From Asaia bogorensis (GTDB lineage: Bacteria > Pseudomonadota > Alphaproteobacteria > Acetobacterales > Acetobacteraceae): a stretch of 64,000 bases of DNA. A model generated the notes under the pieces. It searched no databases, had not been told where the DNA came from, and saw only the letters and a list, made by a program, of their open reading frames with translations. Position numbers and translations under genes: made by a program. The DNA lies in NCBI GenBank assembly GCA_945897825.1, contig CAMDGX010000008.1, positions 1 through 64,000 of the forward strand. The letters are read 5' to 3'. Shown one piece after another: positions 1-64,000 of this stretch (position 1 is the first letter of the stretch; each line of letters opens with the position of its first letter).

Positions 1-185
1 CCGGCGGGCTGGCCGAGGTGGCCTGCCATGATGCCCATGTGGTTCTGGCCGGGCAGCTTGACCATCGAGCGCAGCGGCATCTCCACGTTGCCGCGCGAGA
101 CTTCCACCATGGCCGCCGCGATCGGCTCGATCAGGTCCGCCACGCCGACCAGCGACGCGACCTGCGCGCCCGACAGGATCCGCAT
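1..185 (-). CDS. Ornithine cyclodeaminase/mu-crystallin family protein (N-terminus only, cut by window edge)
   Basis: Only the first 61 or so residues are inside the window. They begin MRILSGAQVASL and continue through a helix ending in AAAMVEVSRGNVEMPLR and then HMGIMAGH. This is the typical N-terminal substrate domain of the ornithine cyclodeaminase/mu-crystallin family, NAD(P)-dependent enzymes acting on amino or imino acids. The Rossmann domain lies outside, so substrate specificity (ornithine, alanine, ketimine) cannot be judged. The ATG shares one base with the TGA of the upstream polyphosphate kinase gene (TGATG), so the two are probably translationally coupled at the end of a minus-strand operon. 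Confidence 0.8.
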   Translation of the reverse strand, partial: MRILSGAQVASLVGVADLIEPIAAAMVEVSRGNVEMPLRSMVKLPGQNHMGIMAGHLGQPA

Positions 186-1078
186 CAGCCTTTCTCCCTT
201 TCCAGCGTGCGCCGCGCCTCGATCATCCGCGCCTCGTCCTCGGGCGAGATGCGCGGCGCCTCCAGGTCCAGCTTCTCCAGCGCGTCGATCATCGCCGAGA
301 CCACCACCAGGCGGGCGAACCACTTGCTGTTGGCGGGCACGACGAACCAGGGCGCCTCGGGCGTCGCGGTGGCGGCGATGGCCTCCTCGTAGCCCGTCAT
401 GTAGTCGTCCCAGTGCGCCCGCTCCTCGACGTCCTCGGGGCGGAATTTCCAGTGCTTGGCCGGGTTGTCGATGCGGTCGAGGAAGCGCTGCTTCTGCTCG
501 GCGAGCGAGATGTTCAGGAAGAACTTCAGCACCACGATGCCCTGGCGCGCCAGGTAGCCCTCCCAGGCGGCGATGTCGCGCAGGCGGTCGCGCCAGAAAT
601 GCTTGCCGCGCAGGGGGGGCGGCAGGTTCTGGCGGTCCAGCAGCTCCGGGTGGACGCGGGTGACCAGCACCTCCTCGTAGTGGCTGCGGTTGAAGATGCC
701 GATATGGCCGCGCTTGGGCAGCTCGCGGCCGACGCGCCAGAGGAAGTCGTGCGCCAGCTCGTCCGAACTCGGCGCCTTGAACGAATACACGTGCACGCCC
801 TGGGGGTTCACGCCGGACATGACATGCTTGATGGTGCCGTCCTTGCCGGCGGCGTCCATCGCCTGGAACACGCAGAGCAGCGACCAGGTGGATTGCGCGT
901 AGAGCAGGGTCTGGAGTTCGGCCAGCCGCTCGACCCCGGCGGCCAGCAGCGCCTCGGCCTCCGCTTCGCGGACCACCTTGGGCGCGGTGTCGCCGGGGTC
1001 GTGGTCGCGCAGGCGGAAGCCCTTGCCGCTGACCAACCGGGTGCGTTCCAGCAGCTTCTTGATCTGCTTGCCGTTCAT
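185..1078 (-). CDS. ppk2: Polyphosphate kinase 2 family protein (class III-like)
   Basis: Encodes a 297-residue PPK2-family kinase, which transfers phosphate between polyphosphate and nucleotides. The P-loop reads AMDAAGKDG, followed by a SGVNPQGVHVYSFKAPS segment and the Walker B/lid region IGIFNRSHYEEVL. HDFLWR and a single PPK2 domain resemble class III enzymes, which can phosphorylate both AMP and ADP; assigning the class is inference from motif wording. The ATG (MNGKQIKK) overlaps the stop of the MFS gene by ATGA. An in-frame upstream extension is possible but lies inside the MFS gene and is not credible. PhoD and an EEP-family protein sit a few kilobases away, giving a local phosphate-metabolism flavour. 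Confidence 0.92.
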   Translation of the reverse strand: MNGKQIKKLLERTRLVSGKGFRLRDHDPGDTAPKVVREAEAEALLAAGVERLAELQTLLYAQSTWSLLCVFQAMDAAGKDGTIKHVMSGVNPQGVHVYSFKAPSSDELAHDFLWRVGRELPKRGHIGIFNRSHYEEVLVTRVHPELLDRQNLPPPLRGKHFWRDRLRDIAAWEGYLARQGIVVLKFFLNISLAEQKQRFLDRIDNPAKHWKFRPEDVEERAHWDDYMTGYEEAIAATATPEAPWFVVPANSKWFARLVVVSAMIDALEKLDLEAPRISPEDEARMIEARRTLEREKG

Positions 1079-2295
1079 GCCGTGCCCTTTCGTGCGAGGT
1101 GACGCCACGCCCAGGCGAGTGCGGCCAGCTGCATCGCCATCGACAGCAGCATGGCCCAGAAATAGCCCGCCGGATCCCAGCCGCCCGCGGCGGCGCGCGG
1201 CCAGAGGTCGAGGATCCAGCCGATCAGCGACTGCATCAGGAAGGCGCCGCCGAGCACCACCGTGTTGATGACGGTCGAGACGCGGCCCATCTGCTCGACC
1301 GGGAAGAACTGGGCGATCACCGCGTAGCCCGGCGGGCCGGCGGCGGCGATCAGGGCGAGCAGGCTCCACAGCACGGTGACGGTGACGAAGTCGGTCGGGC
1401 CGACCACGAAGCCGATCTGCAGCAGCAGCATTGCCACCGCGGCACCGGCCGGCACCAGCATCGGCGAATATCCGCGTCGCTGCACCAGGCTGGTCAGCTG
1501 GCCCATTGCCAGCCCGCCGGCCATCATGCCGAGCGCGTAGCAGAACAGCGTGGCTGCGCGGGCGGCGCCGTCGAGGCCGGCGACGTCGCGCAGCCAGGGG
1601 CCGGCCCACAGGCCGTGATAGGTGAAGGTGAAGATCGACATCAGCGCGATCAGCGGGGTGAGGCGCCAGAAGATGCCGCTGCGGGCGATCGCCACGATCA
1701 CGCCCACTTCGGCGCGCCAGCCGCGGCTGGGCTGGCCCGGCTTGTCCTGCACCGAGGTGAAGATCCACAGCGAGACGGCCAGCGTGATGGCGAGCAGGAT
1801 CCAGAACGCGCCGCGCCAGCCGATATGCGGCAGCAGGGCTTCGACCGGGGCGGTGGCCATCAGGCTGCCGCTGGCCGCGAGGAACATCGCGATGCCGGTG
1901 ACGCCGGCGACCTCGGCGCGGGCGAAGAACTGGCTGTTGGCCTTCAGCACCGCCATCAGCCCGCCGGCGATGCCGACGCCGATCATGGCGCGGGCGATCA
2001 TGAAGCCGACGATCCCGTCCGAGACGGCGAACAGCGCGCAGCCGGCGGCCGCCAGCAGGCCCATCGCGGTCTGCACCCGGCGCGGGCCATAGACGTCGAG
2101 CAGGACGCCCATCGGCAGTTGCCAGAGGCAGTAGGCGAAGAACAGCACGCTGGAGAGCAGGCCCAGCTCGCTGGCGGTCAGCGCGTATTCCACCGCCAGC
2201 ACCGGGCCGATCACCGCCATCACGCCGCGGGCGGCCTGGTTGACGAAGTTCAGCCCCGCCAGCGGCAGGGTGACGCGGATGAAGGTGCGGACCAC
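1075..2295 (-). CDS. MFS transporter
   Basis: A 406-residue major facilitator superfamily protein with about twelve hydrophobic segments. The loop after the second helix reads GVLLDVYGPRRVQ, a version of the MFS signature D-x-x-G-x-R-x. The N-half contains NQAARGVMAVIGPVLAVE, as in the anion:cation symporter/hexuronate-like branch, but the substrate is not evident. The start used is a GTG one base after the TAG of the ydfG-like gene; a downstream start would cut the first helix. Its stop overlaps the ppk2 ATG, so ydfG, this gene, ppk2 and the cyclodeaminase probably form one minus-strand transcription unit. Confidence 0.85.
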   Translation of the reverse strand: MVRTFIRVTLPLAGLNFVNQAARGVMAVIGPVLAVEYALTASELGLLSSVLFFAYCLWQLPMGVLLDVYGPRRVQTAMGLLAAAGCALFAVSDGIVGFMIARAMIGVGIAGGLMAVLKANSQFFARAEVAGVTGIAMFLAASGSLMATAPVEALLPHIGWRGAFWILLAITLAVSLWIFTSVQDKPGQPSRGWRAEVGVIVAIARSGIFWRLTPLIALMSIFTFTYHGLWAGPWLRDVAGLDGAARAATLFCYALGMMAGGLAMGQLTSLVQRRGYSPMLVPAGAAVAMLLLQIGFVVGPTDFVTVTVLWSLLALIAAAGPPGYAVIAQFFPVEQMGRVSTVINTVVLGGAFLMQSLIGWILDLWPRAAAGGWDPAGYFWAMLLSMAMQLAALAWAWRHLARKGTA

Positions 2296-2296
2296 C

Positions 2297-3049
2297 CTAG
2301 GTGGTGCGCTTGACGGCGAGGGCTGCCGGCGCCTGGCAGGTGGGCATCATCTCGATGCGGTTGATGTTGACGTGCGCCGGCAGGTTGACCACCCAGGAGA
2401 CGGCCTCGGCGATGTCGTCCGGCGTCAGCGGGGTGGTGCCTTGGTAGACGGCCGCCGCACGGGCGGGGTCGCCGAAGCGCACGGTGCTGAACTCGCTGCC
2501 GCCGACCAGGCCGGGCTCGATATCCGTCACGCGCACGCCGGTGCCCACCAGGTCGGCCTTCAGGTTCAGGCTGAACTGCGTCACGAACGCCTTGCTGGCG
2601 CCGTACACGTGGCCGCCGGGATAGGGGTAGATGCCGGCGGTGCTGCCGAGGTTGATCACGTGGCCGGTGTTGCGCGCCACCATGCCGGGCAGCAGCGCGC
2701 GGGTCATGTGCAGCACGCCGGTGACGTTGGTGGCCACCATGGTGTCCCAGTCGGAGGGCTTGGCTTCCCAGGCCGGGGACAGGCCGAGGGCGAGGCCGGC
2801 ATTGTTCACCAGCACGTCGACCTCCCGCCAGCCTTCGGGCAGCGAGCCGGGCAGGGCGGCGATGGCGGCGCTGTCGGTGACATCCAGCGTCACGGGCAGC
2901 AGGTTGGGGCCGAGTTCGCGGGCGAGATCGGCCAGGCGATCGGCGCGGCGCGCGGCGGCGATGACGCGGTGGCCCTGTTGCACGAGGCGGCGGGCGATGG
3001 CGGCGCCGAAGCCGGCGGAGGCGCCGGTGACGAAGACGGTGAGCGGCAA
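2297..3049 (-). CDS. ydfG: NADP-dependent 3-hydroxy acid dehydrogenase YdfG-like SDR
   Basis: A 250-residue classical short-chain dehydrogenase closely matching the YdfG group (oxidation of L-allo-threonine, serine and 3-hydroxy acids; malonic semialdehyde reduction in E. coli). Visible features are the TGASAGFG nucleotide loop, NNAGLALG, the active-site Ser in GSTAG, and YGASK. The stretches DIEPGLVGGSEFSTVRF and VNLPAHVNINRIEMMP are hallmark YdfG sequence. Length is as expected (E. coli about 248). It is the first gene of the minus-strand run ending in the cyclodeaminase; the tight spacing to the MFS gene suggests co-transcription. Confidence 0.92.
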   Translation of the reverse strand: MPLTVFVTGASAGFGAAIARRLVQQGHRVIAAARRADRLADLARELGPNLLPVTLDVTDSAAIAALPGSLPEGWREVDVLVNNAGLALGLSPAWEAKPSDWDTMVATNVTGVLHMTRALLPGMVARNTGHVINLGSTAGIYPYPGGHVYGASKAFVTQFSLNLKADLVGTGVRVTDIEPGLVGGSEFSTVRFGDPARAAAVYQGTTPLTPDDIAEAVSWVVNLPAHVNINRIEMMPTCQAPAALAVKRTT

Positions 3050-3113
3050 GGCGGAGTCCTCCGGGTTGGGAGGGCGACCCTAGACCGTGGCGTGCGCGCG
3101 CAGAAGGGCCGCC

Positions 3114-4991
3114 TCAGCGGCGCAGCGCCTCGGGGAGCGGGGCGGGGTAGTCCTGCATCTCGTAGGCGTCGATGCTGATGCGGACCGGGCCGGTGGCCTG
3201 GGCCAGGAGCTCGAGCGGCAGGCGGCCCTCGCCGTCGGTCCAGCGCAGGGTGCCTTCGCTGGCGTGGAAGCCCGTGCCGTAGCCGGGCCAGTCGGGGGCG
3301 AGGATCAGGGTGAAGCCCGGGCCCTCGATGAAGATGCGGCGCACGCCCACGCCCAGGCGGCGCTCGTCGGATTCGTAGCGGCGGGCCAGCCGGGGAATGT
3401 CGTGGCGCGAGCACAGGCGCAGGTCGCGCACCGGGGCCATCAGGCGGAAACGGTGGCGCTCGCCCTCGCGGCCCGCGGGCCAGATCTGTTCGCCGTCGGC
3501 CAGCAGGTGCAGTGCCGCGTCGCCGCGCCGCGCGGCACGGTCGGCGACGCCGTCGCGGGTGATCACGGCCAGGCCGGGGGGCGGGGTTTCGTGGACCCAA
3601 TGCGTCCATTCGTTGCCGAGCCCGGCGAGGAAGGCGGGCACGCCTGATTCCGCGTGCCAGTCCTGGACGCGGCTGAGGGTGGCGTTGCTGACCAGCAGCA
3701 GGCCGTCATCGACCAGGCGGGGCAGCAGCAGCGGGCCGCGCCGGGCCCAATCCTCCGGGCTGTTGCCGTGCAGGTCGACGACGATGAGGTCGAACATGTC
3801 GTCGGTCGCTTGCAGCCAGGTTTCGGCGTCGGCCTGCACGACGGTGACGGGCAGGTCGGCGAGGTTCTGCTCGCCGCCGCGCCCGTGGCGGTCGATGGTG
3901 GTGACGCGGCAGCCGGCCTGGGCCAGCACCGTGGTGAGCCGCCCGCGCGAGGTGCCTAGTTCCAGCACGCGGCAGCCGGCGAAGCCGCGTGCGTAGCCCT
4001 CGATCAGCCGGGCCATCGCGTCGGGCGTCGACCAGCCGGGGGTGCCCCATTGCGAGCGCGCGCCGAGCCAGCCGGTGCGGGCGGCGGCGTCGGGGCGGCG
4101 GTCGAGCGCGAGGATGGTGCCGGCGCGGGCGAGGGCGGCGAAATGCGGGTTGGCGGCGCGGAAGGCGTGGCCGAAATGGTAGCCCCAGCCCTGGCCGACA
4201 TCGCCGTGCAGCCCATGGTCCAACCCCGGTTCGAAGGCGCGGGCGAAGGGGAACTCGTGCAGCGGGATCGGCAGGGCGCCGAGATGCTGGAAGGCGGCGG
4301 CGATGACGCCCTGCTCGCACATCTCGCGCGTTCCGTCATGCCCGACGGCCAGCGGCTGGACCTCGAGCACCCCGCGCACCGCCGGCATGTAGCGCTGGCC
4401 CGGCGGGAGGGAAACGAGGCCCGAATAGAGGCGCTGCTCGGGACTCACGAAATGGCCGTACTGGCCATACAGCTCGACCATCGGCCAGCGGTCGTCCTGC
4501 GTGACGCGCAGGACGTCGTGGCCCGCGCGCCAGTCGTCGAACCATTCGGGCTTGCGGGTGACGACCATGTCGCCGTCGAGCACCCATTCCGGGGCGTCCG
4601 GGCGGACGCGCTCGGGGAACCATTTCCACCAGTAGCCGAAGCGGGCGGGCTGGCAGCCGGCCTCGATCAGGATGGTGGCCAGTTCGGCGTTGTCGTCAGG
4701 GGTGAGCGGCCACCATTCGACCGGCTGGGTGGCCCATTCGAGGATCCAGCGGGCGCGGGCGGCATCGATGCCGTTGGTGCAGAGGCAGTAGTCGACGCTG
4801 TCGCCGAAAAGGCGGGTGGCCTGGCCGATGGCAGCGCGCGTGACCTCATCGTCGCGGCCGTCGCCCTTGATCCAGCGGATGACCGGGCGGGTGCCCTCGG
4901 CGAAGCGGCGGCCCGGCGCATTGCGGGCTTGCTGGTCGTCTTCGAACGCCACCTGCGCCGCGCGGCTTCTTGCCGTGCCTGCGTCGCCCAT
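3114..4991 (-). CDS. Three-module protein: GT-A-like domain, class I SAM methyltransferase, C-terminal carbohydrate-associated module
   Basis: A 625-residue cytoplasmic protein without signal or membrane segments. Residues about 35-300 look like a GT-A glycosyltransferase-like domain with DGD at 139-141 and many aromatic residues. Residues about 325-480 are a class I methyltransferase, with glycine-rich motif I VLELGTSRG (342-350), an acidic residue at the next strand end and DLIVVDLHG. Residues about 520-625 carry SDERRLGVGV, GFHASEG and RWTDG, a tail I recognise on several Acetobacteraceae glycan enzymes. The ATG has a good GGAGG nine bases upstream. Likely role: modification of a surface glycan; the substrate is unknown. 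The combination is unusual and may be bifunctional. Confidence 0.7.
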   Translation of the reverse strand: MGDAGTARSRAAQVAFEDDQQARNAPGRRFAEGTRPVIRWIKGDGRDDEVTRAAIGQATRLFGDSVDYCLCTNGIDAARARWILEWATQPVEWWPLTPDDNAELATILIEAGCQPARFGYWWKWFPERVRPDAPEWVLDGDMVVTRKPEWFDDWRAGHDVLRVTQDDRWPMVELYGQYGHFVSPEQRLYSGLVSLPPGQRYMPAVRGVLEVQPLAVGHDGTREMCEQGVIAAAFQHLGALPIPLHEFPFARAFEPGLDHGLHGDVGQGWGYHFGHAFRAANPHFAALARAGTILALDRRPDAAARTGWLGARSQWGTPGWSTPDAMARLIEGYARGFAGCRVLELGTSRGRLTTVLAQAGCRVTTIDRHGRGGEQNLADLPVTVVQADAETWLQATDDMFDLIVVDLHGNSPEDWARRGPLLLPRLVDDGLLLVSNATLSRVQDWHAESGVPAFLAGLGNEWTHWVHETPPPGLAVITRDGVADRAARRGDAALHLLADGEQIWPAGREGERHRFRLMAPVRDLRLCSRHDIPRLARRYESDERRLGVGVRRIFIEGPGFTLILAPDWPGYGTGFHASEGTLRWTDGEGRLPLELLAQATGPVRISIDAYEMQDYPAPLPEALRR

Positions 4992-5108
4992 CGCCGTGTG
5001 CCTCCTGCAGCCTCCCGCGGTGCACTATGCTGGTCCCATGCACCTGCAGGTTCCGATAGCACCCGGTCGACACGTTGTGCGATCCCGTGCGGGGAAAATC
5101 ACAATTTG

Positions 5109-6725
5109 TTATGATTTTTTCACGGTCGGATCATTGGTCTCGATAATGTAGGCACCCTTGTCGACCACCGGCGCGCCGGGGCGGCTGACATAATCCAGTC
5201 CGCGGAAGGTGGCCGTCATGCGCCGGCCGGTGATCTCGTGCAAGGTGTAGCCGCGGCGGTTGTTGAAGAAGGCGATGTGCGGGTTGCGCGCCAGCACGCG
5301 GGCGGTGTTCGGCAGGTGCTCGGAGCCGTCGCCGTCCGACGAGATGGAGGTGGCGGTGAACTCGCTGGCGACCGCCGGGCTCGCGGGGTCGGCGGGGTCG
5401 ACGTGCAGCGTGGCGGCCCAGGCATTGTGCACGTCGCCCGACAGCACGGCGACGTTGGCCACGCGGCGGTCGTGCAGGCCGCGCAGCAGGCGGTCGCGCG
5501 CGGCGGGATAGGCGTCCCACTTGTCCATCGAGACGGACAGGGCGTTGCCTCCCCCTGCGGCGGACCAGTTGCGCCGCATCATCGGCACCTGCTGGGCGAG
5601 CACCTTCCATGTGGCGTCGGTGCGGGATGCGCGGTCGAGCAGCCAGGCTTCCTGGGCGGCACCGAGCACCTGGGCGTTCGGGTTGGCCACCTCCGCGCAG
5701 GGCGGGCCGGTGATATCGCCGCAGGGCTGGTCGTCGCGGTGGCTGCGGGTGTCGAGGATGGCGATCTCGGCCAGGCGGCCCCAGCGCAGGGCGCGCCAGG
5801 CGGTGATCTCGGGGCCGCTCGGGCGCTGGGCGCGGCGCAGGGGCATGGCTTCCCACCAGGCCTGGAAGGCGATCTGCTTGCGCAGGGCGAAGATCTCGGG
5901 CGGGACATGGATGGGGCGGCGGGCGGAGCCGTCCTCCTCCGAGACCGCACCGGCCCAGTTGTTGTCGACCTCGTGGTCGTCGAACGACATGGCGAAGGGG
6001 TGGGCGTGGTGGGCGGCCTGGAGGTCGGGGTCGCCGCGGTACTGGGCGTAGCGGGTGCGGTAGTCGTCCAGGCTGTAGAGCTCCTCGCCGTGGTGTTCGC
6101 GCACGTGCGGCACGGCGCGCGGGGCGCCGCCATGGCCGCGCGATTCGTAGATGTAGTCGCCGTAGTGGCAGACGAGGTCGATGTTCTCGGCGGCGATGTG
6201 GCGCCAGGCGGTGAAGTGGCCGGTTTCCCAGAGCTGACAGCCGGCGGAGGCGAAGCGCAGGGCGGTGGGGGCTGCGTCGGCAGCGGGCGCGGTACGGGTG
6301 CGGCCGATCGGGCTGGCCTCGCGGCCGGCGCGGAAGCGGTACCAGTAGTGCCGGCCCGGCTCCAGGCCGGTGAGTTCCACATGCACGCTGTGGCCGAGTT
6401 CGGGACGGGCCAGCGAGGTGCCCTTCTGCACCACCTGGCGCATCGCCTCGTCGGCGGCGACCTCCCACTGCACCTCGACGGCGATGTGCGGCATGCCGCC
6501 GCCGGCCAGCGGCTCCGGGCAGAGGCGGGTCCAGAGCACGACGCCGTCGGGCCAGGGGTCGCCGGAGGCCACGCCCATGCGGAAGGGATAGGCGCGGAAG
6601 ACGGGCTGGGCGATGGCGTGCCGCGCGGGGGCGGGGAGCAGGAAGGCCAGGGCGGCGGACGCCGTCGCCCCGCGCAGCAGGCCGCGGCGAGAGAGGTCGA
6701 GGATGTGGCGGGTGGTGGAGTTCAC
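5109..6725 (-). CDS. phoD: Alkaline phosphatase D (PhoD family), Tat-exported
   Basis: About 538 residues of the PhoD phosphatase/phosphodiesterase family, which releases phosphate from phosphomono- or diesters outside the cytoplasm using a metal centre. The N-terminus has a twin-arginine motif (SRRGLLRG) and a hydrophobic stretch ending near HAIAQP. The phytase-like N-terminal beta domain starts with YPFRMGVASGDP. Metal and active-site segments include HYGDYIYE, SFDDHEVDNNW and VLSGDVHNAW. The start is uncertain: a GTG at 6725 and a TTG at 6731 are in frame, neither with a clear ribosome site. It lies directly downstream of repeat copy A, which may insulate it from the EEP-family gene. Confidence 0.92.
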   Translation of the reverse strand: MNSTTRHILDLSRRGLLRGATASAALAFLLPAPARHAIAQPVFRAYPFRMGVASGDPWPDGVVLWTRLCPEPLAGGGMPHIAVEVQWEVAADEAMRQVVQKGTSLARPELGHSVHVELTGLEPGRHYWYRFRAGREASPIGRTRTAPAADAAPTALRFASAGCQLWETGHFTAWRHIAAENIDLVCHYGDYIYESRGHGGAPRAVPHVREHHGEELYSLDDYRTRYAQYRGDPDLQAAHHAHPFAMSFDDHEVDNNWAGAVSEEDGSARRPIHVPPEIFALRKQIAFQAWWEAMPLRRAQRPSGPEITAWRALRWGRLAEIAILDTRSHRDDQPCGDITGPPCAEVANPNAQVLGAAQEAWLLDRASRTDATWKVLAQQVPMMRRNWSAAGGGNALSVSMDKWDAYPAARDRLLRGLHDRRVANVAVLSGDVHNAWAATLHVDPADPASPAVASEFTATSISSDGDGSEHLPNTARVLARNPHIAFFNNRRGYTLHEITGRRMTATFRGLDYVSRPGAPVVDKGAYIIETNDPTVKKS

Positions 6726-6737
6726 AGGCAAGGACGG

Positions 6738-6860
6738 GGTTCTTTTTTGAAAAAAAGAACCAAAAAACTTTTATCCATTTTCATCGAGCTCTCCGTGTCA
6801 AGCGAGGTGCAAATGGATAAAAGTCTTTTTGCTTCTTTTTCTTCAGAAAAAGAAGAGTCT
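6738..6860. repeat. Three-hairpin intergenic element, copy A
   Basis: An AT-rich block between the EEP-family gene and phoD. It has three consecutive inverted repeats. Outer hairpin 1 (6738-6761) is GGTTCTTTTTT and its complement around GA. The long stem pairs 6762-6780 with 6811-6830 (core AAATGGATAAAAGT) around a 30-base loop. Outer hairpin 2 (6832-6855) is CTTCTTTTTCT and its complement around TC. Near copies lie at 32016-32133 and 52019-52143. The T-rich hairpins could terminate transcription on either strand. Lysine- and phenylalanine-rich reading frames across it are artefacts of the A/T runs. Confidence 0.85.
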
Positions 6861-6865
6861 TGCTT

Positions 6866-7735
6866 TCACTCGGGCAGTCTGAACACCACCGAGATCGGGC
6901 AATGGTCGGACAGTCTGGCCTTCGCCTGGGCGCCGGTCTCGCGATAAACCAGCACGCGCAGGCTGTCGGCCTGCATCCAGCCACGCGCGGCGCCGCCGGC
7001 GATGATGTGGCTGATGAAGCCGCCGCCGCCCCAGCAGGGGGAGGAGCGGCCCTCGGTGGCGCGGGCCAGCGGGCCGGAGCTTTGCAATGCGGCGTAGAAG
7101 CCCTCGCGCGCGTCCATCCAGCGGTTGAAGTCGCCGAGCAGGGCGAAGGGCACGCCTTCCTGGCGGCGCTGGGCGATCCAGCCTTGCAGGGCGACGAGCT
7201 GGAGGCGGAGCTGGTCGCATTGCTGGCGCGAGGAACGGTCCAGCCGGTCTTCGCGGCAGCCGGTCTTGAGGTGGACGTTCAGCAGGCGCAGGCGGCCGCC
7301 GGGAGTCTCGAGGGTGATGTCGGCGCCGGCGCGCAGCGGATTGGGGGCCGTGGGGGTGACATTCAGCGCCGTGAGGTCGGGGTTGGCGGTGAAGCGCAGG
7401 CCGGCGCGCACGGCGAACCCGACGCGCTGGACCATGCGGTCGCGGGTGAAGTGCAGCGTGTAGCGCGGCGCGGGGAATACGGTGACGGCGGCTTCCGGCC
7501 CGTCGACCTCCTGGAAGGCGACCACGTCGGCGGCGAGGTCCTCGGCGTAGCGGCGCAGGACGGCGCGCGACTCGGCGTCCTTGGGGACGACGTTGCGCGG
7601 CAGGGCGCGGTCGCCGGCGCTGCGCAGGGTCAGCCATTCCAGGTTCCATGTGGCGATCTTCAGCTCCGCCGCCCCGGACGCGAGGGGGGCGAGGAGGGCG
7701 GGGAGCAGGGCGAGGAGGAACCGAACGGTGCGCAT
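6866..7735 (-). CDS. Secreted endonuclease/exonuclease/phosphatase family protein
   Basis: A 289-residue protein with a Sec-type signal peptide (MRTVRFLLALLPALL, cleavage probably after SGAAE). The mature part is an EEP fold: KIATWNLEWL at the N-terminus, AFQEVDG with the metal-binding Glu, LLNVHLKTGC, GDFNRWMD and the closing catalytic SDHCPI. The family includes extracellular DNases and phosphodiesterases; which one cannot be read from sequence. It is exported next to phoD, so a role in scavenging phosphate from nucleic acids is a reasonable inference. The gene is divergent from the oxidoreductase operon starting at 7929, leaving about 190 bp for promoters. Confidence 0.88.
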   Translation of the reverse strand: MRTVRFLLALLPALLAPLASGAAELKIATWNLEWLTLRSAGDRALPRNVVPKDAESRAVLRRYAEDLAADVVAFQEVDGPEAAVTVFPAPRYTLHFTRDRMVQRVGFAVRAGLRFTANPDLTALNVTPTAPNPLRAGADITLETPGGRLRLLNVHLKTGCREDRLDRSSRQQCDQLRLQLVALQGWIAQRRQEGVPFALLGDFNRWMDAREGFYAALQSSGPLARATEGRSSPCWGGGGFISHIIAGGAARGWMQADSLRVLVYRETGAQAKARLSDHCPISVVFRLPE

Positions 7736-7928
7736 GGCGCATATTCCCGCCTGCGTCGCGGCTTTGCCAGCCCCGGCGGGACGGCCGGTCTGCTGCCCCC
7801 GCAGGGGTGCGGCGCGACGGGGACTTATCAGAGTTGGGCAAGGGGTGGCATAGTGCGGCGTCGGCCCGGTTCAACCCGGCTCGACAGGCCCGAAGGGAGG
7901 CCGGTCCGCGCGAGGGGCGATCGCGTGG

Positions 7929-9791
7929 GTGCCGGCGGGGCAGCGCACGAAAACGGCGTCCAAGTGGGGGAGCATCCGCGTCTTGCAACCGACCGACATC
8001 TCGAATCCCGACTACTTCCACAAGGTCGTCGATTGCCAGTGGGCCTGTCCCGCGCATACGCCGGTGCCGGAATACATCCGGCTGATCGCCGCGGGGCGCT
8101 ACGACGACGCCTACATGATCAACTGGAAATCCAACGTGTTCCCGGGAATCCTGGGCCGCACCTGCGACCGCCCCTGCGAACCGGCGTGCCGGCGCGGGCG
8201 GGTGGAGGAGGAGCCGGTGGCGATCTGCCGGCTGAAGCGCGTGGCCGCGGACTTCAAGAGCGAGGATATCGCGCGGCGGGTGGCGCTCGGCCGGGCGCCT
8301 TCGAACGGCAAGCGGATCGCCTGCGTGGGCGCGGGGCCGGCCAGCCTGACGGTGGCGCGGGACCTCGCACCCTCGGGCTACGAGGTGGTGGTGTTCGACA
8401 GCGCCGATCGCGGCGGCGGGTTCATCCGCAGCCAGATCCCGAAGTTCCGCCTGCCGGAGAGCGTGATCGACGAGGAGATCGGCTACATCACCGAGCTCGG
8501 CGTCGAGACGCGTTACAACTCCTATATCCCGAGCCTCAAGGCGCTGCTGGAAGAGGGCTATGACGCGGTGTTCGTCGGTTCCGGCGCGCCGCGCGGGCGC
8601 GATCTCGATGTTCCCGGGCGCGCCGAGGCGGCGGCCAACATCCATATCGGGATCGACTGGCTTTCGAGCGTCTCGTTCGGCCACATCAAGTCCATCGGCC
8701 GGCGCGTGATCGTGCTCGGCGGCGGCAACACGGCGATGGATTGCTGCCGCTCCGCCCGCCGCCTGGGCGGCGAGGAAGTGAAGGTCGTGGTCCGCTCGGG
8801 CTTCGAGGAGATGAAGGCGTCCCCCTGGGAGAAGGAGGACGCGATGAACGAGGACATCCCGATCCTCAACTTCATGGTGCCCAAGACCGTCGAGCACGAA
8901 GGGGGCAAGCTCACTGGCATGACCTTCGAGAAGGTGAAGGCCGTTTACGACGACAAAGGCCGCCGCTCGCTGGTGCCGACCGGGGAGCCGGACGAGTTCA
9001 TCGCCTGCGACGACGTGCTGGTGGCGATCGGGCAGGAGAACGCCTTCCCGTGGATCGAGCGCGATATCGGGCTTGAGTTCGACCGCTGGGGGATGCCGAA
9101 GGTCGACGAGGTGACGTTCCAGTCCACCAACCCGAAGGTGTTCTTCGGCGGCGACGCGGCGTTTGGGCCCAAGAACATCATCTGGGCGGTGGCGCACGGC
9201 CACCAGGCGGCGATCAGCATCGACAAGTTCTGCCAGGACGGCGACCTGCGCGCCCGGCCGGCGCCCGACACGACGCTCGTGAGCCAGAAGATGGGCATCC
9301 ACGAGTGGAGCTACGACAACGATATCCGCATCGACCTGCGCTACAAGGTGCCCCACCTGGAGAAGAAGAAGGCGCTGTCGTCGATCAAGGACGAGGTGGA
9401 GCTGGGCTTCGACGTGGAGCTGGCCTTCAAGGAGGCGCAGCGCTGCCTGAACTGCGACGTGCAGACGGTGTTCGCGCCGAAGCTGTGCATCGAGTGCGAT
9501 GCGTGCGTCGATATCTGCCCGGTGGACTGCATCACCTTCACCGAGAACGGACCGGAGGTGGAGTTGCGCACGCGGCTCGAGGCGCCGGCGACCAACCTGA
9601 CGCAGGACATCTACGTCGCCGACGGGCTCAAGACCGGCCGGATCATGGCCAAGGACGAGGATGTCTGCCTGCATTGCGGCATGTGCGCCGAGCGCTGCCC
9701 GACCGGGGCGTGGGACATGCAGCGCTTCCTGCTCGACATGGCGCAGGTGACACCGATCGTGGCGGTCGAGAGGGAAGGAGTGGCGGCATGA
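7929..9791 (+). CDS. FAD-dependent oxidoreductase with Fe-S domains, electron-transfer partner of 2-oxoacid oxidoreductase
   Basis: A 620-residue flavoprotein related to the small subunit of glutamate synthase. The N-terminal domain has the GltD-type cysteine pattern (CQWACPAH, CDRPCEPAC). It is followed by an FAD-binding loop (VGAGPASLTVARDL) and an NAD(P) loop (VLGGGNTAMDC). The C-terminus has ferredoxin-type clusters: CIECDACVDICPVDC and CLHCGMCAERCP. The chosen start is a GTG with GAGGGG upstream. Its TGA overlaps the ATG of the alpha subunit. It probably passes electrons between NAD(P)H and the clusters of the 2-oxoacid:ferredoxin oxidoreductase encoded next; direction in the cell is unknown. 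Confidence 0.9.
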   Translation: MPAGQRTKTASKWGSIRVLQPTDISNPDYFHKVVDCQWACPAHTPVPEYIRLIAAGRYDDAYMINWKSNVFPGILGRTCDRPCEPACRRGRVEEEPVAICRLKRVAADFKSEDIARRVALGRAPSNGKRIACVGAGPASLTVARDLAPSGYEVVVFDSADRGGGFIRSQIPKFRLPESVIDEEIGYITELGVETRYNSYIPSLKALLEEGYDAVFVGSGAPRGRDLDVPGRAEAAANIHIGIDWLSSVSFGHIKSIGRRVIVLGGGNTAMDCCRSARRLGGEEVKVVVRSGFEEMKASPWEKEDAMNEDIPILNFMVPKTVEHEGGKLTGMTFEKVKAVYDDKGRRSLVPTGEPDEFIACDDVLVAIGQENAFPWIERDIGLEFDRWGMPKVDEVTFQSTNPKVFFGGDAAFGPKNIIWAVAHGHQAAISIDKFCQDGDLRARPAPDTTLVSQKMGIHEWSYDNDIRIDLRYKVPHLEKKKALSSIKDEVELGFDVELAFKEAQRCLNCDVQTVFAPKLCIECDACVDICPVDCITFTENGPEVELRTRLEAPATNLTQDIYVADGLKTGRIMAKDEDVCLHCGMCAERCPTGAWDMQRFLLDMAQVTPIVAVEREGVAA

Positions 9792-11662
9792 GCCCGCAGG
9801 ACGCCAATTTGCCGAGCTCCGCCTCGACCGTGAAGCCGATCGTTGCCGTGAACGATTTCGTGGTGAAGTTCGCCAACGTGAACGGCTCCGGCTCCGCCTC
9901 GGCGAACCAGCTGTTCGCCAAGGCGATCCTGCGCATGGGCATCCCGGTGACGCCGCGCAACATCTTCCCGTCGAACATCCAGGGGCTGCCGACCTGGTAT
10001 GAGATGCGGATCTCCGACCGCGGCCACATGGGCGCGCGCGAGGGCACCGATCTCATGGTCGCGATGAACCCGCAGACCTGGGACGAGGACCTGAAGTCGA
10101 TCCGGCCCGGCGGCTACCTGTTCTACGACAACACCAAGCCGATGCCGGCGAGCAAGTTCCGCACCGACATCACGGTGATCGGCATGCCGCTCACCAGCTT
10201 CACCAATGCCGCCTACTCGGTGCCGCGCGAACGGCAGCTGTTCAAGAACATCATCTATGTCGGCGCGCTGTCGGCGCTGATCAACATCGATCCGAAGGTG
10301 ATCGAGGACCTGCTGGCCAGCCAGTTCAAGGGGCGCGACAAGCTGATCGCGGCGAACCACAAGGCGCTGCACATGGGCCGCGACTATGCGCTGGCGCATT
10401 TGCCGTGCCCGATCGGGCTGACGCTGGCGGCCAGCGACAAGGTGGGCGACCGCATCTTCCTCGACGGCAACACGGCCGCTGCCCTCGGCGCGGTGTATGG
10501 CGGGGCGACGGTGTGCGCCTGGTATCCGATCACGCCCTCCTCCTCGCTGGCCGAGGCGTTCACGGCGTTCTGCGGCCGGTATCGGGTGGACAAGGAGACC
10601 GGCAAGAAGAAGTTCGCCATCGTGCAGGCCGAGGACGAGCTGGCCTCGATCGGGATGGTGATCGGCGCCGGCTGGAACGGGGCGCGGGCGTTCACCGCCA
10701 CGTCCGGGCCGGGGATCAGCCTGATGAGCGAGTTCATCGGGCTCGCCTATTTCGCGGAAATCCCGGCGACGATCTTCAACGTGCAGCGCAGCGGGCCCTC
10801 CACCGGCATGCCGACGCGCACGCAGCAATCGGATATCGCGATCTGCGCCTACGCCAGCCATGGCGACAGCAAGCACCCGCTGCTGATCCCGGAGGACCCG
10901 AACGAGTGCTTCCAGTTCGGCTCCATGGCGCTCGACCTGGCCGACCGGCTGCAGACGCCGGTTTTCGTCATGCTCGACCTCGAGATCGGCATGAACGAGC
11001 GACTGACGGCGCCGCTGGAGTGGGATGACAGCCGCAGGATGGACCGCGGCAAGGTGATGACGGCCGAGGAATTGCAGGCCGGGCGCGTGTTCGGCCGCTA
11101 CCTCGATGTGGATGGCGACGCGATCCCGTATCGCACCTATCCCGGCACGCATCCCTCCAAGGGCGCCTACTTCACCCGCGGCACCTCGCGCGACGAGTTC
11201 GCGCGCTATACCGAGGCGGGCGATGCCTACCAGCGCAACATGGAGCGGCTGCTGAAGAAGTGGGACACGGCCAAGGGCCTGGTGCCGCCGGCGATCCGCA
11301 CCGATGCGGGCAAGCCTACCAAATACGGCGTGATCTTCTACGGCTCCACCAGCCCGGCCATCCCCGAGGCAGCCGAGATCCTGGAGCAGCAGACCGGCGT
11401 GGTGCTGAACCAGCTGCGCATCCGCGCCTTCCCGTTCGGGCCGGAGGTGGAGGCGTTCATCGAGCAGCACGAGACGGTGTTCGTGGTCGAGCAGAACCGC
11501 GACGCGCAGATGCGCACGCTGCTGATCAACGAGCTGGAAACCAATCCGAAGAAGCTGGTGCGCGTGCTCCACTACAACGGCGAACCGATCACCGCCGAGT
11601 TCATCGCCGGCGACATTGGCCGCCACCTCAACCCCGCTCCAGTCCGGGAGGCCGCAGAATGA
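9788..11662 (+). CDS. korA: 2-oxoacid:acceptor oxidoreductase, alpha subunit (fused gamma-alpha)
   Basis: A 624-residue subunit of a thiamine-diphosphate 2-oxoacid:ferredoxin oxidoreductase (probably 2-oxoglutarate type), interconverting a 2-oxoacid plus CoA with acyl-CoA, CO2 and reduced ferredoxin. Residues about 20-200 are the gamma domain (NGSGSASANQLFAKAI). The rest is the alpha domain with YPITPSSSLAEAF, QAEDELASIGMVIGAGWNGARA and TSGPGISLMSE. Fused gamma-alpha plus a separate beta is the usual KorAB layout. The ATG is placed by the ATGA overlap with the preceding gene and a match to the family N-terminus; reading further upstream only follows the other gene in a wrong frame. Confidence 0.92.
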   Translation: MSPQDANLPSSASTVKPIVAVNDFVVKFANVNGSGSASANQLFAKAILRMGIPVTPRNIFPSNIQGLPTWYEMRISDRGHMGAREGTDLMVAMNPQTWDEDLKSIRPGGYLFYDNTKPMPASKFRTDITVIGMPLTSFTNAAYSVPRERQLFKNIIYVGALSALINIDPKVIEDLLASQFKGRDKLIAANHKALHMGRDYALAHLPCPIGLTLAASDKVGDRIFLDGNTAAALGAVYGGATVCAWYPITPSSSLAEAFTAFCGRYRVDKETGKKKFAIVQAEDELASIGMVIGAGWNGARAFTATSGPGISLMSEFIGLAYFAEIPATIFNVQRSGPSTGMPTRTQQSDIAICAYASHGDSKHPLLIPEDPNECFQFGSMALDLADRLQTPVFVMLDLEIGMNERLTAPLEWDDSRRMDRGKVMTAEELQAGRVFGRYLDVDGDAIPYRTYPGTHPSKGAYFTRGTSRDEFARYTEAGDAYQRNMERLLKKWDTAKGLVPPAIRTDAGKPTKYGVIFYGSTSPAIPEAAEILEQQTGVVLNQLRIRAFPFGPEVEAFIEQHETVFVVEQNRDAQMRTLLINELETNPKKLVRVLHYNGEPITAEFIAGDIGRHLNPAPVREAAE

Positions 11663-12714
11663 CCTACCTTCCCAAGCCCAAGCTGGCCCACCCCGACCTG
11701 CCGCGCAACGAGCTGGGGTTCACCCGGCGCGACTACGAAGGGCCGGTCTCGACCCTGTGCGCCGGCTGTGGCCACGATTCGATCTCGGCGGCGATCATCC
11801 GCGCCGTGTTCGAGCTGAACCTGCCGCCGCACCGCATCGCCAAGATGTCGGGCATCGGGTGTTCGTCCAAGACGCCCTCGTATTTCCTCGGCAACTCGCA
11901 CGGCTTCAACTCGGTGCACGGGCGCATGCCCAGCGTGCTGACCGGGGCGAACCTGGCCAACAAGGAGCTGCTGTATCTCGGCGTGTCCGGCGACGGGGAC
12001 AGCGCCTCGATCGGGTTCGGGCAGTTCAGCCACTCGATCCGGCGCGGCGTGAACATGACCTACATCGTCGAGAACAACGGGGTGTACGGGCTGACCAAGG
12101 GCCAGTTCTCCGCCACCGCCGACCGTGGCGCCAAGAACAAGCGCGGCGTTGCGAACATGGACGAGGCGATCGACATGATCGGCATCGCCATCCAGCTCGG
12201 CGCCACCTATGTCGCGCGCAGCTTCTCGGGCGACAAGGGCCAGCTGGTGCCGCTGATCAAGGGCGCGCTGCAGCACAACGGCGCGGCGTTCATCGACTGC
12301 ATCTCGCCGTGCGTGGCGTTCAACAACCACGACGGCAGCACAAAGAGCTTCGACTACGTGCGCGAGCACAACGAGGCGGTGAACTTCCTCGACGTGATCA
12401 CCGGGCGCAACGAGATCACCGTGGACTACGAGCCGGGCACGACGGAGATCGTGCGCCAGCACAACGGCAGCCTGCTGAAGCTGCGCAAGCTGGCCAACGA
12501 CTACGACGTGACCGACCGGGTGGCGGCGATGAACTTCCTCGAGACCCGCAAGGCGCGCGGCGAGATCGTCACCGGCCTGCTCTATGTCGATCCCGACGCC
12601 GAGGACATGCACGGCTACCTGGAAACCCACGACAAGCCGTTCAACACCATGACCGACGAGGAGCTGGTGCCAGGCGCCGCGGCGCTGGCCAAGCTGAACG
12701 CCTCGCTGCGGTAG
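11659..12714 (+). CDS. korB: 2-oxoacid:acceptor oxidoreductase, beta subunit
   Basis: A 351-residue TPP-binding beta subunit. It shows CAGCGHDS and GIGCSS, then the TPP/Mg motif GDGDSASIGFGQF with ENNGVYGLTKGQ, and a later Cys in FIDCISPC, together the four cysteines for the beta-subunit [4Fe-4S] cluster. Its start overlaps the alpha-subunit stop (ATGA), completing a tight three-gene operon. Paired with korA and the flavoprotein, the complex would provide a ferredoxin-linked bypass or alternative to 2-oxoglutarate dehydrogenase. A two-hairpin terminator follows at 12736-12776. Confidence 0.93.
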   Translation: MTYLPKPKLAHPDLPRNELGFTRRDYEGPVSTLCAGCGHDSISAAIIRAVFELNLPPHRIAKMSGIGCSSKTPSYFLGNSHGFNSVHGRMPSVLTGANLANKELLYLGVSGDGDSASIGFGQFSHSIRRGVNMTYIVENNGVYGLTKGQFSATADRGAKNKRGVANMDEAIDMIGIAIQLGATYVARSFSGDKGQLVPLIKGALQHNGAAFIDCISPCVAFNNHDGSTKSFDYVREHNEAVNFLDVITGRNEITVDYEPGTTEIVRQHNGSLLKLRKLANDYDVTDRVAAMNFLETRKARGEIVTGLLYVDPDAEDMHGYLETHDKPFNTMTDEELVPGAAALAKLNASLR

Positions 12715-12735
12715 TCTTCGCCAAGGTTTGAGGGT

Positions 12736-12776
12736 GCAGGGGGCTCGGCCCCCTGCCGGGCCTGGGCAGCGCCCAG
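12736..12776. terminator. Two-hairpin bidirectional terminator, repeat family 2, copy 1
   Basis: Two adjacent perfect GC hairpins lie between the convergent korB and truncated haemoglobin genes. The first (12736-12756) is GCAGGGGGC with its complement around TCG. The second (12762-12776) is CTGGGC/GCCCAG around AGC. The second hairpin is identical in sequence to the one at 55899-55913, and the flanking CTTGCT is also shared. There is no long T run. Position after a convergent pair fits a bidirectional terminator. Confidence 0.7.
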
Positions 12777-12792
12777 CCTCGCTTGCTGCGCC

Positions 12793-13233
12793 CTATCCCG
12801 CCACCCGCTGCGGCAGATCGAGCGGGATCAATCCCATTTCCAGGCTGCGGGCGATGCGGCGGGCCCTCTCGCGCATGTGCTCGGCGCCGGCGGGGGTGAA
12901 ATGGGCGTCGGCCGTGCGCTCGAAGATCTCCAGCCAGCGTGTGAAATGCGCCGGGGTCAGGGCGAGGTGCGCATGCGCCTGCATCGGCCGGCCATGGTAT
13001 TCCCCGGTCATGAGCGCGACCGAGCACCAGAAGCCGGTGATGGTGGCGATGTGGGCCTCCCAGTCCGCTACGCCGGCGAAAACCGGGGCCAGGACGGGGT
13101 CCTGGCGCGCCGTGCCGTAGAAATCGCGCAGGAAGGCTTCGATCGCCGGTCGGTCGAGGCCTGTCTGCGCCATCACGGCGCGGGTGAGGGCGACGCGGCG
13201 CTCGGGATCGGGCTCGTGGGGGAAACTGGACAT
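12793..13233 (-). CDS. Group III truncated haemoglobin
   Basis: A 146-residue protein of the truncated haemoglobin (2/2 globin) fold, group III. Visible features are the FYGTARQDPVLAPVF segment, the helix with DWEAHIATITGFWCSVALMTGEYHG, and HLALTPAHFTRWLEIF, where the His in the ALTPAHF region fits the proximal haem ligand helix. Groups of this type bind O2 or NO and are linked to redox or nitrosative stress; the exact role is unknown. The start at MSSFPHEP matches the family length; a longer frame reaching 13299 adds 22 residues unlike the family. Convergent with korB. Confidence 0.85.
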   Translation of the reverse strand: MSSFPHEPDPERRVALTRAVMAQTGLDRPAIEAFLRDFYGTARQDPVLAPVFAGVADWEAHIATITGFWCSVALMTGEYHGRPMQAHAHLALTPAHFTRWLEIFERTADAHFTPAGAEHMRERARRIARSLEMGLIPLDLPQRVAG

Positions 13234-13358
13234 GGCCCAGCATAGGCGGTGAAATTGGCTTTTCCAATACCAATTTGAGGTCGCCGATCGCGTTCCCATC
13301 TGCGTGAACGCGCGACGATGGGGTTGCGGCCCGGCCTGATCCGGGCGAGGAGCGGTGC

Positions 13359-13841
13359 ATGCGGATCGCCTCGTTGTGTCTTTGCGCGCTGTGCGCGCTG
13401 GCCGGCCCCGCGCCGGCTGGCCCAGCCCGGGCGCAATCCGGCCCGCCGGCGCCGCTGGCGGTGGAGGCGCCGCGGCCCGCGACGTCGCGCGAGTTCCTGT
13501 ACCAGGGCGAGGCCACCAGCATCCTCGGGCGCCAGGTGCTTGGCCCGGAGGGCGCGGTGGCCGGACGGATCGTCGACGTGCTGGTTGGCGATGCCGGCCT
13601 GCCGCGCGCGGCGGTGATCGAGTTCGGCGGCTTCATGGGCGTGGGCAACCGGCGGGTCGCGGTCACCTGGAGCTCGCTGGCCTTCAATGCCGCCGCGCGC
13701 ACCATCTCGCTCGACATGACGGTGGACCAGATCCGCGCCGTTCCGAAGTTCCGCGAGCCCGAGAAACCCGCCGATCCGCCGGTCAGCGTTGCGGTGCCGC
13801 CACCGGGCGCCAAGCCGCCGCCGATTCCGCAGGGGCCGTGA
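13359..13841 (+). CDS. Exported PRC-barrel domain protein
   Basis: A 160-residue protein with a signal peptide (MRIASLCLCALCALAG, cleavage near ARAQS). The mature part holds a PRC-barrel: SILGRQVLGPEGAVAGRIVDVLV, then FGGFMGVGNRRVAVTWSSL. The tail is proline-rich (PPPGAKPPPIPQGP). PRC barrels mediate protein contacts in RNA processing and membrane-associated systems; in this exported alphaproteobacterial form the function is unknown. A CGAGGAG ribosome site precedes the ATG. Its TGA overlaps the GTG start of the MFS gene. Confidence 0.85.
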   Translation: MRIASLCLCALCALAGPAPAGPARAQSGPPAPLAVEAPRPATSREFLYQGEATSILGRQVLGPEGAVAGRIVDVLVGDAGLPRAAVIEFGGFMGVGNRRVAVTWSSLAFNAAARTISLDMTVDQIRAVPKFREPEKPADPPVSVAVPPPGAKPPPIPQGP

Positions 13842-15172
13842 CGGCGCCGCAGCCTTCCCGCGGGCAGCAGCGCGCGCTCGACTGGTTCAACTTCCTCGTG
13901 GCCAACGCGCAGACGGGGTTCGGCGCGTTCGTGGCCGTCTACCTGACGTCCCAGGCATGGACGCAGGGGCAGATCGGGCTGATGCTGAGCGTCGGCACGG
14001 TGGCGTCGATCGTGAGCCAGGTGCCGGCCGGGGCGGTGGTGGACGCGATCGCCAGCAAGCGGCTGGCCGCCTTCGTCGCCTGCGCCACGATCTCGGTCTG
14101 CGCGCTGCTGATCGGGCTGTGGCCGGTCGAGCTGTCGGTCTTCGTCGCCAAGATCCTGCACGGGTTCGCCAGTTCGCTGCTGTCGCCGTCGATCGCGGCA
14201 ATGAGCCTGGTGCTGGTGGGGCACGTGGCGCTGGGTGAGCGGCTGGGGCGCAATGCCCGCTATGCCGCGGCCGGCAGCGCGATCGCGGCGGCGGTGATGG
14301 GGTTCATCGGCACCTATGTGTCGGAGGCTGCGGTATTCTATCTCACGGCGGCCCTGATGGCCCCGGCGCTGCTGGTGCTGCGCGCCATGGGCGGGCCGGT
14401 GGCGCAGCAACTGCCGGGTGCCGCGTTGCTGCCGGCGGCCGGGCCGCCGCCGCCGGGGGTGCTGCGCGCCGGGCTCGGGCTGCTGACGGACCGGCGGGTG
14501 CAGGCCTTCGCGCTGGCGGTGGTGCTGTTCCACCTCGCCAATGCCGCCCAGCTGCCGCTGATGGCCAGCGAGGTGACGGTGCAGACCGGCAGCTATGCCA
14601 GCATGGTGATCGCCGCCTGCATCGTGCTGCCGCAGTTCATCGTGGTGGGGCTGGCGCCCATGGTTGGGCGGCGCGCGCAGCTTTGGGGGCGGCGGCCGGT
14701 GCTGGCGCTGTGCTTCCTGGCGGTGCCGCTGCGCGCGGCGCTGCTGGCCGTGGCGGACTCGCCCTATGCGCTGATCGCGATCCAGGCGCTGGACGGCATC
14801 AGCGCGGCCGGCTTCGGCGTGCTGGTGCCGCTGGTGGCCGCCGACCTGACGCGCGGGACCGGCCGGTTCAACCTGTGCCTGGGGATGTTCGGCCTGATGT
14901 CCGCGCTGGGGGCGACCTTGAGCACGGCGCTGGGCGGGATGGTGGCGGACGCGGCCGGCACGCCGGCGGCCCTGCTGGTGCTGGCCGGCTGCGGGCTGCT
15001 GGCGGTGGCGACCGTGGCGTTCGTGGTGCCCGAGACGCGCGAGGAACCCGGCGCGCCCGTTATCCGGCCCGCAGCGCCCGGTTCTCCAGCCGGCTCAGCA
15101 GCCGCACCAGCGGCCACAGCAGCGCGAAATAGATCAGCGCCGCGGCCACGATCGGCGTCGGGTTGTAGGTGA
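13838..15172 (+). CDS. MFS transporter
   Basis: A 444-residue major facilitator with about eleven to twelve hydrophobic segments, starting at a GTG that overlaps the preceding stop (GTGA). The first cytoplasmic loop includes VPAGAVVDAIASKRLA. VPETREEPG marks the end of the last helix. The remaining 35 or so residues (rich in Pro, Ala, Arg, Ser) are read antisense to the final 113 bases of the amino-acid permease gene at 15060. That tail is low in complexity and probably not functionally constrained. Substrate unknown; co-transcription with the PRC-barrel gene is likely. Confidence 0.82.
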   Translation: MTAPQPSRGQQRALDWFNFLVANAQTGFGAFVAVYLTSQAWTQGQIGLMLSVGTVASIVSQVPAGAVVDAIASKRLAAFVACATISVCALLIGLWPVELSVFVAKILHGFASSLLSPSIAAMSLVLVGHVALGERLGRNARYAAAGSAIAAAVMGFIGTYVSEAAVFYLTAALMAPALLVLRAMGGPVAQQLPGAALLPAAGPPPPGVLRAGLGLLTDRRVQAFALAVVLFHLANAAQLPLMASEVTVQTGSYASMVIAACIVLPQFIVVGLAPMVGRRAQLWGRRPVLALCFLAVPLRAALLAVADSPYALIAIQALDGISAAGFGVLVPLVAADLTRGTGRFNLCLGMFGLMSALGATLSTALGGMVADAAGTPAALLVLAGCGLLAVATVAFVVPETREEPGAPVIRPAAPGSPAGSAAAPAATAARNRSAPRPRSASGCR

Positions 15173-15722
15173 GGCTCTGCGCCTGGCGCGCCTGGAACAG
15201 CAGCTCCGGCATCGCCACCACGCTGCCAAGTGCCGTGAGCTTTACCACCTCCAGCGTGTTGGACATCAACTCCGGCAGCACGTTGCGCACCGCCTGCGGC
15301 AGGATGACATACGCCATGGTCTGGCTGCGCGAGAGGCCGGTGGAGCGCGCGGCCTCCGCCTGGCCCGAGGGCACCGAGTCGATGCCGGCGCGCAGGATCT
15401 CGCCGTAATAGGCGCCGGTGTTGAGGAAGAAGGCCAGCGCCACGCAGCCGAAGCCGCCGAGTTCGATGCCCGCGAAGGGCAGGCCGGCATAGAGGAAGAT
15501 CAGCAGCACCAGCGGCGGGAAGGCGCGGAAGAAATCCACCCAGGCGATCAGCGGCCAGCGCACCCAGCGCGAGCGGATGCGCGCCAGCAGCGCCAGCGCG
15601 AGCCCGCCGGCCAGCCCCAGCGGCACGACGGTGATCGACAGCAGCAGCGTGTTGCCAAGGCCCGCGAGCAGGATCGGCCAGGCCGCCTTCATGATCTCGA
15701 TGTTGAAGAAGGTGTCGAGCAT
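15060..15722 (-). CDS. Amino acid ABC transporter permease (second permease)
   Basis: A 220-residue HisM/GlnP-type inner-membrane permease of a polar amino-acid ABC importer. The EAA loop, which docks the ATPase, reads EAARSTGLSRSQTMAYVILPQAVRNVLP. There are about five hydrophobic segments. The ATG shares a base with the stop of the first permease gene (TGATG), so both are translated together. Its 3' end overlaps the tail of the convergent MFS gene by 113 bases. The substrate is not evident from the permease alone. Confidence 0.92.
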   Translation of the reverse strand: MLDTFFNIEIMKAAWPILLAGLGNTLLLSITVVPLGLAGGLALALLARIRSRWVRWPLIAWVDFFRAFPPLVLLIFLYAGLPFAGIELGGFGCVALAFFLNTGAYYGEILRAGIDSVPSGQAEAARSTGLSRSQTMAYVILPQAVRNVLPELMSNTLEVVKLTALGSVVAMPELLFQARQAQSLTYNPTPIVAAALIYFALLWPLVRLLSRLENRALRAG

Positions 15723-16402
15723 CACTTCTTCCACGCAAAGCGCGTCTCGACCCAGCGGCCGGCGACGACGACGGGAATGAACAGCACCAGGTAGGCGGCG
15801 GCACCGAGCATCAGCGGCGAGGGGTTGTAGCTGTTCGAGACCGCCGAGGAGGCCTGGCCCAGGATCTCGGACACCGCCACCACCGAGCCGAGTGCGGTGC
15901 CCTTGGTGATGGCGATGGTGCGGCTGGTCAGCGGCGGGATGGTCAGGCGCAGCGCCTGCGGCAGCACCACGCCGAGCAGCGTTTGCGTGAACGACAGCCC
16001 GGTGGAGCGCGCCGCCTCCCACTGGCCGCGCGGCACGGCGGTGATGCCGGCCCAGAAGATCTCCTCGCTGAACGCCATCAGCACCAGGGCGAGGGCCGCC
16101 CAGGTGGAGACGAAGCCGGACGGCACGATGTCCATGCTCGGCAGGCCGAAATAGATCAGCACGATGATCACCAGCGGCGGCAGCGCGCGCAGCACGTCCA
16201 CCACGAAGATCAGCAGCCAGTTCAGCGGCCTTATGCCGGCGGCGCGCAGCAGGGCGAGGGCCAGCCCGCTGGCGATGCCGGTGACGACCACCAGCACGGC
16301 CAGCTCGATCGTCACCAGCATGCCGTACAGGATGTCCGGCCAGTATTTGGCCATGACGCGGGCGTTGAAGAACGTGTCGAGGAAGCGGTCCCAGCCGGTC
16401 AT
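15722..16402 (-). CDS. Amino acid ABC transporter permease (first permease)
   Basis: A 226-residue paralogue of the following permease, with the EAA loop EAARSTGLSFTQTLLGVVLPQALRLTIPP and an N-terminal MTGWDRFLDTFF. The two permeases would form the heterodimeric channel of a polar amino-acid importer. It lies eight bases after the ATPase gene and is coupled to the second permease. Gene order binding protein, ATPase, permease, permease on the minus strand is a complete transporter operon. Confidence 0.92.
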   Translation of the reverse strand: MTGWDRFLDTFFNARVMAKYWPDILYGMLVTIELAVLVVVTGIASGLALALLRAAGIRPLNWLLIFVVDVLRALPPLVIIVLIYFGLPSMDIVPSGFVSTWAALALVLMAFSEEIFWAGITAVPRGQWEAARSTGLSFTQTLLGVVLPQALRLTIPPLTSRTIAITKGTALGSVVAVSEILGQASSAVSNSYNPSPLMLGAAAYLVLFIPVVVAGRWVETRFAWKK

Positions 16403-16410
16403 GTGCGCGG

Positions 16411-17151
16411 TCAGTGGCGCTGGATCTGGCCGATGAAGGCGCGGGTGCGTGCCTCAAGCGGGGATTCGAAGATGGCGGCGGGCGGGCCCTGCTCGACGAT
16501 CAGCCCATCGTCCATGAACACCACGCGGTCGGCGGCGGCGCGGGCGAAACCCATCTCGTGCGAGACGACCACCATCGTCATGCCGCTCTCGCGCAGCTCA
16601 CGCATCACGGCGAGCACGCTGCCGACCAGCTCCGGGTCCAGCGCGCTGGTCGGCTCGTCGAACAGCATCACGCGGGGTTCGAGGGCGATGGCGCGCGCGA
16701 TCGCCACGCGCTGGGCCTGGCCGCCCGAAAGCTGGCCGGGCGTGTGGCCGGCACGGTCGGCGAGGCCCACGCGGTCGAGGGCCGCGCGGCCCAGTGCGTC
16801 AGCCTCGTCGCGCGACTTGCCGGCGACCTTGCGCAGCGCGAGCGTCACGTTCCCCAGCGCCGTCATGTGCGGGTAGAGGTTGAAGCTCTGGAACACCATG
16901 CCGATGCGCTGGCGCGCCTTGTTGATGTCGGTGCGGCGGTCCAGCAGGTCGATGCCGTCCACCACCACGCTGCCGCTGGTCGGCTCCTCGAGCCGGTTGA
17001 GGCAGCGCAGCAGGGTCGACTTGCCGGAGCCGGACGGGCCGATCACGAACACCAGTTCGCGCTCGGCCACCAGCAGGTCGACGCCCTTCAGGACGTGAAG
17101 GGCACCGAAATGCTTGTGGATCGCGCGGGCATCCACGATCGGCGCGGCCAT
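16411..17151 (-). CDS. Amino acid ABC transporter ATP-binding protein
   Basis: A 246-residue GlnQ/HisP-type ATPase. Walker A is GPSGSGKST, the Q-loop is in [10 protein letters not shown], the signature is LSGGQAQR, Walker B with the catalytic Glu is [14 protein letters not shown], and the H-loop is [11 protein letters not shown]. It powers import with the two permeases downstream. The ATG ([11 protein letters not shown]) begins only two bases past the stop of the binding-protein gene. A longer frame upstream lies inside that gene and is discarded. Confidence 0.95.
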
Positions 17152-17153
17152 GG

Positions 17154-18011
17154 TCAGTCGCACTTCAGGGTGAACGGAGTCGGGTCGTAGCCCGGCATGC
17201 CCGGGACGCCATAGCCTGGGGTGACCACCCGCTCCAGCGCATCGGCCGCCGGCGCCATGCCGAACCACTTCTCCGACAGCTTGGCGATGGTGCCGTCCTG
17301 CTTCATGCAGTTCAGCACGTCCTGCATCTGGTTGCGCAGCGCCACGCTGTCCTTGCGGAAGGGGGCGGCCCAATGGGCGCGGGTCTGCGTCAGCTCCAGG
17401 TCGGCGGCGAATTGCGGGTTGCGGCTGGCGGCGTAGCGGATGACGGTGTTGCCGCCGAGCGTGGCGTAGGCGCGGCCGGAGAGCACCGCCTGGATCGCGT
17501 CGGGCTGGGTGTCGTAGACCTGGGTGGTGAAGCCGTGCTTCTCGCCCTCGGCCTTCGAGAGCTGCTCGTAGGGCGTGCCCTTGTTCACGGCGACGGCCTT
17601 GCCCTTGAGGTCGGCCCAGTCCTTGATCGGCGCGCTGCCCTTCTTGATGCCGAACTGGAATGCGGTCCAGAGGTAGCCGGCGGTGAACAGCATGTTCTCC
17701 GCGCGCTCCTTCGTCACCGTGGTGGGTGCTGCGATGAAGTCGTAGCGGCCGGCCTGCAGGCCCGGGATCAGGCCGGAAAAGCTGGTGCTGTCGATCACGA
17801 TCTCGCGCTTCATGCGGCGCGCGGCCTCGGTGAACAGGTCGACCTGGAAGCCCTCGATGCCGCCGCCGAGCTTGGCCATGGCATGCGGCGCGAAGGTGCC
17901 GTCCACGCCGGTGCGCAGCGGCGGCTGGCCGGATTGGGCCTGCAGCGGGCCCGCGGCGAGGCTGGCGGCGAGCGCGAGGGCAGCCGCCGGAAAGGCGCGG
18001 CGAAGCAGCAT
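17154..18011 (-). CDS. Transporter substrate-binding protein (amino-acid family)
   Basis: A 285-residue periplasmic binding protein of the SBP_bac_3 family. The signal peptide is [21 protein letters not shown], cleaved near LQAQS. The mature protein has [23 protein letters not shown], a Glu-Ala-Ala-Arg-Arg motif, [15 protein letters not shown] and [14 protein letters not shown], all usual. The start at 18011 has AGGGAG seven bases upstream; an upstream ATG at 18029 lacks a comparable site. It is the first gene of the importer operon, divergent from the membrane protein gene at 18152. Confidence 0.92.
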
Positions 18012-18151
18012 TTGTGAACTCCCTGTCATTCTTTGCTCATGCACAATGCCGCGCCGCAGCGTGGCGGCGCAAGTCGGTGGCGCCGCGGACGATTGACAGG
18101 GCGGCGCCACGGGCTGCATTGGCGATGCAACGATGCAGGGAGCCGCCCGTC

Positions 18152-19453
18152 GTGACGCGATCCACCGCCGCCGATGCTGGATCAGCCGCCGCGCCGCCGC
18201 GCCTGCGCTCCGACCTTGCCCTTGCCCTGGCCCTCGCCGTGGCCGCCGCGGCGCTTTATGCCGGCTTCGGGATGCGCCTCGCCCAAGGGCAGTATCTCGA
18301 CTTCTACAACCTGGCCTTCGATTTCGACCCGCCGCGCTACGTCGCGCTCATGGGCCTGGCGGAATACGAGCGCGGCAACGTGAAGCATCCGCTGATCCTG
18401 CTGCTGCGCCCGCTGGCCTGGCCGCTGGTCGCCGCCGGGCTGTCGCCGAAGGCGGCCGCCACGCTGGTGATGGCCGGGTTCGGCGGCGCCACCGTGGGCG
18501 TGGTGTTCCTGTTCCTGCGCGCGATCGCCGCGGCACGGCTGCCGGCGCTGGCGCTGGCGCTGCTGTTCGCCGTCTCGGGCGGGCAGGTGTTCACCGCGCT
18601 GATCGCCGAGGCCTATGGGCCGGCGGCGTTCGGCATCGCCTGCGTCTGGCTGCTCACGGTGCGCGCCCTGGCCGATCCGCTGCGCTTGCGGTGGGCGCGC
18701 GTTGCCGCCGCGGTGTTCGGCTACGGCGTGACCACCACCAACGTCGTGCAGTCGTTCATGGCCGAGGCGCTGGTCTGGCTGCGCCATCGCGGCGTGGCCG
18801 GCGCGGTGCGCCCCTTGATCGGCTTCGGCATCGCGGTCGGCGTGGTTGCCGCGATGCTGACCGCGTTGGTGTGGATCGACCTGCTGCTGGCGGCGCTGGC
18901 CGACCCGATGGCGGTGGTGAAGGAGGTGTACTGGGCGCGCACCAAGGGCGAGCGGGTTGGGCTGCTGGACGTTCTGCTGCGCCTGCTCGGCTACACGATG
19001 GTGTCGCCGGAGTACGACAGGGTGCCCCTGCCGGACGGATTCGACATGCTGGATTTCCGCTCGCCGCGCTTCGGGGTGCTGGCCGGGGCGGCGTTCGTGC
19101 TGTGGCACCTGTTCTGGCTGGCCGGCGCGGTGGCCGCGCTGCGCAACCCCGCGACGCGCTGGCTGGCGGTCGGGCTGGCTGCGACGCTGGCGTTCAACAT
19201 CCTGTTCCATGTCGATTTCCAGTTCCGCGGCAGCCTCTATCTCTATGCCGGGCATACGCATTTCCTGGTCTTCGCGCTCGGGGCCGGGCTCGCGCCGCTG
19301 TTGCGTCCGCAGGGCGCGGGCATGTACGCCTATGTCGCGGTCGTGCTGCTGCTGGCCGTGCTGGTCGGCGGCGTGACGCTGGACCGCGTGGCGGAGTTCG
19401 TCACCGGCTTCGACGAGGTCCGCATCGACTGCCCGGCCCCCTGCAGGGAGTAG
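18152..19453 (+). CDS. Multi-spanning membrane protein, possible lipid-linked glycosyltransferase (unrecognised family)
   Basis: A 433-residue integral membrane protein with roughly nine to eleven hydrophobic segments. The first lumenal loop carries DFYNLAFDFDPPRY and the segment AEYERGNVKHPLILLL, then large loops such as WARTKGERVGLL and LPDGFDMLDF. The overall plan resembles GT-C glycosyltransferases that use polyprenyl-linked sugars, but I see no diagnostic catalytic motif. The GTG start has AGGGAG nine bases upstream; an ATG at 18125 is possible but lacks a site. Six bases separate it from the HAD-UbiA gene, so the two and the SMR-type gene probably act in one pathway. Confidence 0.7.
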   Translation: MTRSTAADAGSAAAPPRLRSDLALALALAVAAAALYAGFGMRLAQGQYLDFYNLAFDFDPPRYVALMGLAEYERGNVKHPLILLLRPLAWPLVAAGLSPKAAATLVMAGFGGATVGVVFLFLRAIAAARLPALALALLFAVSGGQVFTALIAEAYGPAAFGIACVWLLTVRALADPLRLRWARVAAAVFGYGVTTTNVVQSFMAEALVWLRHRGVAGAVRPLIGFGIAVGVVAAMLTALVWIDLLLAALADPMAVVKEVYWARTKGERVGLLDVLLRLLGYTMVSPEYDRVPLPDGFDMLDFRSPRFGVLAGAAFVLWHLFWLAGAVAALRNPATRWLAVGLAATLAFNILFHVDFQFRGSLYLYAGHTHFLVFALGAGLAPLLRPQGAGMYAYVAVVLLLAVLVGGVTLDRVAEFVTGFDEVRIDCPAPCRE

Positions 19454-19459
19454 CGATAC

Positions 19460-20926
19460 GTGAGCGACCTCGTCTCTCCGCCGGCCGCCACCCGGGGCAC
19501 CGGCCCCGCCGATGCGCTGCCGCTGTGCGTCGACCTCGACGGCACGCTGGTGCGCACCGACACGCTGGTGGAAGGGCTGATCGCGCTGACCGGCAGCCTG
19601 CGCCTGGGCGCGCTGGCAGCGGCCTTCGCGGCCGGGCGCGCCGGGCTGAAGGCGCGGGTCGGCGCGCTGGCCCCGCCGGACCCGGCGCTGCTGCCATACA
19701 ACGAGGCCTTGCTGGACTGGCTGCGCGCGCAGAAGGCGGCCGGGCGGCGCCTGGTGCTGGCGACGGCAGCCAACGAAACCGTGGCGCACAGCGTCGCCGC
19801 CCATCTCGGCCTGTTCGACGAGGTGATCGCATCGTCGCCCACGCACAACCTCAAGGGTCGGCACAAGGCCGCGGCCCTGTTGGAACGCTTCGGCCGCGGC
19901 GGCTTCGCCTATGCCGGCGACGCGCGGGCCGACCTCGCGGTGTGGGAACAGGCGGGCGCGGCCGTGCTGGTCAATGTCTCGTCCGGCGTGGCCGCCCGCG
20001 TCGGCGTGCCGGTGGAGCGGCGGATCGAGGACCGCCCGGCGCTGCTGCCGTCGCTGCTGCGGGCGATGCGGCCGCACCAATGGGTGAAGAACCTGCTGGT
20101 GTTCGTGCCGATCTTCACCTCGCACGCGGTGTTCGACGCGCCGAGCTGGATCGGCGGGTTGCTGGCCTTCGCCGCCTTCAGCGCGGCCGCCTCGGGCATC
20201 TACCTGGTCAACGACCTGCTCGACCTAGGGGCGGACCGCGCCCACCCCAAGAAGCGCCACCGCCCCTTCGCCGCCGGCGCCGCCCCGCTGCCGGCGGGCA
20301 TCGTGCTGGCCAAGCTGCTGCTGCTGGTGGCCCTGGCGCTGGGCTGGTGGGCGGGCATCCTCTGGGTGATCGTGGCCTATGCGGCGACGTCGCTGGCCTA
20401 TTCGCTGCGCCTCAAGCGGCTGCCGCTGGTCGATGTATTCGCGCTGGCCGGGCTCTACACCATCCGCCTGTTCGGCGGCGGCGAGGCGACCGACCACGCC
20501 CTGTCGCTGTGGCTGCTGGCCTTTGCGAGCTTCCTGTTCCTCAGCCTCGCCCTGGTCAAGCGCGTGGCCGAGGCGATGGACAACGACAAGCGCGCCACCG
20601 GGCGCATCGCCGGGCGCGGCTACGGGCCGGACGACCTGGTGATCCTGCAGCTGTTCGGCGTGTGCTCGGCGTTCTGCTCCAGCCTGGTGCTGGCGCTGTA
20701 TGTGCAGGCGGAGGCCGGCACCGGGCGCTTCGCGGCACCTGGCCTGCTCTGGGGCATCGTGCCGCTGGTGCTGCTGTGGAACTGCCGCATCTGGCTGTCC
20801 ACGGCGCGCGGCTTCATGCACCACGACCCGATCCTGTATGCCGCGCGCGACCGCGTGACCTGGGCGATCGGGCTGGCCGTCGCGGCGGTGATGCTGGCGG
20901 CCCAGATGGGCTTCGGTGGGGGCTGA
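19460..20926 (+). CDS. HAD-family hydrolase/phosphatase fused to UbiA prenyltransferase
   Basis: A 488-residue two-domain protein. Residues about 20-200 are a HAD domain with the nucleophile motif DLDGTL (25-30) and YAGDARADLAVW as the distal Asp motif. Residues about 205-488 are a UbiA-type polyprenyl transferase with NDLLDLGADRAHPKKRHRP (Asn252 on) as the first metal-binding motif, plus about eight helices. The branch resembles decaprenyl-phosphate phosphoribosyltransferase (Rv3806c-like); that fusion suggests making a polyprenyl-phosphate pentose-phosphate and dephosphorylating it. This function is inference from architecture. The GTG start has AGGGAG upstream. Confidence 0.85.
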   Translation: MSDLVSPPAATRGTGPADALPLCVDLDGTLVRTDTLVEGLIALTGSLRLGALAAAFAAGRAGLKARVGALAPPDPALLPYNEALLDWLRAQKAAGRRLVLATAANETVAHSVAAHLGLFDEVIASSPTHNLKGRHKAAALLERFGRGGFAYAGDARADLAVWEQAGAAVLVNVSSGVAARVGVPVERRIEDRPALLPSLLRAMRPHQWVKNLLVFVPIFTSHAVFDAPSWIGGLLAFAAFSAAASGIYLVNDLLDLGADRAHPKKRHRPFAAGAAPLPAGIVLAKLLLLVALALGWWAGILWVIVAYAATSLAYSLRLKRLPLVDVFALAGLYTIRLFGGGEATDHALSLWLLAFASFLFLSLALVKRVAEAMDNDKRATGRIAGRGYGPDDLVILQLFGVCSAFCSSLVLALYVQAEAGTGRFAAPGLLWGIVPLVLLWNCRIWLSTARGFMHHDPILYAARDRVTWAIGLAVAAVMLAAQMGFGGG

Positions 20927-20931
20927 CACGC

Positions 20932-21306
20932 ATGCAAGGTGCCGTCCTCCTGCTGGCGCTGGTCAGCATCGCCATGAGTGCGGTGGCGCAGGTGTTGCTG
21001 AAATACGGCATGACCAGCGCGCCGGTGCGCGGCGCCATCGCCGAAGGGCCGGCGCTCGGCATTGCCACGGCGGTGGCGCTCAGCCCCGGGGTGATGGGCG
21101 GGCTGACGCTGTACGGCCTCGGCACCGTGCTGTGGCTCGGCGTGCTGTCGCGCGTCGAATTGTCACAGGCCTATCCGTTCGTGGGGCTGAGCTTCGTGCT
21201 GACCGCGGCGATGGGCTGGCTGATCTTCGCCGACGCGATGACGCTGCCGCGCATGGCCGGCATCGCATTGATCGTGGTGGGGGTGGTGCTGGTCGGGCGC
21301 AGCTGA
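20932..21306 (+). CDS. Small multidrug resistance/EamA-type four-helix membrane protein
   Basis: A 124-residue protein of four hydrophobic segments like EmrE or the ArnE/ArnF flippase subunits. It has the SAVAQVLLKYGM start and YGLGTVLWLGVLSRVELSQAYPFVGLSF, which matches the SMR helix-3 region where the family has A-Y-A/P-x-W/V-x-G. Five bases separate it from the HAD-UbiA gene. Given the partners, a role in flipping a polyprenyl-phosphate sugar across the inner membrane is more likely than drug efflux; this is inference from context. The ATG at 20932 is the first in-frame start that keeps helix 1 intact. Confidence 0.8.
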   Translation: MQGAVLLLALVSIAMSAVAQVLLKYGMTSAPVRGAIAEGPALGIATAVALSPGVMGGLTLYGLGTVLWLGVLSRVELSQAYPFVGLSFVLTAAMGWLIFADAMTLPRMAGIALIVVGVVLVGRS

Positions 21307-21369
21307 ACGCTTGCCCTGGCCCGTGCGCCCCCCCACCTTGCCCGGTAACATCGAACACGGAGGACGAAG

Positions 21370-22305
21370 ATGGCCGTCACGTCCCGCGCCTGCGCGCTGC
21401 TGCTGCTCCTGGCCCTGGCGCATTGCGCCAGCCCAGCCGGCGCGCGCACCCTGCTGGTCGGCGAAAGCCGCGAGTTCAAGCTGCCGTCCGAGGCGGTGCG
21501 CGCCGCCAAGGATGGCGACCGCGTGGTGATCGACCCCGGCGAGTATTTCGACTGCGCCGTGGTCAGCGCCAACAACGTCACCATCGAGGGCGCCTCGCCC
21601 GACGGCACCGCGGTGCTGACCGACAAGGTCTGCCAGGGCAAGGCGCTGCTCGTCACCACCGGGCGCGACATCACCCTGCGCAACCTGACGCTCCAGCGCG
21701 CGCGCGTGCCGGACATGAACGGCGCCGGCATCCGCGCCGAAGGCGTGAACCTCACCATCGAGCGGGTGAAGTTCATCAACAACCAGAACGGCATCCTGGC
21801 CGCCGCGAACCCGCCAAGCACCATCACCATCCGCGACAGCGAATTCCTGCGCAACGGCTACTGCTCGCCCTGCGCCCACGGCATCTACGTCAACGCGCTG
21901 AAGCTGCTGCGCGTGGAGAACAGCAAATTCGCCGACACGCGCCAGGCCCACCACATCAAGAGCCGGGCGGCGCGCACCGAGATCATCGGCGTCGAAACCC
22001 GCGACGGCGACAACGGCACCGCCAGCTACCACATCGACATCCCCAACGGCGGCAGCCTGGTGGTGCGCGACACCACGATGCAGAAGGGGCCGAAGGCGGA
22101 GAACCGCTCGACGGCCATCATGATCGGCGCCGAGGGCGTGAACCAGCCGACGCGCGAGATCATCATCGAGAACAACACCATGATCAACACCGGCAGCTAC
22201 CAGACCTTCATGGTGACGAACCTGACCGCCACCGAGGCGATGCTGAAGGGCAACCGCCTGACCGGGCAGGTGCAGCCGCTGAAGGGCGACGGCGAGGTGC
22301 GCTGA
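21370..22305 (+). CDS. Exported right-handed parallel beta-helix repeat protein
   Basis: A 311-residue protein with a signal peptide ending near SPAGAR and a GGAGG ribosome site. The mature protein consists of repeated short beta strands (NNVTIEGAS, RDITLRNLTLQRA, VNLTIERVKFINNQNGI, STITIRDSEFLRNG, EIIIENNTMINT), the pattern of a pectate-lyase-like or right-handed parallel beta-helix. Such proteins bind or cleave polysaccharides; no catalytic motif is identifiable. CysK follows 80 bases later on the same strand but has its own palindrome-bearing control region. The gene is probably part of the envelope cluster. Confidence 0.8.
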   Translation: MAVTSRACALLLLLALAHCASPAGARTLLVGESREFKLPSEAVRAAKDGDRVVIDPGEYFDCAVVSANNVTIEGASPDGTAVLTDKVCQGKALLVTTGRDITLRNLTLQRARVPDMNGAGIRAEGVNLTIERVKFINNQNGILAAANPPSTITIRDSEFLRNGYCSPCAHGIYVNALKLLRVENSKFADTRQAHHIKSRAARTEIIGVETRDGDNGTASYHIDIPNGGSLVVRDTTMQKGPKAENRSTAIMIGAEGVNQPTREIIIENNTMINTGSYQTFMVTNLTATEAMLKGNRLTGQVQPLKGDGEVR

Positions 22306-22331
22306 CTCCGGCCCTGGCGCACCCGGCGAAA

Positions 22332-22357
22332 CGTCGTATAATTCGAATTATACGACG
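22332..22357. promoter_or_regulatory. Perfect 26-bp palindromic operator upstream of cysK
   Basis: A perfect palindrome with half-site CGTCGTATAATTC lies 31 bases before the cysK ATG. The half-site core CGTATAA recurs at 22364-22370, just downstream and overlapping a TATAAA that could be the -10 element. Perfect symmetry of this length in a GC-rich genome strongly suggests a dimeric regulator site. The regulator (perhaps a Rrf2-type or other sulfur-responsive protein) is not in this window. Confidence 0.75.
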
Positions 22358-22388
22358 CTCACCCGTATAAAAACCTCGGGAGACCAGC

Positions 22389-23360
22389 ATGGCCAGCACC
22401 CTCAAGCTCGACCCGCCGCTGCGCGGCCGCATCTACGACAGCATCGCCGAGACCATCGGCAACACGCCGCTGGTGCGCATCCCGAACATCACCAAGGATG
22501 ACGGCATCAAGGCCGACATCCTGCTGAAGCTGGAGTTCTTCAACCCGCTCGCCAGCGTGAAGGACCGCATCGGCGTCAACATGATCGAGGCGATGGAGGC
22601 CGAGGGAAAGATCGGCCCGGGTGCCGTGATCATCGAGCCGACCAGCGGCAACACCGGCATCGGGCTGGCCTTCGTGTGCGCCGCGCGCGGCTACCGGCTG
22701 ATCCTGACCATGCCCGAGTCCGTCTCGATCGAGCGGCGCAAGATGCTGCAATACCTCGGCGCCGAGATCGACCTGACCCCGCGCGAGAAAGGCATGACCG
22801 GCGCCGTCAACCGCGCCAAGGAATTGCTGGAGCAGAACCCCGGCGCGGTGATCGCCAACCAGTTCGGCACGCCCTCGAACCCGGATATCCACCGCCGCAC
22901 CACCGCCGAGGAGATCTGGCACGACACGCAGGGCGGCGTGGACGCGCTGGTCAGCGGCATCGGCACCGGCGGCACCATCACCGGCGTGGGCCAGGTGCTG
23001 AAGGCGAAGAAGCCGGGCGTGCGCATCGTGGCTGTCGAGCCCTCGGCCAGCCCGGTTCTGTCGGGCGGCGCCCCCGCCCCGCACCCGATCCAGGGCATCG
23101 GCGCCGGCTTCGTGCCGGAGGTGCTCGACACCAAGGTGTACGACGAGATCATCCAGGTGACCGGCGACGAATCGATGGCCACCGCCCGGCGGTTGGCCCG
23201 GCGCGAGGGCATTCCGGGCGGCATCTCCTCCGGTGCCGCGCTGGCCGCCGCCCTCAAGCTTGCCGCGCGGCCGGAGATGGCGGGCAAGCAGATCGTGGTG
23301 ATCATCCCCAGCTTCGCCGAGCGCTACATCACCACGGCGCTGTTCGACGGGCTGGGCTGA
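22389..23360 (+). CDS. cysK: Cysteine synthase A (O-acetylserine sulfhydrylase)
   Basis: A 323-residue PLP enzyme that makes L-cysteine from O-acetylserine and sulfide. The PLP lysine is Lys58 in [11 protein letters not shown]. The substrate loop is [11 protein letters not shown] (from 89), the phosphate-binding loop is [12 protein letters not shown], and [10 protein letters not shown] and the [12 protein letters not shown] motif follow. Length matches CysK (about 320). An in-frame AT-rich upstream region holds the palindromic operator at 22332-22357, so expression is probably switched by a sulfur-, cysteine- or redox-sensing repressor or activator. Confidence 0.96.
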
Positions 23361-23388
23361 GCCGGCTCCGCAACGGCCGCGCGCAGGC

Positions 23389-24267
23389 TCAGGCGCGCTC
23401 GACCGGGCGGAGGGGAAGCAGATAGCCTTTCAGCAGGGCCTTCCCCACCAGCCCGGCGCGGCCCGCATACCGTCCCGCGCGACCGCGCTCCTTCAGGAAC
23501 ACGCGCAACAGCATCGCCAGGCCCTGCCGGCGCGGGAAGTGCTTGCGCACCAGCACGGCATAGCTGGTGAAATACAGCGCCTCCGCCGCCGGGCTGCGCT
23601 CGCCCCCGGAGGAGGCGCCGGCATGGTGCAGCAGGAACGGCTCCTCCACGTACTGGATCGGCACCCCCGCCGCCTTCAGGCGCAGGCAGAAATCGGTGTC
23701 TTCCCAGTAGACGAAGAAGCTCTCGTCCAGCAGCCCGATCCGGCGCAGCAGCGCGGCCGCGAGGCCCAGGCAGCAGCCGCTGGCGTATTCGACAACGCGG
23801 CTGCCGGGCCCGCCCGGGCGGTAGTCGTCGTGCCGGTTGCTGAAGATCCAGCCGAAATCGAGGTAGCCGCCGGCGTACCACGAGCGCTGCGGATCGTCGT
23901 GGAACATGACGCGTGGCGCGATCACCTCGGCCCCCGTCGCATCCCAAGCGGCCACCAGGGCGCCGAGGAAATCGGGCGTGAACTCGGTATCGGGGTTCAG
24001 CAGCATGGTGCGCTCGGCACCATCGGCCAAGGCACGCCGCAGGCCCTGGTTCACCGCGCGCGCGAAGCCGGCGTTCTCGGTGTTGCGCAGCACGGTGATG
24101 CGCGGATCGCCGAGCGACTCCAGGAACGCCCCGCCGCCATCCTCGGGGCTGTTGTCCACCGCGACCAGCCGCCAATCGGCGAAGGTCTGCGCGCGCAGGC
24201 AGTCCCACAGCGGCCCCAGCTCGGCGCGGCTGCGGTACAGCACCACGATGATCGCCAGCGGGGTCAT
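23389..24267 (-). CDS. Family 2 glycosyltransferase (rhamnosyltransferase-like)
   Basis: A 292-residue GT2 enzyme. It starts with LAIIVVLYRSRAEL and has NTENAGFARAVNQGLR and the nucleotide/metal segment LLNPDTEFTPD, typical for WbbL-like rhamnosyltransferases. DESFFVYWEDTDFCLRLKAAG is the family's C-terminal motif. No signal or membrane segment is seen; it would act at the inner membrane's cytoplasmic face. Its ATG overlaps the stop of the upstream glycosyltransferase (ATGA). With that gene and the flippase it forms a three-gene glycan assembly operon. Confidence 0.92.
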   Translation of the reverse strand: MTPLAIIVVLYRSRAELGPLWDCLRAQTFADWRLVAVDNSPEDGGGAFLESLGDPRITVLRNTENAGFARAVNQGLRRALADGAERTMLLNPDTEFTPDFLGALVAAWDATGAEVIAPRVMFHDDPQRSWYAGGYLDFGWIFSNRHDDYRPGGPGSRVVEYASGCCLGLAAALLRRIGLLDESFFVYWEDTDFCLRLKAAGVPIQYVEEPFLLHHAGASSGGERSPAAEALYFTSYAVLVRKHFPRRQGLAMLLRVFLKERGRAGRYAGRAGLVGKALLKGYLLPLRPVERA

Positions 24268-25388
24268 GCCAGGTGCCCGCGGATGGTCTCGGCCAGGGCG
24301 CGCGGCAGCCGGGTTTGCGCGATCGCATCGAGCGACCGCTGGAAGCCCGCATAGGAAACGGGGTCGCGCAGCGCGGACGGATGCTCCAGCAAACGCTTCA
24401 CCTCCTCGATGTCCGCGCACAGATGCCCGATCGGGCCGTGTTGCGCCACCAGCCCGTCCAGCATCGCGTTGCGCACGGCGATCAGTGGCTTGCGCTGGTT
24501 GATGCAGTCGAGCAGCGAGCCGCTGGCGGTCAGCTCATACTCGTCGCGGAACGCCATGAACGCATAGTCCGCGGTGCGGACGCGCGCGAGGAAGGCCGCG
24601 CGGTCCAGGCGGGCAGGGGGGATGTCCAGCCCCGCCAGCGCCGCTTCGTCGTATTCGGCGCTCGGGCGGCCGACCACCGGCCAGTCGTACGAAGCGCCGA
24701 CGCTGCGGTGGAGCGCGATGTAGTCGTCGAAGCCCTTGTGCCGGTTCGCGGTGCCGACCCAGGCGATCCGCAGCCGCGCCGGGGCCGGCCACGGCACCAC
24801 CGCGGCGGCCTCGCGCTCCAGCACCGTATGCGGCCAGACCAGGAAATCGTCGGCCAGGCCATGGCGCAGCGCGACCGTGCGGATGTGCTCCTCCAGCACC
24901 ACCAGCCGGATGCGCGGATGCCGGGCCACGCGCAGCCCCGCGCGCAGATCGATCAGCCGCCGCCGCGGATCGCGCGAGCGCCAGCCGATCGCGGTGGCGA
25001 GGTTGCCGTGCATGACGATGCGGATGCGAAGGGTGGGGTGGCGCAGCGCCAGCCCGCGCGCGACGAACAGCGTCTCGGGCCCGGCGGACAGCAGCACCAG
25101 CACCGATGGGCGCAGCGCCGCGACGAGGCCGGACAGGGTGCGCCATTGCGCCCGCATGCGCCGCAGATGCACGCCGCCCGGCGCCATCACCTCGATCTCG
25201 CGCCACTCCACCCCGGCCAGCGGCCGCTCGTCCACCTCGGCGATCGCGTCGCGCTGCTGGCGCGTGGTGGCGAGCACCGCCGGGCCGGCGGCCAGCGCCA
25301 GCGCCTCCAGCAGCGCGCCATTCACCGCGGCATGCTCGCCGTCGCGGTAGGTTGGCTCGGCGACCAGCAGGCCGGCGTGGGCGGTCAC
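24264..25388 (-). CDS. Glycosyltransferase (GT4/GT-B-like)
   Basis: A 374-residue protein with GT-B-like layout: an N-terminal domain with GLLVAEPTYRDGEHAAVN, then the C-terminal nucleotide-sugar domain (RIAWVGTANRHKGFDDYI, ADYAFMAFRDEYELTASGSLLDCINQRKPLIA). The Glu-Ser-Gly-type signature is only loosely matched, so subfamily is uncertain. The start is a GTG overlapping the flippase stop (GTGA). It is inside the minus-strand glycan operon (flippase, this, GT2), so its product likely contributes to a repeat unit. Confidence 0.75.
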   Translation of the reverse strand: MTAHAGLLVAEPTYRDGEHAAVNGALLEALALAAGPAVLATTRQQRDAIAEVDERPLAGVEWREIEVMAPGGVHLRRMRAQWRTLSGLVAALRPSVLVLLSAGPETLFVARGLALRHPTLRIRIVMHGNLATAIGWRSRDPRRRLIDLRAGLRVARHPRIRLVVLEEHIRTVALRHGLADDFLVWPHTVLEREAAAVVPWPAPARLRIAWVGTANRHKGFDDYIALHRSVGASYDWPVVGRPSAEYDEAALAGLDIPPARLDRAAFLARVRTADYAFMAFRDEYELTASGSLLDCINQRKPLIAVRNAMLDGLVAQHGPIGHLCADIEEVKRLLEHPSALRDPVSYAGFQRSLDAIAQTRLPRALAETIRGHLA

Positions 25389-26848
25389 TTCGTCGCCCCG
25401 GGCACGGCGCTCCCGCCCAGGCGCCCGGCCATGCGGCGGGCCTCCTGGTACAGCGCGTGGTCGAACTGCCACAGCCCGACGGCCCAGCCCACGACGCCAA
25501 GCGCCACGGCCGGCAGCACCTGCAGCAGCGGGGCGTGCGGCGACCAGTCGTGCATCGCCATCACGACGGCGGCCGGCGCGATCGCCAGGAGCGTCAGCAC
25601 CGCGCTGCGGCCCAGGATCGGCAGGATGTCGCCGCGGTTGACCTCCGCCATGCGCGCCAGATGCGGACGGTAGAGCACGCCGGCGAACACGGCCTCGCAG
25701 ATCCGCGCCCCGGCCGCCCCGGCGATGCCGCCCAGGCAGCCGACGGTGAACATGACGGCGCCCGCCAGGCACTGCGCCGCCTGGAACTTGGCCAGCCTGC
25801 GCGTCTGCTCCAGGGCAAGGAAGATCTCCCACGCCATCAGCAGCGTCGTGCCGATCAGCGCGCTGATCGACAGCAGGCTGAGCACCGGCGCCCCGCCGAC
25901 CCACTGCTCGCCGTACAGCGTCAGCAGCACCGGGCCGGACACCACCGCCAGGCCGCCGAAGGCCGGCCAGAGCAGCGCGGTGTTGATGCCCATCATGCGC
26001 AGGTAGGTGTGGCGGAACGACAGCCCCATGCGGCGCTGCGCCACGAGGTCGACGAACAGCACGCGCATCATGATGGCCTGGAAGTTCTCCCACAGCATCA
26101 TCACCAGCCCGGCCGCGCGGGCGTAGATCCCCAGCGCGTGCAGGCCCAGCATCCAGCCCAGGATGACGTCCAGCAGCCGGAGATGCATGTTGGCGATGCC
26201 GGTGGTGGCGAGCATGTCCAGCCCGTAGCGGGTGATGTCCCGCCAGCCGCGCAGGCTCATGCGCAGGCTGGCGAAGCGGCGCCCGACGATGTTGATCGCC
26301 ACCGCCGCCACGACCGCGCCGGCCACCTGGCCGTAGGCCAGGCTCATGTAGCTGTGCCCCGCGATGACGAAGCCGAGCATCGCGGTGGTGGCCACCAGGT
26401 GCCGGCCGAGGTTGATCATCGCGATCGGCCGGAAATTGCCCTCCCGCTCGGTGCAGGCGGCGGGCAGCAGCTCCAGGCACGCCAGCAGCGGCACCACCGC
26501 CAGCAGCAGCAGCACGTCGCGCACGCCGGGCTCGCCCAGCAGATGCCCGCCCAGCAGGCTCATCGCCACGATCAGCATCGACACCGCGGCCGAAAGCACC
26601 ACGTTGATCGTGAACACCCCCGCCAGGAAGGCCGCATCGATCGCGGGCGCGCGGATCACGTAGTTCGACAGGCCGATGGTGCGCAGCATGCCCAGCAGCC
26701 CCGCCATCGCGGCGGCCACCGCGAAAACCCCGGTTTCGTAGGGGGTCAGCAGCCGGGCAAGCACCAGCGACGCACCGAACTGCATCACCACGAGCCCGCC
26801 CTGCGACAAGGTCATCCAGGCGAGGCCGCGACGAACCGAAAAGGCCAT
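25385..26848 (-). CDS. Oligosaccharide flippase (Wzx/lipopolysaccharide exporter type)
   Basis: A 487-residue protein with about fourteen hydrophobic segments and the polysaccharide-flippase opening GLAWMTLSQGGLVVMQFGASLVLARLLTPYE. It matches the Wzx/MOP family. It would flip undecaprenyl-linked glycan intermediates across the inner membrane. The chosen ATG at 26848 has GGAAG five bases upstream; an ATG at 26860 lacks a site. It leads the minus-strand operon with two overlapping glycosyltransferase genes. Confidence 0.88.
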   Translation of the reverse strand: MAFSVRRGLAWMTLSQGGLVVMQFGASLVLARLLTPYETGVFAVAAAMAGLLGMLRTIGLSNYVIRAPAIDAAFLAGVFTINVVLSAAVSMLIVAMSLLGGHLLGEPGVRDVLLLLAVVPLLACLELLPAACTEREGNFRPIAMINLGRHLVATTAMLGFVIAGHSYMSLAYGQVAGAVVAAVAINIVGRRFASLRMSLRGWRDITRYGLDMLATTGIANMHLRLLDVILGWMLGLHALGIYARAAGLVMMLWENFQAIMMRVLFVDLVAQRRMGLSFRHTYLRMMGINTALLWPAFGGLAVVSGPVLLTLYGEQWVGGAPVLSLLSISALIGTTLLMAWEIFLALEQTRRLAKFQAAQCLAGAVMFTVGCLGGIAGAAGARICEAVFAGVLYRPHLARMAEVNRGDILPILGRSAVLTLLAIAPAAVVMAMHDWSPHAPLLQVLPAVALGVVGWAVGLWQFDHALYQEARRMAGRLGGSAVPGATK

Positions 26849-26977
26849 ACTTGCTTCCATACAGGGCCAGACGCCGCGGCCAAGGTATATAGACGCCCAT
26901 GGTGCCGCACCAGCACGCCCGGTGGCGCGCTAGCGCAGGCTTGACCGGGTTGGACTACGGAAGCGTGAACGCGCCGG

Positions 26978-28483
26978 CTATTTCCGCCCCGGCATCCGGT
27001 GGCGGAAGGCCAGCGCCTCGGCCACGTCCTGGCGGCGGATCGCCTCCACGCCGGCGAGGTCGGCGATGCTGCGCGCCACCCGCAGCGTGCGCGTGTAGCC
27101 GCGGGCCGACAGGCGCAGCCGGTCCGCCGCCTGCTCCGCCAGCGCGCGGGCCTCGGCCGACAGGGCGAAGCGCGTGGCGTCGGCCTCGGCATTGGTCGCC
27201 GGCCCCGCCTCGCCGCCGCGCGCCCGCTGCGCCGCCCGGGCGCGCGCCACGCGTTCGGCCACCAGGGCAGTCGCCTCGCCGGGCGGCGCGCGCGACAGCT
27301 CCGACGGCACGATCGGCTGCACCTCCACGGTCAGGTCGATGCGGTCCAGCAGCGGGCCGCTGATCCGGCCCTGGTAATCCTCCCCGCAGCGCGGCGCCCG
27401 GCCGCATTCGCGCGCCGCGTCGCCCAGGTAGCCGCAGCGGCAGGGGTTCATCGCCGCGACAAGCTGGAACCGCGCCGGGTAGGTGATGTGGGCTGCCGCG
27501 CGGGAGACCGTGGTTCGCCCCGCCTCGATCGGCTGGCGCAGCGCCTCCAGCGCCGGGCGAGGGAATTCGGGCAGTTCATCGAGGAACAGCACGCCGCGAT
27601 GGGCGAGCGACACCTCGCCCGGCTTGGCCCGCTGCCCGCCGCCGGTGAGTGCGGCCATGCTCGCCGAATGGTGCGGCTCGCGGAACGGCGGGCGCATCAC
27701 CAGCCGCCCGCCCTCCAGCATGCCGGCCACCGAATGGATCATGCTGACTTCCAGCGCCTCCATCGGCAGCAGGTCCGGCAGCAGCCCCGGCAGGCGCGCG
27801 GCGAGCATCGACTTGCCGCTGCCGGGCGGGCCGACCAGCAGCAGATTGTGCCCGCCGGCAGCCGCGATCTCCAGGGCGCGCTTGGACGATTCCATGCCGC
27901 GCACCTCCGAGAGGTCCGGCACCGGCGCGCCGGCCTCAAGCCCCGCCGCCACCGGGGGCGAGAGCACCTGGGTGCCGCGGAAGTGGTTCACCAGGGCCAG
28001 CAGGTCGGGCGCTGCCAGCACCTCCAGCCCGGTGCCGGCCCAGGCCGCCTCGCCGCCCTGCATCGCCGGGCAGACCAGGCCCAGCTCGCGCGCCGAGGCT
28101 GCCATCGCCGCCGGCAGCACCCCGGCCACCGGGTTCAGCCGCCCATCCAGCGACAATTCGCCCAGGGCGGCGAACTCGCCCATCTCCTCGCGCGGCAAAA
28201 CGTCCATCGCCGCCAGCACGGCGAGCGCGATCGGCAGGTCGAAATGGCTGCCTTCCTTCAACAGGTCGGCCGGGGCGAGGTTGATCAGCACCCGCTTGGG
28301 CGGCAGCGACAGCCCCATCGCCGTCAGCGCCGCGCGCACCCGCTCGCGCGCCTCGCCCACCGCCTTGTCCGGCAGGCCGACCACCAGGAAGGCCGGCAGG
28401 CCCGGCGAGATCTGCACCTGCACCTCCACCGGCACGGCCTCGATCCCGGCAAACGCGAAGCTCTGGATGCGTGCGATCGTCAC
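26978..28483 (-). CDS. comM: YifB/ComM family Mg-chelatase-like AAA+ ATPase
   Basis: A 501-residue protein: an N-terminal Lon-like S5 domain, the Mg-chelatase-type AAA core with Walker A GPPGSGKS (Lys224) and Walker B GVLFLDELPEF, a zinc-finger region CRCGYLGD...C...C, and a C-terminal helical domain (SARGYTRTLRVARSIADL). ComM promotes branch migration of recombination intermediates during natural transformation. The gene starts at a GTG and has no operon partner: the metallophosphoesterase upstream is 40 bases away on the same strand. Confidence 0.93.
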   Translation of the reverse strand: MTIARIQSFAFAGIEAVPVEVQVQISPGLPAFLVVGLPDKAVGEARERVRAALTAMGLSLPPKRVLINLAPADLLKEGSHFDLPIALAVLAAMDVLPREEMGEFAALGELSLDGRLNPVAGVLPAAMAASARELGLVCPAMQGGEAAWAGTGLEVLAAPDLLALVNHFRGTQVLSPPVAAGLEAGAPVPDLSEVRGMESSKRALEIAAAGGHNLLLVGPPGSGKSMLAARLPGLLPDLLPMEALEVSMIHSVAGMLEGGRLVMRPPFREPHHSASMAALTGGGQRAKPGEVSLAHRGVLFLDELPEFPRPALEALRQPIEAGRTTVSRAAAHITYPARFQLVAAMNPCRCGYLGDAARECGRAPRCGEDYQGRISGPLLDRIDLTVEVQPIVPSELSRAPPGEATALVAERVARARAAQRARGGEAGPATNAEADATRFALSAEARALAEQAADRLRLSARGYTRTLRVARSIADLAGVEAIRRQDVAEALAFRHRMPGRK

Positions 28484-28526
28484 GGGGGCGAGTGTCGCAG
28501 CCCCCGGTGCCGATCGTCAACGAGCG

Positions 28527-29411
28527 TCAGGCGGTCGCGGCGTCGGCCCCCAGCTCCACCAGCACCACCTCCGGCGGCACCCCCAGCCGCACCGGCAGCG
28601 TGCTCACCCCGAGCCCGCCCGAGACAACCAGGTTCCGCCCGCCCTCGACCACATGGCCATAGGCGAAGCGGTTGCCGAACTTCGACGGCACCACCGGCGA
28701 ATGGCCCAGAATCCGCACCTGCCCGCCATGCGTGTGCCCCGCCAGGGTCAGCGAGACATGCGCGGGAACCTGCGGGAAGATGTCCGGCTCGTGTGCCAGC
28801 AGGATCACCGGCGCGCCGTCCGTGGTCCGGCGCAGGGCTGCCGGCAGGTTGTGCAGCCCATGGAACCGCCGCCGCCCCAGCCGGATCGCCAGCATGGAGG
28901 CCAACCCCGCCAGCCAGAACGCCGCCTCCCCCGCGCCCAGCTTCACCGCCCGGTTCTCCAGCAGCGGGATCCCCGCGCCGGCGAAGGCCTGTCGCCAGTG
29001 CGGCGCGCCGTGCCAGTAGTCGTGGTTGCCCAGGATCGCCCAGCGCCCGAGTGGGGCCGCCAGCCGCGCCAGCGCGCCCGCCGCCGCCTCGGGTGCCACT
29101 TCGCGCGTGATGAAGCGGTGGCTGGCGGCGTAGTCGCCCAGCACGACGGCCAGGTCCGGCCCCAGGTCGTTGGCCGTGTCGACGATCCGCCCGATGCGCG
29201 CCAGCCCCATGTAGGGCTCGCCGACATGCAGGTCCGCCAGCACCGCGATGCGCAGGCGCAGCCCGGCCGGCCAGCCCGGCGGCGAGAGCGCATAGCGCGT
29301 CACCGACAGCCGCCAGCCTGGTTCCACCCCGAACCCGTAGGCCGGCAGCGCGACGCCGGCCGCCAGCAGCCCGGCGCCGGCGCGCAACAGGGTGCGGCGG
29401 GGGATCAGCAC
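28527..29411 (-). CDS. Exported metallophosphoesterase (YkuE-like)
   Basis: About 294 residues of the calcineurin-like phosphoesterase fold. Metal ligands appear as VLADLHVGEP, VLGDYAAS, LGNHDYWHG, LLAHEPDIF and LAGHTHGGQV. A twin-arginine-like signal (PRRTLLRAGAGLLAAG) starts the protein. The start is unclear: a GTG at 29411 (MLIPRRT) gives a clean signal peptide, while a GTG at 29474 adds 21 residues and sits one base from the radC stop. Role: a phosphoesterase on the outside of the inner membrane; the substrate (for instance a UDP-sugar lipid) is unknown. Confidence 0.85.
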   Translation of the reverse strand: MLIPRRTLLRAGAGLLAAGVALPAYGFGVEPGWRLSVTRYALSPPGWPAGLRLRIAVLADLHVGEPYMGLARIGRIVDTANDLGPDLAVVLGDYAASHRFITREVAPEAAAGALARLAAPLGRWAILGNHDYWHGAPHWRQAFAGAGIPLLENRAVKLGAGEAAFWLAGLASMLAIRLGRRRFHGLHNLPAALRRTTDGAPVILLAHEPDIFPQVPAHVSLTLAGHTHGGQVRILGHSPVVPSKFGNRFAYGHVVEGGRNLVVSGGLGVSTLPVRLGVPPEVVLVELGADAATA

Positions 29412-29475
29412 GGCGGTGGGGCAGGGGAGCACAGCATCGCCCAGCAGTAGCCCAGCCCTGACCCCCGCCGCCACC

Positions 29476-30351
29476 TCAACCCATCAGCCCCTCCTGCCGC
29501 AGGCTGGTCCAGCGCCCGCGCCCGACGATCACATGGTCATGCAGCGCGATGCCCAGGGCGGCCGCCGCGCGCCGCACCTCGCGCGTCATCTCGATGTCCT
29601 CGGCCGAGGGCGTGGGGTCGCCGCTGGGATGGTTGTGCACCAGGATCAGCGCGGTGGCGTGCAGTTCGAGCGCCCGCTTCACCACCTCGCGCGGATAGAC
29701 CGGCGTGTGGTTCACCGTGCCGCGCCCCTGCGCCTCATCGGCCAGCAGGCGGTTGCGGGTGTCGAGGAACAGCACGCGGAACTGCTCGATCTCCTCGCGC
29801 GCCAGCACCGCCTGCAGGTAGTCCATCAGCCGGTCCCAGTTGCCCAGCACCGGCCGGTCGATCACCTCGGCCTTGGCCAGGCGCAACGCCGCCGCCTGCA
29901 CCAGCTTCAGCGCGGTGACCGCGTGCGGCCCCACGCCGCGCAGCGCGCGCAGCTGATCGGAGGGCGCGGCGATCACGCCGGCGAAGCTGCCGTAGCGGTT
30001 GATCAGCGCCTTGGCCAAGGGCTTAGTGTCGCCCTGCTTGAAGGCCAGGAACAGCAGCATCTCCAGCAACTCGTAGTCGGCCAGCGCATCCGGCCCGCGC
30101 CCCAGCAGCTTGTCGCGCATCCGCTGGCGGTGGCCATGCGGCCCGGTGGTGGGGAAGGGGGCCGCGGTGTCCGCCGGCGCTTCGGGCACCACGACGAGGT
30201 CGGGGTGGCGCGGCGCGCGCGGAAACTCCGCATCCCCGGCCGGCAGGCGCAGCGGCGCCTCGGCGAACCCGCCGCGGCGCGCGGGGGCCTGGGCGAACGC
30301 CGCCCCCTCCTTCTCGCGCCGCCTGCGCGCCAGCCATTGCGCGAGCCACAT
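29476..30351 (-). CDS. radC: DNA repair protein RadC-like (JAMM/MPN domain)
   Basis: A 291-residue RadC/YeeS family protein. An N-terminal helix-hairpin-helix (LRALRGVGPHAVTALKLV) is followed by the JAMM metal motif HNHPSGDPTPSAED with the preceding EVV/VKRALE helix. DNA-repair function of RadC is disputed; the fold predicts a metal-dependent hydrolase or protein-binding role. The N-terminal 80 residues are low-complexity and less conserved. The start at 30351 is the first ATG before a gap divergent with the M81 gene. Confidence 0.9.
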   Translation of the reverse strand: MWLAQWLARRRREKEGAAFAQAPARRGGFAEAPLRLPAGDAEFPRAPRHPDLVVVPEAPADTAAPFPTTGPHGHRQRMRDKLLGRGPDALADYELLEMLLFLAFKQGDTKPLAKALINRYGSFAGVIAAPSDQLRALRGVGPHAVTALKLVQAAALRLAKAEVIDRPVLGNWDRLMDYLQAVLAREEIEQFRVLFLDTRNRLLADEAQGRGTVNHTPVYPREVVKRALELHATALILVHNHPSGDPTPSAEDIEMTREVRRAAAALGIALHDHVIVGRGRWTSLRQEGLMG

Positions 30352-30510
30352 TGCCGTCCCCGCACCGCGACACGGCGACGCGGCCCCTGCCTGATCGGTG
30401 CAATGGTTTAACGTCAAGTTGCCGTGTGTCAACGAAATCGCACCCCGGCTTGCGTCGCGCGCCGCTTGGCCCGACGATCCGCGCCGCCACTGCCAGGAAT
30501 CCAGGGTCCC

Positions 30511-32007
30511 ATGCGCATCGCCGTCGGCGGCTTCATGCACGAAAGCCACTCCTTCGCCCCGCGCCCCACGCGCTACATCGATTTCGTGCAGCCCGGCGGC
30601 TTCCCGAAGCTGACGGTGGGCGAACCCCTGTTCGCCGCCGTGAAGGGCACCTCGGTGCCGATCGCCGGCGCCATCGAGCGCGCGCAGGAAATCGGCGCCA
30701 TCGACCTCGTCCCGCTTGCCTGGTGCTTCGCCAACCCCGCCGGCCCGGTGCAGGACGAGGCATTCGAACGCATCACCGCGCTGATGCTCGCCGAGCTGTC
30801 CAATGCGCTCGACCAGGGCCCGCTCGACGGCATCTACCTCGACCTGCACGGCGCGGCCGTCGCCGACAGCTTCCCGGACATGGAAGGCGAGATCCTGCGC
30901 CGCGTGCGCGCCATCGTCGGCGACCTGCCGCTGACCATCTCGCTCGACCCGCACTGCAACCTCACCGCCGAGATGGTCGAGCGCTGCGACGCCGTGGTGC
31001 CCTTCCGCACCTACCCGCATGTCGACATGCGCGCCGCCGGATCGCAGGCCATGGCGCTGCTGGTCGAGCGGATCACCCGGGGAAAACCCTGGCCACGCGC
31101 CTTCCGCCAGGTCGATTTCTTCATCGCCCTGCCGATGCAGTGCACCATGGTCGCCCCGATGGCCCCGGTGCTCGACGAGCGCGCCCGCCTCAACGAGGCC
31201 GCCGGCGTGGCCGAGGTCGCGTTCTGCTTCGGCTTCCCCTACGCCGACTTCAAGGATTGCGGCGTGGCCCTGGCCGCCTATGCCGAGACGCAGCAACAGG
31301 CCGACACCGCCGCCGACGCGCTGAAATCCTTCATCGACACCCGCGAAGCCAGCTTCGCCGGCGCCGTGCTGCCCGCCGAGGAAGCCGTCGCCGAGGCTAT
31401 CCGCCTGGCGAAGGGCGCGAAAAAACCCATCGTCATCGCCGACACCCAGGACAACCCCGGCGCCGGCGGCCACGGCGACACCACCGGCATGCTGTCCGAA
31501 CTGATCCGCCAGAAGGCCGAAGGCGCGCTGCTCGCCCTGATCAACGACGACGAGAGTGCCGCCAAGTGCCACGCGGCCGGCGAGGGCGGCACCGTCGCGC
31601 TGTCGCTCGGCGGCAAGTCCGACGGCGTGCCGATCGCGGTCACGGCCAAGGTGCTCAAGCTCACCGACGGCAAGTTCGTCGGCACCGGCCCGATGGCCAA
31701 GGGCAACTACGCCGATCTCGGCCCCTCCGCGCTCATCGAGTGCGGCGGCGTGCGCGTCATCGTCGTCAGCCGCAAGATGCAGGCGCTGGACCAGTCGCTG
31801 GTGCGGCACGTGGGCATCGAGCCCAGCGAGTGCAAAATCCTGGTGCTGAAATCCTCGGTCCACTTCCGCGCCGACTACCAGCCGATCGCCGAGGCCGTGC
31901 TCGTTGGCGCCGCCCCGGGCCCGGCGGTGGCGGATCCGGCCGAGCTGCCGTTCAAGAATCTGCGGCCCGGCCTGCGGCTGCGGCCGATGTCCAATCGCGT
32001 TTCGTAA
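30511..32007 (+). CDS. M81 family metallopeptidase (MlrC-like)
   Basis: A 498-residue protein of the microcystinase C (MlrC) family, peptidases using a zinc site. Visible segments are MRIAVGGFMHESHSF, YLDLHGAAVAD, ISLDPHCNLT, FRTYPHVDMR and DTQDNPGAGGHGDTTGML. Length matches the family (about 490-510). The ATG at 30511 follows CAGGG; the in-frame extension upstream is not family-like. In non-cyanobacterial contexts the substrate is unknown. The downstream neighbour, across repeat copy B, is an SDR dehydrogenase. Confidence 0.9.
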   Translation: MRIAVGGFMHESHSFAPRPTRYIDFVQPGGFPKLTVGEPLFAAVKGTSVPIAGAIERAQEIGAIDLVPLAWCFANPAGPVQDEAFERITALMLAELSNALDQGPLDGIYLDLHGAAVADSFPDMEGEILRRVRAIVGDLPLTISLDPHCNLTAEMVERCDAVVPFRTYPHVDMRAAGSQAMALLVERITRGKPWPRAFRQVDFFIALPMQCTMVAPMAPVLDERARLNEAAGVAEVAFCFGFPYADFKDCGVALAAYAETQQQADTAADALKSFIDTREASFAGAVLPAEEAVAEAIRLAKGAKKPIVIADTQDNPGAGGHGDTTGMLSELIRQKAEGALLALINDDESAAKCHAAGEGGTVALSLGGKSDGVPIAVTAKVLKLTDGKFVGTGPMAKGNYADLGPSALIECGGVRVIVVSRKMQALDQSLVRHVGIEPSECKILVLKSSVHFRADYQPIAEAVLVGAAPGPAVADPAELPFKNLRPGLRLRPMSNRVS

Positions 32008-32015
32008 GGAAGAAT

Positions 32016-32140
32016 GTTCTTTTTTGAAAAAAAGAACCAAAAAACTTTTGTCCGTTTGCGCTGCGCCTGACGCGTCGGGCGCGGTGCAAATGGATGAAAA
32101 GTCTTTTTGCTTCTTTTTCTTCAGAAAAAGAAGAATCTTC
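32016..32140. repeat. Three-hairpin intergenic element, copy B
   Basis: Second copy of the element seen at 6738, in the same orientation on the plus strand, between the M81 peptidase and SDR genes. Outer hairpin 1 (32016-32037) is GTTCTTTTTT/AAAAAAGAAC around GA. The long stem joins the AACTTTTGTCCGTTTGC arm near 32043-32059 with the GCAAATGGATGAAAAGT arm near 32087-32103. It encloses a GC-rich inner hairpin. Outer hairpin 2 (32110-32133) equals that of copy A. Compensating or G-U changes in the long stem suggest the structure is preserved. Confidence 0.85.
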
Positions 32141-32161
32141 CCTTCATAAAGGGAGGCTCCA

Positions 32162-32917
32162 ATGAACCCGTTCGATCTCACCGGCAAGGTCGCCATCGTC
32201 ACCGGCGGCAATGGCGGCATCGGCCTCGGCATGGCCCAGGGCCTCTACAATGCCGGCGCCACCGTCGTGCTCTCCGGCCGCAACAAGGCCAAGGGCGAGG
32301 CCGCCGCCAAGTCGCTCGGCGCGCGCGCCAGTTTCATCGCCGCCGATGTCACCAAGAAGGCCCAGTGCCTCGACCTCGTCGCGCAGACGGTGGCGAAGCA
32401 CGGCCGGCTCGACATCCTCATCAACAACGCCGGCATTGCCGTTCGAAAATTCCCGCAGGACCACACCGAGGAGGAGTGGCACCGCGTCATGGACACCAAC
32501 ATGACCAGCGCGTTCCTGCTGTCCCAGGCCGTCTATCCCGAGTTCCTCAAGGCCGGCGGTGGCAAGATCATCAACATCGGCTCGGTGATGACGCTGATGG
32601 GCGCCCCGCATGCCGGGCCGTACGCGGCGAGCAAGGGCGCCATCGTCCAGTTCACCCGCGTCTGCGCCACCGCCTGGGCCAAGGACAACATCCAGGCCAA
32701 CGCCGTGCTGCCCGGCTGGATCGACACCGAGCTCACGAGTGCCGCGCGCGACCAGGTGCCCGGCCTGAACGAGAGCGTGCTCGCCCGCACCCCGGCCGGC
32801 CGCTGGGGCCTGCCTGCCGACCTCTCCGGCATCGCCGTGTTCCTCGCCGCCCCGGCCAGCGACTTCGTCACCGGGGCCGCCATCCCCTGCGACGGCGGCT
32901 TCACGATTCGAGCATGA
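32162..32917 (+). CDS. SDR family oxidoreductase
   Basis: A 251-residue classical short-chain dehydrogenase. It has TGGNGGIGLGM for cofactor binding, DVT, NNAGIAV, the active-site Ser in NIGSVM, YAASKGA (Tyr and Lys) and PGWIDTEL, then a C-terminal CDGGF. The opening LTGKVAIVTGG suggests the gluconate-5-dehydrogenase/2-deoxy-D-gluconate dehydrogenase-like branch, but the substrate cannot be called. A strong GGGAGG ribosome site precedes the ATG. FkbM follows 13 bases after the stop. Confidence 0.9.
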   Translation: MNPFDLTGKVAIVTGGNGGIGLGMAQGLYNAGATVVLSGRNKAKGEAAAKSLGARASFIAADVTKKAQCLDLVAQTVAKHGRLDILINNAGIAVRKFPQDHTEEEWHRVMDTNMTSAFLLSQAVYPEFLKAGGGKIINIGSVMTLMGAPHAGPYAASKGAIVQFTRVCATAWAKDNIQANAVLPGWIDTELTSAARDQVPGLNESVLARTPAGRWGLPADLSGIAVFLAAPASDFVTGAAIPCDGGFTIRA

Positions 32918-32930
32918 TGGGCCGCGCCTG

Positions 32931-33644
32931 ATGGGCATCGAGCCGCCGTTCCATTCGCAATGGGGCCAGGACGCGTTCATCGCGCGCTTCCTGATGCCCC
33001 ATCGCGAGGGCACCTTCTTCGAGGTCGGCGCGCTCGATGGGCTGCACCTGTCGAACACGCTGTATTTCGAGCGTGAGCGCGACTGGCGCGGCATCCTGGT
33101 CGAGATGCAGCCCTGGCATTTCCCCGCCCTGCCGCGCAATCGCCCGCGCGCCCACTGCGTGAACGCCGCCCTCGGCACCGAGTCGATGCAGCAGCTCTTC
33201 CTCAACGCCGGCGACCGGTCCGGCCTGCTGCGCCACATGAATCCGGCCGACATCGTCTATCTCGAGAACCACTACCGCGACGCCCCGAAGAAGCCGGCCT
33301 ACACGGTCCATTGGGTGCAGGTGCGCCCGATCATGGAGGTGATCGCCGAGGCCGGCCTGTCGCGCATCGAGTATTTCAGCCTCGACGTGGAGGGCGCGGA
33401 GCTGGACATCCTGCGCGGCATCGATTTCGCCCGCGTGCGCATCGACCTGTTCACCATCGAGGACAACACCGGCCGCTTCACCGCCCTGCGCGAGCTGCTG
33501 GCGCCGCACGGCTACCAGCTGATCGGCAGCCTCGGCGTGGACGGCCTGTTCGTGCGCCACGACACGCTGGCCGAGATCGCCGCACGGCATGGCGCGGCGC
33601 ATGTGGCGGCGATGCTCGGCGCCCTGCGCCCGCCCTCGGCCTGA
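32931..33644 (+). CDS. FkbM family methyltransferase
   Basis: A 237-residue SAM-dependent methyltransferase. Motifs are QWGQDAFIARFLM, FFEVGALDGLHLSNT (SAM loop), ILVEMQP, YFSLDVEGAELDILRGIDF and FTIEDN. FkbM enzymes methylate hydroxyls of sugars or polyketides, so a role in surface glycan methylation is likely but unproven. It follows the SDR gene closely without a good ribosome site, consistent with coupled expression. The C-terminal 20 residues are Ala/His-rich and less conserved. Confidence 0.9.
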   Translation: MGIEPPFHSQWGQDAFIARFLMPHREGTFFEVGALDGLHLSNTLYFERERDWRGILVEMQPWHFPALPRNRPRAHCVNAALGTESMQQLFLNAGDRSGLLRHMNPADIVYLENHYRDAPKKPAYTVHWVQVRPIMEVIAEAGLSRIEYFSLDVEGAELDILRGIDFARVRIDLFTIEDNTGRFTALRELLAPHGYQLIGSLGVDGLFVRHDTLAEIAARHGAAHVAAMLGALRPPSA

Positions 33645-33665
33645 GCTGGCGCCCGCCCGCCCCGC

Positions 33666-35258
33666 CTATCCCCGCCGCAGCGACCAGAACATCGGCGGTC
33701 CGTCGAGCATCCCGGTCAGCGACGCCGCATAGGCGGTCGGCCGCACCCACTGCCCCAGCGGCACGTACGGCACGTCCTCGAACGCCTGCACCTGCATGTC
33801 CGCCGCCACCTGCCGCTGCTCCGCCAGGTCGGCGGTGGCCAGCCAGGCGCGGCGCAGCGCCTCCAGCTTCTCGCTGCTGGGCCAGCCCACCTCGCTCGCC
33901 AGCCCCTCGGCGCGCAGGTAGCGGTGCATGCCGGGATGCCACTGGTCCTGCCCCGACCAGTAGCCGAACACCACGCTCCACCCGCCCGAGCCGGGCGCCT
34001 GGGTGCGCAGCAACCGGCCCACCAGCTGGCGCAGCGGGACCTCCACCGTCTCGACCGCGAAGCCCATCCCGGCCAGCATCTTCGCCCCCAGCGCGGCCAT
34101 CGCCCGCGTGGCCGGCAGGTCGGCGATCGACAGCACCACCACGGCCTCGCCCTTGTAGCCTGCCGCAAGCAGCGCCGCGCGCGCCGCCTCGGGCCGCGCC
34201 GGCACCGACATCGCGTCCATCCCGGCCTGGGTGGCCATCGGCGAGGTGGGCGCGAAGAACCCAACCCCCCCGCGCCGGAACTCCCGCCCCGCGCCGCTGG
34301 CCGCCGCCATGAACGCATCCTGGTCGACCGCCAGCAACAGCGCGCGGCGGATGGCGGGATCGTTGAACGGATAGGTCAGGTGGTTCACCCGCATCGTGCC
34401 GACATACCCGACCCGGTCGTGCACCCGCAGCGCCAGCCCGCGTTCGGCGGCGATCGCTGCATGGGAAGCGGGCGGCGGACTCTCCCACCAATCCACCCGC
34501 CCCTCGCGCAGTGCGGCCAGCGCCGCGCCGGGATCGGCCATGGTGTGCCATTCGACCCGGTCGAAATGCGCCACTTTCGGCCCCGCCGTGCCCGATGCCA
34601 CGCCCGACGGCCGCGGCACGTAGCCATCATGGCGCGCATAGGCGAGCCTCTGCCCCGGCACACGCTCCCGGGGCAGGAAGCGGAACGGCCCGCTGCCCAC
34701 AACCTCGCGGATCGCCTCGTGCTCGGCGCCCTGCGTCACCCGCGCCGGCATCATCGCGCAGACCTGCATCACCCGGTCGCCGAGGGCGGCGGCCAGCATC
34801 GGGAAGCGCCGCGCCATGCGGAACACGATGGTCCGGTCGTCCGCCGCCACGATCTCGTGCGTCGCCGCCAGCAGGCTCTTGCCCATGATCGCATGGCCCG
34901 CCCAGCGCTGGATGCTCGCCACGCAGTCGCGCGCCAGGACCGGGGTGCCGTCGTGGAACACCAGCCCCTCGCGCAGCCGGATGCGCCAGGTGCGCCCGCC
35001 CTCCTCCTCCACATGGCCCTCGGCCATCTGGGGATGCACCACGCCGGCATCGTCGGTGCCATAGAGCGTGTCGTAGACCATCAGCGCGTGGTTGCGCGTT
35101 TCCATGAACGGCCAGAAGGTCGGGTCGAACCAGCCGAGGTCGTCGTGCGGCACGAAGCGCAGCACCCGCGCCTCGGCGCGCGCCGCGACGGTCGGCATCG
35201 CCAATCCGACGGCGCCGGCCAGAACACGCCGCCGCGTGGTGGCGCCGGCCTTGCTCAC
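33666..35258 (-). CDS. ABC transporter substrate-binding protein (peptide/opine type, SBP_bac_5), Tat signal
   Basis: A 530-residue periplasmic solute-binding protein of the dipeptide/nickel family. A TRRRVLAGAVGLA twin-arginine-like signal is followed by DLGWFDPTFWPFMETRNHALMVYDTLY, IRLREGLVFHDGTPVLARDCVASIQRW, and VNHLTYPFNDPAIRRALLLAVDQDAFM, all usual for SBP_bac_5. The GTG start overlaps the stop of the SDR gene (GTGA). No permease or ATPase genes for such a transporter are in the window, so it is an orphan component or its partners lie elsewhere. The pairing with an SDR suggests a catabolic context. Confidence 0.9.
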   Translation of the reverse strand: MSKAGATTRRRVLAGAVGLAMPTVAARAEARVLRFVPHDDLGWFDPTFWPFMETRNHALMVYDTLYGTDDAGVVHPQMAEGHVEEEGGRTWRIRLREGLVFHDGTPVLARDCVASIQRWAGHAIMGKSLLAATHEIVAADDRTIVFRMARRFPMLAAALGDRVMQVCAMMPARVTQGAEHEAIREVVGSGPFRFLPRERVPGQRLAYARHDGYVPRPSGVASGTAGPKVAHFDRVEWHTMADPGAALAALREGRVDWWESPPPASHAAIAAERGLALRVHDRVGYVGTMRVNHLTYPFNDPAIRRALLLAVDQDAFMAAASGAGREFRRGGVGFFAPTSPMATQAGMDAMSVPARPEAARAALLAAGYKGEAVVVLSIADLPATRAMAALGAKMLAGMGFAVETVEVPLRQLVGRLLRTQAPGSGGWSVVFGYWSGQDQWHPGMHRYLRAEGLASEVGWPSSEKLEALRRAWLATADLAEQRQVAADMQVQAFEDVPYVPLGQWVRPTAYAASLTGMLDGPPMFWSLRRG

Positions 35259-36031
35259 AGGTTGACCGACCGCCCGCCGTCGACGAACAGGTTGGCGCCC
35301 GAGATGTATTCGCCGGCATCCGAACACAGCAACAGCGCGGCGCCCACCAGGTCGTCCGGCCGCCCCATCCTTCCGGCCGGCACGCGCGCCTTCATCTGCT
35401 CGCCGCGGGCTGCGATCTGGTCGGCGTTGCGGGCGGTGGCGATCAGCCCGGGCGCGAGGTTGTTCACCGTGACGCCCTGGCGCGTGAACTGGCGCGCGAG
35501 GTTGATCGCCCAGTTGTGCTGCAGCGCCTTGTAGCCGGCATAGACCATCATCTCGGCGGCCGGCGAGATCTGCTGCACCGACCCGATCGTCACCACCCGT
35601 CCCCAGCCGCGCGCGCCCATCGCCGGCACCAGCGCCTGGAGCAGGGCCAGGGTGGACCACACGTTGATCTCCATCTGCCGCTCGTAGGCGGCGCGGTCGA
35701 TGGCGCCGACCGGCTGGAGAATTTCGATGGACGCATTCAACACGACGATATCGACCTGCCCGAAGGCGGAAACGACATCGGCCGCGAGCTGCCCGGCGGC
35801 GCTCGGGTCGGAAAAATCCGCGCCGAATGCCTGCGCGCCATGGCCGCAGCGCGCCACCACCGCGGCGGCATCGGCGGCCTCCTCCGCAGTGCCGGCGTGA
35901 TGCACGGCGACGCGGGCGCCGACGGCGGCCAGCCCTTCGGCGATGGCGCGGCCGATCTCACGTCTCGCGCCGGTGACCAGCGCGGTGCGGCCGTCGAGGC
36001 GGAATTTCTGGAGCGGATCGGGCAACGGCAT
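35255..36031 (-). CDS. SDR family oxidoreductase
   Basis: A 258-residue short-chain dehydrogenase with TGARREIGRAIA (the usual Gly-x-Gly pattern here has Arg-Glu inserts), LNASIE in place of the common NNAG, active-site IGSV, YAGYK as the Tyr-x-x-x-Lys motif, and the C-terminal FVDGGRSVN. The ATG (MPLPDP) has GGAGG five bases upstream. It precedes and overlaps the orphan substrate-binding protein gene. Substrate unknown; the NNAG change is worth noting but the catalytic Tyr/Lys are intact. Confidence 0.9.
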   Translation of the reverse strand: MPLPDPLQKFRLDGRTALVTGARREIGRAIAEGLAAVGARVAVHHAGTAEEAADAAAVVARCGHGAQAFGADFSDPSAAGQLAADVVSAFGQVDIVVLNASIEILQPVGAIDRAAYERQMEINVWSTLALLQALVPAMGARGWGRVVTIGSVQQISPAAEMMVYAGYKALQHNWAINLARQFTRQGVTVNNLAPGLIATARNADQIAARGEQMKARVPAGRMGRPDDLVGAALLLCSDAGEYISGANLFVDGGRSVNL

Positions 36032-36184
36032 CGGGACCTCCATGCGGCGCGCAGGGTGGCCGAACAGGATCGCCGTGGCCAGACCCCGATCGCGGGATCG
36101 GCGACGAAAAGGCAATCTGCACAAGCGGCGGAGAGACAGCGAGAAGCGCGCCTCTCCGCCCCTTTGTGGTCGGACTTCCGGCGG

Positions 36185-37474
36185 CTACTTCCCCGCCGCG
36201 TCGAGCGCCTGTCCCAGATCGGCCAGGATGTCGTCGATATGCTCGATGCCGATCGACAGCCGGACATAGCCGGGCGAAACGCCGGTGGCCGCCTGCTCCG
36301 CCTGGTTGAGCTGCGAATGCGTCGTGCTGGCCGGATGGATCGCCAGGCTGCGCGCATCGCCGATATTGGCGACGTGGTAGAACATCTTGAGCGCGTCGAT
36401 GAACTTCTTGCCCGCCTCCGCGCCGCCCTTCAGCTCGAAGCCGCACAGCCCGCCCATGCCGCGCGCGAGGTACTGCTTGGTGCGCTCGGCGCCGATGCCG
36501 GTCAGCGTCGAGGGATGGATCACCTTCGTCACTTCCGGCCGGCCCTGGAGATACTGCGCGACGGCGAGCGAATTCTCGCAATGCGCGCGCATCCGCAGCG
36601 CCACCGTCTCGATGCCCTGCAGGATCAGGAAGGCGTTGAACGGGCTGATCGCGGCCCCGAGGTCGCGCAGCAGCGTGGTGCGCGCCTTGATGATGTAGGC
36701 CACCGGCCCGATGCCCTTCACCGCCTGCGTCCACACCGCCCCGTGGTAGCTCGGATCGGGCGTGTTCAGCGCCGGCTGGCGCGAGGGATGCGCCTCCCAG
36801 TCGAAATTGCCGCCATCGACGATGATGCCGCCGATCGAGGTGCCGTGGCCGCCGAGATACTTGGTCAGCGAGTGCATCACGATCGCCGCGCCATGCTCCA
36901 GCGGGCGCACCAGCAGGGGGGCGGCGGTGTTGTCCATGATCAGTGGAATGCCGAGCTTGCGCCCGATGGCGGCGACCTCGGCGATCGGGAACACCCGCAG
37001 CTTCGGATTGGGCAGCGTCTCGGCGTAGTAGGCGCGGGTGCGGTCGTCGGTCGCGCGGGCAAACGCCTCCGGGTCCTCGGGGTCGACGAAGCGGACCTCG
37101 ATGCCCTGGTCCTTCAGCGTGTTGGCGAACAGGTTCCAGGTGCCGCCATACAGGTCGGTCGAGGCGACGATGTTGTCACCGACCTTGGCGAGGTTCTGCA
37201 CCGCATAGGCCGTCGCCGCCTGGCCGGACGCCACCGCGAGCGCCGCCACGCCGCCTTCCAGCGCCGCGACACGCTTCTCCAGCGCATCGGCGGTCGGGTT
37301 CATCAGGCGGGTGTAGATGTTGCCCAGCTCCTTCAGCGCGAACAGGTTCGCGGCATGCTCGGTGCTGTTGAACTGGTAGGAGGTGGTTTGATAGATCGGC
37401 ACGGCCACCGCCGTGGTGGCCTCGTCGCGGCGCCAGCCGGCATGCAGGGCCAGCGTCTCGGGATGGGTGGACAT
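36185..37474 (-). CDS. metY: O-acetylhomoserine aminocarboxypropyltransferase/cysteine synthase
   Basis: A 429-residue PLP enzyme of the Cys/Met metabolism family. It makes homocysteine from O-acetylhomoserine and sulfide, so it feeds methionine synthesis directly. Features are YTRLMNPTADALEKRVAALEGG, SGQAATAYAV, the PLP-lysine segment SLTKYLGGHG (Lys205) and HPASTTHSQL near the C-terminus. The length favours MetY over MetB/MetZ (about 380-400). A very good GAGGAGG ribosome site precedes the ATG. With cysK it gives the window two sulfide-using enzymes. Confidence 0.94.
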   Translation of the reverse strand: MSTHPETLALHAGWRRDEATTAVAVPIYQTTSYQFNSTEHAANLFALKELGNIYTRLMNPTADALEKRVAALEGGVAALAVASGQAATAYAVQNLAKVGDNIVASTDLYGGTWNLFANTLKDQGIEVRFVDPEDPEAFARATDDRTRAYYAETLPNPKLRVFPIAEVAAIGRKLGIPLIMDNTAAPLLVRPLEHGAAIVMHSLTKYLGGHGTSIGGIIVDGGNFDWEAHPSRQPALNTPDPSYHGAVWTQAVKGIGPVAYIIKARTTLLRDLGAAISPFNAFLILQGIETVALRMRAHCENSLAVAQYLQGRPEVTKVIHPSTLTGIGAERTKQYLARGMGGLCGFELKGGAEAGKKFIDALKMFYHVANIGDARSLAIHPASTTHSQLNQAEQAATGVSPGYVRLSIGIEHIDDILADLGQALDAAGK

Positions 37475-37665
37475 GGTCGCCTCCTCGGAACGGATGGGGC
37501 AGTTCAACCCCTGTTTTTGCGGCTTGGCAAGTGGAACCGGGTATTCACGAACGAACCGCGTGAATGCCGCGCCGGCGGCATCCTGCACCCAAGTGCGGCC
37601 CGCTCCAAGCCGCCTTGCCGCCGCCGGCCCGCGCGCCCACGCTGCGTCTTTGCCCGGGAGGCGTC

Positions 37666-39726
37666 GTGGCCGACATCGCCGAGACCCTGACGCTGCGCCA
37701 CGATCCGGCCGGCCCGTCCTGGACGCTGGCGTGGCGGGGGCTGCGCTTCGACGTGCACATGCAGGCCACGGCGCTCGTGTGCGACCATTTCGGGCCCGAG
37801 AGCGCCGATCCGCCGCCGCTGTGGGCTGGCTGGCGGGAGCGCGAGATGCTGCTGAACGCGCGGCTGCCGGCGATGGTGGAGGTCGGCGCCCGGCCGGTCT
37901 GCGTCGCCTGGCGGCTGGAGGGCTGGTCGCGGCCGGACGGCTGGTCGCTGTCGATCGTGCTCGCCGCCGAGGGACTGGCGCTGCGCTGCGAGGTGCGCTT
38001 CGCGGTCGATGCGGCGACCGGGCTGCTGCTGCGCTCCACCACGCTGCGCCATGCGGGCGGGGTCGGGCCGATCGACATCACCGGGGCGCTGAGCTTCTGG
38101 CTGACCCTGCGCGGCGGCGTGCGGGCGGCGCATACGTTGGGTGGCGCCTGGGGGGCGGAGGCGCAGGCCGAGACCCATCCCGGCCTGCATGCCGCCCTGG
38201 TGCTCGACAGCCGGTCGGGCAAGACGGGGTTCGAGTTCCAGCCCTGGCTGGCCCTGGAATCGGACGCAGGAGTGCATCTGTGCGAGGTGATGTGGTCGGG
38301 CAACTGGTCGCTGCTGGCGCGGCTGCGGCCGGGGACGACGACGCTGTCCGGCGGGCTGAACGACTGGGGCTTCTCCCACATGCTGCAACCCGGCGCGGCG
38401 CTCGACCTGCCGGAGGTGCTGCTGGGCTTCGTGCCGGGCACGGTGGATGACGCGGTGCGGCGGCTGCACGACTGGCGCCGGGCGCGCCGGCCCGATCCGG
38501 GGCGGGCGGTGCCGGTGCAGTTCAACACCTGGTACGCGCTGGACGAGGATGTCGACGAGGCGCGGGTGCTCGCCCTGGTGCCGCAGGCGGCGGAGTTGGG
38601 CTGCGAGGTGTTCGTGCTGGATGCCGGTTGGTACACCACCCATGCGTGGTCGCCGCTGGCGGACTGGCATGCGCGGGCAGGGGACTGGGTGATCGATCCG
38701 GCGCGGTTTCCGCGCGGGCTCGCCCATGTGGCCGAGGCGTGCCGTGCGGCGGGGATGGGGTTCGGGCTGTGGGTGGAGCCGGAGGCGGTGGGCGCCTGTG
38801 CCGTGCTGCGGCGGGAGCATCCGGCGTGGATGCACCACATCGACGACCGGCCGCCGGCCGAGGATGGGCGGGCGGTGCTGCACCTGGGCGTGCCCGGCGC
38901 CTGGGCGCATGCCTTCGCGCTGCTGTCGGAGCTGGTGCGGGCGACCGGGGCGGTGTGGCTGAAATGGGATTTCAACGCCGACCTGGCCGCCGGGGGCTGG
39001 GCGCCGGGGTTGCCCGAAGGGTTGCGCGGGCAGGACCCGCTGGTGGCCCACTATCGCGGGCTGTACCGGTTGCAGGAGGCGCTGCTGGCGGCGTTTCCGG
39101 GGCTGGTGCTGGAGATGTGCGCCAGTGGCGGCGGGCGGATGGACGGGGCGATCCTGAGCCGCGCCCATACCAACTGGATCAGCGACAATCCGCAGGCGGT
39201 GGCGAAGCTGGCGATCCATTTCGGGATGCAGCGGGCGCATCCGGCGGTGTCGTGCAACGACTGGCTGGTCGACTGGCCGGCGCGGCGGTATTCGGGGATC
39301 GCTGGCGTCGATGGGCGTGGCGATCTGTCGTTCCGGCTGCTGGTTGCGATGCTGGGCAGCTTCGGCATCTCGGCGCCGCTGGGCCAATGGAGCGAGGCGG
39401 ACCGTTCGGTCCTGCGGGCGCATGTCGGGCTGTATCGCGCGCGGGTGCGTGAGCTGGTGCAGTTCGGCGACCAGTACCAGTTGACCGATCCGCCGCCGCT
39501 GGATGGGGCGGGGGACTGGGCGGCGATGTGGTTCGTGGCCAAGGAGGGCACGCGGGGCGCGCTGTTCGCGTTTCGGCTGGAAGGCGGGCGGGCGCGGGAG
39601 TTTGCGCTGCCGGGGTTGGACCCCGGGGCGCGGATCGTGCGGGGGGAGGGGGTGGAGCGCGTTGCCGGAGGGGTGCGGGTGGTGCTGGGGGCGCCGTTCT
39701 CGGCGGTGCTAGTGCTCCTCGAGTAG
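37666..39726 (+). CDS. Alpha-galactosidase, glycoside hydrolase family 36
   Basis: A 686-residue GH36/GH-D enzyme that removes terminal alpha-galactosides. The N-terminal beta-sandwich (to about residue 280) is followed by the TIM barrel with FNTWYALDED, VFVLDAGWY, the nucleophile motif WLKWDFN (Asp435) and the acid/base region NWISDNPQ (Asp507). No signal peptide is visible, so it is cytoplasmic. The GTG start has GGGAGG four bases upstream; an in-frame region further up is Pro/Ala-rich and not family-like. Its last 18 bases overlap the convergent ABC-F gene. No galactoside transporter is adjacent. Confidence 0.92.
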   Translation: MADIAETLTLRHDPAGPSWTLAWRGLRFDVHMQATALVCDHFGPESADPPPLWAGWREREMLLNARLPAMVEVGARPVCVAWRLEGWSRPDGWSLSIVLAAEGLALRCEVRFAVDAATGLLLRSTTLRHAGGVGPIDITGALSFWLTLRGGVRAAHTLGGAWGAEAQAETHPGLHAALVLDSRSGKTGFEFQPWLALESDAGVHLCEVMWSGNWSLLARLRPGTTTLSGGLNDWGFSHMLQPGAALDLPEVLLGFVPGTVDDAVRRLHDWRRARRPDPGRAVPVQFNTWYALDEDVDEARVLALVPQAAELGCEVFVLDAGWYTTHAWSPLADWHARAGDWVIDPARFPRGLAHVAEACRAAGMGFGLWVEPEAVGACAVLRREHPAWMHHIDDRPPAEDGRAVLHLGVPGAWAHAFALLSELVRATGAVWLKWDFNADLAAGGWAPGLPEGLRGQDPLVAHYRGLYRLQEALLAAFPGLVLEMCASGGGRMDGAILSRAHTNWISDNPQAVAKLAIHFGMQRAHPAVSCNDWLVDWPARRYSGIAGVDGRGDLSFRLLVAMLGSFGISAPLGQWSEADRSVLRAHVGLYRARVRELVQFGDQYQLTDPPPLDGAGDWAAMWFVAKEGTRGALFAFRLEGGRAREFALPGLDPGARIVRGEGVERVAGGVRVVLGAPFSAVLVLLE

Positions 39727-41187
39727 GCGGGCGCGGTCGATGCGCAGGATGCGGGTGGCGATGGCTTTCACGAAGGCGCGGTCGTGGGAGACCAGGACGC
39801 AGGTGGCGCCGTGGGTCAGGATCTCGGACTCCAGGCGCTCCTGGCCGGCGATGTCGACGTGGTTGGTGGGTTCGTCCATCAGGTAGAAATTGGGTTCGGC
39901 CAGGCGGAGTGCCAGGAGGCCGAGGCGGGCCTTCTGGCCGGGGGACATCCGGGCGATCGGGCGCTTCTGCGTGTCGATGTCGAAGCCGGCCGAGGCGAGC
40001 AGGCTGAGCGCACGCTGGTCGCCGAGCGGGAAGGTTCCGGCGATGAAGGCGAGCGGGGTTTGCCCTGCCGGGAGCTGGGACATCTGCTGGTCGACATAGC
40101 CCATGACGACGCTGGGGGCGACGGTGAGGCCGGGCGTTTCGACCCCGGTGCAGGCGGCGCGCAGCAGGCGGACGAGCTGGGACTTGCCGGCGCCGTTGGG
40201 GCCGGTGACGACGATGCGGTCGCCCTGGTGGATGCGCAGGCGGCCGGTGCGGAACAGGGGGCGGCCATCCGGGGTGGTGACCTGGAGGTCGTCCAGGGTG
40301 GCGAGGACCTTGGCGTGGGTGCCGGAATTGGACAGGCGGACCTCGCCGGTGCGCTGCTTTGCCAAGGGTCGGGCGGATTGCTCGATGGCTTCGGCGCGGG
40401 CGTTCAGTTGCTTGGATTTCTTCAGCAACAGGTCGCTGCCGCTGTTGATGCCGACGTTCTTGAGCTTGCCGGCATTCTGGCGCAGGCGGTCGGCCTCCTT
40501 CATCTCGCGGGCGAAGACGAGTTCCTGGCGGGCATCGTCGGCGGCCAGCAGGGTGCGGGCGGTGCTGAAGGGGTGGGCGTAGAGGAACGAGCCTTCGGGG
40601 CGCAGGAACAGGGTGTGGGTGGTGCAGGCGTCGAGGAAGGCGCGGTCGTGGCTGGCGATGACCATGCCGGTGCCTTCGGTTTGATGGCGCAGCCAGTCCT
40701 CCAGCAGCTCGATGCGCTGGAGGTCGAGGTGGTTCGAGGGTTCGTCGAGCAGCAGGAGGTCGGGCTCGGTGATCCAGGCCCGGGCGATCAGGGCCATGCG
40801 CTGCCAGCCGCCGGAAAGCTCGGCGAGCTTGCGGGTGCGCATGTCGGCGGGGGTTTCGAAGGTGTCGAGCAGGAGGTCGACGCGCCATTCGTTGGCCTCG
40901 CGCTCCGGTGGCGGGAGGGCGCGGCGGATGGCTTCCGCCATCGGCAGGTCGAGGAGGTTGGGCGGGACATCCTGTTCGACGAAGGCGGTCTTCAAGCCGC
41001 GGCGGCGGGTGAGGTCGCCGGCGGTGGCTTCGCCCTGGCCGGCGAGGATGCGCAGGAGGGTGGATTTTCCGCCGCCATTGGCCGCGATGAGTCCGATGCG
41101 CTGGTCGGGGTGGATCGTGAGGTCGAGGTTGGCGAAGAGGGGGCGGGGGGAGGCGACGGCGAGGGCGCGGAGGTTCAGGAGGGTCAT
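39709..41187 (-). CDS. ABC-F family ATPase
   Basis: A 492-residue duplicated ATPase with no membrane domain, as expected for ABC-F ribosome-associated proteins. Domain 1 has NGGGKST, LSGGWQRM and LLLLDEPSNHLDL; domain 2 has GPNGAGKSQ, MSPGQKARLGL and YLMDEPTNHVDI. A charged inter-domain linker (KKSKQLNARAEAIEQ) would reach toward the ribosome's peptidyl-transferase centre. Some ABC-Fs protect ribosomes from antibiotics, others regulate translation; the sequence alone does not decide. The upstream leader peptide at 41255-41329 hints at translation-dependent regulation, which is typical of the resistance group. Convergent with the GH36 gene by 18 bases. Confidence 0.93.
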   Translation of the reverse strand: MTLLNLRALAVASPRPLFANLDLTIHPDQRIGLIAANGGGKSTLLRILAGQGEATAGDLTRRRGLKTAFVEQDVPPNLLDLPMAEAIRRALPPPEREANEWRVDLLLDTFETPADMRTRKLAELSGGWQRMALIARAWITEPDLLLLDEPSNHLDLQRIELLEDWLRHQTEGTGMVIASHDRAFLDACTTHTLFLRPEGSFLYAHPFSTARTLLAADDARQELVFAREMKEADRLRQNAGKLKNVGINSGSDLLLKKSKQLNARAEAIEQSARPLAKQRTGEVRLSNSGTHAKVLATLDDLQVTTPDGRPLFRTGRLRIHQGDRIVVTGPNGAGKSQLVRLLRAACTGVETPGLTVAPSVVMGYVDQQMSQLPAGQTPLAFIAGTFPLGDQRALSLLASAGFDIDTQKRPIARMSPGQKARLGLLALRLAEPNFYLMDEPTNHVDIAGQERLESEILTHGATCVLVSHDRAFVKAIATRILRIDRARLLEEH

Positions 41188-41254
41188 GGGTTCGGTCCCG
41201 CTGGAATCGGTGCGAAGGCGCGGGACGGGGGCGCGGGACGGGTGGGGTCCGGCG

Positions 41255-41329
41255 TCAGGTCCGCCCCGCCGCGGAGGGCGACGGGGCCGTGCGGGGGCCG
41301 CTGGTGCGGTACTGCGCGTATGCGGTCAT
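41255..41329 (-). CDS. Predicted 24-residue leader peptide upstream of the ABC-F gene
   Basis: A short frame with an AGGAGG ribosome site five bases before the ATG, better than the ABC-F gene's own site. It encodes MTAYAQYRTSGPR followed by TAPSPSAAGRT. It ends 67 bases before the ABC-F ATG. A 10-bp stem with a CCTCC loop (41263-41287) covers its 3' part; the loop complements the leader's own ribosome site. This is the arrangement of ribosome-mediated attenuation known upstream of ABC-F resistance genes. That it is translated and regulatory is inference. Confidence 0.45.
   Translation of the reverse strand: MTAYAQYRTSGPRTAPSPSAAGRT
41263..41287 (-). promoter_or_regulatory. Hairpin within the ABC-F leader
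   Basis: Read on the minus strand, GCCCCGTCGC (41278-41287) pairs with GCGGCGGGGC (41263-41272), with one G-U pair, around a CCTCC loop. It covers codons 15-22 of the leader peptide. The stem would be disrupted while a ribosome sits on the leader's 3' half, so stalling there could change mRNA folding in front of the ABC-F start. This is a possible attenuator element. The ABC-F promoter probably lies beyond it, in the AT-rich stretch around 41390-41420. Confidence 0.4.
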
Positions 41330-41441
41330 GCAGCCCTCCTGCGGCTGGGGTTTCCCGAGTGTTAGGGCGGGCGGGGTTGGGTTGGCAAGCGGGTATATAT
41401 TTCGATATCGGAATAAAATGGACATGGGTGCTCACCGCGGG

Positions 41442-42014
41442 TCAGGCGGATTTTCGATTCCAGGCCCGTGCGGCGGCCAGCACGTAGTCCTGGAGGGGGC
41501 GGAGGAAGGGCTCGGGGACGGCGCGGGGTGGCTTGGGGCGCGCCGGGCGTGGGGGGCTTGGGGGGCGCGGGGGCAGGCGCAGGGCCGGGGGCGGGTCGAT
41601 GCCGAGCATGTGGCAGATCGGGCGCAGGACGCGGCCGAGCTGGGGGGCGGCGTGGAGGAAGTCGGCGGCGTCGGGCCGGTCGAGCAGGGCGGCGAGCTGG
41701 CCGGCGACGTTGCGCAGATTGTGGTCGGTGGCGGCGAGCCAGCCGCGGCGGCGGGGCAGGCGGAGCCTCGGGGGGGCGGGGGACGGCGCCTGGCTGTCGG
41801 CCGGGGCGGGGCGCGGGGCGCGAATTCGGAGGGGACGGAGGGTGCCGGCCTGCCACCGCGCGTAGAGGGTTTCGAAGCGGGCGACGGCGGCGGCGGCGCG
41901 GCTCCAGACGTGGCGCAACAGCGCGCCGCGGACGCGGTCGTGCCCGGCCGGCACGTCGATGCGTGCCTGCAGGGTCGCCATGATCGTCGCGAAGAGGGTG
42001 ATGAGGAATTTCAT
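41442..42014 (-). CDS. Conserved Acetobacteraceae-type hypothetical protein
   Basis: A 190-residue protein starting with a short hydrophobic N-terminus (MKFLITLFATIMATL). It continues with the stretch GALLRHVWSRAAAAVARFETLYARWQAGTL, then prolines, LPRRRGWLAA and APQLGRVLRPICHMLGIDPPP. I recognise this pattern from many Acetobacteraceae genomes, where it is annotated hypothetical. No function is known; the mixture of basic, alanine and proline-rich parts suggests a flexible protein. It is divergent from the YetF-family gene at 42126. Confidence 0.65.
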   Translation of the reverse strand: MKFLITLFATIMATLQARIDVPAGHDRVRGALLRHVWSRAAAAVARFETLYARWQAGTLRPLRIRAPRPAPADSQAPSPAPPRLRLPRRRGWLAATDHNLRNVAGQLAALLDRPDAADFLHAAPQLGRVLRPICHMLGIDPPPALRLPPRPPSPPRPARPKPPRAVPEPFLRPLQDYVLAAARAWNRKSA

Positions 42015-42125
42015 TGGCGTTAGAATAACTGGTCGTCGGAGGCGCGCCAAACTTTTTCCGCGTGGCACCGTTTCGTCGAGGCGGGGGTGACCCGGCACCT
42101 GGCGCTGCGCGGAAGGGGCTGTCGC

Positions 42126-42665
42126 ATGTTCTTCGAAAGCTGGTTCGGGCTGTTGCGGGTGGCCGTTGTGGGAACGCTTGCCTATGTGGCGCTGGTGGTG
42201 CTGTTGCGCGCCTCCGGGAAGCGGACGCTGGCGAAGCTGAACGCATTCGACCTGGTGGTCACCGTGGCGCTGGGCTCCACGTTGGCGACGGTATTGCTGA
42301 GCAAGACGGTGGCGCTGGCGGAGGGCGTTCTTGCCTTCGCGGTGTTGGCCGGATTGCAGTTCGGCGTGGCGTGGCTGTCGGTGCGGTCGCGGCGGTTCAG
42401 TGACCTGGTGAAATCGGAGCCGACATTGCTGCTGCACCGGGGGCAGTTCCTGGAGCACGCGATGCGGGACCAGCGCGTGACGCGGGCGGAGGTTCTGGCG
42501 GCCTTGCGCAGCGCCGGCGCGGCCCGGGCCGGGGAGGTGGCGGCGGTGGTTCTGGAGACGGACGGCACGCTGAGCGTGGTGCGTGGCGACGGGCAGGTGC
42601 AGCAGGGCACGACGCTGGAGGGTGTCGGACAGGGCGGAACCCGCCGGGACGAGGGCGACTTCTGA
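42126..42665 (+). CDS. YetF/DUF421 family membrane protein
   Basis: A 179-residue protein with three N-terminal hydrophobic segments and a soluble C-terminal domain. Family features are LVVLLRASGKRTLAKLNAFDLVVTVALGSTLATVLL and the C-terminal segment GQFLEHAMRDQRVTRAEVLAALRSAG, then VVLETDGTLSVV. DUF421/YetF proteins are linked to spore and stress physiology in Bacillus; the biochemical role is unknown. A GGAAGGGG ribosome site precedes the ATG. It heads a plus-strand row with mscS and DUF2254. Confidence 0.85.
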   Translation: MFFESWFGLLRVAVVGTLAYVALVVLLRASGKRTLAKLNAFDLVVTVALGSTLATVLLSKTVALAEGVLAFAVLAGLQFGVAWLSVRSRRFSDLVKSEPTLLLHRGQFLEHAMRDQRVTRAEVLAALRSAGAARAGEVAAVVLETDGTLSVVRGDGQVQQGTTLEGVGQGGTRRDEGDF

Positions 42666-42732
42666 CACCCGACGCCTGCCGGCGGGCCGGGCGCCGCGCC
42701 TTTGTCGCAAGCCGCTACAGCGAGGTCGGCGC

Positions 42733-43695
42733 ATGTTCGATGCAGCCTTTGCCCGCCTGGAGACCCTGGGGACGTCCGCGGCGGCGATCCTGCCGGGGCT
42801 GCTGCTGGGGATCGTGGTGTTCACGCTGGGGCTGTTCCTGGCGCGGGGCGTGCGCGCGGCGGTGACGCGGGCGGCCTCGCTGCGCGAGGCGTCGGCGGGA
42901 TCGGCGTCGGTGCTGGGGCGGATCGCGGGCGGGCTGGCGACGCTGGTGGTGTTCCTGGTCGCGGCGGCCGTCGCGTTTCCGTCGGTGTCGGCGGCGGATC
43001 TGTTCAACCTGCTGGGCATCGGCGGCGTGGCGATCGGGTTCGCGTTCCGCGACGTGCTGCAGAACCTGCTGGCGGGGATCCTGATCCTGCTGACGCGGCC
43101 GTTCCGGATCGGCGACCAGGTGCGGCAGGGGAACGAGGAAGGGACGGTCGAGGATATCTGGGTGCGGGCGACGGTGCTGCGGACCTATGACAACCGGCGC
43201 ATCCTGATTCCGAACGCCACGCTGTTCACCGACAAGATCGAGGTGATCACGGCCTACGAGCGGCGGCGGCTGCAGTTCAAGCTGACGATCGGCAGCGGGG
43301 ACGATATCGCGCAGGCGCGCGCGGTGATCGTGCGGGCGCTGCACGGGACGCCGGGGGTGTTGGACGAGCCGGCGCCGGACGCGCTGGCGACTGGGCTGAG
43401 CGATGCCGGCGTGGACATGGTGGCGCGGTTCTGGATCAACCCGCCGCGGCGGCGCGAGGCGCTGGATGCGCTCGACGGGGCCATCGAGTCGGTGAAGGTG
43501 GCGCTGGGCGAGGCGGGGCTGGACCTGCCGTTTCCGACGACGCAGGTGCTGTTCCATGACCAGACCGAGGAGACGGACGGCGACCGGGCGCGCCAGCGGG
43601 AAGGCTGGCCGGCGCCCGGGCGGGCGGTGCCGCGGCCCAGGTGGCAGGCGGTGCGGGAGCGCGGGGCGGAAGATGACGGCGGCGGCCCCGCATGA
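42733..43695 (+). CDS. Mechanosensitive ion channel MscS family protein
   Basis: A 320-residue MscS-type channel. Three hydrophobic segments precede the pore helix and beta domain: LLGIGGVAIGFAFRDVLQNLLAGILILLTRPFRIGDQV is the canonical pore and upper-beta signature, followed by GTVEDIWVRATVLRTYDNRRILIPNATLF. It opens under membrane tension in hypo-osmotic shock. The ATG (MFDAAF) is chosen as the first start that gives helix 1 intact. Its stop overlaps the DUF2254 start (ATGA). The C-terminal 35 residues are charged and variable. Confidence 0.93.
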   Translation: MFDAAFARLETLGTSAAAILPGLLLGIVVFTLGLFLARGVRAAVTRAASLREASAGSASVLGRIAGGLATLVVFLVAAAVAFPSVSAADLFNLLGIGGVAIGFAFRDVLQNLLAGILILLTRPFRIGDQVRQGNEEGTVEDIWVRATVLRTYDNRRILIPNATLFTDKIEVITAYERRRLQFKLTIGSGDDIAQARAVIVRALHGTPGVLDEPAPDALATGLSDAGVDMVARFWINPPRRREALDALDGAIESVKVALGEAGLDLPFPTTQVLFHDQTEETDGDRARQREGWPAPGRAVPRPRWQAVRERGAEDDGGGPA

Positions 43696-44969
43696 GCGGG
43701 ACGCTGCGGCAGTGGCTGGAGGCGCTGGGGGACATCTTCTGGATCCGCCCGGCGTTGCTGGTGCTGGGCGGCGTGGTGCTGGGCGAGTTGGCGGTTCTGG
43801 TGGAGCAGGCCGACGTCGTCGTGCCCTGGGTTCCGGACGGCTGGATCTACAACGGCGGCGAGTCCGGGGCGCGGGCGATGCTGGGGGCGGTGGCATCCTC
43901 GACCATCGGGGTGGCGGGCACGACGTTCTCGATCACGGTGGCGGCGCTGTCGCTGGCGTCGGGCCAGATGGGGCCGCGGCTGCTGCGCAACTTCATCCGC
44001 GATCCCGGCAACCAGTATGCGCTGGGCATCTTCCTGGGCACCTTCGCCTATGCGCTGGTCGTGCTGCGCACGGTGCGCTCCGTGGACGAGGTGGCGTTCG
44101 TGCCGCACCTGGCGGTGTCCGGCGCGCTGGTGCTGGCGTTGCTGTGCGTGGCGACGCTGGTGTGGTTCGTGCACCACGTGGCGTCGGGCATCAACGTGGA
44201 GACGGTGATCGACCTTGTGCATGTGGAACTGGACGCGGCGATCGAGCGGCTGTGCCCGGAGCGGGCGGAGGAGGAGGTTTCGGCGGTGCGGCCGCGCGGG
44301 GAGGCGGTGACGCTGGACGGGCACGGCTATCTGCGCGCGGTGGACGTGGCGGGGCTGGCGGATTGGGCGGCGGCGCAGGGGGCTGTGGTGGTGCTGCTGG
44401 TGAAGCCCGGCGACTACGTGTTCACCGGAGCCGCGGTGGCCGAGGTGGAAGGCGGGCGAGACGGGGCGGCGGCGGCTCGCGCGGCGCTGGCGCTGGGTGC
44501 GCGGCAGGCGGCGGCGGAGGATCTGGAGTTCGCGGTGCGGCAGCTGGTGGAGGTGGCGGTGCGGGCGCTGTCGCCGGGGATCAACGATCCGTTCACGGCG
44601 ATGGCGGTGCTGGACCGACTGGGCGCGTCGCTGTGCGAGGTGGCGCGGCGGCAGCTGCCGGGCCGGACGGTGGTGCGCGGGGGGCGCGTGGTGCTGTTCC
44701 GCCGCGTGACCGACTATGCCGGCTTGACCGACGCGATGTTCCATATGATCCGGCAAAGCGCGATCGGGTCGCCGGCGGTGCTGATCCGGATGGTGGAGGT
44801 GCTGGGGCAGGTGACGGCGGTGGAAGGTCGGGCGGAGCGGCGGATGGAACTGGGGCGGCACGCGGCGTTGGCGCTGGCGGCGGGGCGGGTGGGGATTGCC
44901 GATCCCGCCGACCTTGCGGCGCTGCAGGGGCGGGCGGCGACACTGGCGCGGTTCTCCGCGGGCGGGTGA
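43692..44969 (+). CDS. DUF2254 domain-containing membrane protein
   Basis: A 425-residue predicted membrane protein of DUF2254. Helices lie near residues 15-35, 65-90, 105-130 and 140-165, followed by a long cytoplasmic region with GYLRAVDVAGLADWAA and RALSPGINDPFTAMAVLDRL, the family's most conserved part. Function unknown; the family is common in proteobacteria and often near transport or stress genes. It overlaps the MscS gene by four bases (ATGA), so the two probably respond to the same condition. Confidence 0.88.
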   Translation: MSGTLRQWLEALGDIFWIRPALLVLGGVVLGELAVLVEQADVVVPWVPDGWIYNGGESGARAMLGAVASSTIGVAGTTFSITVAALSLASGQMGPRLLRNFIRDPGNQYALGIFLGTFAYALVVLRTVRSVDEVAFVPHLAVSGALVLALLCVATLVWFVHHVASGINVETVIDLVHVELDAAIERLCPERAEEEVSAVRPRGEAVTLDGHGYLRAVDVAGLADWAAAQGAVVVLLVKPGDYVFTGAAVAEVEGGRDGAAAARAALALGARQAAAEDLEFAVRQLVEVAVRALSPGINDPFTAMAVLDRLGASLCEVARRQLPGRTVVRGGRVVLFRRVTDYAGLTDAMFHMIRQSAIGSPAVLIRMVEVLGQVTAVEGRAERRMELGRHAALALAAGRVGIADPADLAALQGRAATLARFSAGG

Positions 44970-45005
44970 GGATCCGGGCCGATGCGCGCGTTGGCGCGTG
45001 CGCGC

Positions 45006-45506
45006 TCAGGAACCTGCGGACCGGCGCGCCGCCTGGGGGGCCATGCGCCCTTGCAGGTGGGCCACCGAGAGGAGGAGGCGCATGGCCGAGGCGGCGACGA
45101 GGGCGGCGGGGTCGAACATGCCGCTGCCGGCGAGGACCCGGACGATCTGTTCGTCGGTGGAGGTGAAGACGCTGGCGCACATGTTCCAGTCGGGGAAGCT
45201 GCGGACGGCAATCGGTCCGGCGGAGAGCCTGCGGATTTGGCAGTGATCGGGGTCGCGTTCGATGCGGCGCAGCGTGCACTCGACATCGATGCGGCGGCCT
45301 TCGAGCACCTGGACGAACCAGCCGTCGCAGGCCAGCAATGCGCCGGTGACCGCGTTGGCGGCGTTGTTGCGGGCGGAGATCGCGAGGATCTGCGCGATGC
45401 ATTCGGCTTCGGTGGCATGCTGCACGCGGGTGGCGCGGCTGACGTAAACCACCGCGTGCAGGCTGAAGCTTCCGGACACTCCTTTGCCTGCCGCTTCCAG
45501 TCCCAA
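45006..45506 (-). CDS. BLUF domain blue-light photoreceptor
   Basis: A 166-residue protein that is essentially a BLUF domain plus a helical tail. BLUF domains sense blue light through FAD. The key residues are present: Tyr21 in VVYVSRAT, Asn near 48, Gln66 in the FVQVLEG motif, and Trp107/Met109 in FPDWNM. No output domain is fused, so it must act by protein contacts. The start is uncertain: TTG at 45506 or GTG at 45479 (with GGCAGG upstream), giving 166 or 157 residues. It lies convergent to DUF2254 and about 130 bases from the AbgB-like gene. Confidence 0.9.
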   Translation of the reverse strand: MGLEAAGKGVSGSFSLHAVVYVSRATRVQHATEAECIAQILAISARNNAANAVTGALLACDGWFVQVLEGRRIDVECTLRRIERDPDHCQIRRLSAGPIAVRSFPDWNMCASVFTSTDEQIVRVLAGSGMFDPAALVAASAMRLLLSVAHLQGRMAPQAARRSAGS

Positions 45507-45591
45507 GGCACTCTATCCCATCGCCGGGCGTGTTCCCGCTGCGGGGGTGATGCAGCGGGATTGCTTTCGGCGCCGTTAACGACCGGATGCG

Positions 45592-45623
45592 GGAGGGCGG
45601 CGGGTTCGGCGCCGCCGCCCTCC
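45592..45623 (-). terminator. Strong hairpin downstream of the AbgB-like gene
   Basis: A perfect 12-bp stem GGAGGGCGGCGG/CCGCCGCCCTCC with an eight-base loop lies 10 bases past the stop of the minus-strand M20 gene and before the BLUF gene. No T run follows, so if it terminates, it does so as a strong structure or with Rho. It separates the two genes. Confidence 0.55.
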
Positions 45624-45633
45624 GTTGCCTGGT

Positions 45634-47067
45634 TCAGGCCCGCTGCTTGATCGGTGGCTTCACGTCGGTCGGCAGCGGGCAGACATAGGGGTTGGTGGCG
45701 GTTCGCGCCGCGTAGTCGGCCTTGGCCTGTTCGATGATGGCGGGGTTGGCCAGGGCGTCGACGGCGGTTGAGGCCATGATCTTGGCGACATGGACGAGGC
45801 CCTTGTGGGCGATGCCGGACTTGCCCTGGGCGGTGAGCTGCCAGGAGTGGCCCGGGGTGCCGATGGCGTAGGTGGCGCCGCGGGCCTGGACGGTGGGGAC
45901 AACCCAGGAGACGTCGCCGACATCGGTGCTGCCCATCATGGGGGCGCCCTTGGCGTCGAGCGGGGTGATTTCGTCGCAGAGGGGTTTTTCGAGGTCGGGC
46001 TTGGCGCCGATGCGGCGGAAGGCGCTGGTGATGTCCTCCGGGGAGAGGGTGGATTGGATCTGCTTCGCGTAGGCGCGGTCGGCGTCGTCGAAGGGGGGCG
46101 GGCCGAGGCGTTCGAAGGCGGCGTACATGGTCTTTTCGAGCGGGGTGTTGCCGAGGAGGTTCGACACCGCCGAGACGACCTGGTGGGTGACGGTGGTTTC
46201 GGTCATCAGAGCAGCACCTTCGGCGCATTTCTTCACGCGCTCGATGAGGGGCCAGAGCTCGGGGAGCTCGCGGGCGCGGATGGCGTAGCGGATCTTGGCG
46301 GTGCCCTGGACGACGTTCGGCGCGATGCCGCCGGTGTCGAGATAGGCGTAGTGGATGCGCGCGTCGCTGGGCATGTGTTCGCGCATGTAGTTGACGGCGA
46401 CGTTCATGAGCTCGACCGCGTCGAGCGCCGAGCGGCCCAGGTGGGGGGAGGCGGCGGCGTGCGAGGGGCGGCCGGTGAAGGTGAAGTCGATGCGGGTGTT
46501 GGCGAGGGACATCGCGTCGTTGACGCCGGAGAAAGCGGCGGGGTGCCAGGAGATGGCGATGTCGACATCCTTGAAGGCGCCTTCGCGGACCATGAAGGAT
46601 TTCGCCGCGCCGCCTTCCTCGGCGGGGCAGCCGTAGTAGCGGACGCGGCCCTTGAGGCCGTTCTCGGCGAGCCAGTCCTTCACGGCGGTGGCGGCGAGGA
46701 GGGCGGCGCTGCCGAGGAGATTGTGGCCGCAGCCGTGGCCGAGGCCGTTTCCGGGCAGGGGCTTCTTCTCGGCGATGCCGGCTTCCTGGGAGAGGCCGGG
46801 CAGGGCGTCGTATTCGCCGAGGATGGCGATGACGGGGCCTTCGTCGCCGGCTTCGCCCATCACGGCGGTCGGGATGCCGGCGACCTCGCGGCTGACGCGG
46901 AAGCCCTGGGCCTCGAGCATGGCGGTGTGTTCGGCGGTGGATTCGTATTCGTCGTAGGCGATCTCGGGCTTGTCCCAGATGCGGTCGGCGAGGTCGAGGA
47001 AGTCCTGGCGCTTGGCGTCGATGAGGGTCCAGACCCGGTCGGCGTTCGGGGATTGGGTGTTTGGCAT
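45634..47067 (-). CDS. M20 family amidohydrolase, AbgB-like
   Basis: A 477-residue M20 metallopeptidase of the AbgB group (p-aminobenzoyl-glutamate utilisation/aminoacylase-like). Metal motifs are GEYDALPGL, GHGCGHNLLG and the catalytic AEEGGAAK; the dimerisation domain contains GRPSHAAASPH. SWVVPTVQARGATYAIGTPGHSWQ is the AbgB C-terminal signature. Length agrees with AbgB (about 480). The GGAG ribosome site lies upstream of the ATG at 47067. No abgA/abgT partner is adjacent, so the exact amide substrate is unknown. Confidence 0.9.
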   Translation of the reverse strand: MPNTQSPNADRVWTLIDAKRQDFLDLADRIWDKPEIAYDEYESTAEHTAMLEAQGFRVSREVAGIPTAVMGEAGDEGPVIAILGEYDALPGLSQEAGIAEKKPLPGNGLGHGCGHNLLGSAALLAATAVKDWLAENGLKGRVRYYGCPAEEGGAAKSFMVREGAFKDVDIAISWHPAAFSGVNDAMSLANTRIDFTFTGRPSHAAASPHLGRSALDAVELMNVAVNYMREHMPSDARIHYAYLDTGGIAPNVVQGTAKIRYAIRARELPELWPLIERVKKCAEGAALMTETTVTHQVVSAVSNLLGNTPLEKTMYAAFERLGPPPFDDADRAYAKQIQSTLSPEDITSAFRRIGAKPDLEKPLCDEITPLDAKGAPMMGSTDVGDVSWVVPTVQARGATYAIGTPGHSWQLTAQGKSGIAHKGLVHVAKIMASTAVDALANPAIIEQAKADYAARTATNPYVCPLPTDVKPPIKQRA

Positions 47068-47348
47068 GGGGGGCTCCTGGGATCGGGAGCGGGAGGTTAC
47101 GCGGGGGCGGGGCGGGGGGCCAGAGCGGGAGGGCTGGGGTTCGTGACGTCTCAATTCGGGGACCAGATGCCGCAAATGTGACGGGAAATCGGCCCCGGAA
47201 GTTCCAAATTGGTTACAGGATCCTGGGAATCGCGTTGTGAGGCCCGGGGGGGGCTGGCAGATTGCCGCTCGTTTCGACGCAGCGATTGGGACAGGGGGGT
47301 GGCCATGGTGGATCGACTCAACGTGCTGATCGATGTTGGCGGGGTGGC

Positions 47349-48080
47349 ATGAGCGGCGGTCGGCGCAAGGATGCCTTGCCGTTGCGCGCCGCGCCGAGCG
47401 AGACGCGGCAGGCCAGCGGGGCGACGATGCGGCGCGAGGCGCCGGCGCGCGGCGCGGTGGGCGGCGGGTTCGGGTTGCGCGCCGAGAAGGCGGTGTGCCC
47501 GGTGCTGCTGGTCGGCGACCTGCCGATCGTTCTGGCGGGGCTGCGGACGCTGCTGGCGCAGGAGCGGACGCTTCGGGTGGCGGGCGAGGTGATTGGCACG
47601 GCGGCGGCGTTGCAGGCGGCGCCGGCGGGGGCAGGGGTGGTGGTGTTTGCCACCGGCACCTGGACCGCGGCCTGCGCCGAGGCGCTGGCGATCCTGCGCA
47701 CGCGCCATCCGGGGGCGCGGGTGGTGCTGGTGCTGGGCGATGGGGATGCGGCGCAGATGCGGCATTTCCTGGCCGGGGGCGGGCATTCGGTGCTGCCGAT
47801 ATCGGTGGGGCCGGACAGCCTGGTGGATGCGGTGCGGGCGGCGCGGCCGGATGCGCCGGCGCTGGAGGAGATGCGCGGCGCGCTGAGCGGGCGCGAGTCG
47901 CTGGTGCTGCGGCGCAAGGTGAACGGGCATACCAACAAGGCGATCGCCGCCGACCTCGGGCTCAGCGTGAAGACGGTCGAGACGTATTACACGCGGGCGA
48001 TGGAGAAGCTGGGGCTGCAGAACCGGTCGCAGGTTTTGCACTATGCGCTCGGCCAGGGCTGGATCAGCAGCCCGACGTAA
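47349..48080 (+). CDS. LuxR-family response-regulator-like transcription factor
   Basis: About 243 residues. Residues about 55-165 look like a degenerate receiver (VLLVGDLPIVLAGLRTLLAQE, VVLVLGDGDAAQM) in which the usual phosphoacceptor Asp is not obvious. The C-terminal HTH is clear: LSGRESLVLRRKVNGHTNKAIAADLGLSVKTVETYYTRAMEKLGLQNRSQVLHYA. The first 50 residues are basic and poorly conserved, so an internal start (47428) is possible. It is divergent from the AbgB-like gene and directly upstream of a PEP-CTERM gene, suggesting it regulates those genes. Confidence 0.88.
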   Translation: MSGGRRKDALPLRAAPSETRQASGATMRREAPARGAVGGGFGLRAEKAVCPVLLVGDLPIVLAGLRTLLAQERTLRVAGEVIGTAAALQAAPAGAGVVVFATGTWTAACAEALAILRTRHPGARVVLVLGDGDAAQMRHFLAGGGHSVLPISVGPDSLVDAVRAARPDAPALEEMRGALSGRESLVLRRKVNGHTNKAIAADLGLSVKTVETYYTRAMEKLGLQNRSQVLHYALGQGWISSPT

Positions 48081-48147
48081 CATAACGTTTCGGATCGGCC
48101 GTCGATCTGTTACATTTCTTTGGCAGGCGTCGCGGTTCCCGGGTTGA

Positions 48148-48164
48148 CGTAACTCTCCGTTACG
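48148..48164. promoter_or_regulatory. Palindrome CGTAAC-TCTCC-GTTACG upstream of a PEP-CTERM gene
   Basis: Perfect 6-bp arms separated by five bases, about 105 bases before the PEP-CTERM gene and just after the LuxR-type gene. A TTGACG at 48144-48149 overlaps its left arm and could be a -35 element, placing the site between -35 and -10. A related inverted repeat (CGGTAAC-x6-GTGACCG) lies before the PEP-CTERM protease at 50444-50463; both contain GTAACTCT. Candidate binding site of the neighbouring LuxR-type protein. Confidence 0.5.
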
Positions 48165-48268
48165 CAATGTAGGGATTGCCCGGACAAGCTTTCACAAAGG
48201 TTTCACTCTACCTTATCGGTAGCGGTCCAATTTCGTGCCGCGGCTCTCATTCATTTTGCCGGGACACC

Positions 48269-49111
48269 ATGATAATGCGGACTTTCTTACAAAGCGGTTT
48301 CGTCGCGTTGGCTTTCGCCTCGTCGGCTTTGATGGGTCAGGCCGGAGCGGCGCCAGTGTACGACACGTCTGTCGGGCCGGCTAACCTGAGTGGCTCGCGC
48401 ACGTTTTCTGCAACTGAGTTCGAACTGGATGCCGGGGGCAATGGGATCTCCAGTTCCACCTTCGGATCCCTGACGATCAGCTGGGACATCGGCTACACGA
48501 TGGGCGTGACACCCTGGCGCTATTCCTACACCGTTTCCTGGACCCCGTCGAATTCTCTCAGCAACATCAGCCACTTCATACTCGACCTGAGCGACAACTG
48601 CTCCGTGGCGGGCTCTAACTGCGTCGTGGACCCCGTGAAGGTGAATGCCCAAGGGGTTGCGTCGAGCGCGAGCGTGAGCCCCGGGACCTACGGCCAAGAC
48701 GGCTCGAATCCTTTCATGGCTGGTCAAATCACCGGCGTGAAGTTCAACGTTGAGATGGGTACCCCCTATACGATCGAGTTCGACTCCGCCCGCGCGCCGG
48801 TGTGGGGCGACTTCTACACCAAGGGGGGCAACCCGAGTGATTCGCCCAGTGGGGGGTCGGTCAAGGGTTGGTATGCCCAGAATCTCGGCATCGATGCACT
48901 GACCAAGGCGACGTCCAGTGACATCCTCGCCTTCATCGCGACGCCGGATACCGTCACCACCATGACCTGCCCGGGTGGCATTGGAACGTTTCCGAACTGC
49001 AACCAGCAGAACGTTGAAACCCCGGAGCCGGCGAGCCTGGCGCTGTTGGGCATGGGGCTTCTCGGCCTCGCCGGGGCGCGGGCGCGGCGGCAGCGGGCCG
49101 TTCAGGCCTGA
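48269..49111 (+). CDS. PEP-CTERM sorting-domain protein
   Basis: A 280-residue exported protein with a signal peptide (FLQSGFVALAFASSALMG, cleavage near AGAAP) and a C-terminal sorting signal TPEPASLALLGMGLLGLAGARARRQRA: PEP motif, hydrophobic helix, basic tail. Such proteins are recognised by an exosortase and placed at the surface, often with exopolysaccharide. The mature part is Ser/Thr/Gly-rich with no family I recognise; four Cys may form disulfides. The start (ATG at 48269, or 48275) is not firm. It follows the LuxR-type gene and its palindrome. Confidence 0.85.
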   Translation: MIMRTFLQSGFVALAFASSALMGQAGAAPVYDTSVGPANLSGSRTFSATEFELDAGGNGISSSTFGSLTISWDIGYTMGVTPWRYSYTVSWTPSNSLSNISHFILDLSDNCSVAGSNCVVDPVKVNAQGVASSASVSPGTYGQDGSNPFMAGQITGVKFNVEMGTPYTIEFDSARAPVWGDFYTKGGNPSDSPSGGSVKGWYAQNLGIDALTKATSSDILAFIATPDTVTTMTCPGGIGTFPNCNQQNVETPEPASLALLGMGLLGLAGARARRQRAVQA

Positions 49112-49197
49112 CGCCTGAGACCCATCCTGTCGCGACGGCCGGTGCGGGAGACCGCACCGGCCGTTTGCATGTTTGCGGGATGGGCGCACGGTCACGA

Positions 49198-50346
49198 TCA
49201 GGCGGCGGTGGGCCGGCGGCGTCGGCTGGCGATGCCGAGGCCGAGGAGGGCGCTGCCGAGGAGAGCCAGGCTCGTGGGCTCGGGGATGTCGGTCTCGCCG
49301 ATCCCGCCGACGGCGAAGGCCGTGTCGAATGATTCCTGCGCGCGCCTGGTGGGCTTGCCGCCGCCGGTCGTGGTGGTCTTCTTGCCGCCGCCGCCAGTGG
49401 TGGTCGTCGTGGTTGTCGTGGTCGTCGTCGTCGTGGTTGCGGTCGTGGTGCCGGCCACGGTGTTCCAGCCGAGAACGTCCATGACGATCTTGTCGGCCAG
49501 CGTCAGGTCGTTGACCACGCCGGCATGGGCATAGGCGCTGTAGGAGTCGCCGGCGGTGGAGGCCCAGTCGGTGCGGTCGGCGGTGCCGGCGTTGTTGAAG
49601 CTGGCGAGGGCGGTGTTGCCGCCGTCGATGGAGAAGTAGGCGGGGGCGGTGTAGCTGAAGCTCGAGGTGCCGGGCGCGCCGTAGCGGAAGATGTCGATCG
49701 GCAGGGCGTTGACCGGCGAGGAGCCGCCCAGGCCGGAGACCCGGCCGAGGACGTGGCTGATTTCGTGCAGGGCGACGCCCATGAAGTCGTAGGTGCCGGC
49801 GGAGATGCCGTCGGTGCGGTCGAAATCGAAGGCGTAGCCGGCGCCGAAACCGACATAGCCGTCGGTTGCCGTGGAGATGGCCGGGGCAATGCCCATGGCG
49901 CGGGCGAGGGCCGGGGTGAGGGTGTAGTTCAGCGTTCCAGCCGGGCTGCTGCGGGCCATGCTGCCGTAGGCGAGCTGGTCGTAGGAGGAGGTGGAGGTGG
50001 CGCCGAGCATCGACTGGATCTGGCTGTAGCTGTAGCTGCCGTAGCCCGTCATGCCGGCGACGCCGATGCTGGTGACCGGGGAGCCGAGGAGCTCACCCCA
50101 GCCGACATGCAGGTTGATGGTGACGGGGTTGACGAACATCTTCTCGTAGACGCTGGCGGCGGCCTGGAAGGCGGATTTCACCTGGGTCGCATTGGAGAGG
50201 TTGTTCACGCTGGTGGCATAGGTGGTGTTGATGGTGAGGGCAGAGGCGGTGTCGGTGGCGCCGAGGAGCAGGGCGGCGCCGAGGATGGCCGCGAGCGCGG
50301 GGCGCGCCGCTTCGGACGGGAAGGTTCGATTCGCGGCGTTCGGCAT
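49198..50346 (-). CDS. PEP-CTERM zinc metalloprotease (NF038122 family)
   Basis: A 382-residue exported protein: signal peptide (LAAILGAALLLGATDTASA), a protease domain with the metzincin-like zinc motif HEISHVLG (His194, Glu195, His198), a threonine-rich linker at about residues 300-330 (long runs of Thr, then Gly/Lys), and a PEP-CTERM tail (IPEPTSLALLGSALLGLGIASRRRR). I recognise this as the NF038122 metalloprotease family. The Thr run is a likely glycosylation or spacer segment. The GGAG ribosome site and a GTAACTCT-bearing inverted repeat upstream link it with the other PEP-CTERM gene. Confidence 0.9.
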   Translation of the reverse strand: MPNAANRTFPSEAARPALAAILGAALLLGATDTASALTINTTYATSVNNLSNATQVKSAFQAAASVYEKMFVNPVTINLHVGWGELLGSPVTSIGVAGMTGYGSYSYSQIQSMLGATSTSSYDQLAYGSMARSSPAGTLNYTLTPALARAMGIAPAISTATDGYVGFGAGYAFDFDRTDGISAGTYDFMGVALHEISHVLGRVSGLGGSSPVNALPIDIFRYGAPGTSSFSYTAPAYFSIDGGNTALASFNNAGTADRTDWASTAGDSYSAYAHAGVVNDLTLADKIVMDVLGWNTVAGTTTATTTTTTTTTTTTTTGGGGKKTTTTGGGKPTRRAQESFDTAFAVGGIGETDIPEPTSLALLGSALLGLGIASRRRRPTAA

Positions 50347-50704
50347 TCACGCTACTCCGGTTGCCAGTGACCTTGGCGGTGGGGTGACCCTGTTGTCGTC
50401 GGTCGTCGCCTCATGCGATCGACGACATACGTTTACGCTTTAACGGTCACTAAAGAGTTACCGCCAGGGGATGCGGCTTGTGCAGCAAAGGTACACATAA
50501 AGTATAGAAAATGAGAAATGCGTCATCACATGAATGACGGCCCATCCCGCGGAAGGTGCTGGAGGGGATTTCAGTACATAGCGGGCGCGATGGGGCAGGA
50601 ACTGACGTACCAAGCCGGCTGAACTCCGATTTGGGGCGTCAGGTCAGGAAAAATACAATTCGATTGGACGTGTATCGTAGTGTCACAAAAGAATTTATTT
50701 TGTG
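50347..50704. other. 358-bp intergenic region with AT-rich control elements
   Basis: Between the PEP-CTERM protease start and the MaoC-like gene. It is much more AT-rich than its surroundings. It contains the inverted repeat at 50444-50463 and a second candidate, CGTCAT/ATGACG, around 50521-50540. No ORF with a ribosome site, tRNA or hairpin terminator is evident. The left part is presumably the protease promoter. Confidence 0.6.
50444..50463. promoter_or_regulatory. Inverted repeat upstream of the PEP-CTERM protease
   Basis: On the minus strand it reads CGGTAAC-TCTTTA-GTGACCG, with one mismatch between the arms. It shares GTAACTCT with the palindrome at 48148-48164. It lies about 100 bases before the protease start, the same distance as the other site from its gene. 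Candidate co-regulation by the LuxR-type protein at 47349. Confidence 0.4.
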
Positions 50705-51142
50705 TCAGGTGGGGCGTCGCCGCAGGACGTAGGTGACGCCGAGGAGGGCGACCTCGGTGGCACCGGTGGTGACGGCCATGTCGATTGTGGCGCGGCCGCG
50801 GGTTGGGTCGGTGGGGGAGGGGCTGGTGGCGGTCCATCGGGCGCGGACATCGTAGTCGGTGTCGGGCCAGGTGGGGACGCGGAAGCGGGCCTGGTTCAGG
50901 CTGTAGCCGGCCACCACCGCGACGTTCGTGATGGCGCGGACCATCAGGCCGATGGCCATGCCCTGGGTGTGCAGGCCGGAGGCGCAGAGGCGGCCGAAAT
51001 AGGAGCGTGCGGCGGCTTCGTCGTCGAGGTGGAAAGGCTGGGGGTCGTAGAGCTGGGCGAAGGCGATGATCTCGGCGCGGGTGAGGCGGAAGGTGCCGCA
51101 GGGGAACCAGGCGCCGAGGGAGAGGTCTTCGAGGTGTTGCAT
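50705..51142 (-). CDS. MaoC family hydratase/dehydratase
   Basis: A 145-residue hot-dog-fold protein. The catalytic Asp/His hydratase motif is seen in AQLYDPQPFHLDDEAA, and FGRLCASGLHTQGMA is the R-hydratase conserved follow-up. It would hydrate an enoyl-CoA in fatty-acid or acid catabolism; chain length is unknown. Its ATG shares a base with the stop of the alpha/beta hydrolase gene (TGATG), so the two are coupled. Confidence 0.88.
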   Translation of the reverse strand: MQHLEDLSLGAWFPCGTFRLTRAEIIAFAQLYDPQPFHLDDEAAARSYFGRLCASGLHTQGMAIGLMVRAITNVAVVAGYSLNQARFRVPTWPDTDYDVRARWTATSPSPTDPTRGRATIDMAVTTGATEVALLGVTYVLRRRPT

Positions 51143-51996
51143 CAGCCGTTCAGGATGAAGTCGCGCAGCAGGGCCATGGCGGCCTCGGGGTCGTCGTTGT
51201 GGACGCCGTGGCCGGCATTCGGGAAGACCTCCAGGCGGGCGAGGTGCTGGGGGAGGCATTCGGCCAGCAGGCGGCTGCGGGAGAGGGGGGTGATGGGATC
51301 GTCCTCGCCGACGACGACGAGGCTGGGGCACTGGATGGTGGCGAGGGCGGCGCGGTAGTCGAGGCGGACGGCTTCGCCGTCGGGGCCGCCGTAGTGGAAG
51401 GCGACCTGGTCGTTGTTGATGCTGCGCAGGGCGGCGTTGGGGTCGCGGGTGCCGCGGCGGTTGTAGAGCGGGTAGCAGACTTCGATGTAGGCCTTCTGGG
51501 AGTCCGGGTTGGGGGTTTTCCAGCGGGCTTCGGCGACGGCGCGGGCGTGGGGGCCGCCGAGGCGTTCGAAGACGGCGTAGTTCTCCTCGCGGTCGACTTT
51601 TGGCGAGGTGGAATAGAAAATCAGCTTGCCGGCGTGGCCGGGGTGGCGGGTCGCGTAGGCCTGCAGGACCATGCCGCCGAAGGAGTATCCGAGTACGATG
51701 GGCTTCTCGATGCCCAGCGTGTCGCAGAAGGTTCTGACGTCGTCGCCCCACTGGGCGAGGGTCCATTCGTCGGGCGTGCGGCGATCGCTGCGGCCGTTGC
51801 CGCGGTGGTCGAGGTAGATGACCTGGGCGATGTCGGCGAGGCCGTCGAAGGCGGGGCGGAACATGGAATGGTCGCCGCCGGGGCCGCCGTGCAGGAGGAT
51901 CAGCGTGGGGCGCTCGCGCATCGTGGGGCCGTCGGGGACGAGCTTCTCGCCGCGGACGTCGAAGAAGAGGCGGGCGCCGTTGATGAGGATTTGCAT
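51142..51996 (-). CDS. Alpha/beta hydrolase (proline iminopeptidase-like)
   Basis: A 284-residue hydrolase with the proline-iminopeptidase-type oxyanion loop HGGPGGD, nucleophile motif GYSFGG (Ser105), acidic residue in VVGEDDPITP and catalytic His in NAGHGVH. No signal peptide. The group includes peptidases, lactonases and esterases; specificity is unknown. It is coupled to the MaoC gene downstream. Upstream is repeat copy C and the malate synthase gene. Confidence 0.9.
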   Translation of the reverse strand: MQILINGARLFFDVRGEKLVPDGPTMRERPTLILLHGGPGGDHSMFRPAFDGLADIAQVIYLDHRGNGRSDRRTPDEWTLAQWGDDVRTFCDTLGIEKPIVLGYSFGGMVLQAYATRHPGHAGKLIFYSTSPKVDREENYAVFERLGGPHARAVAEARWKTPNPDSQKAYIEVCYPLYNRRGTRDPNAALRSINNDQVAFHYGGPDGEAVRLDYRAALATIQCPSLVVVGEDDPITPLSRSRLLAECLPQHLARLEVFPNAGHGVHNDDPEAAMALLRDFILNG

Positions 51997-52018
51997 CTGA
52001 GGAGTTCCAAGGAAGGGT

Positions 52019-52143
52019 CTTCTTTTTCTGTAGAAAAAGAAGCAAAAAGACTTTTATCCATTTGCGCCGGGCTGGGTGGTTGACGCATCGCCCGGCCTCT
52101 TATGGATGAAGTTTTTTTGCTTCTTTTTGTTCACAAAAAGAAG
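52019..52143. repeat. Three-hairpin intergenic element, copy C
   Basis: Third copy, between the alpha/beta hydrolase and malate synthase genes. Outer hairpin 1 (52019-52042) is CTTCTTTTTCT/AGAAAAAGAAG, which in copies A and B is the right-hand hairpin. The long stem has the AGACTTTTATCCATTTGCGCCGGGC arm and a partner near 52091-52118. Its GC-rich inner stem is much longer than in copies A and B. Outer hairpin 2 (52120-52143) is CTTCTTTTTGT/ACAAAAAGAAG. So copy C has CTTC-type hairpins at both ends, unlike A and B. Confidence 0.85.
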
Positions 52144-52147
52144 ACTC

Positions 52148-54313
52148 TTACCTTGCCTTCGCTTCGCGCCGGCGCGCGTGAAGCACGAACTCGGTGTAGC
52201 CGTTCGGCTGCGCGCGGCCCTGGAAGACGAGGTCGCAGGCGGCGGCGAAGGCAGGGCCGTCGAAGGCGGGGGCCATCGGGGTGTAGAGGGGGTCCGAGGC
52301 GTTCTGGCGGTCGACCACGGCGGCCATGCGCTTCATGGTTTCCATCACCTGGGCCTCGGTGCAGATGCCGTGGTGGAGCCAGTTGGCGACGTGCTGGCTG
52401 GAGATGCGGAGCGTGGCGCGGTCTTCCATCAGGCCGACGTCGTGGATGTCCGGCACCTTGGAGCAGCCGACGCCCTGGTCGATCCAGCGGACGACGTAGC
52501 CGAGGATGCCTTGGATGTTGTTGTCGAGCTCCTGCTGGATGGCGTCGGGCGCCCAGTTGGGGCGGTCGGCGAGGGGCAGGGTGAGGATATCGGACAGGGC
52601 GGCCGGGGTGCGGGTGGCGAGTTCGGTCTGGCGGGCGGCGACGTCGACCTGGTGGTAGTGGAGCGCGTGGAGGGTGGCGGCGGTCGGGGAGGGGACCCAG
52701 GCGGTGTTGGCGCCGGCCTTGGGGTGGCCGATCTTTTGCGTGAGCATGTCGGCCATCCGGTCGGGCATGGCCCACATGCCTTTGCCGATCTGGGCCTTGC
52801 CGCGCAGGCCGGTGGCCAGGCCGGTGTCGACGTTGTTGTTCTCGTAGGCGGCGATCCAGGGCGTGGCGCGCATGTCGTTCTTGCGGATCATCGGGCCGGC
52901 TTCCATCGAGGTGTGGATCTCGTCGCCGGTGCGGTCGAGGAAGCCGGTGTTGATGAAGGCGACGCGTTCGCGGGCGGCGTGGATGCAGGCGGCGAGGTTG
53001 ATGGTGGTGCGGCGTTCCTCGTCCATGATGCCCATTTTCAGGGTGTTGCGGGCGAGGCCGAGCATGTCCTCGACGGCGGAGAACAGGTCGGCGGCGAACT
53101 GGACCTCCTCCGGGCCGTGCATCTTGGGCTTGACGATGTAGACGGAGCCCCGACGAGAATTGCGGATCGGGCCCTGGGACTTGAGGTCGTGGACGGCGAT
53201 CATCGAGGTGACGGCCGCGTCGAGGATGGTTTCCGGGATCTCGTTGCCGGAGTCGTCGAGGACGGCGTCGGTGAACATGTGGTGGCCGACGTTGCGGACC
53301 AGCATGAGGGAGCGGCCGGGGATCTCGATGGCGGCGCCCCGTGTCGAGGTGTAGGGGCGGTCGGGGTTGAGGCGGCGCTGGATGGTGCGGCCGTCTTTCT
53401 CGAGGCTGGCGGCGAGGTCGGCTTTCATGAGGCCGAGCCAGTTGCGGTAAACGTCGGTTTTGTCGGCGGCGTCGACGGCGGCGACGGAGTCTTCACAGTC
53501 CATGATGGTGGTGATGGCGGATTCCATCAGCACGTCGGCGAGGCCGGCCTGGTCGTCGCGGCCGATCGCGTGCGTGCGGTCGAGGACGAGTTCGATGTGC
53601 AGGCCGTTGTGCTGGAGCAGGATGGCTTTCGGCAGGACGGCGTCGCCGTGGAAGCCGACGAACTGGGCGGGGTCGGCGAGGCCGGTCTGGCCGAGGCCGG
53701 GGGCGAGGGTCATCTTCAGGACGCCGCCGGAGACCGTGTAGGCGTGGACGTCGGCGTGGCTGTAGCCGGCGACGGGGACGGCTTCGTCGAGGAACTTGCG
53801 GGCGGCGGCGATGACCTTGGCGCCGCGGGCGGGGTTGTAGCCGCGGCCCTTGGTGGCGCCGTCGGTCTCGGGGATGGCGTCGGTGCCGTAGAGGGCGTCG
53901 TAGAGGCTGCCCCAGCGGGCGTTGCCGGCGTTCAGCGCGTAGCGGGCGTTGCTGACGGGCACGACCAATTGCGGGCCGGCGATGGTGGCAATCTCGGGGT
54001 CGACGTTCGCGGTCGAGACGGCGAAGGGGGGCGGGGGCGGCAGGAGGTAGCCGATCGCCTTGAGGAAGGCTTCGTAGTCCGCCTGGTCGTGCGGCTTGCC
54101 CTTGCGGGCGAGGTGCCAGGCGTCGATCTGGGCCTGGAGGCGGTCGCGGGCGTCGAGCAGCATGCGGTTGCGGGGGGCGAATTTCGCGACCAGGGCGGCG
54201 AGGCCGGACCAGAAGGCGGCGGCTTCGATGCCGGTGCCCGGGAGGGCTTCGGACTCGATGAACGTCTTCAGGACTGGCGCGACCTTGAGCGCGCCGACCG
54301 TGACATGGGTCAT
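52148..54313 (-). CDS. glcB: Malate synthase G
   Basis: A 721-residue malate synthase of the long G form, condensing glyoxylate and acetyl-CoA to malate. Diagnostic segments are [33 protein letters not shown] (active site) and [15 protein letters not shown] with the catalytic Asp at 612. Length matches GlcB (about 720). No isocitrate lyase is in the window, so it may work in glycolate/glyoxylate use or a glyoxylate shunt completed elsewhere. Repeat copy C lies directly after the stop, only four bases away, suggesting it acts as its terminator. Confidence 0.95.
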
Positions 54314-54439
54314 GCCCCATTCCCCCTTCTTTTGATCCGCTTGTTGTGGCGAAGGGGGGGGCGTTTGTCGAGTGGGCGGGGCGTGGTCGGGGCGGCGTGC
54401 GACAGGCGTGAGTCGACGCCCCCCGTCGCGGGGGTGTTT

Positions 54440-54820
54440 TCAGCGCGGGATTGGGATGCGGATGGGTGGCGCGCGGGCAGGGCGGGTGCGGCGGCGCGGG
54501 CGGGTGGGGCGTGCGGCCGGGCGCATGCCGCGGTTGCGGGATGTGAAGATCCAGTCCGGTACGTGGCCGGCCTCGAATGCGGCGGCGTGGGGGGCGCGGC
54601 CCATGGTGGGCATGATGAGGGCGTGCGGGGGGTATTCGGCGTCGGTGCGGTGTTCGGGGGGGAGGTCCCAGGCTGCGTCGGTGCGGGCAAGGAGGCGCAG
54701 GAGCAGGGTGAGGATCAGGGCCGCGATCCCGGCGCCGTGACGCGCGTCGACAACGTCGCCCTGGAGGGCGAGGTGTTTGATGGCGCGGGCGGTGGCGTGG
54801 GGTGCGGGTGAATGGAGCAT
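54440..54820 (-). CDS. Hypothetical protein (weakly supported)
   Basis: A 126-residue frame with the sequence KHLALQGDVVDARHGAGIAALILTLLLRLLAR (a hydrophobic, perhaps membrane-interacting helix) and a very basic Arg/Pro tail (ARPTRPRRRTRPARAPPIRIPIPR). The middle part, DLPPEHRTDAEYPPHALIMPTMGRAP, looks like a real protein rather than chance. I do not recognise a family with certainty. No ribosome site precedes the ATG, but a TATATT lies seven bases before it, so a leaderless transcript is conceivable. Opposite-strand frames overlap it. Confidence 0.4.
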   Translation of the reverse strand: MLHSPAPHATARAIKHLALQGDVVDARHGAGIAALILTLLLRLLARTDAAWDLPPEHRTDAEYPPHALIMPTMGRAPHAAAFEAGHVPDWIFTSRNRGMRPAARPTRPRRRTRPARAPPIRIPIPR

Positions 54821-54914
54821 GTGGGGAATATATGCCCACGTCGATGGCCGCGTGAAGGATTTTTTTCAGAAGTTTATGTGGCAGATGGGTATGCCGGGCG
54901 GCCTCTTCCCTTAG

Positions 54915-54999
54915 CCTCCCAAACTCCCCGCCTCCCTGTTCAGCTTGCGGGCGGTGGGGCCATCCTGAAGTGGAACAGGGAGGCGGGGAGGTTGGGAGG
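54915..54999. repeat. Long near-perfect inverted repeat
   Basis: Two 32-base arms (54915-54946 and 54968-54999) that match at 29 positions, separated by 21 bases. The core is CTCCCCGCCTCCCTGTTCA and its complement. It lies between the hypothetical gene and the low-GC Sel1-repeat gene, just outside the AT-rich patch. In RNA it would form a very stable hairpin. It could be a terminator, a MITE-like element end or a structured RNA; no poly-T follows. Confidence 0.75.
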
Positions 55000-55111
55000 A
55001 TGCGGGGAGGCGCGGGGGGTGCCGGGTGGGGCCTTCCTCCGGCTGCACCCGCGAAGGGCCGGGGGAGAGGCGCAAGTCTTGTGACCTACGACCTGCCATG
55101 TTCGATCGTGT

Positions 55112-55720
55112 TCATTCTGGGAGCGGACGTCGCGAAATTCGCCGCAACAATTTTTTCGCTCGAGGTGACGTCAAGGCAATCTCCGACAGCATTTGCCTAT
55201 GTCTTTCGTCGACTTTCCAGCCAAACTCCAGCGCGTCCTCGCAATGCGCCAGTAGAGCATCGACAGAACCGTTATCGATCGCCAAATTAATCCATCGTTT
55301 ATATTCATAAAGGCACCGGATCTCATCGTTTGCTCCAGAAAGCGCGTTACCGGCTAGAATGGTTTGGGCAGTTGTATTTCCCAGTTCGGCCGACCTACGA
55401 AGATAGAAATTAGCTTTTTTGTATGCCTCATCAAAATCATTTGATCCATACCAAGATCGATGTGCCAAAGAAAGCGCTAGAATTGCGTCAGAGTCTCCGT
55501 TGGCAGCAAGATCTTCTACTTTAGACATTAACTCATTTACTTCTTCTGTTAAATTTTGACTCCATGCTACATCTGCCGCCATAAAATACCCTGCAGAAAA
55601 TCCGATATCCCCAGCCGCTCGAAACGCTTGAATGGCCTCCTCATGTAAGTTCCGTCTAAATTTATCCTCTCCTTTACGAACAAATGATAACGCCCGCTCC
55701 CAGCATCTTGAATTTTTCAA
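55112..55720 (-). CDS. Sel1-like repeat (TPR-like) protein of foreign composition
   Basis: About 202 residues made of helical pairs resembling Sel1-like repeats: HEEAIQAFRAAGDIGFSAGYFMAADVAW and KKANFYLRRSAELGNTTAQTILAGNAL. No signal peptide is visible. The DNA is clearly more AT-rich than the flanks (A/T third positions common), unlike every other gene here. The start is uncertain: the frame opens at a TTG with no good ribosome site. It may be a fragment of a longer protein or a transferred gene. Sel1-like repeats mediate protein contacts; the role is unknown. Confidence 0.65.
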   Translation of the reverse strand: MKNSRCWERALSFVRKGEDKFRRNLHEEAIQAFRAAGDIGFSAGYFMAADVAWSQNLTEEVNELMSKVEDLAANGDSDAILALSLAHRSWYGSNDFDEAYKKANFYLRRSAELGNTTAQTILAGNALSGANDEIRCLYEYKRWINLAIDNGSVDALLAHCEDALEFGWKVDERHRQMLSEIALTSPRAKKLLRRISRRPLPE

Positions 55721-55874
55721 TATTATTTTCCACCCATTGAATGTATCGGCAAAATAGGTGGAAAATTTCTTCCGATGATGTTAAATATTATCGATAAGAT
55801 GTAGTTTATTATTGCCTGGTTTGCGCTCCTTCCGATCATCCCAGTGAACTTCCTTGCCTGCATGGAATGGGGGT

Positions 55875-55913
55875 CTGGGGCCTCAGGCCCCAGCGGGTCT
55901 GGGCAGCGCCCAG
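55875..55913. terminator. Two-hairpin terminator, repeat family 2, copy 2
   Basis: Two adjacent perfect GC hairpins just past the stop of the RraA-like gene: CTGGGGCC/GGCCCCAG around TCA (55875-55893), then CTGGGC/GCCCAG around AGC (55899-55913). The second hairpin is identical to that at 12762-12776, and both copies are followed by CTTGCT. It probably terminates the RraA-like gene and marks the edge of the AT-rich patch. Confidence 0.7.
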
Positions 55914-55919
55914 GCTTGC

Positions 55920-56624
55920 TTACCCCTTGGCCTTCTTCCAGGCCTCGTACTCGGCCAGCGTTGCCGCGTTGGGCGGGTAGGTGCCGGGGAGGGGGGCGCC
56001 GGCGTCGATTTTGGTGAGGAGGAAGGTTTCGAGGTCTTCCTGGGCGGCGGCGTCCTTGGCGACCTCGTCGGCGAGGTGGGCGGGGAGGACGACGACGCCG
56101 TCGGAGTCGCCGACGAGGATGTCGCCGGGGTAGACGGCGACGCCGCCGCAGGCGATCGGGGCGTCGATCTCGACGGCGTGGTGCTTGACGATGTTGAGCG
56201 GGGCGGAGGGGCCGGCGCAGAAGACGGGGAGCGGCATCTTGCTGATCGGGCCGGCGTCGCGGATGCCGCCGTCGGTCACCACACCGGCGGCGTTGCGGCG
56301 CATCAGGCGGGTCATGAGGATGTCGCCGCCGCTGGCGGCGGTGGCGTCGCCGCGGCAGTCCATGACGAGGACGTGGCCGGGCTTGCAGGTTTCGACGGCC
56401 TTGCGCTGCGGGTGTTCGGGGTTGGCCAGGCTGGCGGAGACGTCGATGTCCTCGCGGGAAGGGATGTTGCGGACGGTGGTGGCGGGGCCGACCATGTTGT
56501 GCTCGTAGGTGCCGAGCGCGCGCACGCCCTGCATGAAGACGTTGCGGAAGCCGCGCTTGAACATCTGGGTGGTGAGGGTGGCGGTGCTGACGCGGCGCAG
56601 GGTGGCGAGGGTGTCGGGGTTCAT
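55920..56624 (-). CDS. RraA family protein (aldolase/RNase E regulator-like)
   Basis: A 234-residue RraA/dimethylmenaquinone-methyltransferase-like fold. Signature parts are [36 protein letters not shown], and [28 protein letters not shown]. Many members without an RNase E link are 4-hydroxy-4-methyl-2-oxoglutarate/oxaloacetate aldolases, which is the more likely role here. A strong GAGGAGG ribosome site precedes the ATG. Divergent from the Acr3-type gene, with only about 75 bases between starts; a two-hairpin terminator follows. Confidence 0.88.
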
Positions 56625-56699
56625 GGCAGGGTCCTCCTCTTTGCACGCAGCATGAAGCCGCGGTGGGCGGTTGCCCAGCCTTGCGACCCAGGAGATGCC

Positions 56700-57761
56700 A
56701 TGTCCGCTTTTGAACGCTACCTCTCGCTGTGGGTGGCGCTGTGCATCGTCGCGGGGATCGCGCTGGGGTGGGTGGCGCCGGGGGTGTTCCAGGTTCTGGC
56801 GGGGCTGGAATACGGCTCGGTCAACTTCGTGGTGGCCGCGCTGATCTGGTTCATGGTGTACCCGATGATGGTGGCGGTGGATTTCACCAGCCTGCGGCGG
56901 GTGGGGGAGCGGCCGAAGGGGCTGGTGATTACGCTGGTGGTGAACTGGCTGGTGAAGCCGTTCACGATGGCGGCGCTGGGGGTGCTGTTCTTCGAATACC
57001 TGTTCGCGGGGCTGATCGATCCGGCCAATGCGGGGCAGTACATCGCCGGGCTGATCCTGCTGGGGGCCGCGCCGTGCACGGCGATGGTGTTCGTGTGGTC
57101 GCAGCTGGTGCGGGGGGATGCGAGCTACACGCTGGTGCAGGTTTCGGTGAACGACGTGGTGATGGTGTTCGCCTTCGCGCCGATCGTCGCGCTGCTGCTG
57201 GGGGTGACGGATCTTTCGGTGCCGTGGGAGACGCTGCTGCTGTCGGTGGTGCTGTATGTGGTGATCCCGCTGGCGGCGGGGGCGGCGACGCGGATGCGGC
57301 TGGTGGCGGGGCTGGCGCCGGATGCTGCCAGGGGGGCGGCGGGGGAGGCGGCGGTGGCGGCGTTCACCGGGCGGATCAAGGCGCTGTCGATCCTGGGGCT
57401 GCTGGCGACCGTGGTGCTGCTGTTCGGGTTCCAGGGGCGGGTGATTCTGGCGCAACCGATGCTGATCGGGCTGATCGCGGTGCCGCTGCTGATCCAGTCG
57501 TACGGGATTTTCGCGCTGGGGTATTGGGCGGCCTGGGCGTGGCGGGTGCCGTTCAGCGTGGCCGCGCCGTGCGCGCTGATCGGGACGAGCAATTTCTTCG
57601 AGCTGGCGGTGGCGGTGGCGATCGGGCTGTTCGGGCTGAATTCCGGGGCGGCGCTGGTGACGGTGGTGGGGGTTCTGGTGGAGGTGCCGGTGATGCTGTC
57701 GCTGGTGGCGTTCTCGAACCGCACGCGGGGGTGGTTCGCGGGGCGCGACGGCACGGGGTGA
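56700..57761 (+). CDS. acr3: Acr3-family arsenite/metalloid efflux transporter
   Basis: A 353-residue BART-superfamily permease with about ten helices. It closely follows Acr3: [17 protein letters not shown], a VDF segment at the third helix, [11 protein letters not shown], the [10 protein letters not shown] motif with the essential Cys, and [16 protein letters not shown]. Acr3 expels arsenite using the proton gradient. No arsR or arsC accompanies it here, so regulation and exact substrate (arsenite, antimonite, or another anion) are open. It is divergent from the RraA-like gene and followed by an NTF2-like gene. Confidence 0.88.
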
Positions 57762-57811
57762 CGGCGGGCGGCCGGGAGGTTAGGGTTCGGGAAACCTAAC
57801 AGGAGGGCTCC

Positions 57812-58186
57812 ATGTCGGACGACATCAAGCAGATCGAGGCGGTGCTGCAGACCTATTTCGATGGGCTGTACGAGGGCGATGCGGGCAAGCTGGCGGCGGC
57901 GTTCCATGACAGCGCCGATCTGCGGAGCGTGGCGGCGGACGGGTCGTTGGCGGTGCTGCCGCGGGCGCAGTGGCTGGAGGGGGTGAAGAGCCGGCCTTCG
58001 GCGAAGGCGCAGGGGCTGGAGCGCAAGGACTGGGTGGTGTCGATCGACCGGTCGGGGCCGAACACGGCATTCGCCAAGGTGCAGTGCCAGATTCCGCCGC
58101 GCTATTTCACCGACTACCTGTCGCTGGCGAAGGTCGGCGGCGCATGGAAGGTGGTTGCCAAGACCTTCCACACCGACACGCGCTGA
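57812..58186 (+). CDS. NTF2-like (lumazine-binding family) small protein
   Basis: A 124-residue protein of the NTF2-like fold (Lumazine_bd_2/SnoaL-like). It starts IKQIEAVLQTYFDGLYEGDAGKLAAAFH, typical for helix 1 and the loop, and ends with DYLSLAKVGGAWKVVAKTFH. Such proteins bind small ligands or act as isomerases; the role is unknown. An AGGAGGG ribosome site precedes the ATG. It is 50 bases after the Acr3-type gene on the same strand, so could be co-transcribed. Confidence 0.88.
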   Translation: MSDDIKQIEAVLQTYFDGLYEGDAGKLAAAFHDSADLRSVAADGSLAVLPRAQWLEGVKSRPSAKAQGLERKDWVVSIDRSGPNTAFAKVQCQIPPRYFTDYLSLAKVGGAWKVVAKTFHTDTR

Positions 58187-58194
58187 GCGGGCGG

Positions 58195-58221
58195 CGCCCC
58201 CTTCCGCTGGGGGAGGGGGCG
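58195..58221 (+). terminator. GC-rich hairpin after the NTF2-like gene
   Basis: A CGCCCCC...GGGGGCG stem with a purine/pyrimidine-rich extension starts nine bases past the stop. No T run is visible, so intrinsic termination is uncertain. The 250 bases up to the next gene hold no other clear signal; an AT-richer patch around 58285-58345 could carry a promoter. Confidence 0.45.
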
Positions 58222-58471
58222 GGCGCGGGGCGGGCGGGGCGTTCGTTGCGCGGCATGGGGGTTGCAGCGCGGAAGCAATGATCCCTTCGCGCGACATACA
58301 ATGGCATGATTTCACAACGGTGTGAGCGGGAAGGCGGGTGGGGGTTTTCCCGACTTGCAATGACAGCGCCGATCCGCAAGTGAGGATGGCAGCGGGCGAA
58401 AAACCGGCCGCAGCAGGGGGAAACACCTTGGTCGATCAAGCAAAATGCGGCCTGGCCGTCGGGAGAGTGGG

Positions 58472-58717
58472 GTGATTCCGGGCTCGATCTTCGAGCAGAT
58501 CTCGAGCACCCCCACGAGCCAGCAGATGCGGGATGCGGCCAACGAGCTGGGCCTGCGGATCGCACATGGCGAGTTCGACGACCTTGACGACATGCAGCGG
58601 GGCGACCTGCAGGTGCTGGCGCAGATGCTGGAGCATTGGGCGCGGCGGGTGATGGACCTGGAGGCGGCGATGCTGCCGCTGGCTGCGGCGGACCAACAGC
58701 AGCGGGCGAAATCGTGA
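58472..58717 (+). CDS. Small hypothetical protein upstream of a STAS/Hpt/response-regulator group
   Basis: About 81 residues (or 90 if the ATG at 58445 is used). The GTG at 58472 has GGGAG a few bases upstream. The sequence is mostly helical and acidic: IFEQISSTPTSQQMRDAANELGLRIAHGEFDDLDDMQRGDLQVLAQMLEHWARRVMDLEA. No family is recognised. Its place ahead of STAS, Hpt and sigma-54 regulator genes suggests a signalling role. A chance frame cannot be excluded. Confidence 0.5.
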   Translation: MIPGSIFEQISSTPTSQQMRDAANELGLRIAHGEFDDLDDMQRGDLQVLAQMLEHWARRVMDLEAAMLPLAAADQQQRAKS

Positions 58718-58948
58718 GCGCAGGGACGCGGCATCCATTGCAATCTGCGACGCGCTGGTCCCATTTTAACGAATTTTTGCGAATTGCAATGCGATATGCG
58801 TCGATGGCCGGGGGCGATTTGACGCATTTGGCGCAATGTGGCCGGGATTGGCGGCCGGACCGCTGGCACGGGGCGTGCATCAGCTTTCGCCATTGACGGT
58901 GCGTGCGTCGGCAGAGGCCGGCGAGGGCGGCCCGGGCCGGAGCAGGCG

Positions 58949-59305
58949 ATGTTCGAGCGGATCCACAGCGAAGAAGGCCTGGTGCGGTTGCACCTGCGCG
59001 GCGGCCTGGACGGCGATGCCAGCCGCGCCATGCGCGACGGATTGGCCGCCCTTGCCGCGGTCGAGGCGCGCGAGGTGGTGATCGATTTTTCCAACGTGAC
59101 GTTCATCGATGGCTCCGGGCTTGGAGCGATTTCTTTTCTTTTCAAGCGCCTGACGGCGCGTGGACGGCGGTTGACGGTGTCTGGCGTATCGGGCCAGCCG
59201 CTCGCCATGCTGCGCCACCTGGGGCTTGCCGGGTTGTTGGGCATGGATGGCGGGGGGCGGCGTTCCTCCTTCCTGTCGTGGCCGGGCCTCGCCTGGGCGC
59301 GCTGA
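58949..59305 (+). CDS. STAS domain protein (anti-sigma factor antagonist-like)
   Basis: A 118-residue single STAS domain. It follows the SpoIIAA-like plan: LVRLHLRGGLDGDASRAMRDGLAAL, VVIDFSNVTFIDGSGLGAISFLF with the phosphorylatable Ser in the DGSG loop, and GQPLAMLRHLGLAGLLGM. Such proteins are switched by a serine kinase/phosphatase pair, none of which is in this window. The longer frame upstream adds a Gly/Arg-rich stretch and is rejected. It precedes the Hpt and sigma-54 regulator genes, suggesting a partner-switch branch of the same system. Confidence 0.85.
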   Translation: MFERIHSEEGLVRLHLRGGLDGDASRAMRDGLAALAAVEAREVVIDFSNVTFIDGSGLGAISFLFKRLTARGRRLTVSGVSGQPLAMLRHLGLAGLLGMDGGGRRSSFLSWPGLAWAR

Positions 59306-59476
59306 CGGGAATTCGACTTTTGAGTGCCCCGATCTCGGGGCCGCTTTTCAGACGCTGATTTTCAGCGGCCCGGGTGGCTTTGGCCATCCGGGCCATTTTT
59401 CTTGCGGTGCTTGCGTATGCGCCCCGAGTTGCGCGAGTTTGGCGCCGCCGGTTTACGGGAGCAACGGAAGGACTGG

Positions 59477-59808
59477 ATGAGCGATCTTGGTTTTGCGACC
59501 CAACTGGCCGAAGACCTGTCGCCGGATGACCTGCGCATGGTGCTGTCGGTGTTTCGCACCGATGTGGAGCGGCTGACGGCCGCGCTTTCGGGGGCGGCGC
59601 AGGCCGGGGATGCGGCGGGATTCCGGCGCGCGGCGCATGGCTTGGCGGGGGCCGCGGGCGCGGTGGGGGCCGCGGCGCTGGAACGGGCCTGCCGGGCGGC
59701 GATGGAGGGGGATGGCCCGATTCCCGGCGCGATGCTGGAGATCGGCGCGGTGGCCAGGGTGGCGCTGGGCGACCTTGCGCGGATCCTGGCCGGGCTCGAC
59801 GGCCAGCC

Positions 59809-59812
<4 letters not shown>
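59477..59812 (+). CDS. Hpt (histidine phosphotransfer) protein
   Basis: A 111-residue Hpt four-helix protein. The phosphoacceptor His54 lies in RRAAHGLAGAAGAVGAAALERACRAAE-like sequence, matching the Hpt pattern His-x-Leu-Lys/Ala-Gly with a following Gly-Ala. SPDDLRMVLSVFRTDVERL forms the preceding helix. The ATG has GGAAGGA upstream; its stop overlaps the response-regulator start (ATGA). It would pass phosphate from an unlinked hybrid kinase to the adjacent regulator, as LuxU does for LuxO. Confidence 0.88.
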
Positions 59813-61347
<1,535 letters not shown>

Positions 61348-61388
61348 GCGGCGGTGGGTGGCGTTGCAGGATTCTTGAAAGCTTTGCG

Positions 61389-61401
61389 TGACATGTTGTC
61401 A
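61389..61401. promoter_or_regulatory. Palindrome TGACA-TGT-TGTCA next to the sigma-54 promoter
   Basis: A 13-base element with perfect 5-bp arms, ending three bases before the TGG of the -24 box. The position is close for an enhancer-binding activator and equally suited to a second regulator that blocks polymerase. It may be the site of the NtrC-type protein or of another factor. Confidence 0.45.
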
Positions 61402-61404
61402 CTG

Positions 61405-61420
61405 TGGTACACGGATTGCA
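61405..61420 (+). promoter_or_regulatory. Sigma-54 promoter (-24/-12) of the sugar transferase gene
   Basis: TGGTACACGGATTGCA matches the sigma-54 consensus TGGCACG-N4-TTGCA with the invariant GG (61406-61407) and GC (61418-61419) separated by exactly 10 bases. Transcription should start near 61430, about 75 bases before the ATG of the sugar transferase gene. It follows directly after the sigma-54-dependent activator gene, which is strong circumstantial support. Confidence 0.75.
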
Positions 61421-61506
61421 TCTCAGTTCAAAATTGAAGACGCGCTGTCCGGTGGCGACGGGCAGATTCGCGAATGGCTGCTGGCCGATGTCATGAAGGC
61501 GGACCG

Positions 61507-62289
61507 ATGACCGAGCCGACCCTGATTGCGCCCACCATGGCTAAGCCGCACGTGACTGCGCCTCATTTGGCCGTTCCCGGCCCGACCCTGCAGGATCCCC
61601 TGATGTCTGAACGCAAGCGCGTCGCGGCCGCCTTGACGACCGAACAGTTCGTCGCGGTGGACTACATCCCGCGCAGCGTTCTGGTGGCCAAGCGGGCGAT
61701 GGACATCCTGGTCGCGGTGTTCGGGCTGTTGCTGACCGCGCCGCTGTGGCCGCTGGTGGCGCTGGCGATCCGGCTCGATTCGCCCGGGCCGGTGATCTAC
61801 CGCCAGATGCGGGTGGGGCGGATGCGGGCGGACCGGACCGATGTGTTCATGATCCTGAAGTTCCGCTCGATGCGCGCCGATGCGGAGAAGGGCACCGGGG
61901 CGGTGTGGGCGCAGAAGCACGATCCGCGCATCACCCGGGTGGGGGCGTTCATCCGCAAGACGCGGCTCGACGAGTTGCCGCAGCTGATCAACGTGCTGCG
62001 CGGCGACATGTCGGTGGTGGGGCCGCGGCCGGAGCGGCCGGCGATGTATGGGCGGCTGGAGCAGGCGGTGCCGTTCTTCGCCGACCGCACCGCGGGGCTG
62101 CGCCCGGGGGTTACGGGGCTGACGCAGGTGGTTCAGGGCTACGACAACAGCGTGGAGGATGTGCGGCGCAAGGTGGGGTTCGATGCCGCCTATGCCATGC
62201 GGCTGGCGACGTTCCGCGGCTGGCTGGCCTCCGACATGTCGATCATGCTGCGCACGCTCAATGTGATGGTGTCTGGCCGGGGGCAGTAG
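61507..62289 (+). CDS. Undecaprenyl-phosphate sugar phosphotransferase (bacterial sugar transferase)
   Basis: A 260-residue protein of the PF02397 family, which transfers a sugar-1-phosphate onto undecaprenyl phosphate to start polysaccharide assembly. It has one membrane segment (about residues 65-85: [21 protein letters not shown]), then [31 protein letters not shown] and [25 protein letters not shown], the family signature. The ATG at 61507 has GAAGGCGG upstream; an ATG at 61474 would add 11 residues. A clear sigma-54 promoter lies upstream. A hairpin follows the stop. Confidence 0.92.
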
Positions 62290-62306
62290 GGCGGCGGCCG
62301 GGCCCT

Positions 62307-62339
62307 GGCCCCGCGCCTTCCTTTTGCGCGGCGGGGGCC
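62307..62339 (+). terminator. GC-rich hairpin after the sugar transferase gene
   Basis: GGCCCCGCGCC pairs imperfectly with a GCGCGGCGGGGGCC segment around a TTCCTTTT loop, 18 bases past the stop. The outer GGCCCC/GGGGCC arms are perfect. No T run follows. It could end the sugar transferase transcript before ppiD. Confidence 0.4.
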
Positions 62340-62411
62340 GATCTGGCATAGGGCGCTCTCCCTTGCGGCGCGCGTCGCGGCCGGGGGCTTTTCGCTGTCC
62401 GGGATGAACCG

Positions 62412-64000
62412 ATGATCTCCATGTTCCGCGCCTTCCTTGGCACCTGGGCGGCGAAGTTGTTCTTCGTCGCGCTGATCGGCGTGTTCGTGCTTTGGGGCGT
62501 GGGGGATGTGTTCACGAGCCGCACGACCGACCTGTCGGTGGCGACCGTCGGCGACAAGCGGATCGAGCTGGACGAGGTGAACGAGGCCTATCGCCGGCAG
62601 CTTTCGCAGGTGACGCGGATGCTGGGCGGGACGGTGGAGCCGACCATGGAGATGAAGCGCGGCGTGGCGGCGCAGGCGCTGGAGCGGCTGATCACCCAGG
62701 TTGCGGTGACGGCGGCGGTGGCGGACATGGGGCTGGTGGTGCCGGACGAGGCGCTGCGCCAGGCGGTGTGGGACACGCCGGCGTTCGCCGGGCCGGGCGG
62801 GCAGTTCGACCGCAACCAGTTCCAGGCGGTGCTGCGCAACAACGGGCTGAGCGAGCAGCGCTTCCTGGACATCATGCGCCAGGAGATCGCCCAGCGGCAG
62901 CTGCTGGCGACGGCGCGGGCGGGGGCGACGAGCCCGGAGGTGATGACGCGGCTGGTCTATGCGTTCCAGCAGGAGAAGCGCGTGGCGGAGATGGTGGAGC
63001 TGCGCTTCGATCGCGTGGCCCGCCCGGAGGCGCCGCCGCGGCTCGTGCTGGAGCGGTGGCATGCCAACAACATCCTGCGCTTCTCCACCCCGGAATACCG
63101 CCGCATCCGTGCGGTGGTGCTGGCGCCGGAGCGGCTGGTGGCGGAGGTCGAGGCGGACGAGATTTCGATGCGCGCGGCCTATGCGGCGCGGTCGGCGGAG
63201 TTCAACCAGCCGGAGCGGCGCAGCGTGCAGGTGCTGTTGAGCCAGGACGAGGCGCGGGCGAAGGCGCTGGCGGACCGCTGGGCGGGCGGGGCGGACTGGG
63301 CGGCGATGCAGGCGGCGGCGAAGGAAGACGGGGCGGCGCCGGTGGAGCTGACCGATGCGGTGCAGGGCGAGATCCCGGCGCCCGAGCTGGCCGAGGCGAT
63401 CTTCGCGGCGCCGGCCGAGACGGTGGCCGGGCCGGTGCGCAGCGCGCTGGGCTGGCACGTGGTGCGGGTGACGAAGGTGACGCCGGGCTCGACGCGCAGC
63501 TTCGAGGAGGTGCGGCCGCTGCTGGAGATCCAGGTGCGCAACGACAAGGCGGCGGACATTCTGTACGACCGCGCCAACAAGGTGGATGACCTGCTGGCCG
63601 GCGGTGCGCCGCTGGAGGAGATGCCGGGGGACCTGGGCCTGGCCGGGGTGGCGGGCACGCTGGATGCGCGCGGGATCACTTCCGACGGCACGCCGGCGCC
63701 GATCCCGGGCAGCGACGAGTTGCGCGCCGCGCTGATCCAGGCGGTGTTCCGGGCGCAGAAGGGCGAGCCGCCGCGGCTGATCGAGGCGCCGCGCCGGCCG
63801 GGGGTGCTGTCGGGCTACTTCGCCTTCGATGTGGAGGAGGTGATGCCGCCGGCGCCGCGCCCGTACGAGGAGGTGGCGGACGCGGTGCTGGAGGACTGGA
63901 CCGAGGCGGAGATCCGCCGCACCCAGGAGGAGGCGGCCGCGCGGATGCTGGAGGCGATCAAGGGCGGGCAGAGCCTGGCCGATGCCGCGCTGGTGGCCGA
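62412..64000 (+). CDS. ppiD: Peptidylprolyl isomerase PpiD/SurA-type chaperone (C-terminus beyond window)
   Basis: The first 529 residues of a periplasmic folding factor anchored in the inner membrane. MISMFRAFLGTWAAKLFFVALIGVFVLWGVGDVF is the N-terminal anchor. It is followed by a SurA_N-like domain (VATVGDKRIELDEVNEAYRRQLSQV, FDRNQFQAVLRNNGLSEQRFLDIMRQEI) and a parvulin-type domain with RSVQVLLSQDEARAKALADRW, GEIPAPELAEAIFAAP and GPVRSALGWHVVRVTKV. Parvulin active-site residues are only partly conserved, as usual in PpiD. The ATG at 62412 is the first that keeps the anchor intact. Downstream genes are outside. Confidence 0.88.
   Translation, partial: MISMFRAFLGTWAAKLFFVALIGVFVLWGVGDVFTSRTTDLSVATVGDKRIELDEVNEAYRRQLSQVTRMLGGTVEPTMEMKRGVAAQALERLITQVAVTAAVADMGLVVPDEALRQAVWDTPAFAGPGGQFDRNQFQAVLRNNGLSEQRFLDIMRQEIAQRQLLATARAGATSPEVMTRLVYAFQQEKRVAEMVELRFDRVARPEAPPRLVLERWHANNILRFSTPEYRRIRAVVLAPERLVAEVEADEISMRAAYAARSAEFNQPERRSVQVLLSQDEARAKALADRWAGGADWAAMQAAAKEDGAAPVELTDAVQGEIPAPELAEAIFAAPAETVAGPVRSALGWHVVRVTKVTPGSTRSFEEVRPLLEIQVRNDKAADILYDRANKVDDLLAGGAPLEEMPGDLGLAGVAGTLDARGITSDGTPAPIPGSDELRAALIQAVFRAQKGEPPRLIEAPRRPGVLSGYFAFDVEEVMPPAPRPYEEVADAVLEDWTEAEIRRTQEEAAARMLEAIKGGQSLADAALVA

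Follow-up and report, generated by a model that had tools for sequence, protein, structure and literature searches.

A conserved, predicted LuxO/SypG-class sigma-54 phosphorelay with syp-like parts in an Acetobacteraceae bacterium

Here we describe, in the Acetobacteraceae bacterium Asaia bogorensis, a predicted sigma-54 phosphorelay that is conserved in relatives, belongs to the LuxO/SypG class, and has parts like those of the syp system; the relay is ordinary in kind, and what is new is its host group and its wiring. The window that we analyzed is the initial 64,000 bases of C8, a contig of 80,966 bases in a genome of 4.93 Mb and 208 contigs. On the plus strand of this window, genes for a STAS protein, a histidine phosphotransfer (Hpt) protein, a sigma-54 response regulator, and a sugar transferase follow one another in that order. 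A preliminary description had placed the first three in line, and Pfam and NCBIfam profile matches together with the coordinates confirm it. In the route that we propose, a hybrid kinase encoded on contig C177 would phosphorylate the stand-alone Hpt protein (59477), which would pass the phosphate to Asp 56 of the regulator (59809). The regulator would then bind two LuxO-type boxes (58738 and 58777) and open a sigma-54 promoter at 58864, yielding a SypA-like STAS protein, and a terminator at 59367 would probably let little transcription through to the Hpt and regulator genes. The sugar transferase, which would initiate a surface polysaccharide, would be transcribed from a separate predicted sigma-54 promoter (61405), for which the same LuxO/SypG-class regulator is the most likely activator. 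Judged from sequence, this syp-type route is moderately probable as a whole.

The Hpt protein (59477..59812, plus strand; Pfam, 39.5 bits) is the only short, stand-alone frame among the five Hpt matches in the genome, and its phospho-site His is present in all 46 aligned Hpt rows. The regulator that follows (59809..61347, plus strand) has the receiver Asp 56, a GAFTGA motif, and a Fis-type helix-turn-helix (HTH), and lies nearer to LuxO than to NtrC, NtrX, or PrsR. Its best NCBIfam model is LuxO (NF041946), at 582 bits and under the equivalog cut-off of 800; the next is ntrC at 378 bits, and the score against PrsR (TIGR02915) is 355.8 bits, under the cut-off of 502.6. The best solved structure is LuxO 5ep0 (444 bits), with which the region linking the receiver to the AAA+ domain, where LuxO has its inhibitory glycine, can be aligned. 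In a quick tree with long branches, the LuxO-like rows stand apart from the PrsR, NtrX, and two NtrC-like rows of the same genome (support 100). Within that tree, 45 regulator rows, nearly all from Acetobacteraceae and their kin, form one clade (support 100) that excludes LuxO, the Vibrio and Grimontia rows, and a single Acetobacteraceae row, L160. On these sequence features the regulator belongs to the LuxO/SypG class, being neither LuxO nor demonstrably SypG. The conserved His and the receiver Asp are consistent with phosphorylation of the regulator by way of the Hpt protein, and the genome contains one match to rpoN.

The strongest claim of this study, and one that is well supported by the predicted sites, is that the regulator acts on LuxO-type boxes to control its own STAS unit. 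The STAS-domain protein (58949..59305, plus strand; Pfam STAS_2, 54 bits) is SypA-like and is preceded by a predicted sigma-54 -24/-12 element, TGGCACGGGGCGTGCA (58864..58879, plus strand), which had been overlooked in the preliminary description. Between this element and the STAS start are 69 bases, and 8 of 8 aligned genus rows have a similar element at this place. Upstream of it lie two putative enhancer boxes, TTGCAATCTGCGA (58738..58750) and TTGCGAATTGCAA (58777..58789), which both resemble the motif TTGCAWWWTGCAA; each has one mismatch to the relaxed form TYGCAWWWTGCRA. According to PMC10162802, TTGCAWWWTGCAA is the LuxO upstream activating sequence, and in Vibrio fischeri SypG activates qrr1 via two sites that overlap it.

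The public relatives that share the locus are mostly metagenome genomes of Acetobacteraceae, Rhodospirillales, or Alphaproteobacteria. We took a census of both elements in 44 family loci (L125, with 162 bases of upstream sequence, was dropped). Sigma-54 sites with at most one penalty point and boxes with at most one mismatch were scored over 300 bases ahead of STAS, or ahead of Hpt in loci that lack STAS within 3 kb, and 200 dinucleotide shuffles served as the control. A sigma-54 site is present in 21 of the 44 loci (shuffle mean 0.25, maximum 2), a box in 22 (mean 0.41, maximum 3), and the two together in 19 (mean 0.00, maximum 0); because the loci are related, these 19 do not represent 19 independent events. 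The elements go with STAS: when loci are sorted by the presence of STAS within 3 kb of the regulator, the 19 that have it close by show a sigma-54 site in 18 cases and a box in 17, whereas only 3 of the 25 without it have a sigma-54 site before Hpt. L105, in which STAS lies further upstream, was placed among the 25.

Across the whole genome, the LuxO-type box occurs at 20 sites compared to 1 in a reversed control. Shuffles of the window yield 0.42 boxes per 64 kb, however, or about 32 when scaled to the genome, so the count proves nothing, and we rejected the box as the mark of a genome-wide regulon; only the pairing of sites and their conservation carry weight. Pairs of boxes with members 34-47 bases apart are found on C8, C18, and C19. 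The C19 pair (L258:8276-8553) includes one exact box and stands before a sigma-54-like site (penalty 2), with a CtrA-like response regulator gene (174 bits, cut-off 350) downstream.

Just upstream of the two boxes in the window is a gene for a small conserved protein of 81 residues (58472..58717, plus strand), predicted to fold as a helical hairpin (mean pLDDT 81). Members of its family have about 80 residues and the motif GEYDDLDD; at E 0.001, neither Pfam nor NCBIfam matched the longer frame from 58445. A sigma-54-like -24/-12 element with one departure, CGGCATGGGGGTTGCA (58251..58266, plus strand), precedes the gene. Its penalty is 0 or 1 in all but two of the 8 genus loci; in these two, L090 and L116, the best is only 3.5. 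The genome has a second copy of the small protein on C18 (L257:8141-8401), and a sigma-54-like site lies upstream of both copies.

Between STAS and Hpt there is a predicted intrinsic terminator of 12-13 pairs followed by a T run (59367..59394, plus strand), which the first reading of the DNA had also missed. The hairpin and its T run are present in 8 of 8 genus loci, and three pairs are altered on both sides with pairing preserved. Outside the genus, the STAS-Hpt gap is -4 to 109 bases in L100, L101, L110, L113, L119, L120, L122, and L124, and no such hairpin was found in the gap of any of these eight loci. In L096-L098 the gap is 428-431 bases and its hairpins are weak, at about -9 kcal/mol versus about -24 to -27 in the genus. 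Given this terminator, the sigma-54 promoter at 58864 probably serves mainly STAS in the genus, and STAS is probably set apart from the Hpt and regulator genes.

The kinase that feeds the Hpt protein had been described as missing, which is true of the 64-kb window; the genome has an ortholog of the candidate on contig C177. The gene neighborhood in relatives points to it. In L096, L097, L098, and L119, STAS is preceded on its own strand by a hybrid kinase gene, and in L100 and L113 a single predicted gene intervenes; by Pfam, the L098 and L100 kinases have HisKA, HATPase, and receiver domains and no Hpt. Searched against our genome, the L098 kinase matches C177 256-2991 best (911 residues, 54% identity, 801 bits), in an alignment that spans residues 50-919 of 930. 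This protein is a membrane hybrid kinase with a dCache-like sensor, a HisKA-HATPase-REC-REC arrangement, and no Hpt, just the type of hybrid kinase without its own Hpt for which a genome search had been proposed. The phospho-acceptor Asp is kept in 35 of 36 rows in the first receiver, which rules out a pseudo-receiver there, and in 36 of 36 rows in the second. No good sigma-54 site is found in the 255 bases upstream of the C177 gene. Because this gene is unlinked, the relay is not self-contained, contrary to the preliminary description.

The kinase and the regulator also tend to occur together. Among 299 family genomes, the kinase is present in 39 of the 52 with the regulator versus 20 of the 247 without it, and 227 have neither; at the level of genera, which are not independent of each other (n = 102), 15 have both, 7 the regulator alone, 5 the kinase alone, and 75 neither. 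The cut-offs behind these counts (kinase E 1e-110, regulator E 1e-150) were both set after viewing the lists, and the regulator of G233, a contig-end fragment with 77% identity, falls under the one for the regulator. In 8 of the 39 genomes with both, from five genera, the matches lie within 2.5 kb on one strand. The 13 regulator genomes without a detected kinase ortholog and the 20 genomes that have the kinase without the regulator count against the model.

Control of the sugar transferase by the regulator is the weakest claim and is unproven. The enzyme is a polyprenyl-phosphate sugar-1-phosphate transferase (61507..62289, plus strand; Bac_transf, PF02397, 190 bits) of the short form, with Bac_transf alone matched, over residues 73-266 of a 271-residue frame; the genus alignment and the codon model agree on 61507 as the most likely start, not 61474. 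Its gene follows the regulator in the window, in 7 further genus loci, and in L097, L098, L100, and L119. A putative sigma-54 -24/-12 element, TGGTACACGGATTGCA (61405..61420, plus strand), lies in the gap. It had been described as a near-consensus promoter with GG and GC exactly 10 bases apart, and this holds up: GG is at 61406-61407 and GC at 61418-61419, and in 8 of 8 aligned genus rows the GG and ATTGC columns are invariant and the flanks diverge. TGGTACACGGATTGCA is one of 9 exact TGGYACRNNNNTTGCW matches on both strands of the 4.93-Mb genome, where simple arithmetic predicts about 1e-4 per strand in a stretch of the gap's length. With at most one mismatch, TGGYACRNNNNTTGCW is not enriched genome-wide (75 sites versus 104 in the reversed control), so the evidence for the 61405 element rests on position and conservation. 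Defining a genome-wide sigma-54 regulon by pattern was abandoned, with a narrower pattern, tried first, giving 3 sites versus 13 in the control. Sigma-54 sites occur within 250 bases after the regulator in 11 loci (shuffle mean 0.2, maximum 2), and no sigma-70-like site was found in a scan of 58150-62450. In L095, one of the 8 genus rows, three tandem sigma-54-like sites 23 bases apart precede the sugar transferase (L095:8631-8692).

Two candidate binding sites near this promoter were set aside. The sugar transferase promoter in the window has no LuxO-type box within two mismatches; the best one nearby has three and lies inside the HTH codons of the regulator. We rejected it as an enhancer and retain it just as a lead, given that its rare TTG codon, although fixed in the 4 genus sequences that passed our filter (4 others were dropped by it), is no more constant than chance allows: a single codon is retained at 216 of 385 conserved positions. 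The palindrome TGACA-TGT-TGTCA, TGACATGTTGTCA (61389..61401), which had been pointed out next to the promoter, is indeed present, but the other 7 genus rows lack it, and the pattern with at most one mismatch has at least one match in 40 of 100 window shuffles. We found no inverted repeat common to the sigma-54 sites that we inspected, and TGACATGTTGTCA is probably a chance match and not an operator. The idea of a relay dedicated to the sugar transferase is not supported; the proposed link to exopolysaccharide stands insofar as relatives carry polysaccharide genes at the locus, and its other part, control of the sugar transferase, is the unproven one.

Several of these steps could be read in other ways. 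The Hpt protein might be fed by another kinase, or by several at once as LuxU is. One candidate is the hybrid kinase at C8 65975-69064 (L070:4976-8065), a 1029-residue dCache-PAS-HisKA-HATPase-REC protein without a Pfam Hpt match, whose gene is the third after the sugar transferase (a peptidyl-prolyl isomerase gene and, by eye, a trpE-like gene lie in between), and similar frames are found there in several genus loci. We consider this option unlikely: in other genera the C8 kinase did not turn up in the position ahead of STAS, its C-terminus resembles a degenerate Hpt by eye, and it scores 211 bits with the L098 kinase compared to 801 for the C177 kinase, making it the less likely partner of the two. 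The STAS protein, for its part, had been suggested as a possible partner-switch input, which could act on the relay or on a sigma factor. Indeed, its domain resembles anti-sigma factor antagonists (TIGR00377, 43.9 bits, under the cut-off of 53.45; SpoIIAA structures, E about 1e-4), and the presumed regulatory serine is present in 8 of 8 genus rows and 15 of 21 rows overall. In 6 of the 20 Acetobacteraceae rows, however, the serine is replaced by P, A, or D, and single-sequence searches of the collected Acetobacteraceae loci found no SypE-like serine kinase/phosphatase and no SpoIIE or HATPase_c_2 partner. The position of the STAS gene behind the presumed boxes of the regulator argues for STAS as an output of the relay, and we regard the input reading as improbable.

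At the sugar transferase, the lack of genome-wide enrichment of the one-mismatch pattern would fit a 61405 element that is a chance match or an inactive relic. This is highly improbable for an exact match in the right place, with a core that is invariant in 8 genus rows amid diverged flanks and with no sigma-70-like site in the scanned region. A more serious alternative is that the regulator acts only on the STAS unit, perhaps together with a few distant genes, and that the sugar transferase answers to another sigma-54 activator, most likely PrsR of the XrtA/PEP-CTERM system. The genome has PrsR (629 bits, cut-off 503), PrsK (526, cut-off 300), and PrsT (543, cut-off 312) in a polysaccharide locus on C2, which gives it two sigma-54 polysaccharide systems. 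Three of the 9 exact sigma-54 sites, on C23, C33, and C52, stand before PEP-CTERM proteins identified by Pfam, and a fourth, on C140, before a weak PEP-CTERM match under the cut-off; in Aquincola, a PEP-CTERM gene is reported to be RpoN-dependent (PMC9850573). Together, the Prs genes on C2 and these exact sites make PrsR a reasonable rival. Further points in its favor are the absence of a LuxO-type box at the sugar transferase promoter and the second-best NCBIfam match of the transferase itself, EpsB_2 of the XrtA/PEP-CTERM type (217 bits, under the cut-off of 393). On the other hand, the transferase adjoins the LuxO/SypG-class regulator in the genus and in L097, L098, L100, and L119. The last codons of the regulator contain a one-mismatch box in L096-L098 and L124 and an exact box in L105, and downstream of the regulator L105 and L124 have a good sigma-54 site, L097 and L098 a weak one, and L096 none. 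When the sequences ahead of 12 sigma-54 sites were compared for common 7-mers and inverted repeats, no motif marking a PrsR enhancer emerged. We see control by PrsR as possible yet doubtful, and the LuxO/SypG-class regulator as the most likely activator. The C2 locus (L235:5272-14883) holds PrsT, PrsR, PrsK, a sugar transferase, and an XrtA/PEP-CTERM export protein. Within the window, two neighboring genes (48356-49111 and 49198-50346) encode proteins that end in PEP-CTERM-like sorting signals, recognized by eye in the first and by TIGR02595 in the second; the second also matches the NF038122 metalloprotease family.

In relatives, the locus comes closer to the syp arrangement. A Poly_export/SLBB gene, found by Pfam, precedes the Hpt and regulator genes in L080, L105, L106, L108, and L123. 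In L105 (3971-9596), the STAS frame, Poly_export, Hpt, and regulator stand in the order of the Vibrio locus, and a sigma-54 site (penalty 1) and an exact LuxO box lie upstream of the STAS frame; this frame appears cut short or fused to the next gene. Clustering had also suggested STAS before Poly_export in L080, L106, L108, and L123, but the L080 frame has no Pfam match and no STAS motif turned up there, so that L105 alone counts for this order. Frames of cluster c4 are found in 9 of 45 locus maps, and the one member that was checked, in L114, is a family 2 glycosyltransferase. In Vibrio ulleungensis (L136), a haem-NO-binding protein, a hybrid kinase, STAS, OmpA, Poly_export, one unchecked gene, a stand-alone Hpt, the regulator, and a glycosyltransferase are all in line, a gene order that we take to be the syp layout. 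As in our window, the stand-alone Hpt of L136 directly precedes the regulator, and by eye the STAS proteins of both share the motifs KRL and GQPL. In Grimontia, a SypE-like protein with HATPase_c_2, receiver, and SpoIIE domains lies near the regulator (L129:3256-7911), and a hybrid kinase with its own Hpt adjoins it.

Among known systems, the closest parallel is syp of Vibrio fischeri, where SypA is a STAS protein, SypF carries an Hpt domain, and SypG is a sigma-54 regulator. Both have STAS, an Hpt step, and a LuxO-class sigma-54 regulator beside polysaccharide genes, with LuxO-type boxes (predicted here) upstream of a sigma-54 promoter. In contrast to syp, our regulator belongs to a separate clade, the kinase is unlinked and of another architecture, a single sugar transferase is linked in the window in place of a polysaccharide synthesis and export cluster, and in the genus a conserved terminator splits STAS from the Hpt and regulator genes. 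The preliminary description had likened the relay to LuxU/LuxO, in which LuxU is a stand-alone Hpt protein that feeds LuxO. This comparison is apt for a LuxO-class regulator next to a stand-alone Hpt and for the LuxO-type boxes, but the parts fit syp better: the regulator scores 582 bits where the LuxO equivalog requires 800, and its neighbors are STAS and a sugar transferase. PrsK/PrsR also ties a sigma-54 regulator to exopolysaccharide; PrsR is of a different family from our regulator, and we know of no Hpt step in that system. The ShkA-ShpA-TacA pathway of Caulobacter, in which TacA is a sigma-54-dependent regulator, offers a parallel for the kinase. In this pathway, a hybrid kinase acts through a separate Hpt on the regulator (PMC7010744). 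Like ShkA, the C177 protein is an alphaproteobacterial hybrid kinase with two receivers, followed by a separate Hpt and then a regulator; the first receiver of ShkA is a pseudo-receiver that binds c-di-GMP, whereas here both receivers keep the acceptor Asp.

A broader account would make this an old alphaproteobacterial counterpart of syp with STAS as its regulated output. One genus would have evolved the STAS-Hpt terminator, so that STAS is amplified without the regulator; distant genes reached via box pairs, including the CtrA-like gene on C19, would tie polysaccharide to a wider program; and in some species a binding site would lie within the codons of the regulator's own DNA-binding helix. 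Taken jointly, these proposals are speculative and on balance unlikely. A literature search of titles and abstract openings found no description of such a module in Acetobacteraceae-type bacteria. How the syp STAS protein acts was described in 2015 as undetermined (PMC4517449). Limobrevibacterium gyesilva RN2-1 (L100) carries the kinase, STAS (its serine replaced by Pro), Hpt, regulator, and sugar transferase genes together, and because it has all five, this question could be examined outside Vibrio. If the parts work as proposed, Alphaproteobacteria would have a syp-like module with a stand-alone Hpt, a candidate kinase identified by gene neighborhood, enhancer boxes predicted from sequence, and a STAS protein that the regulator itself appears to control.
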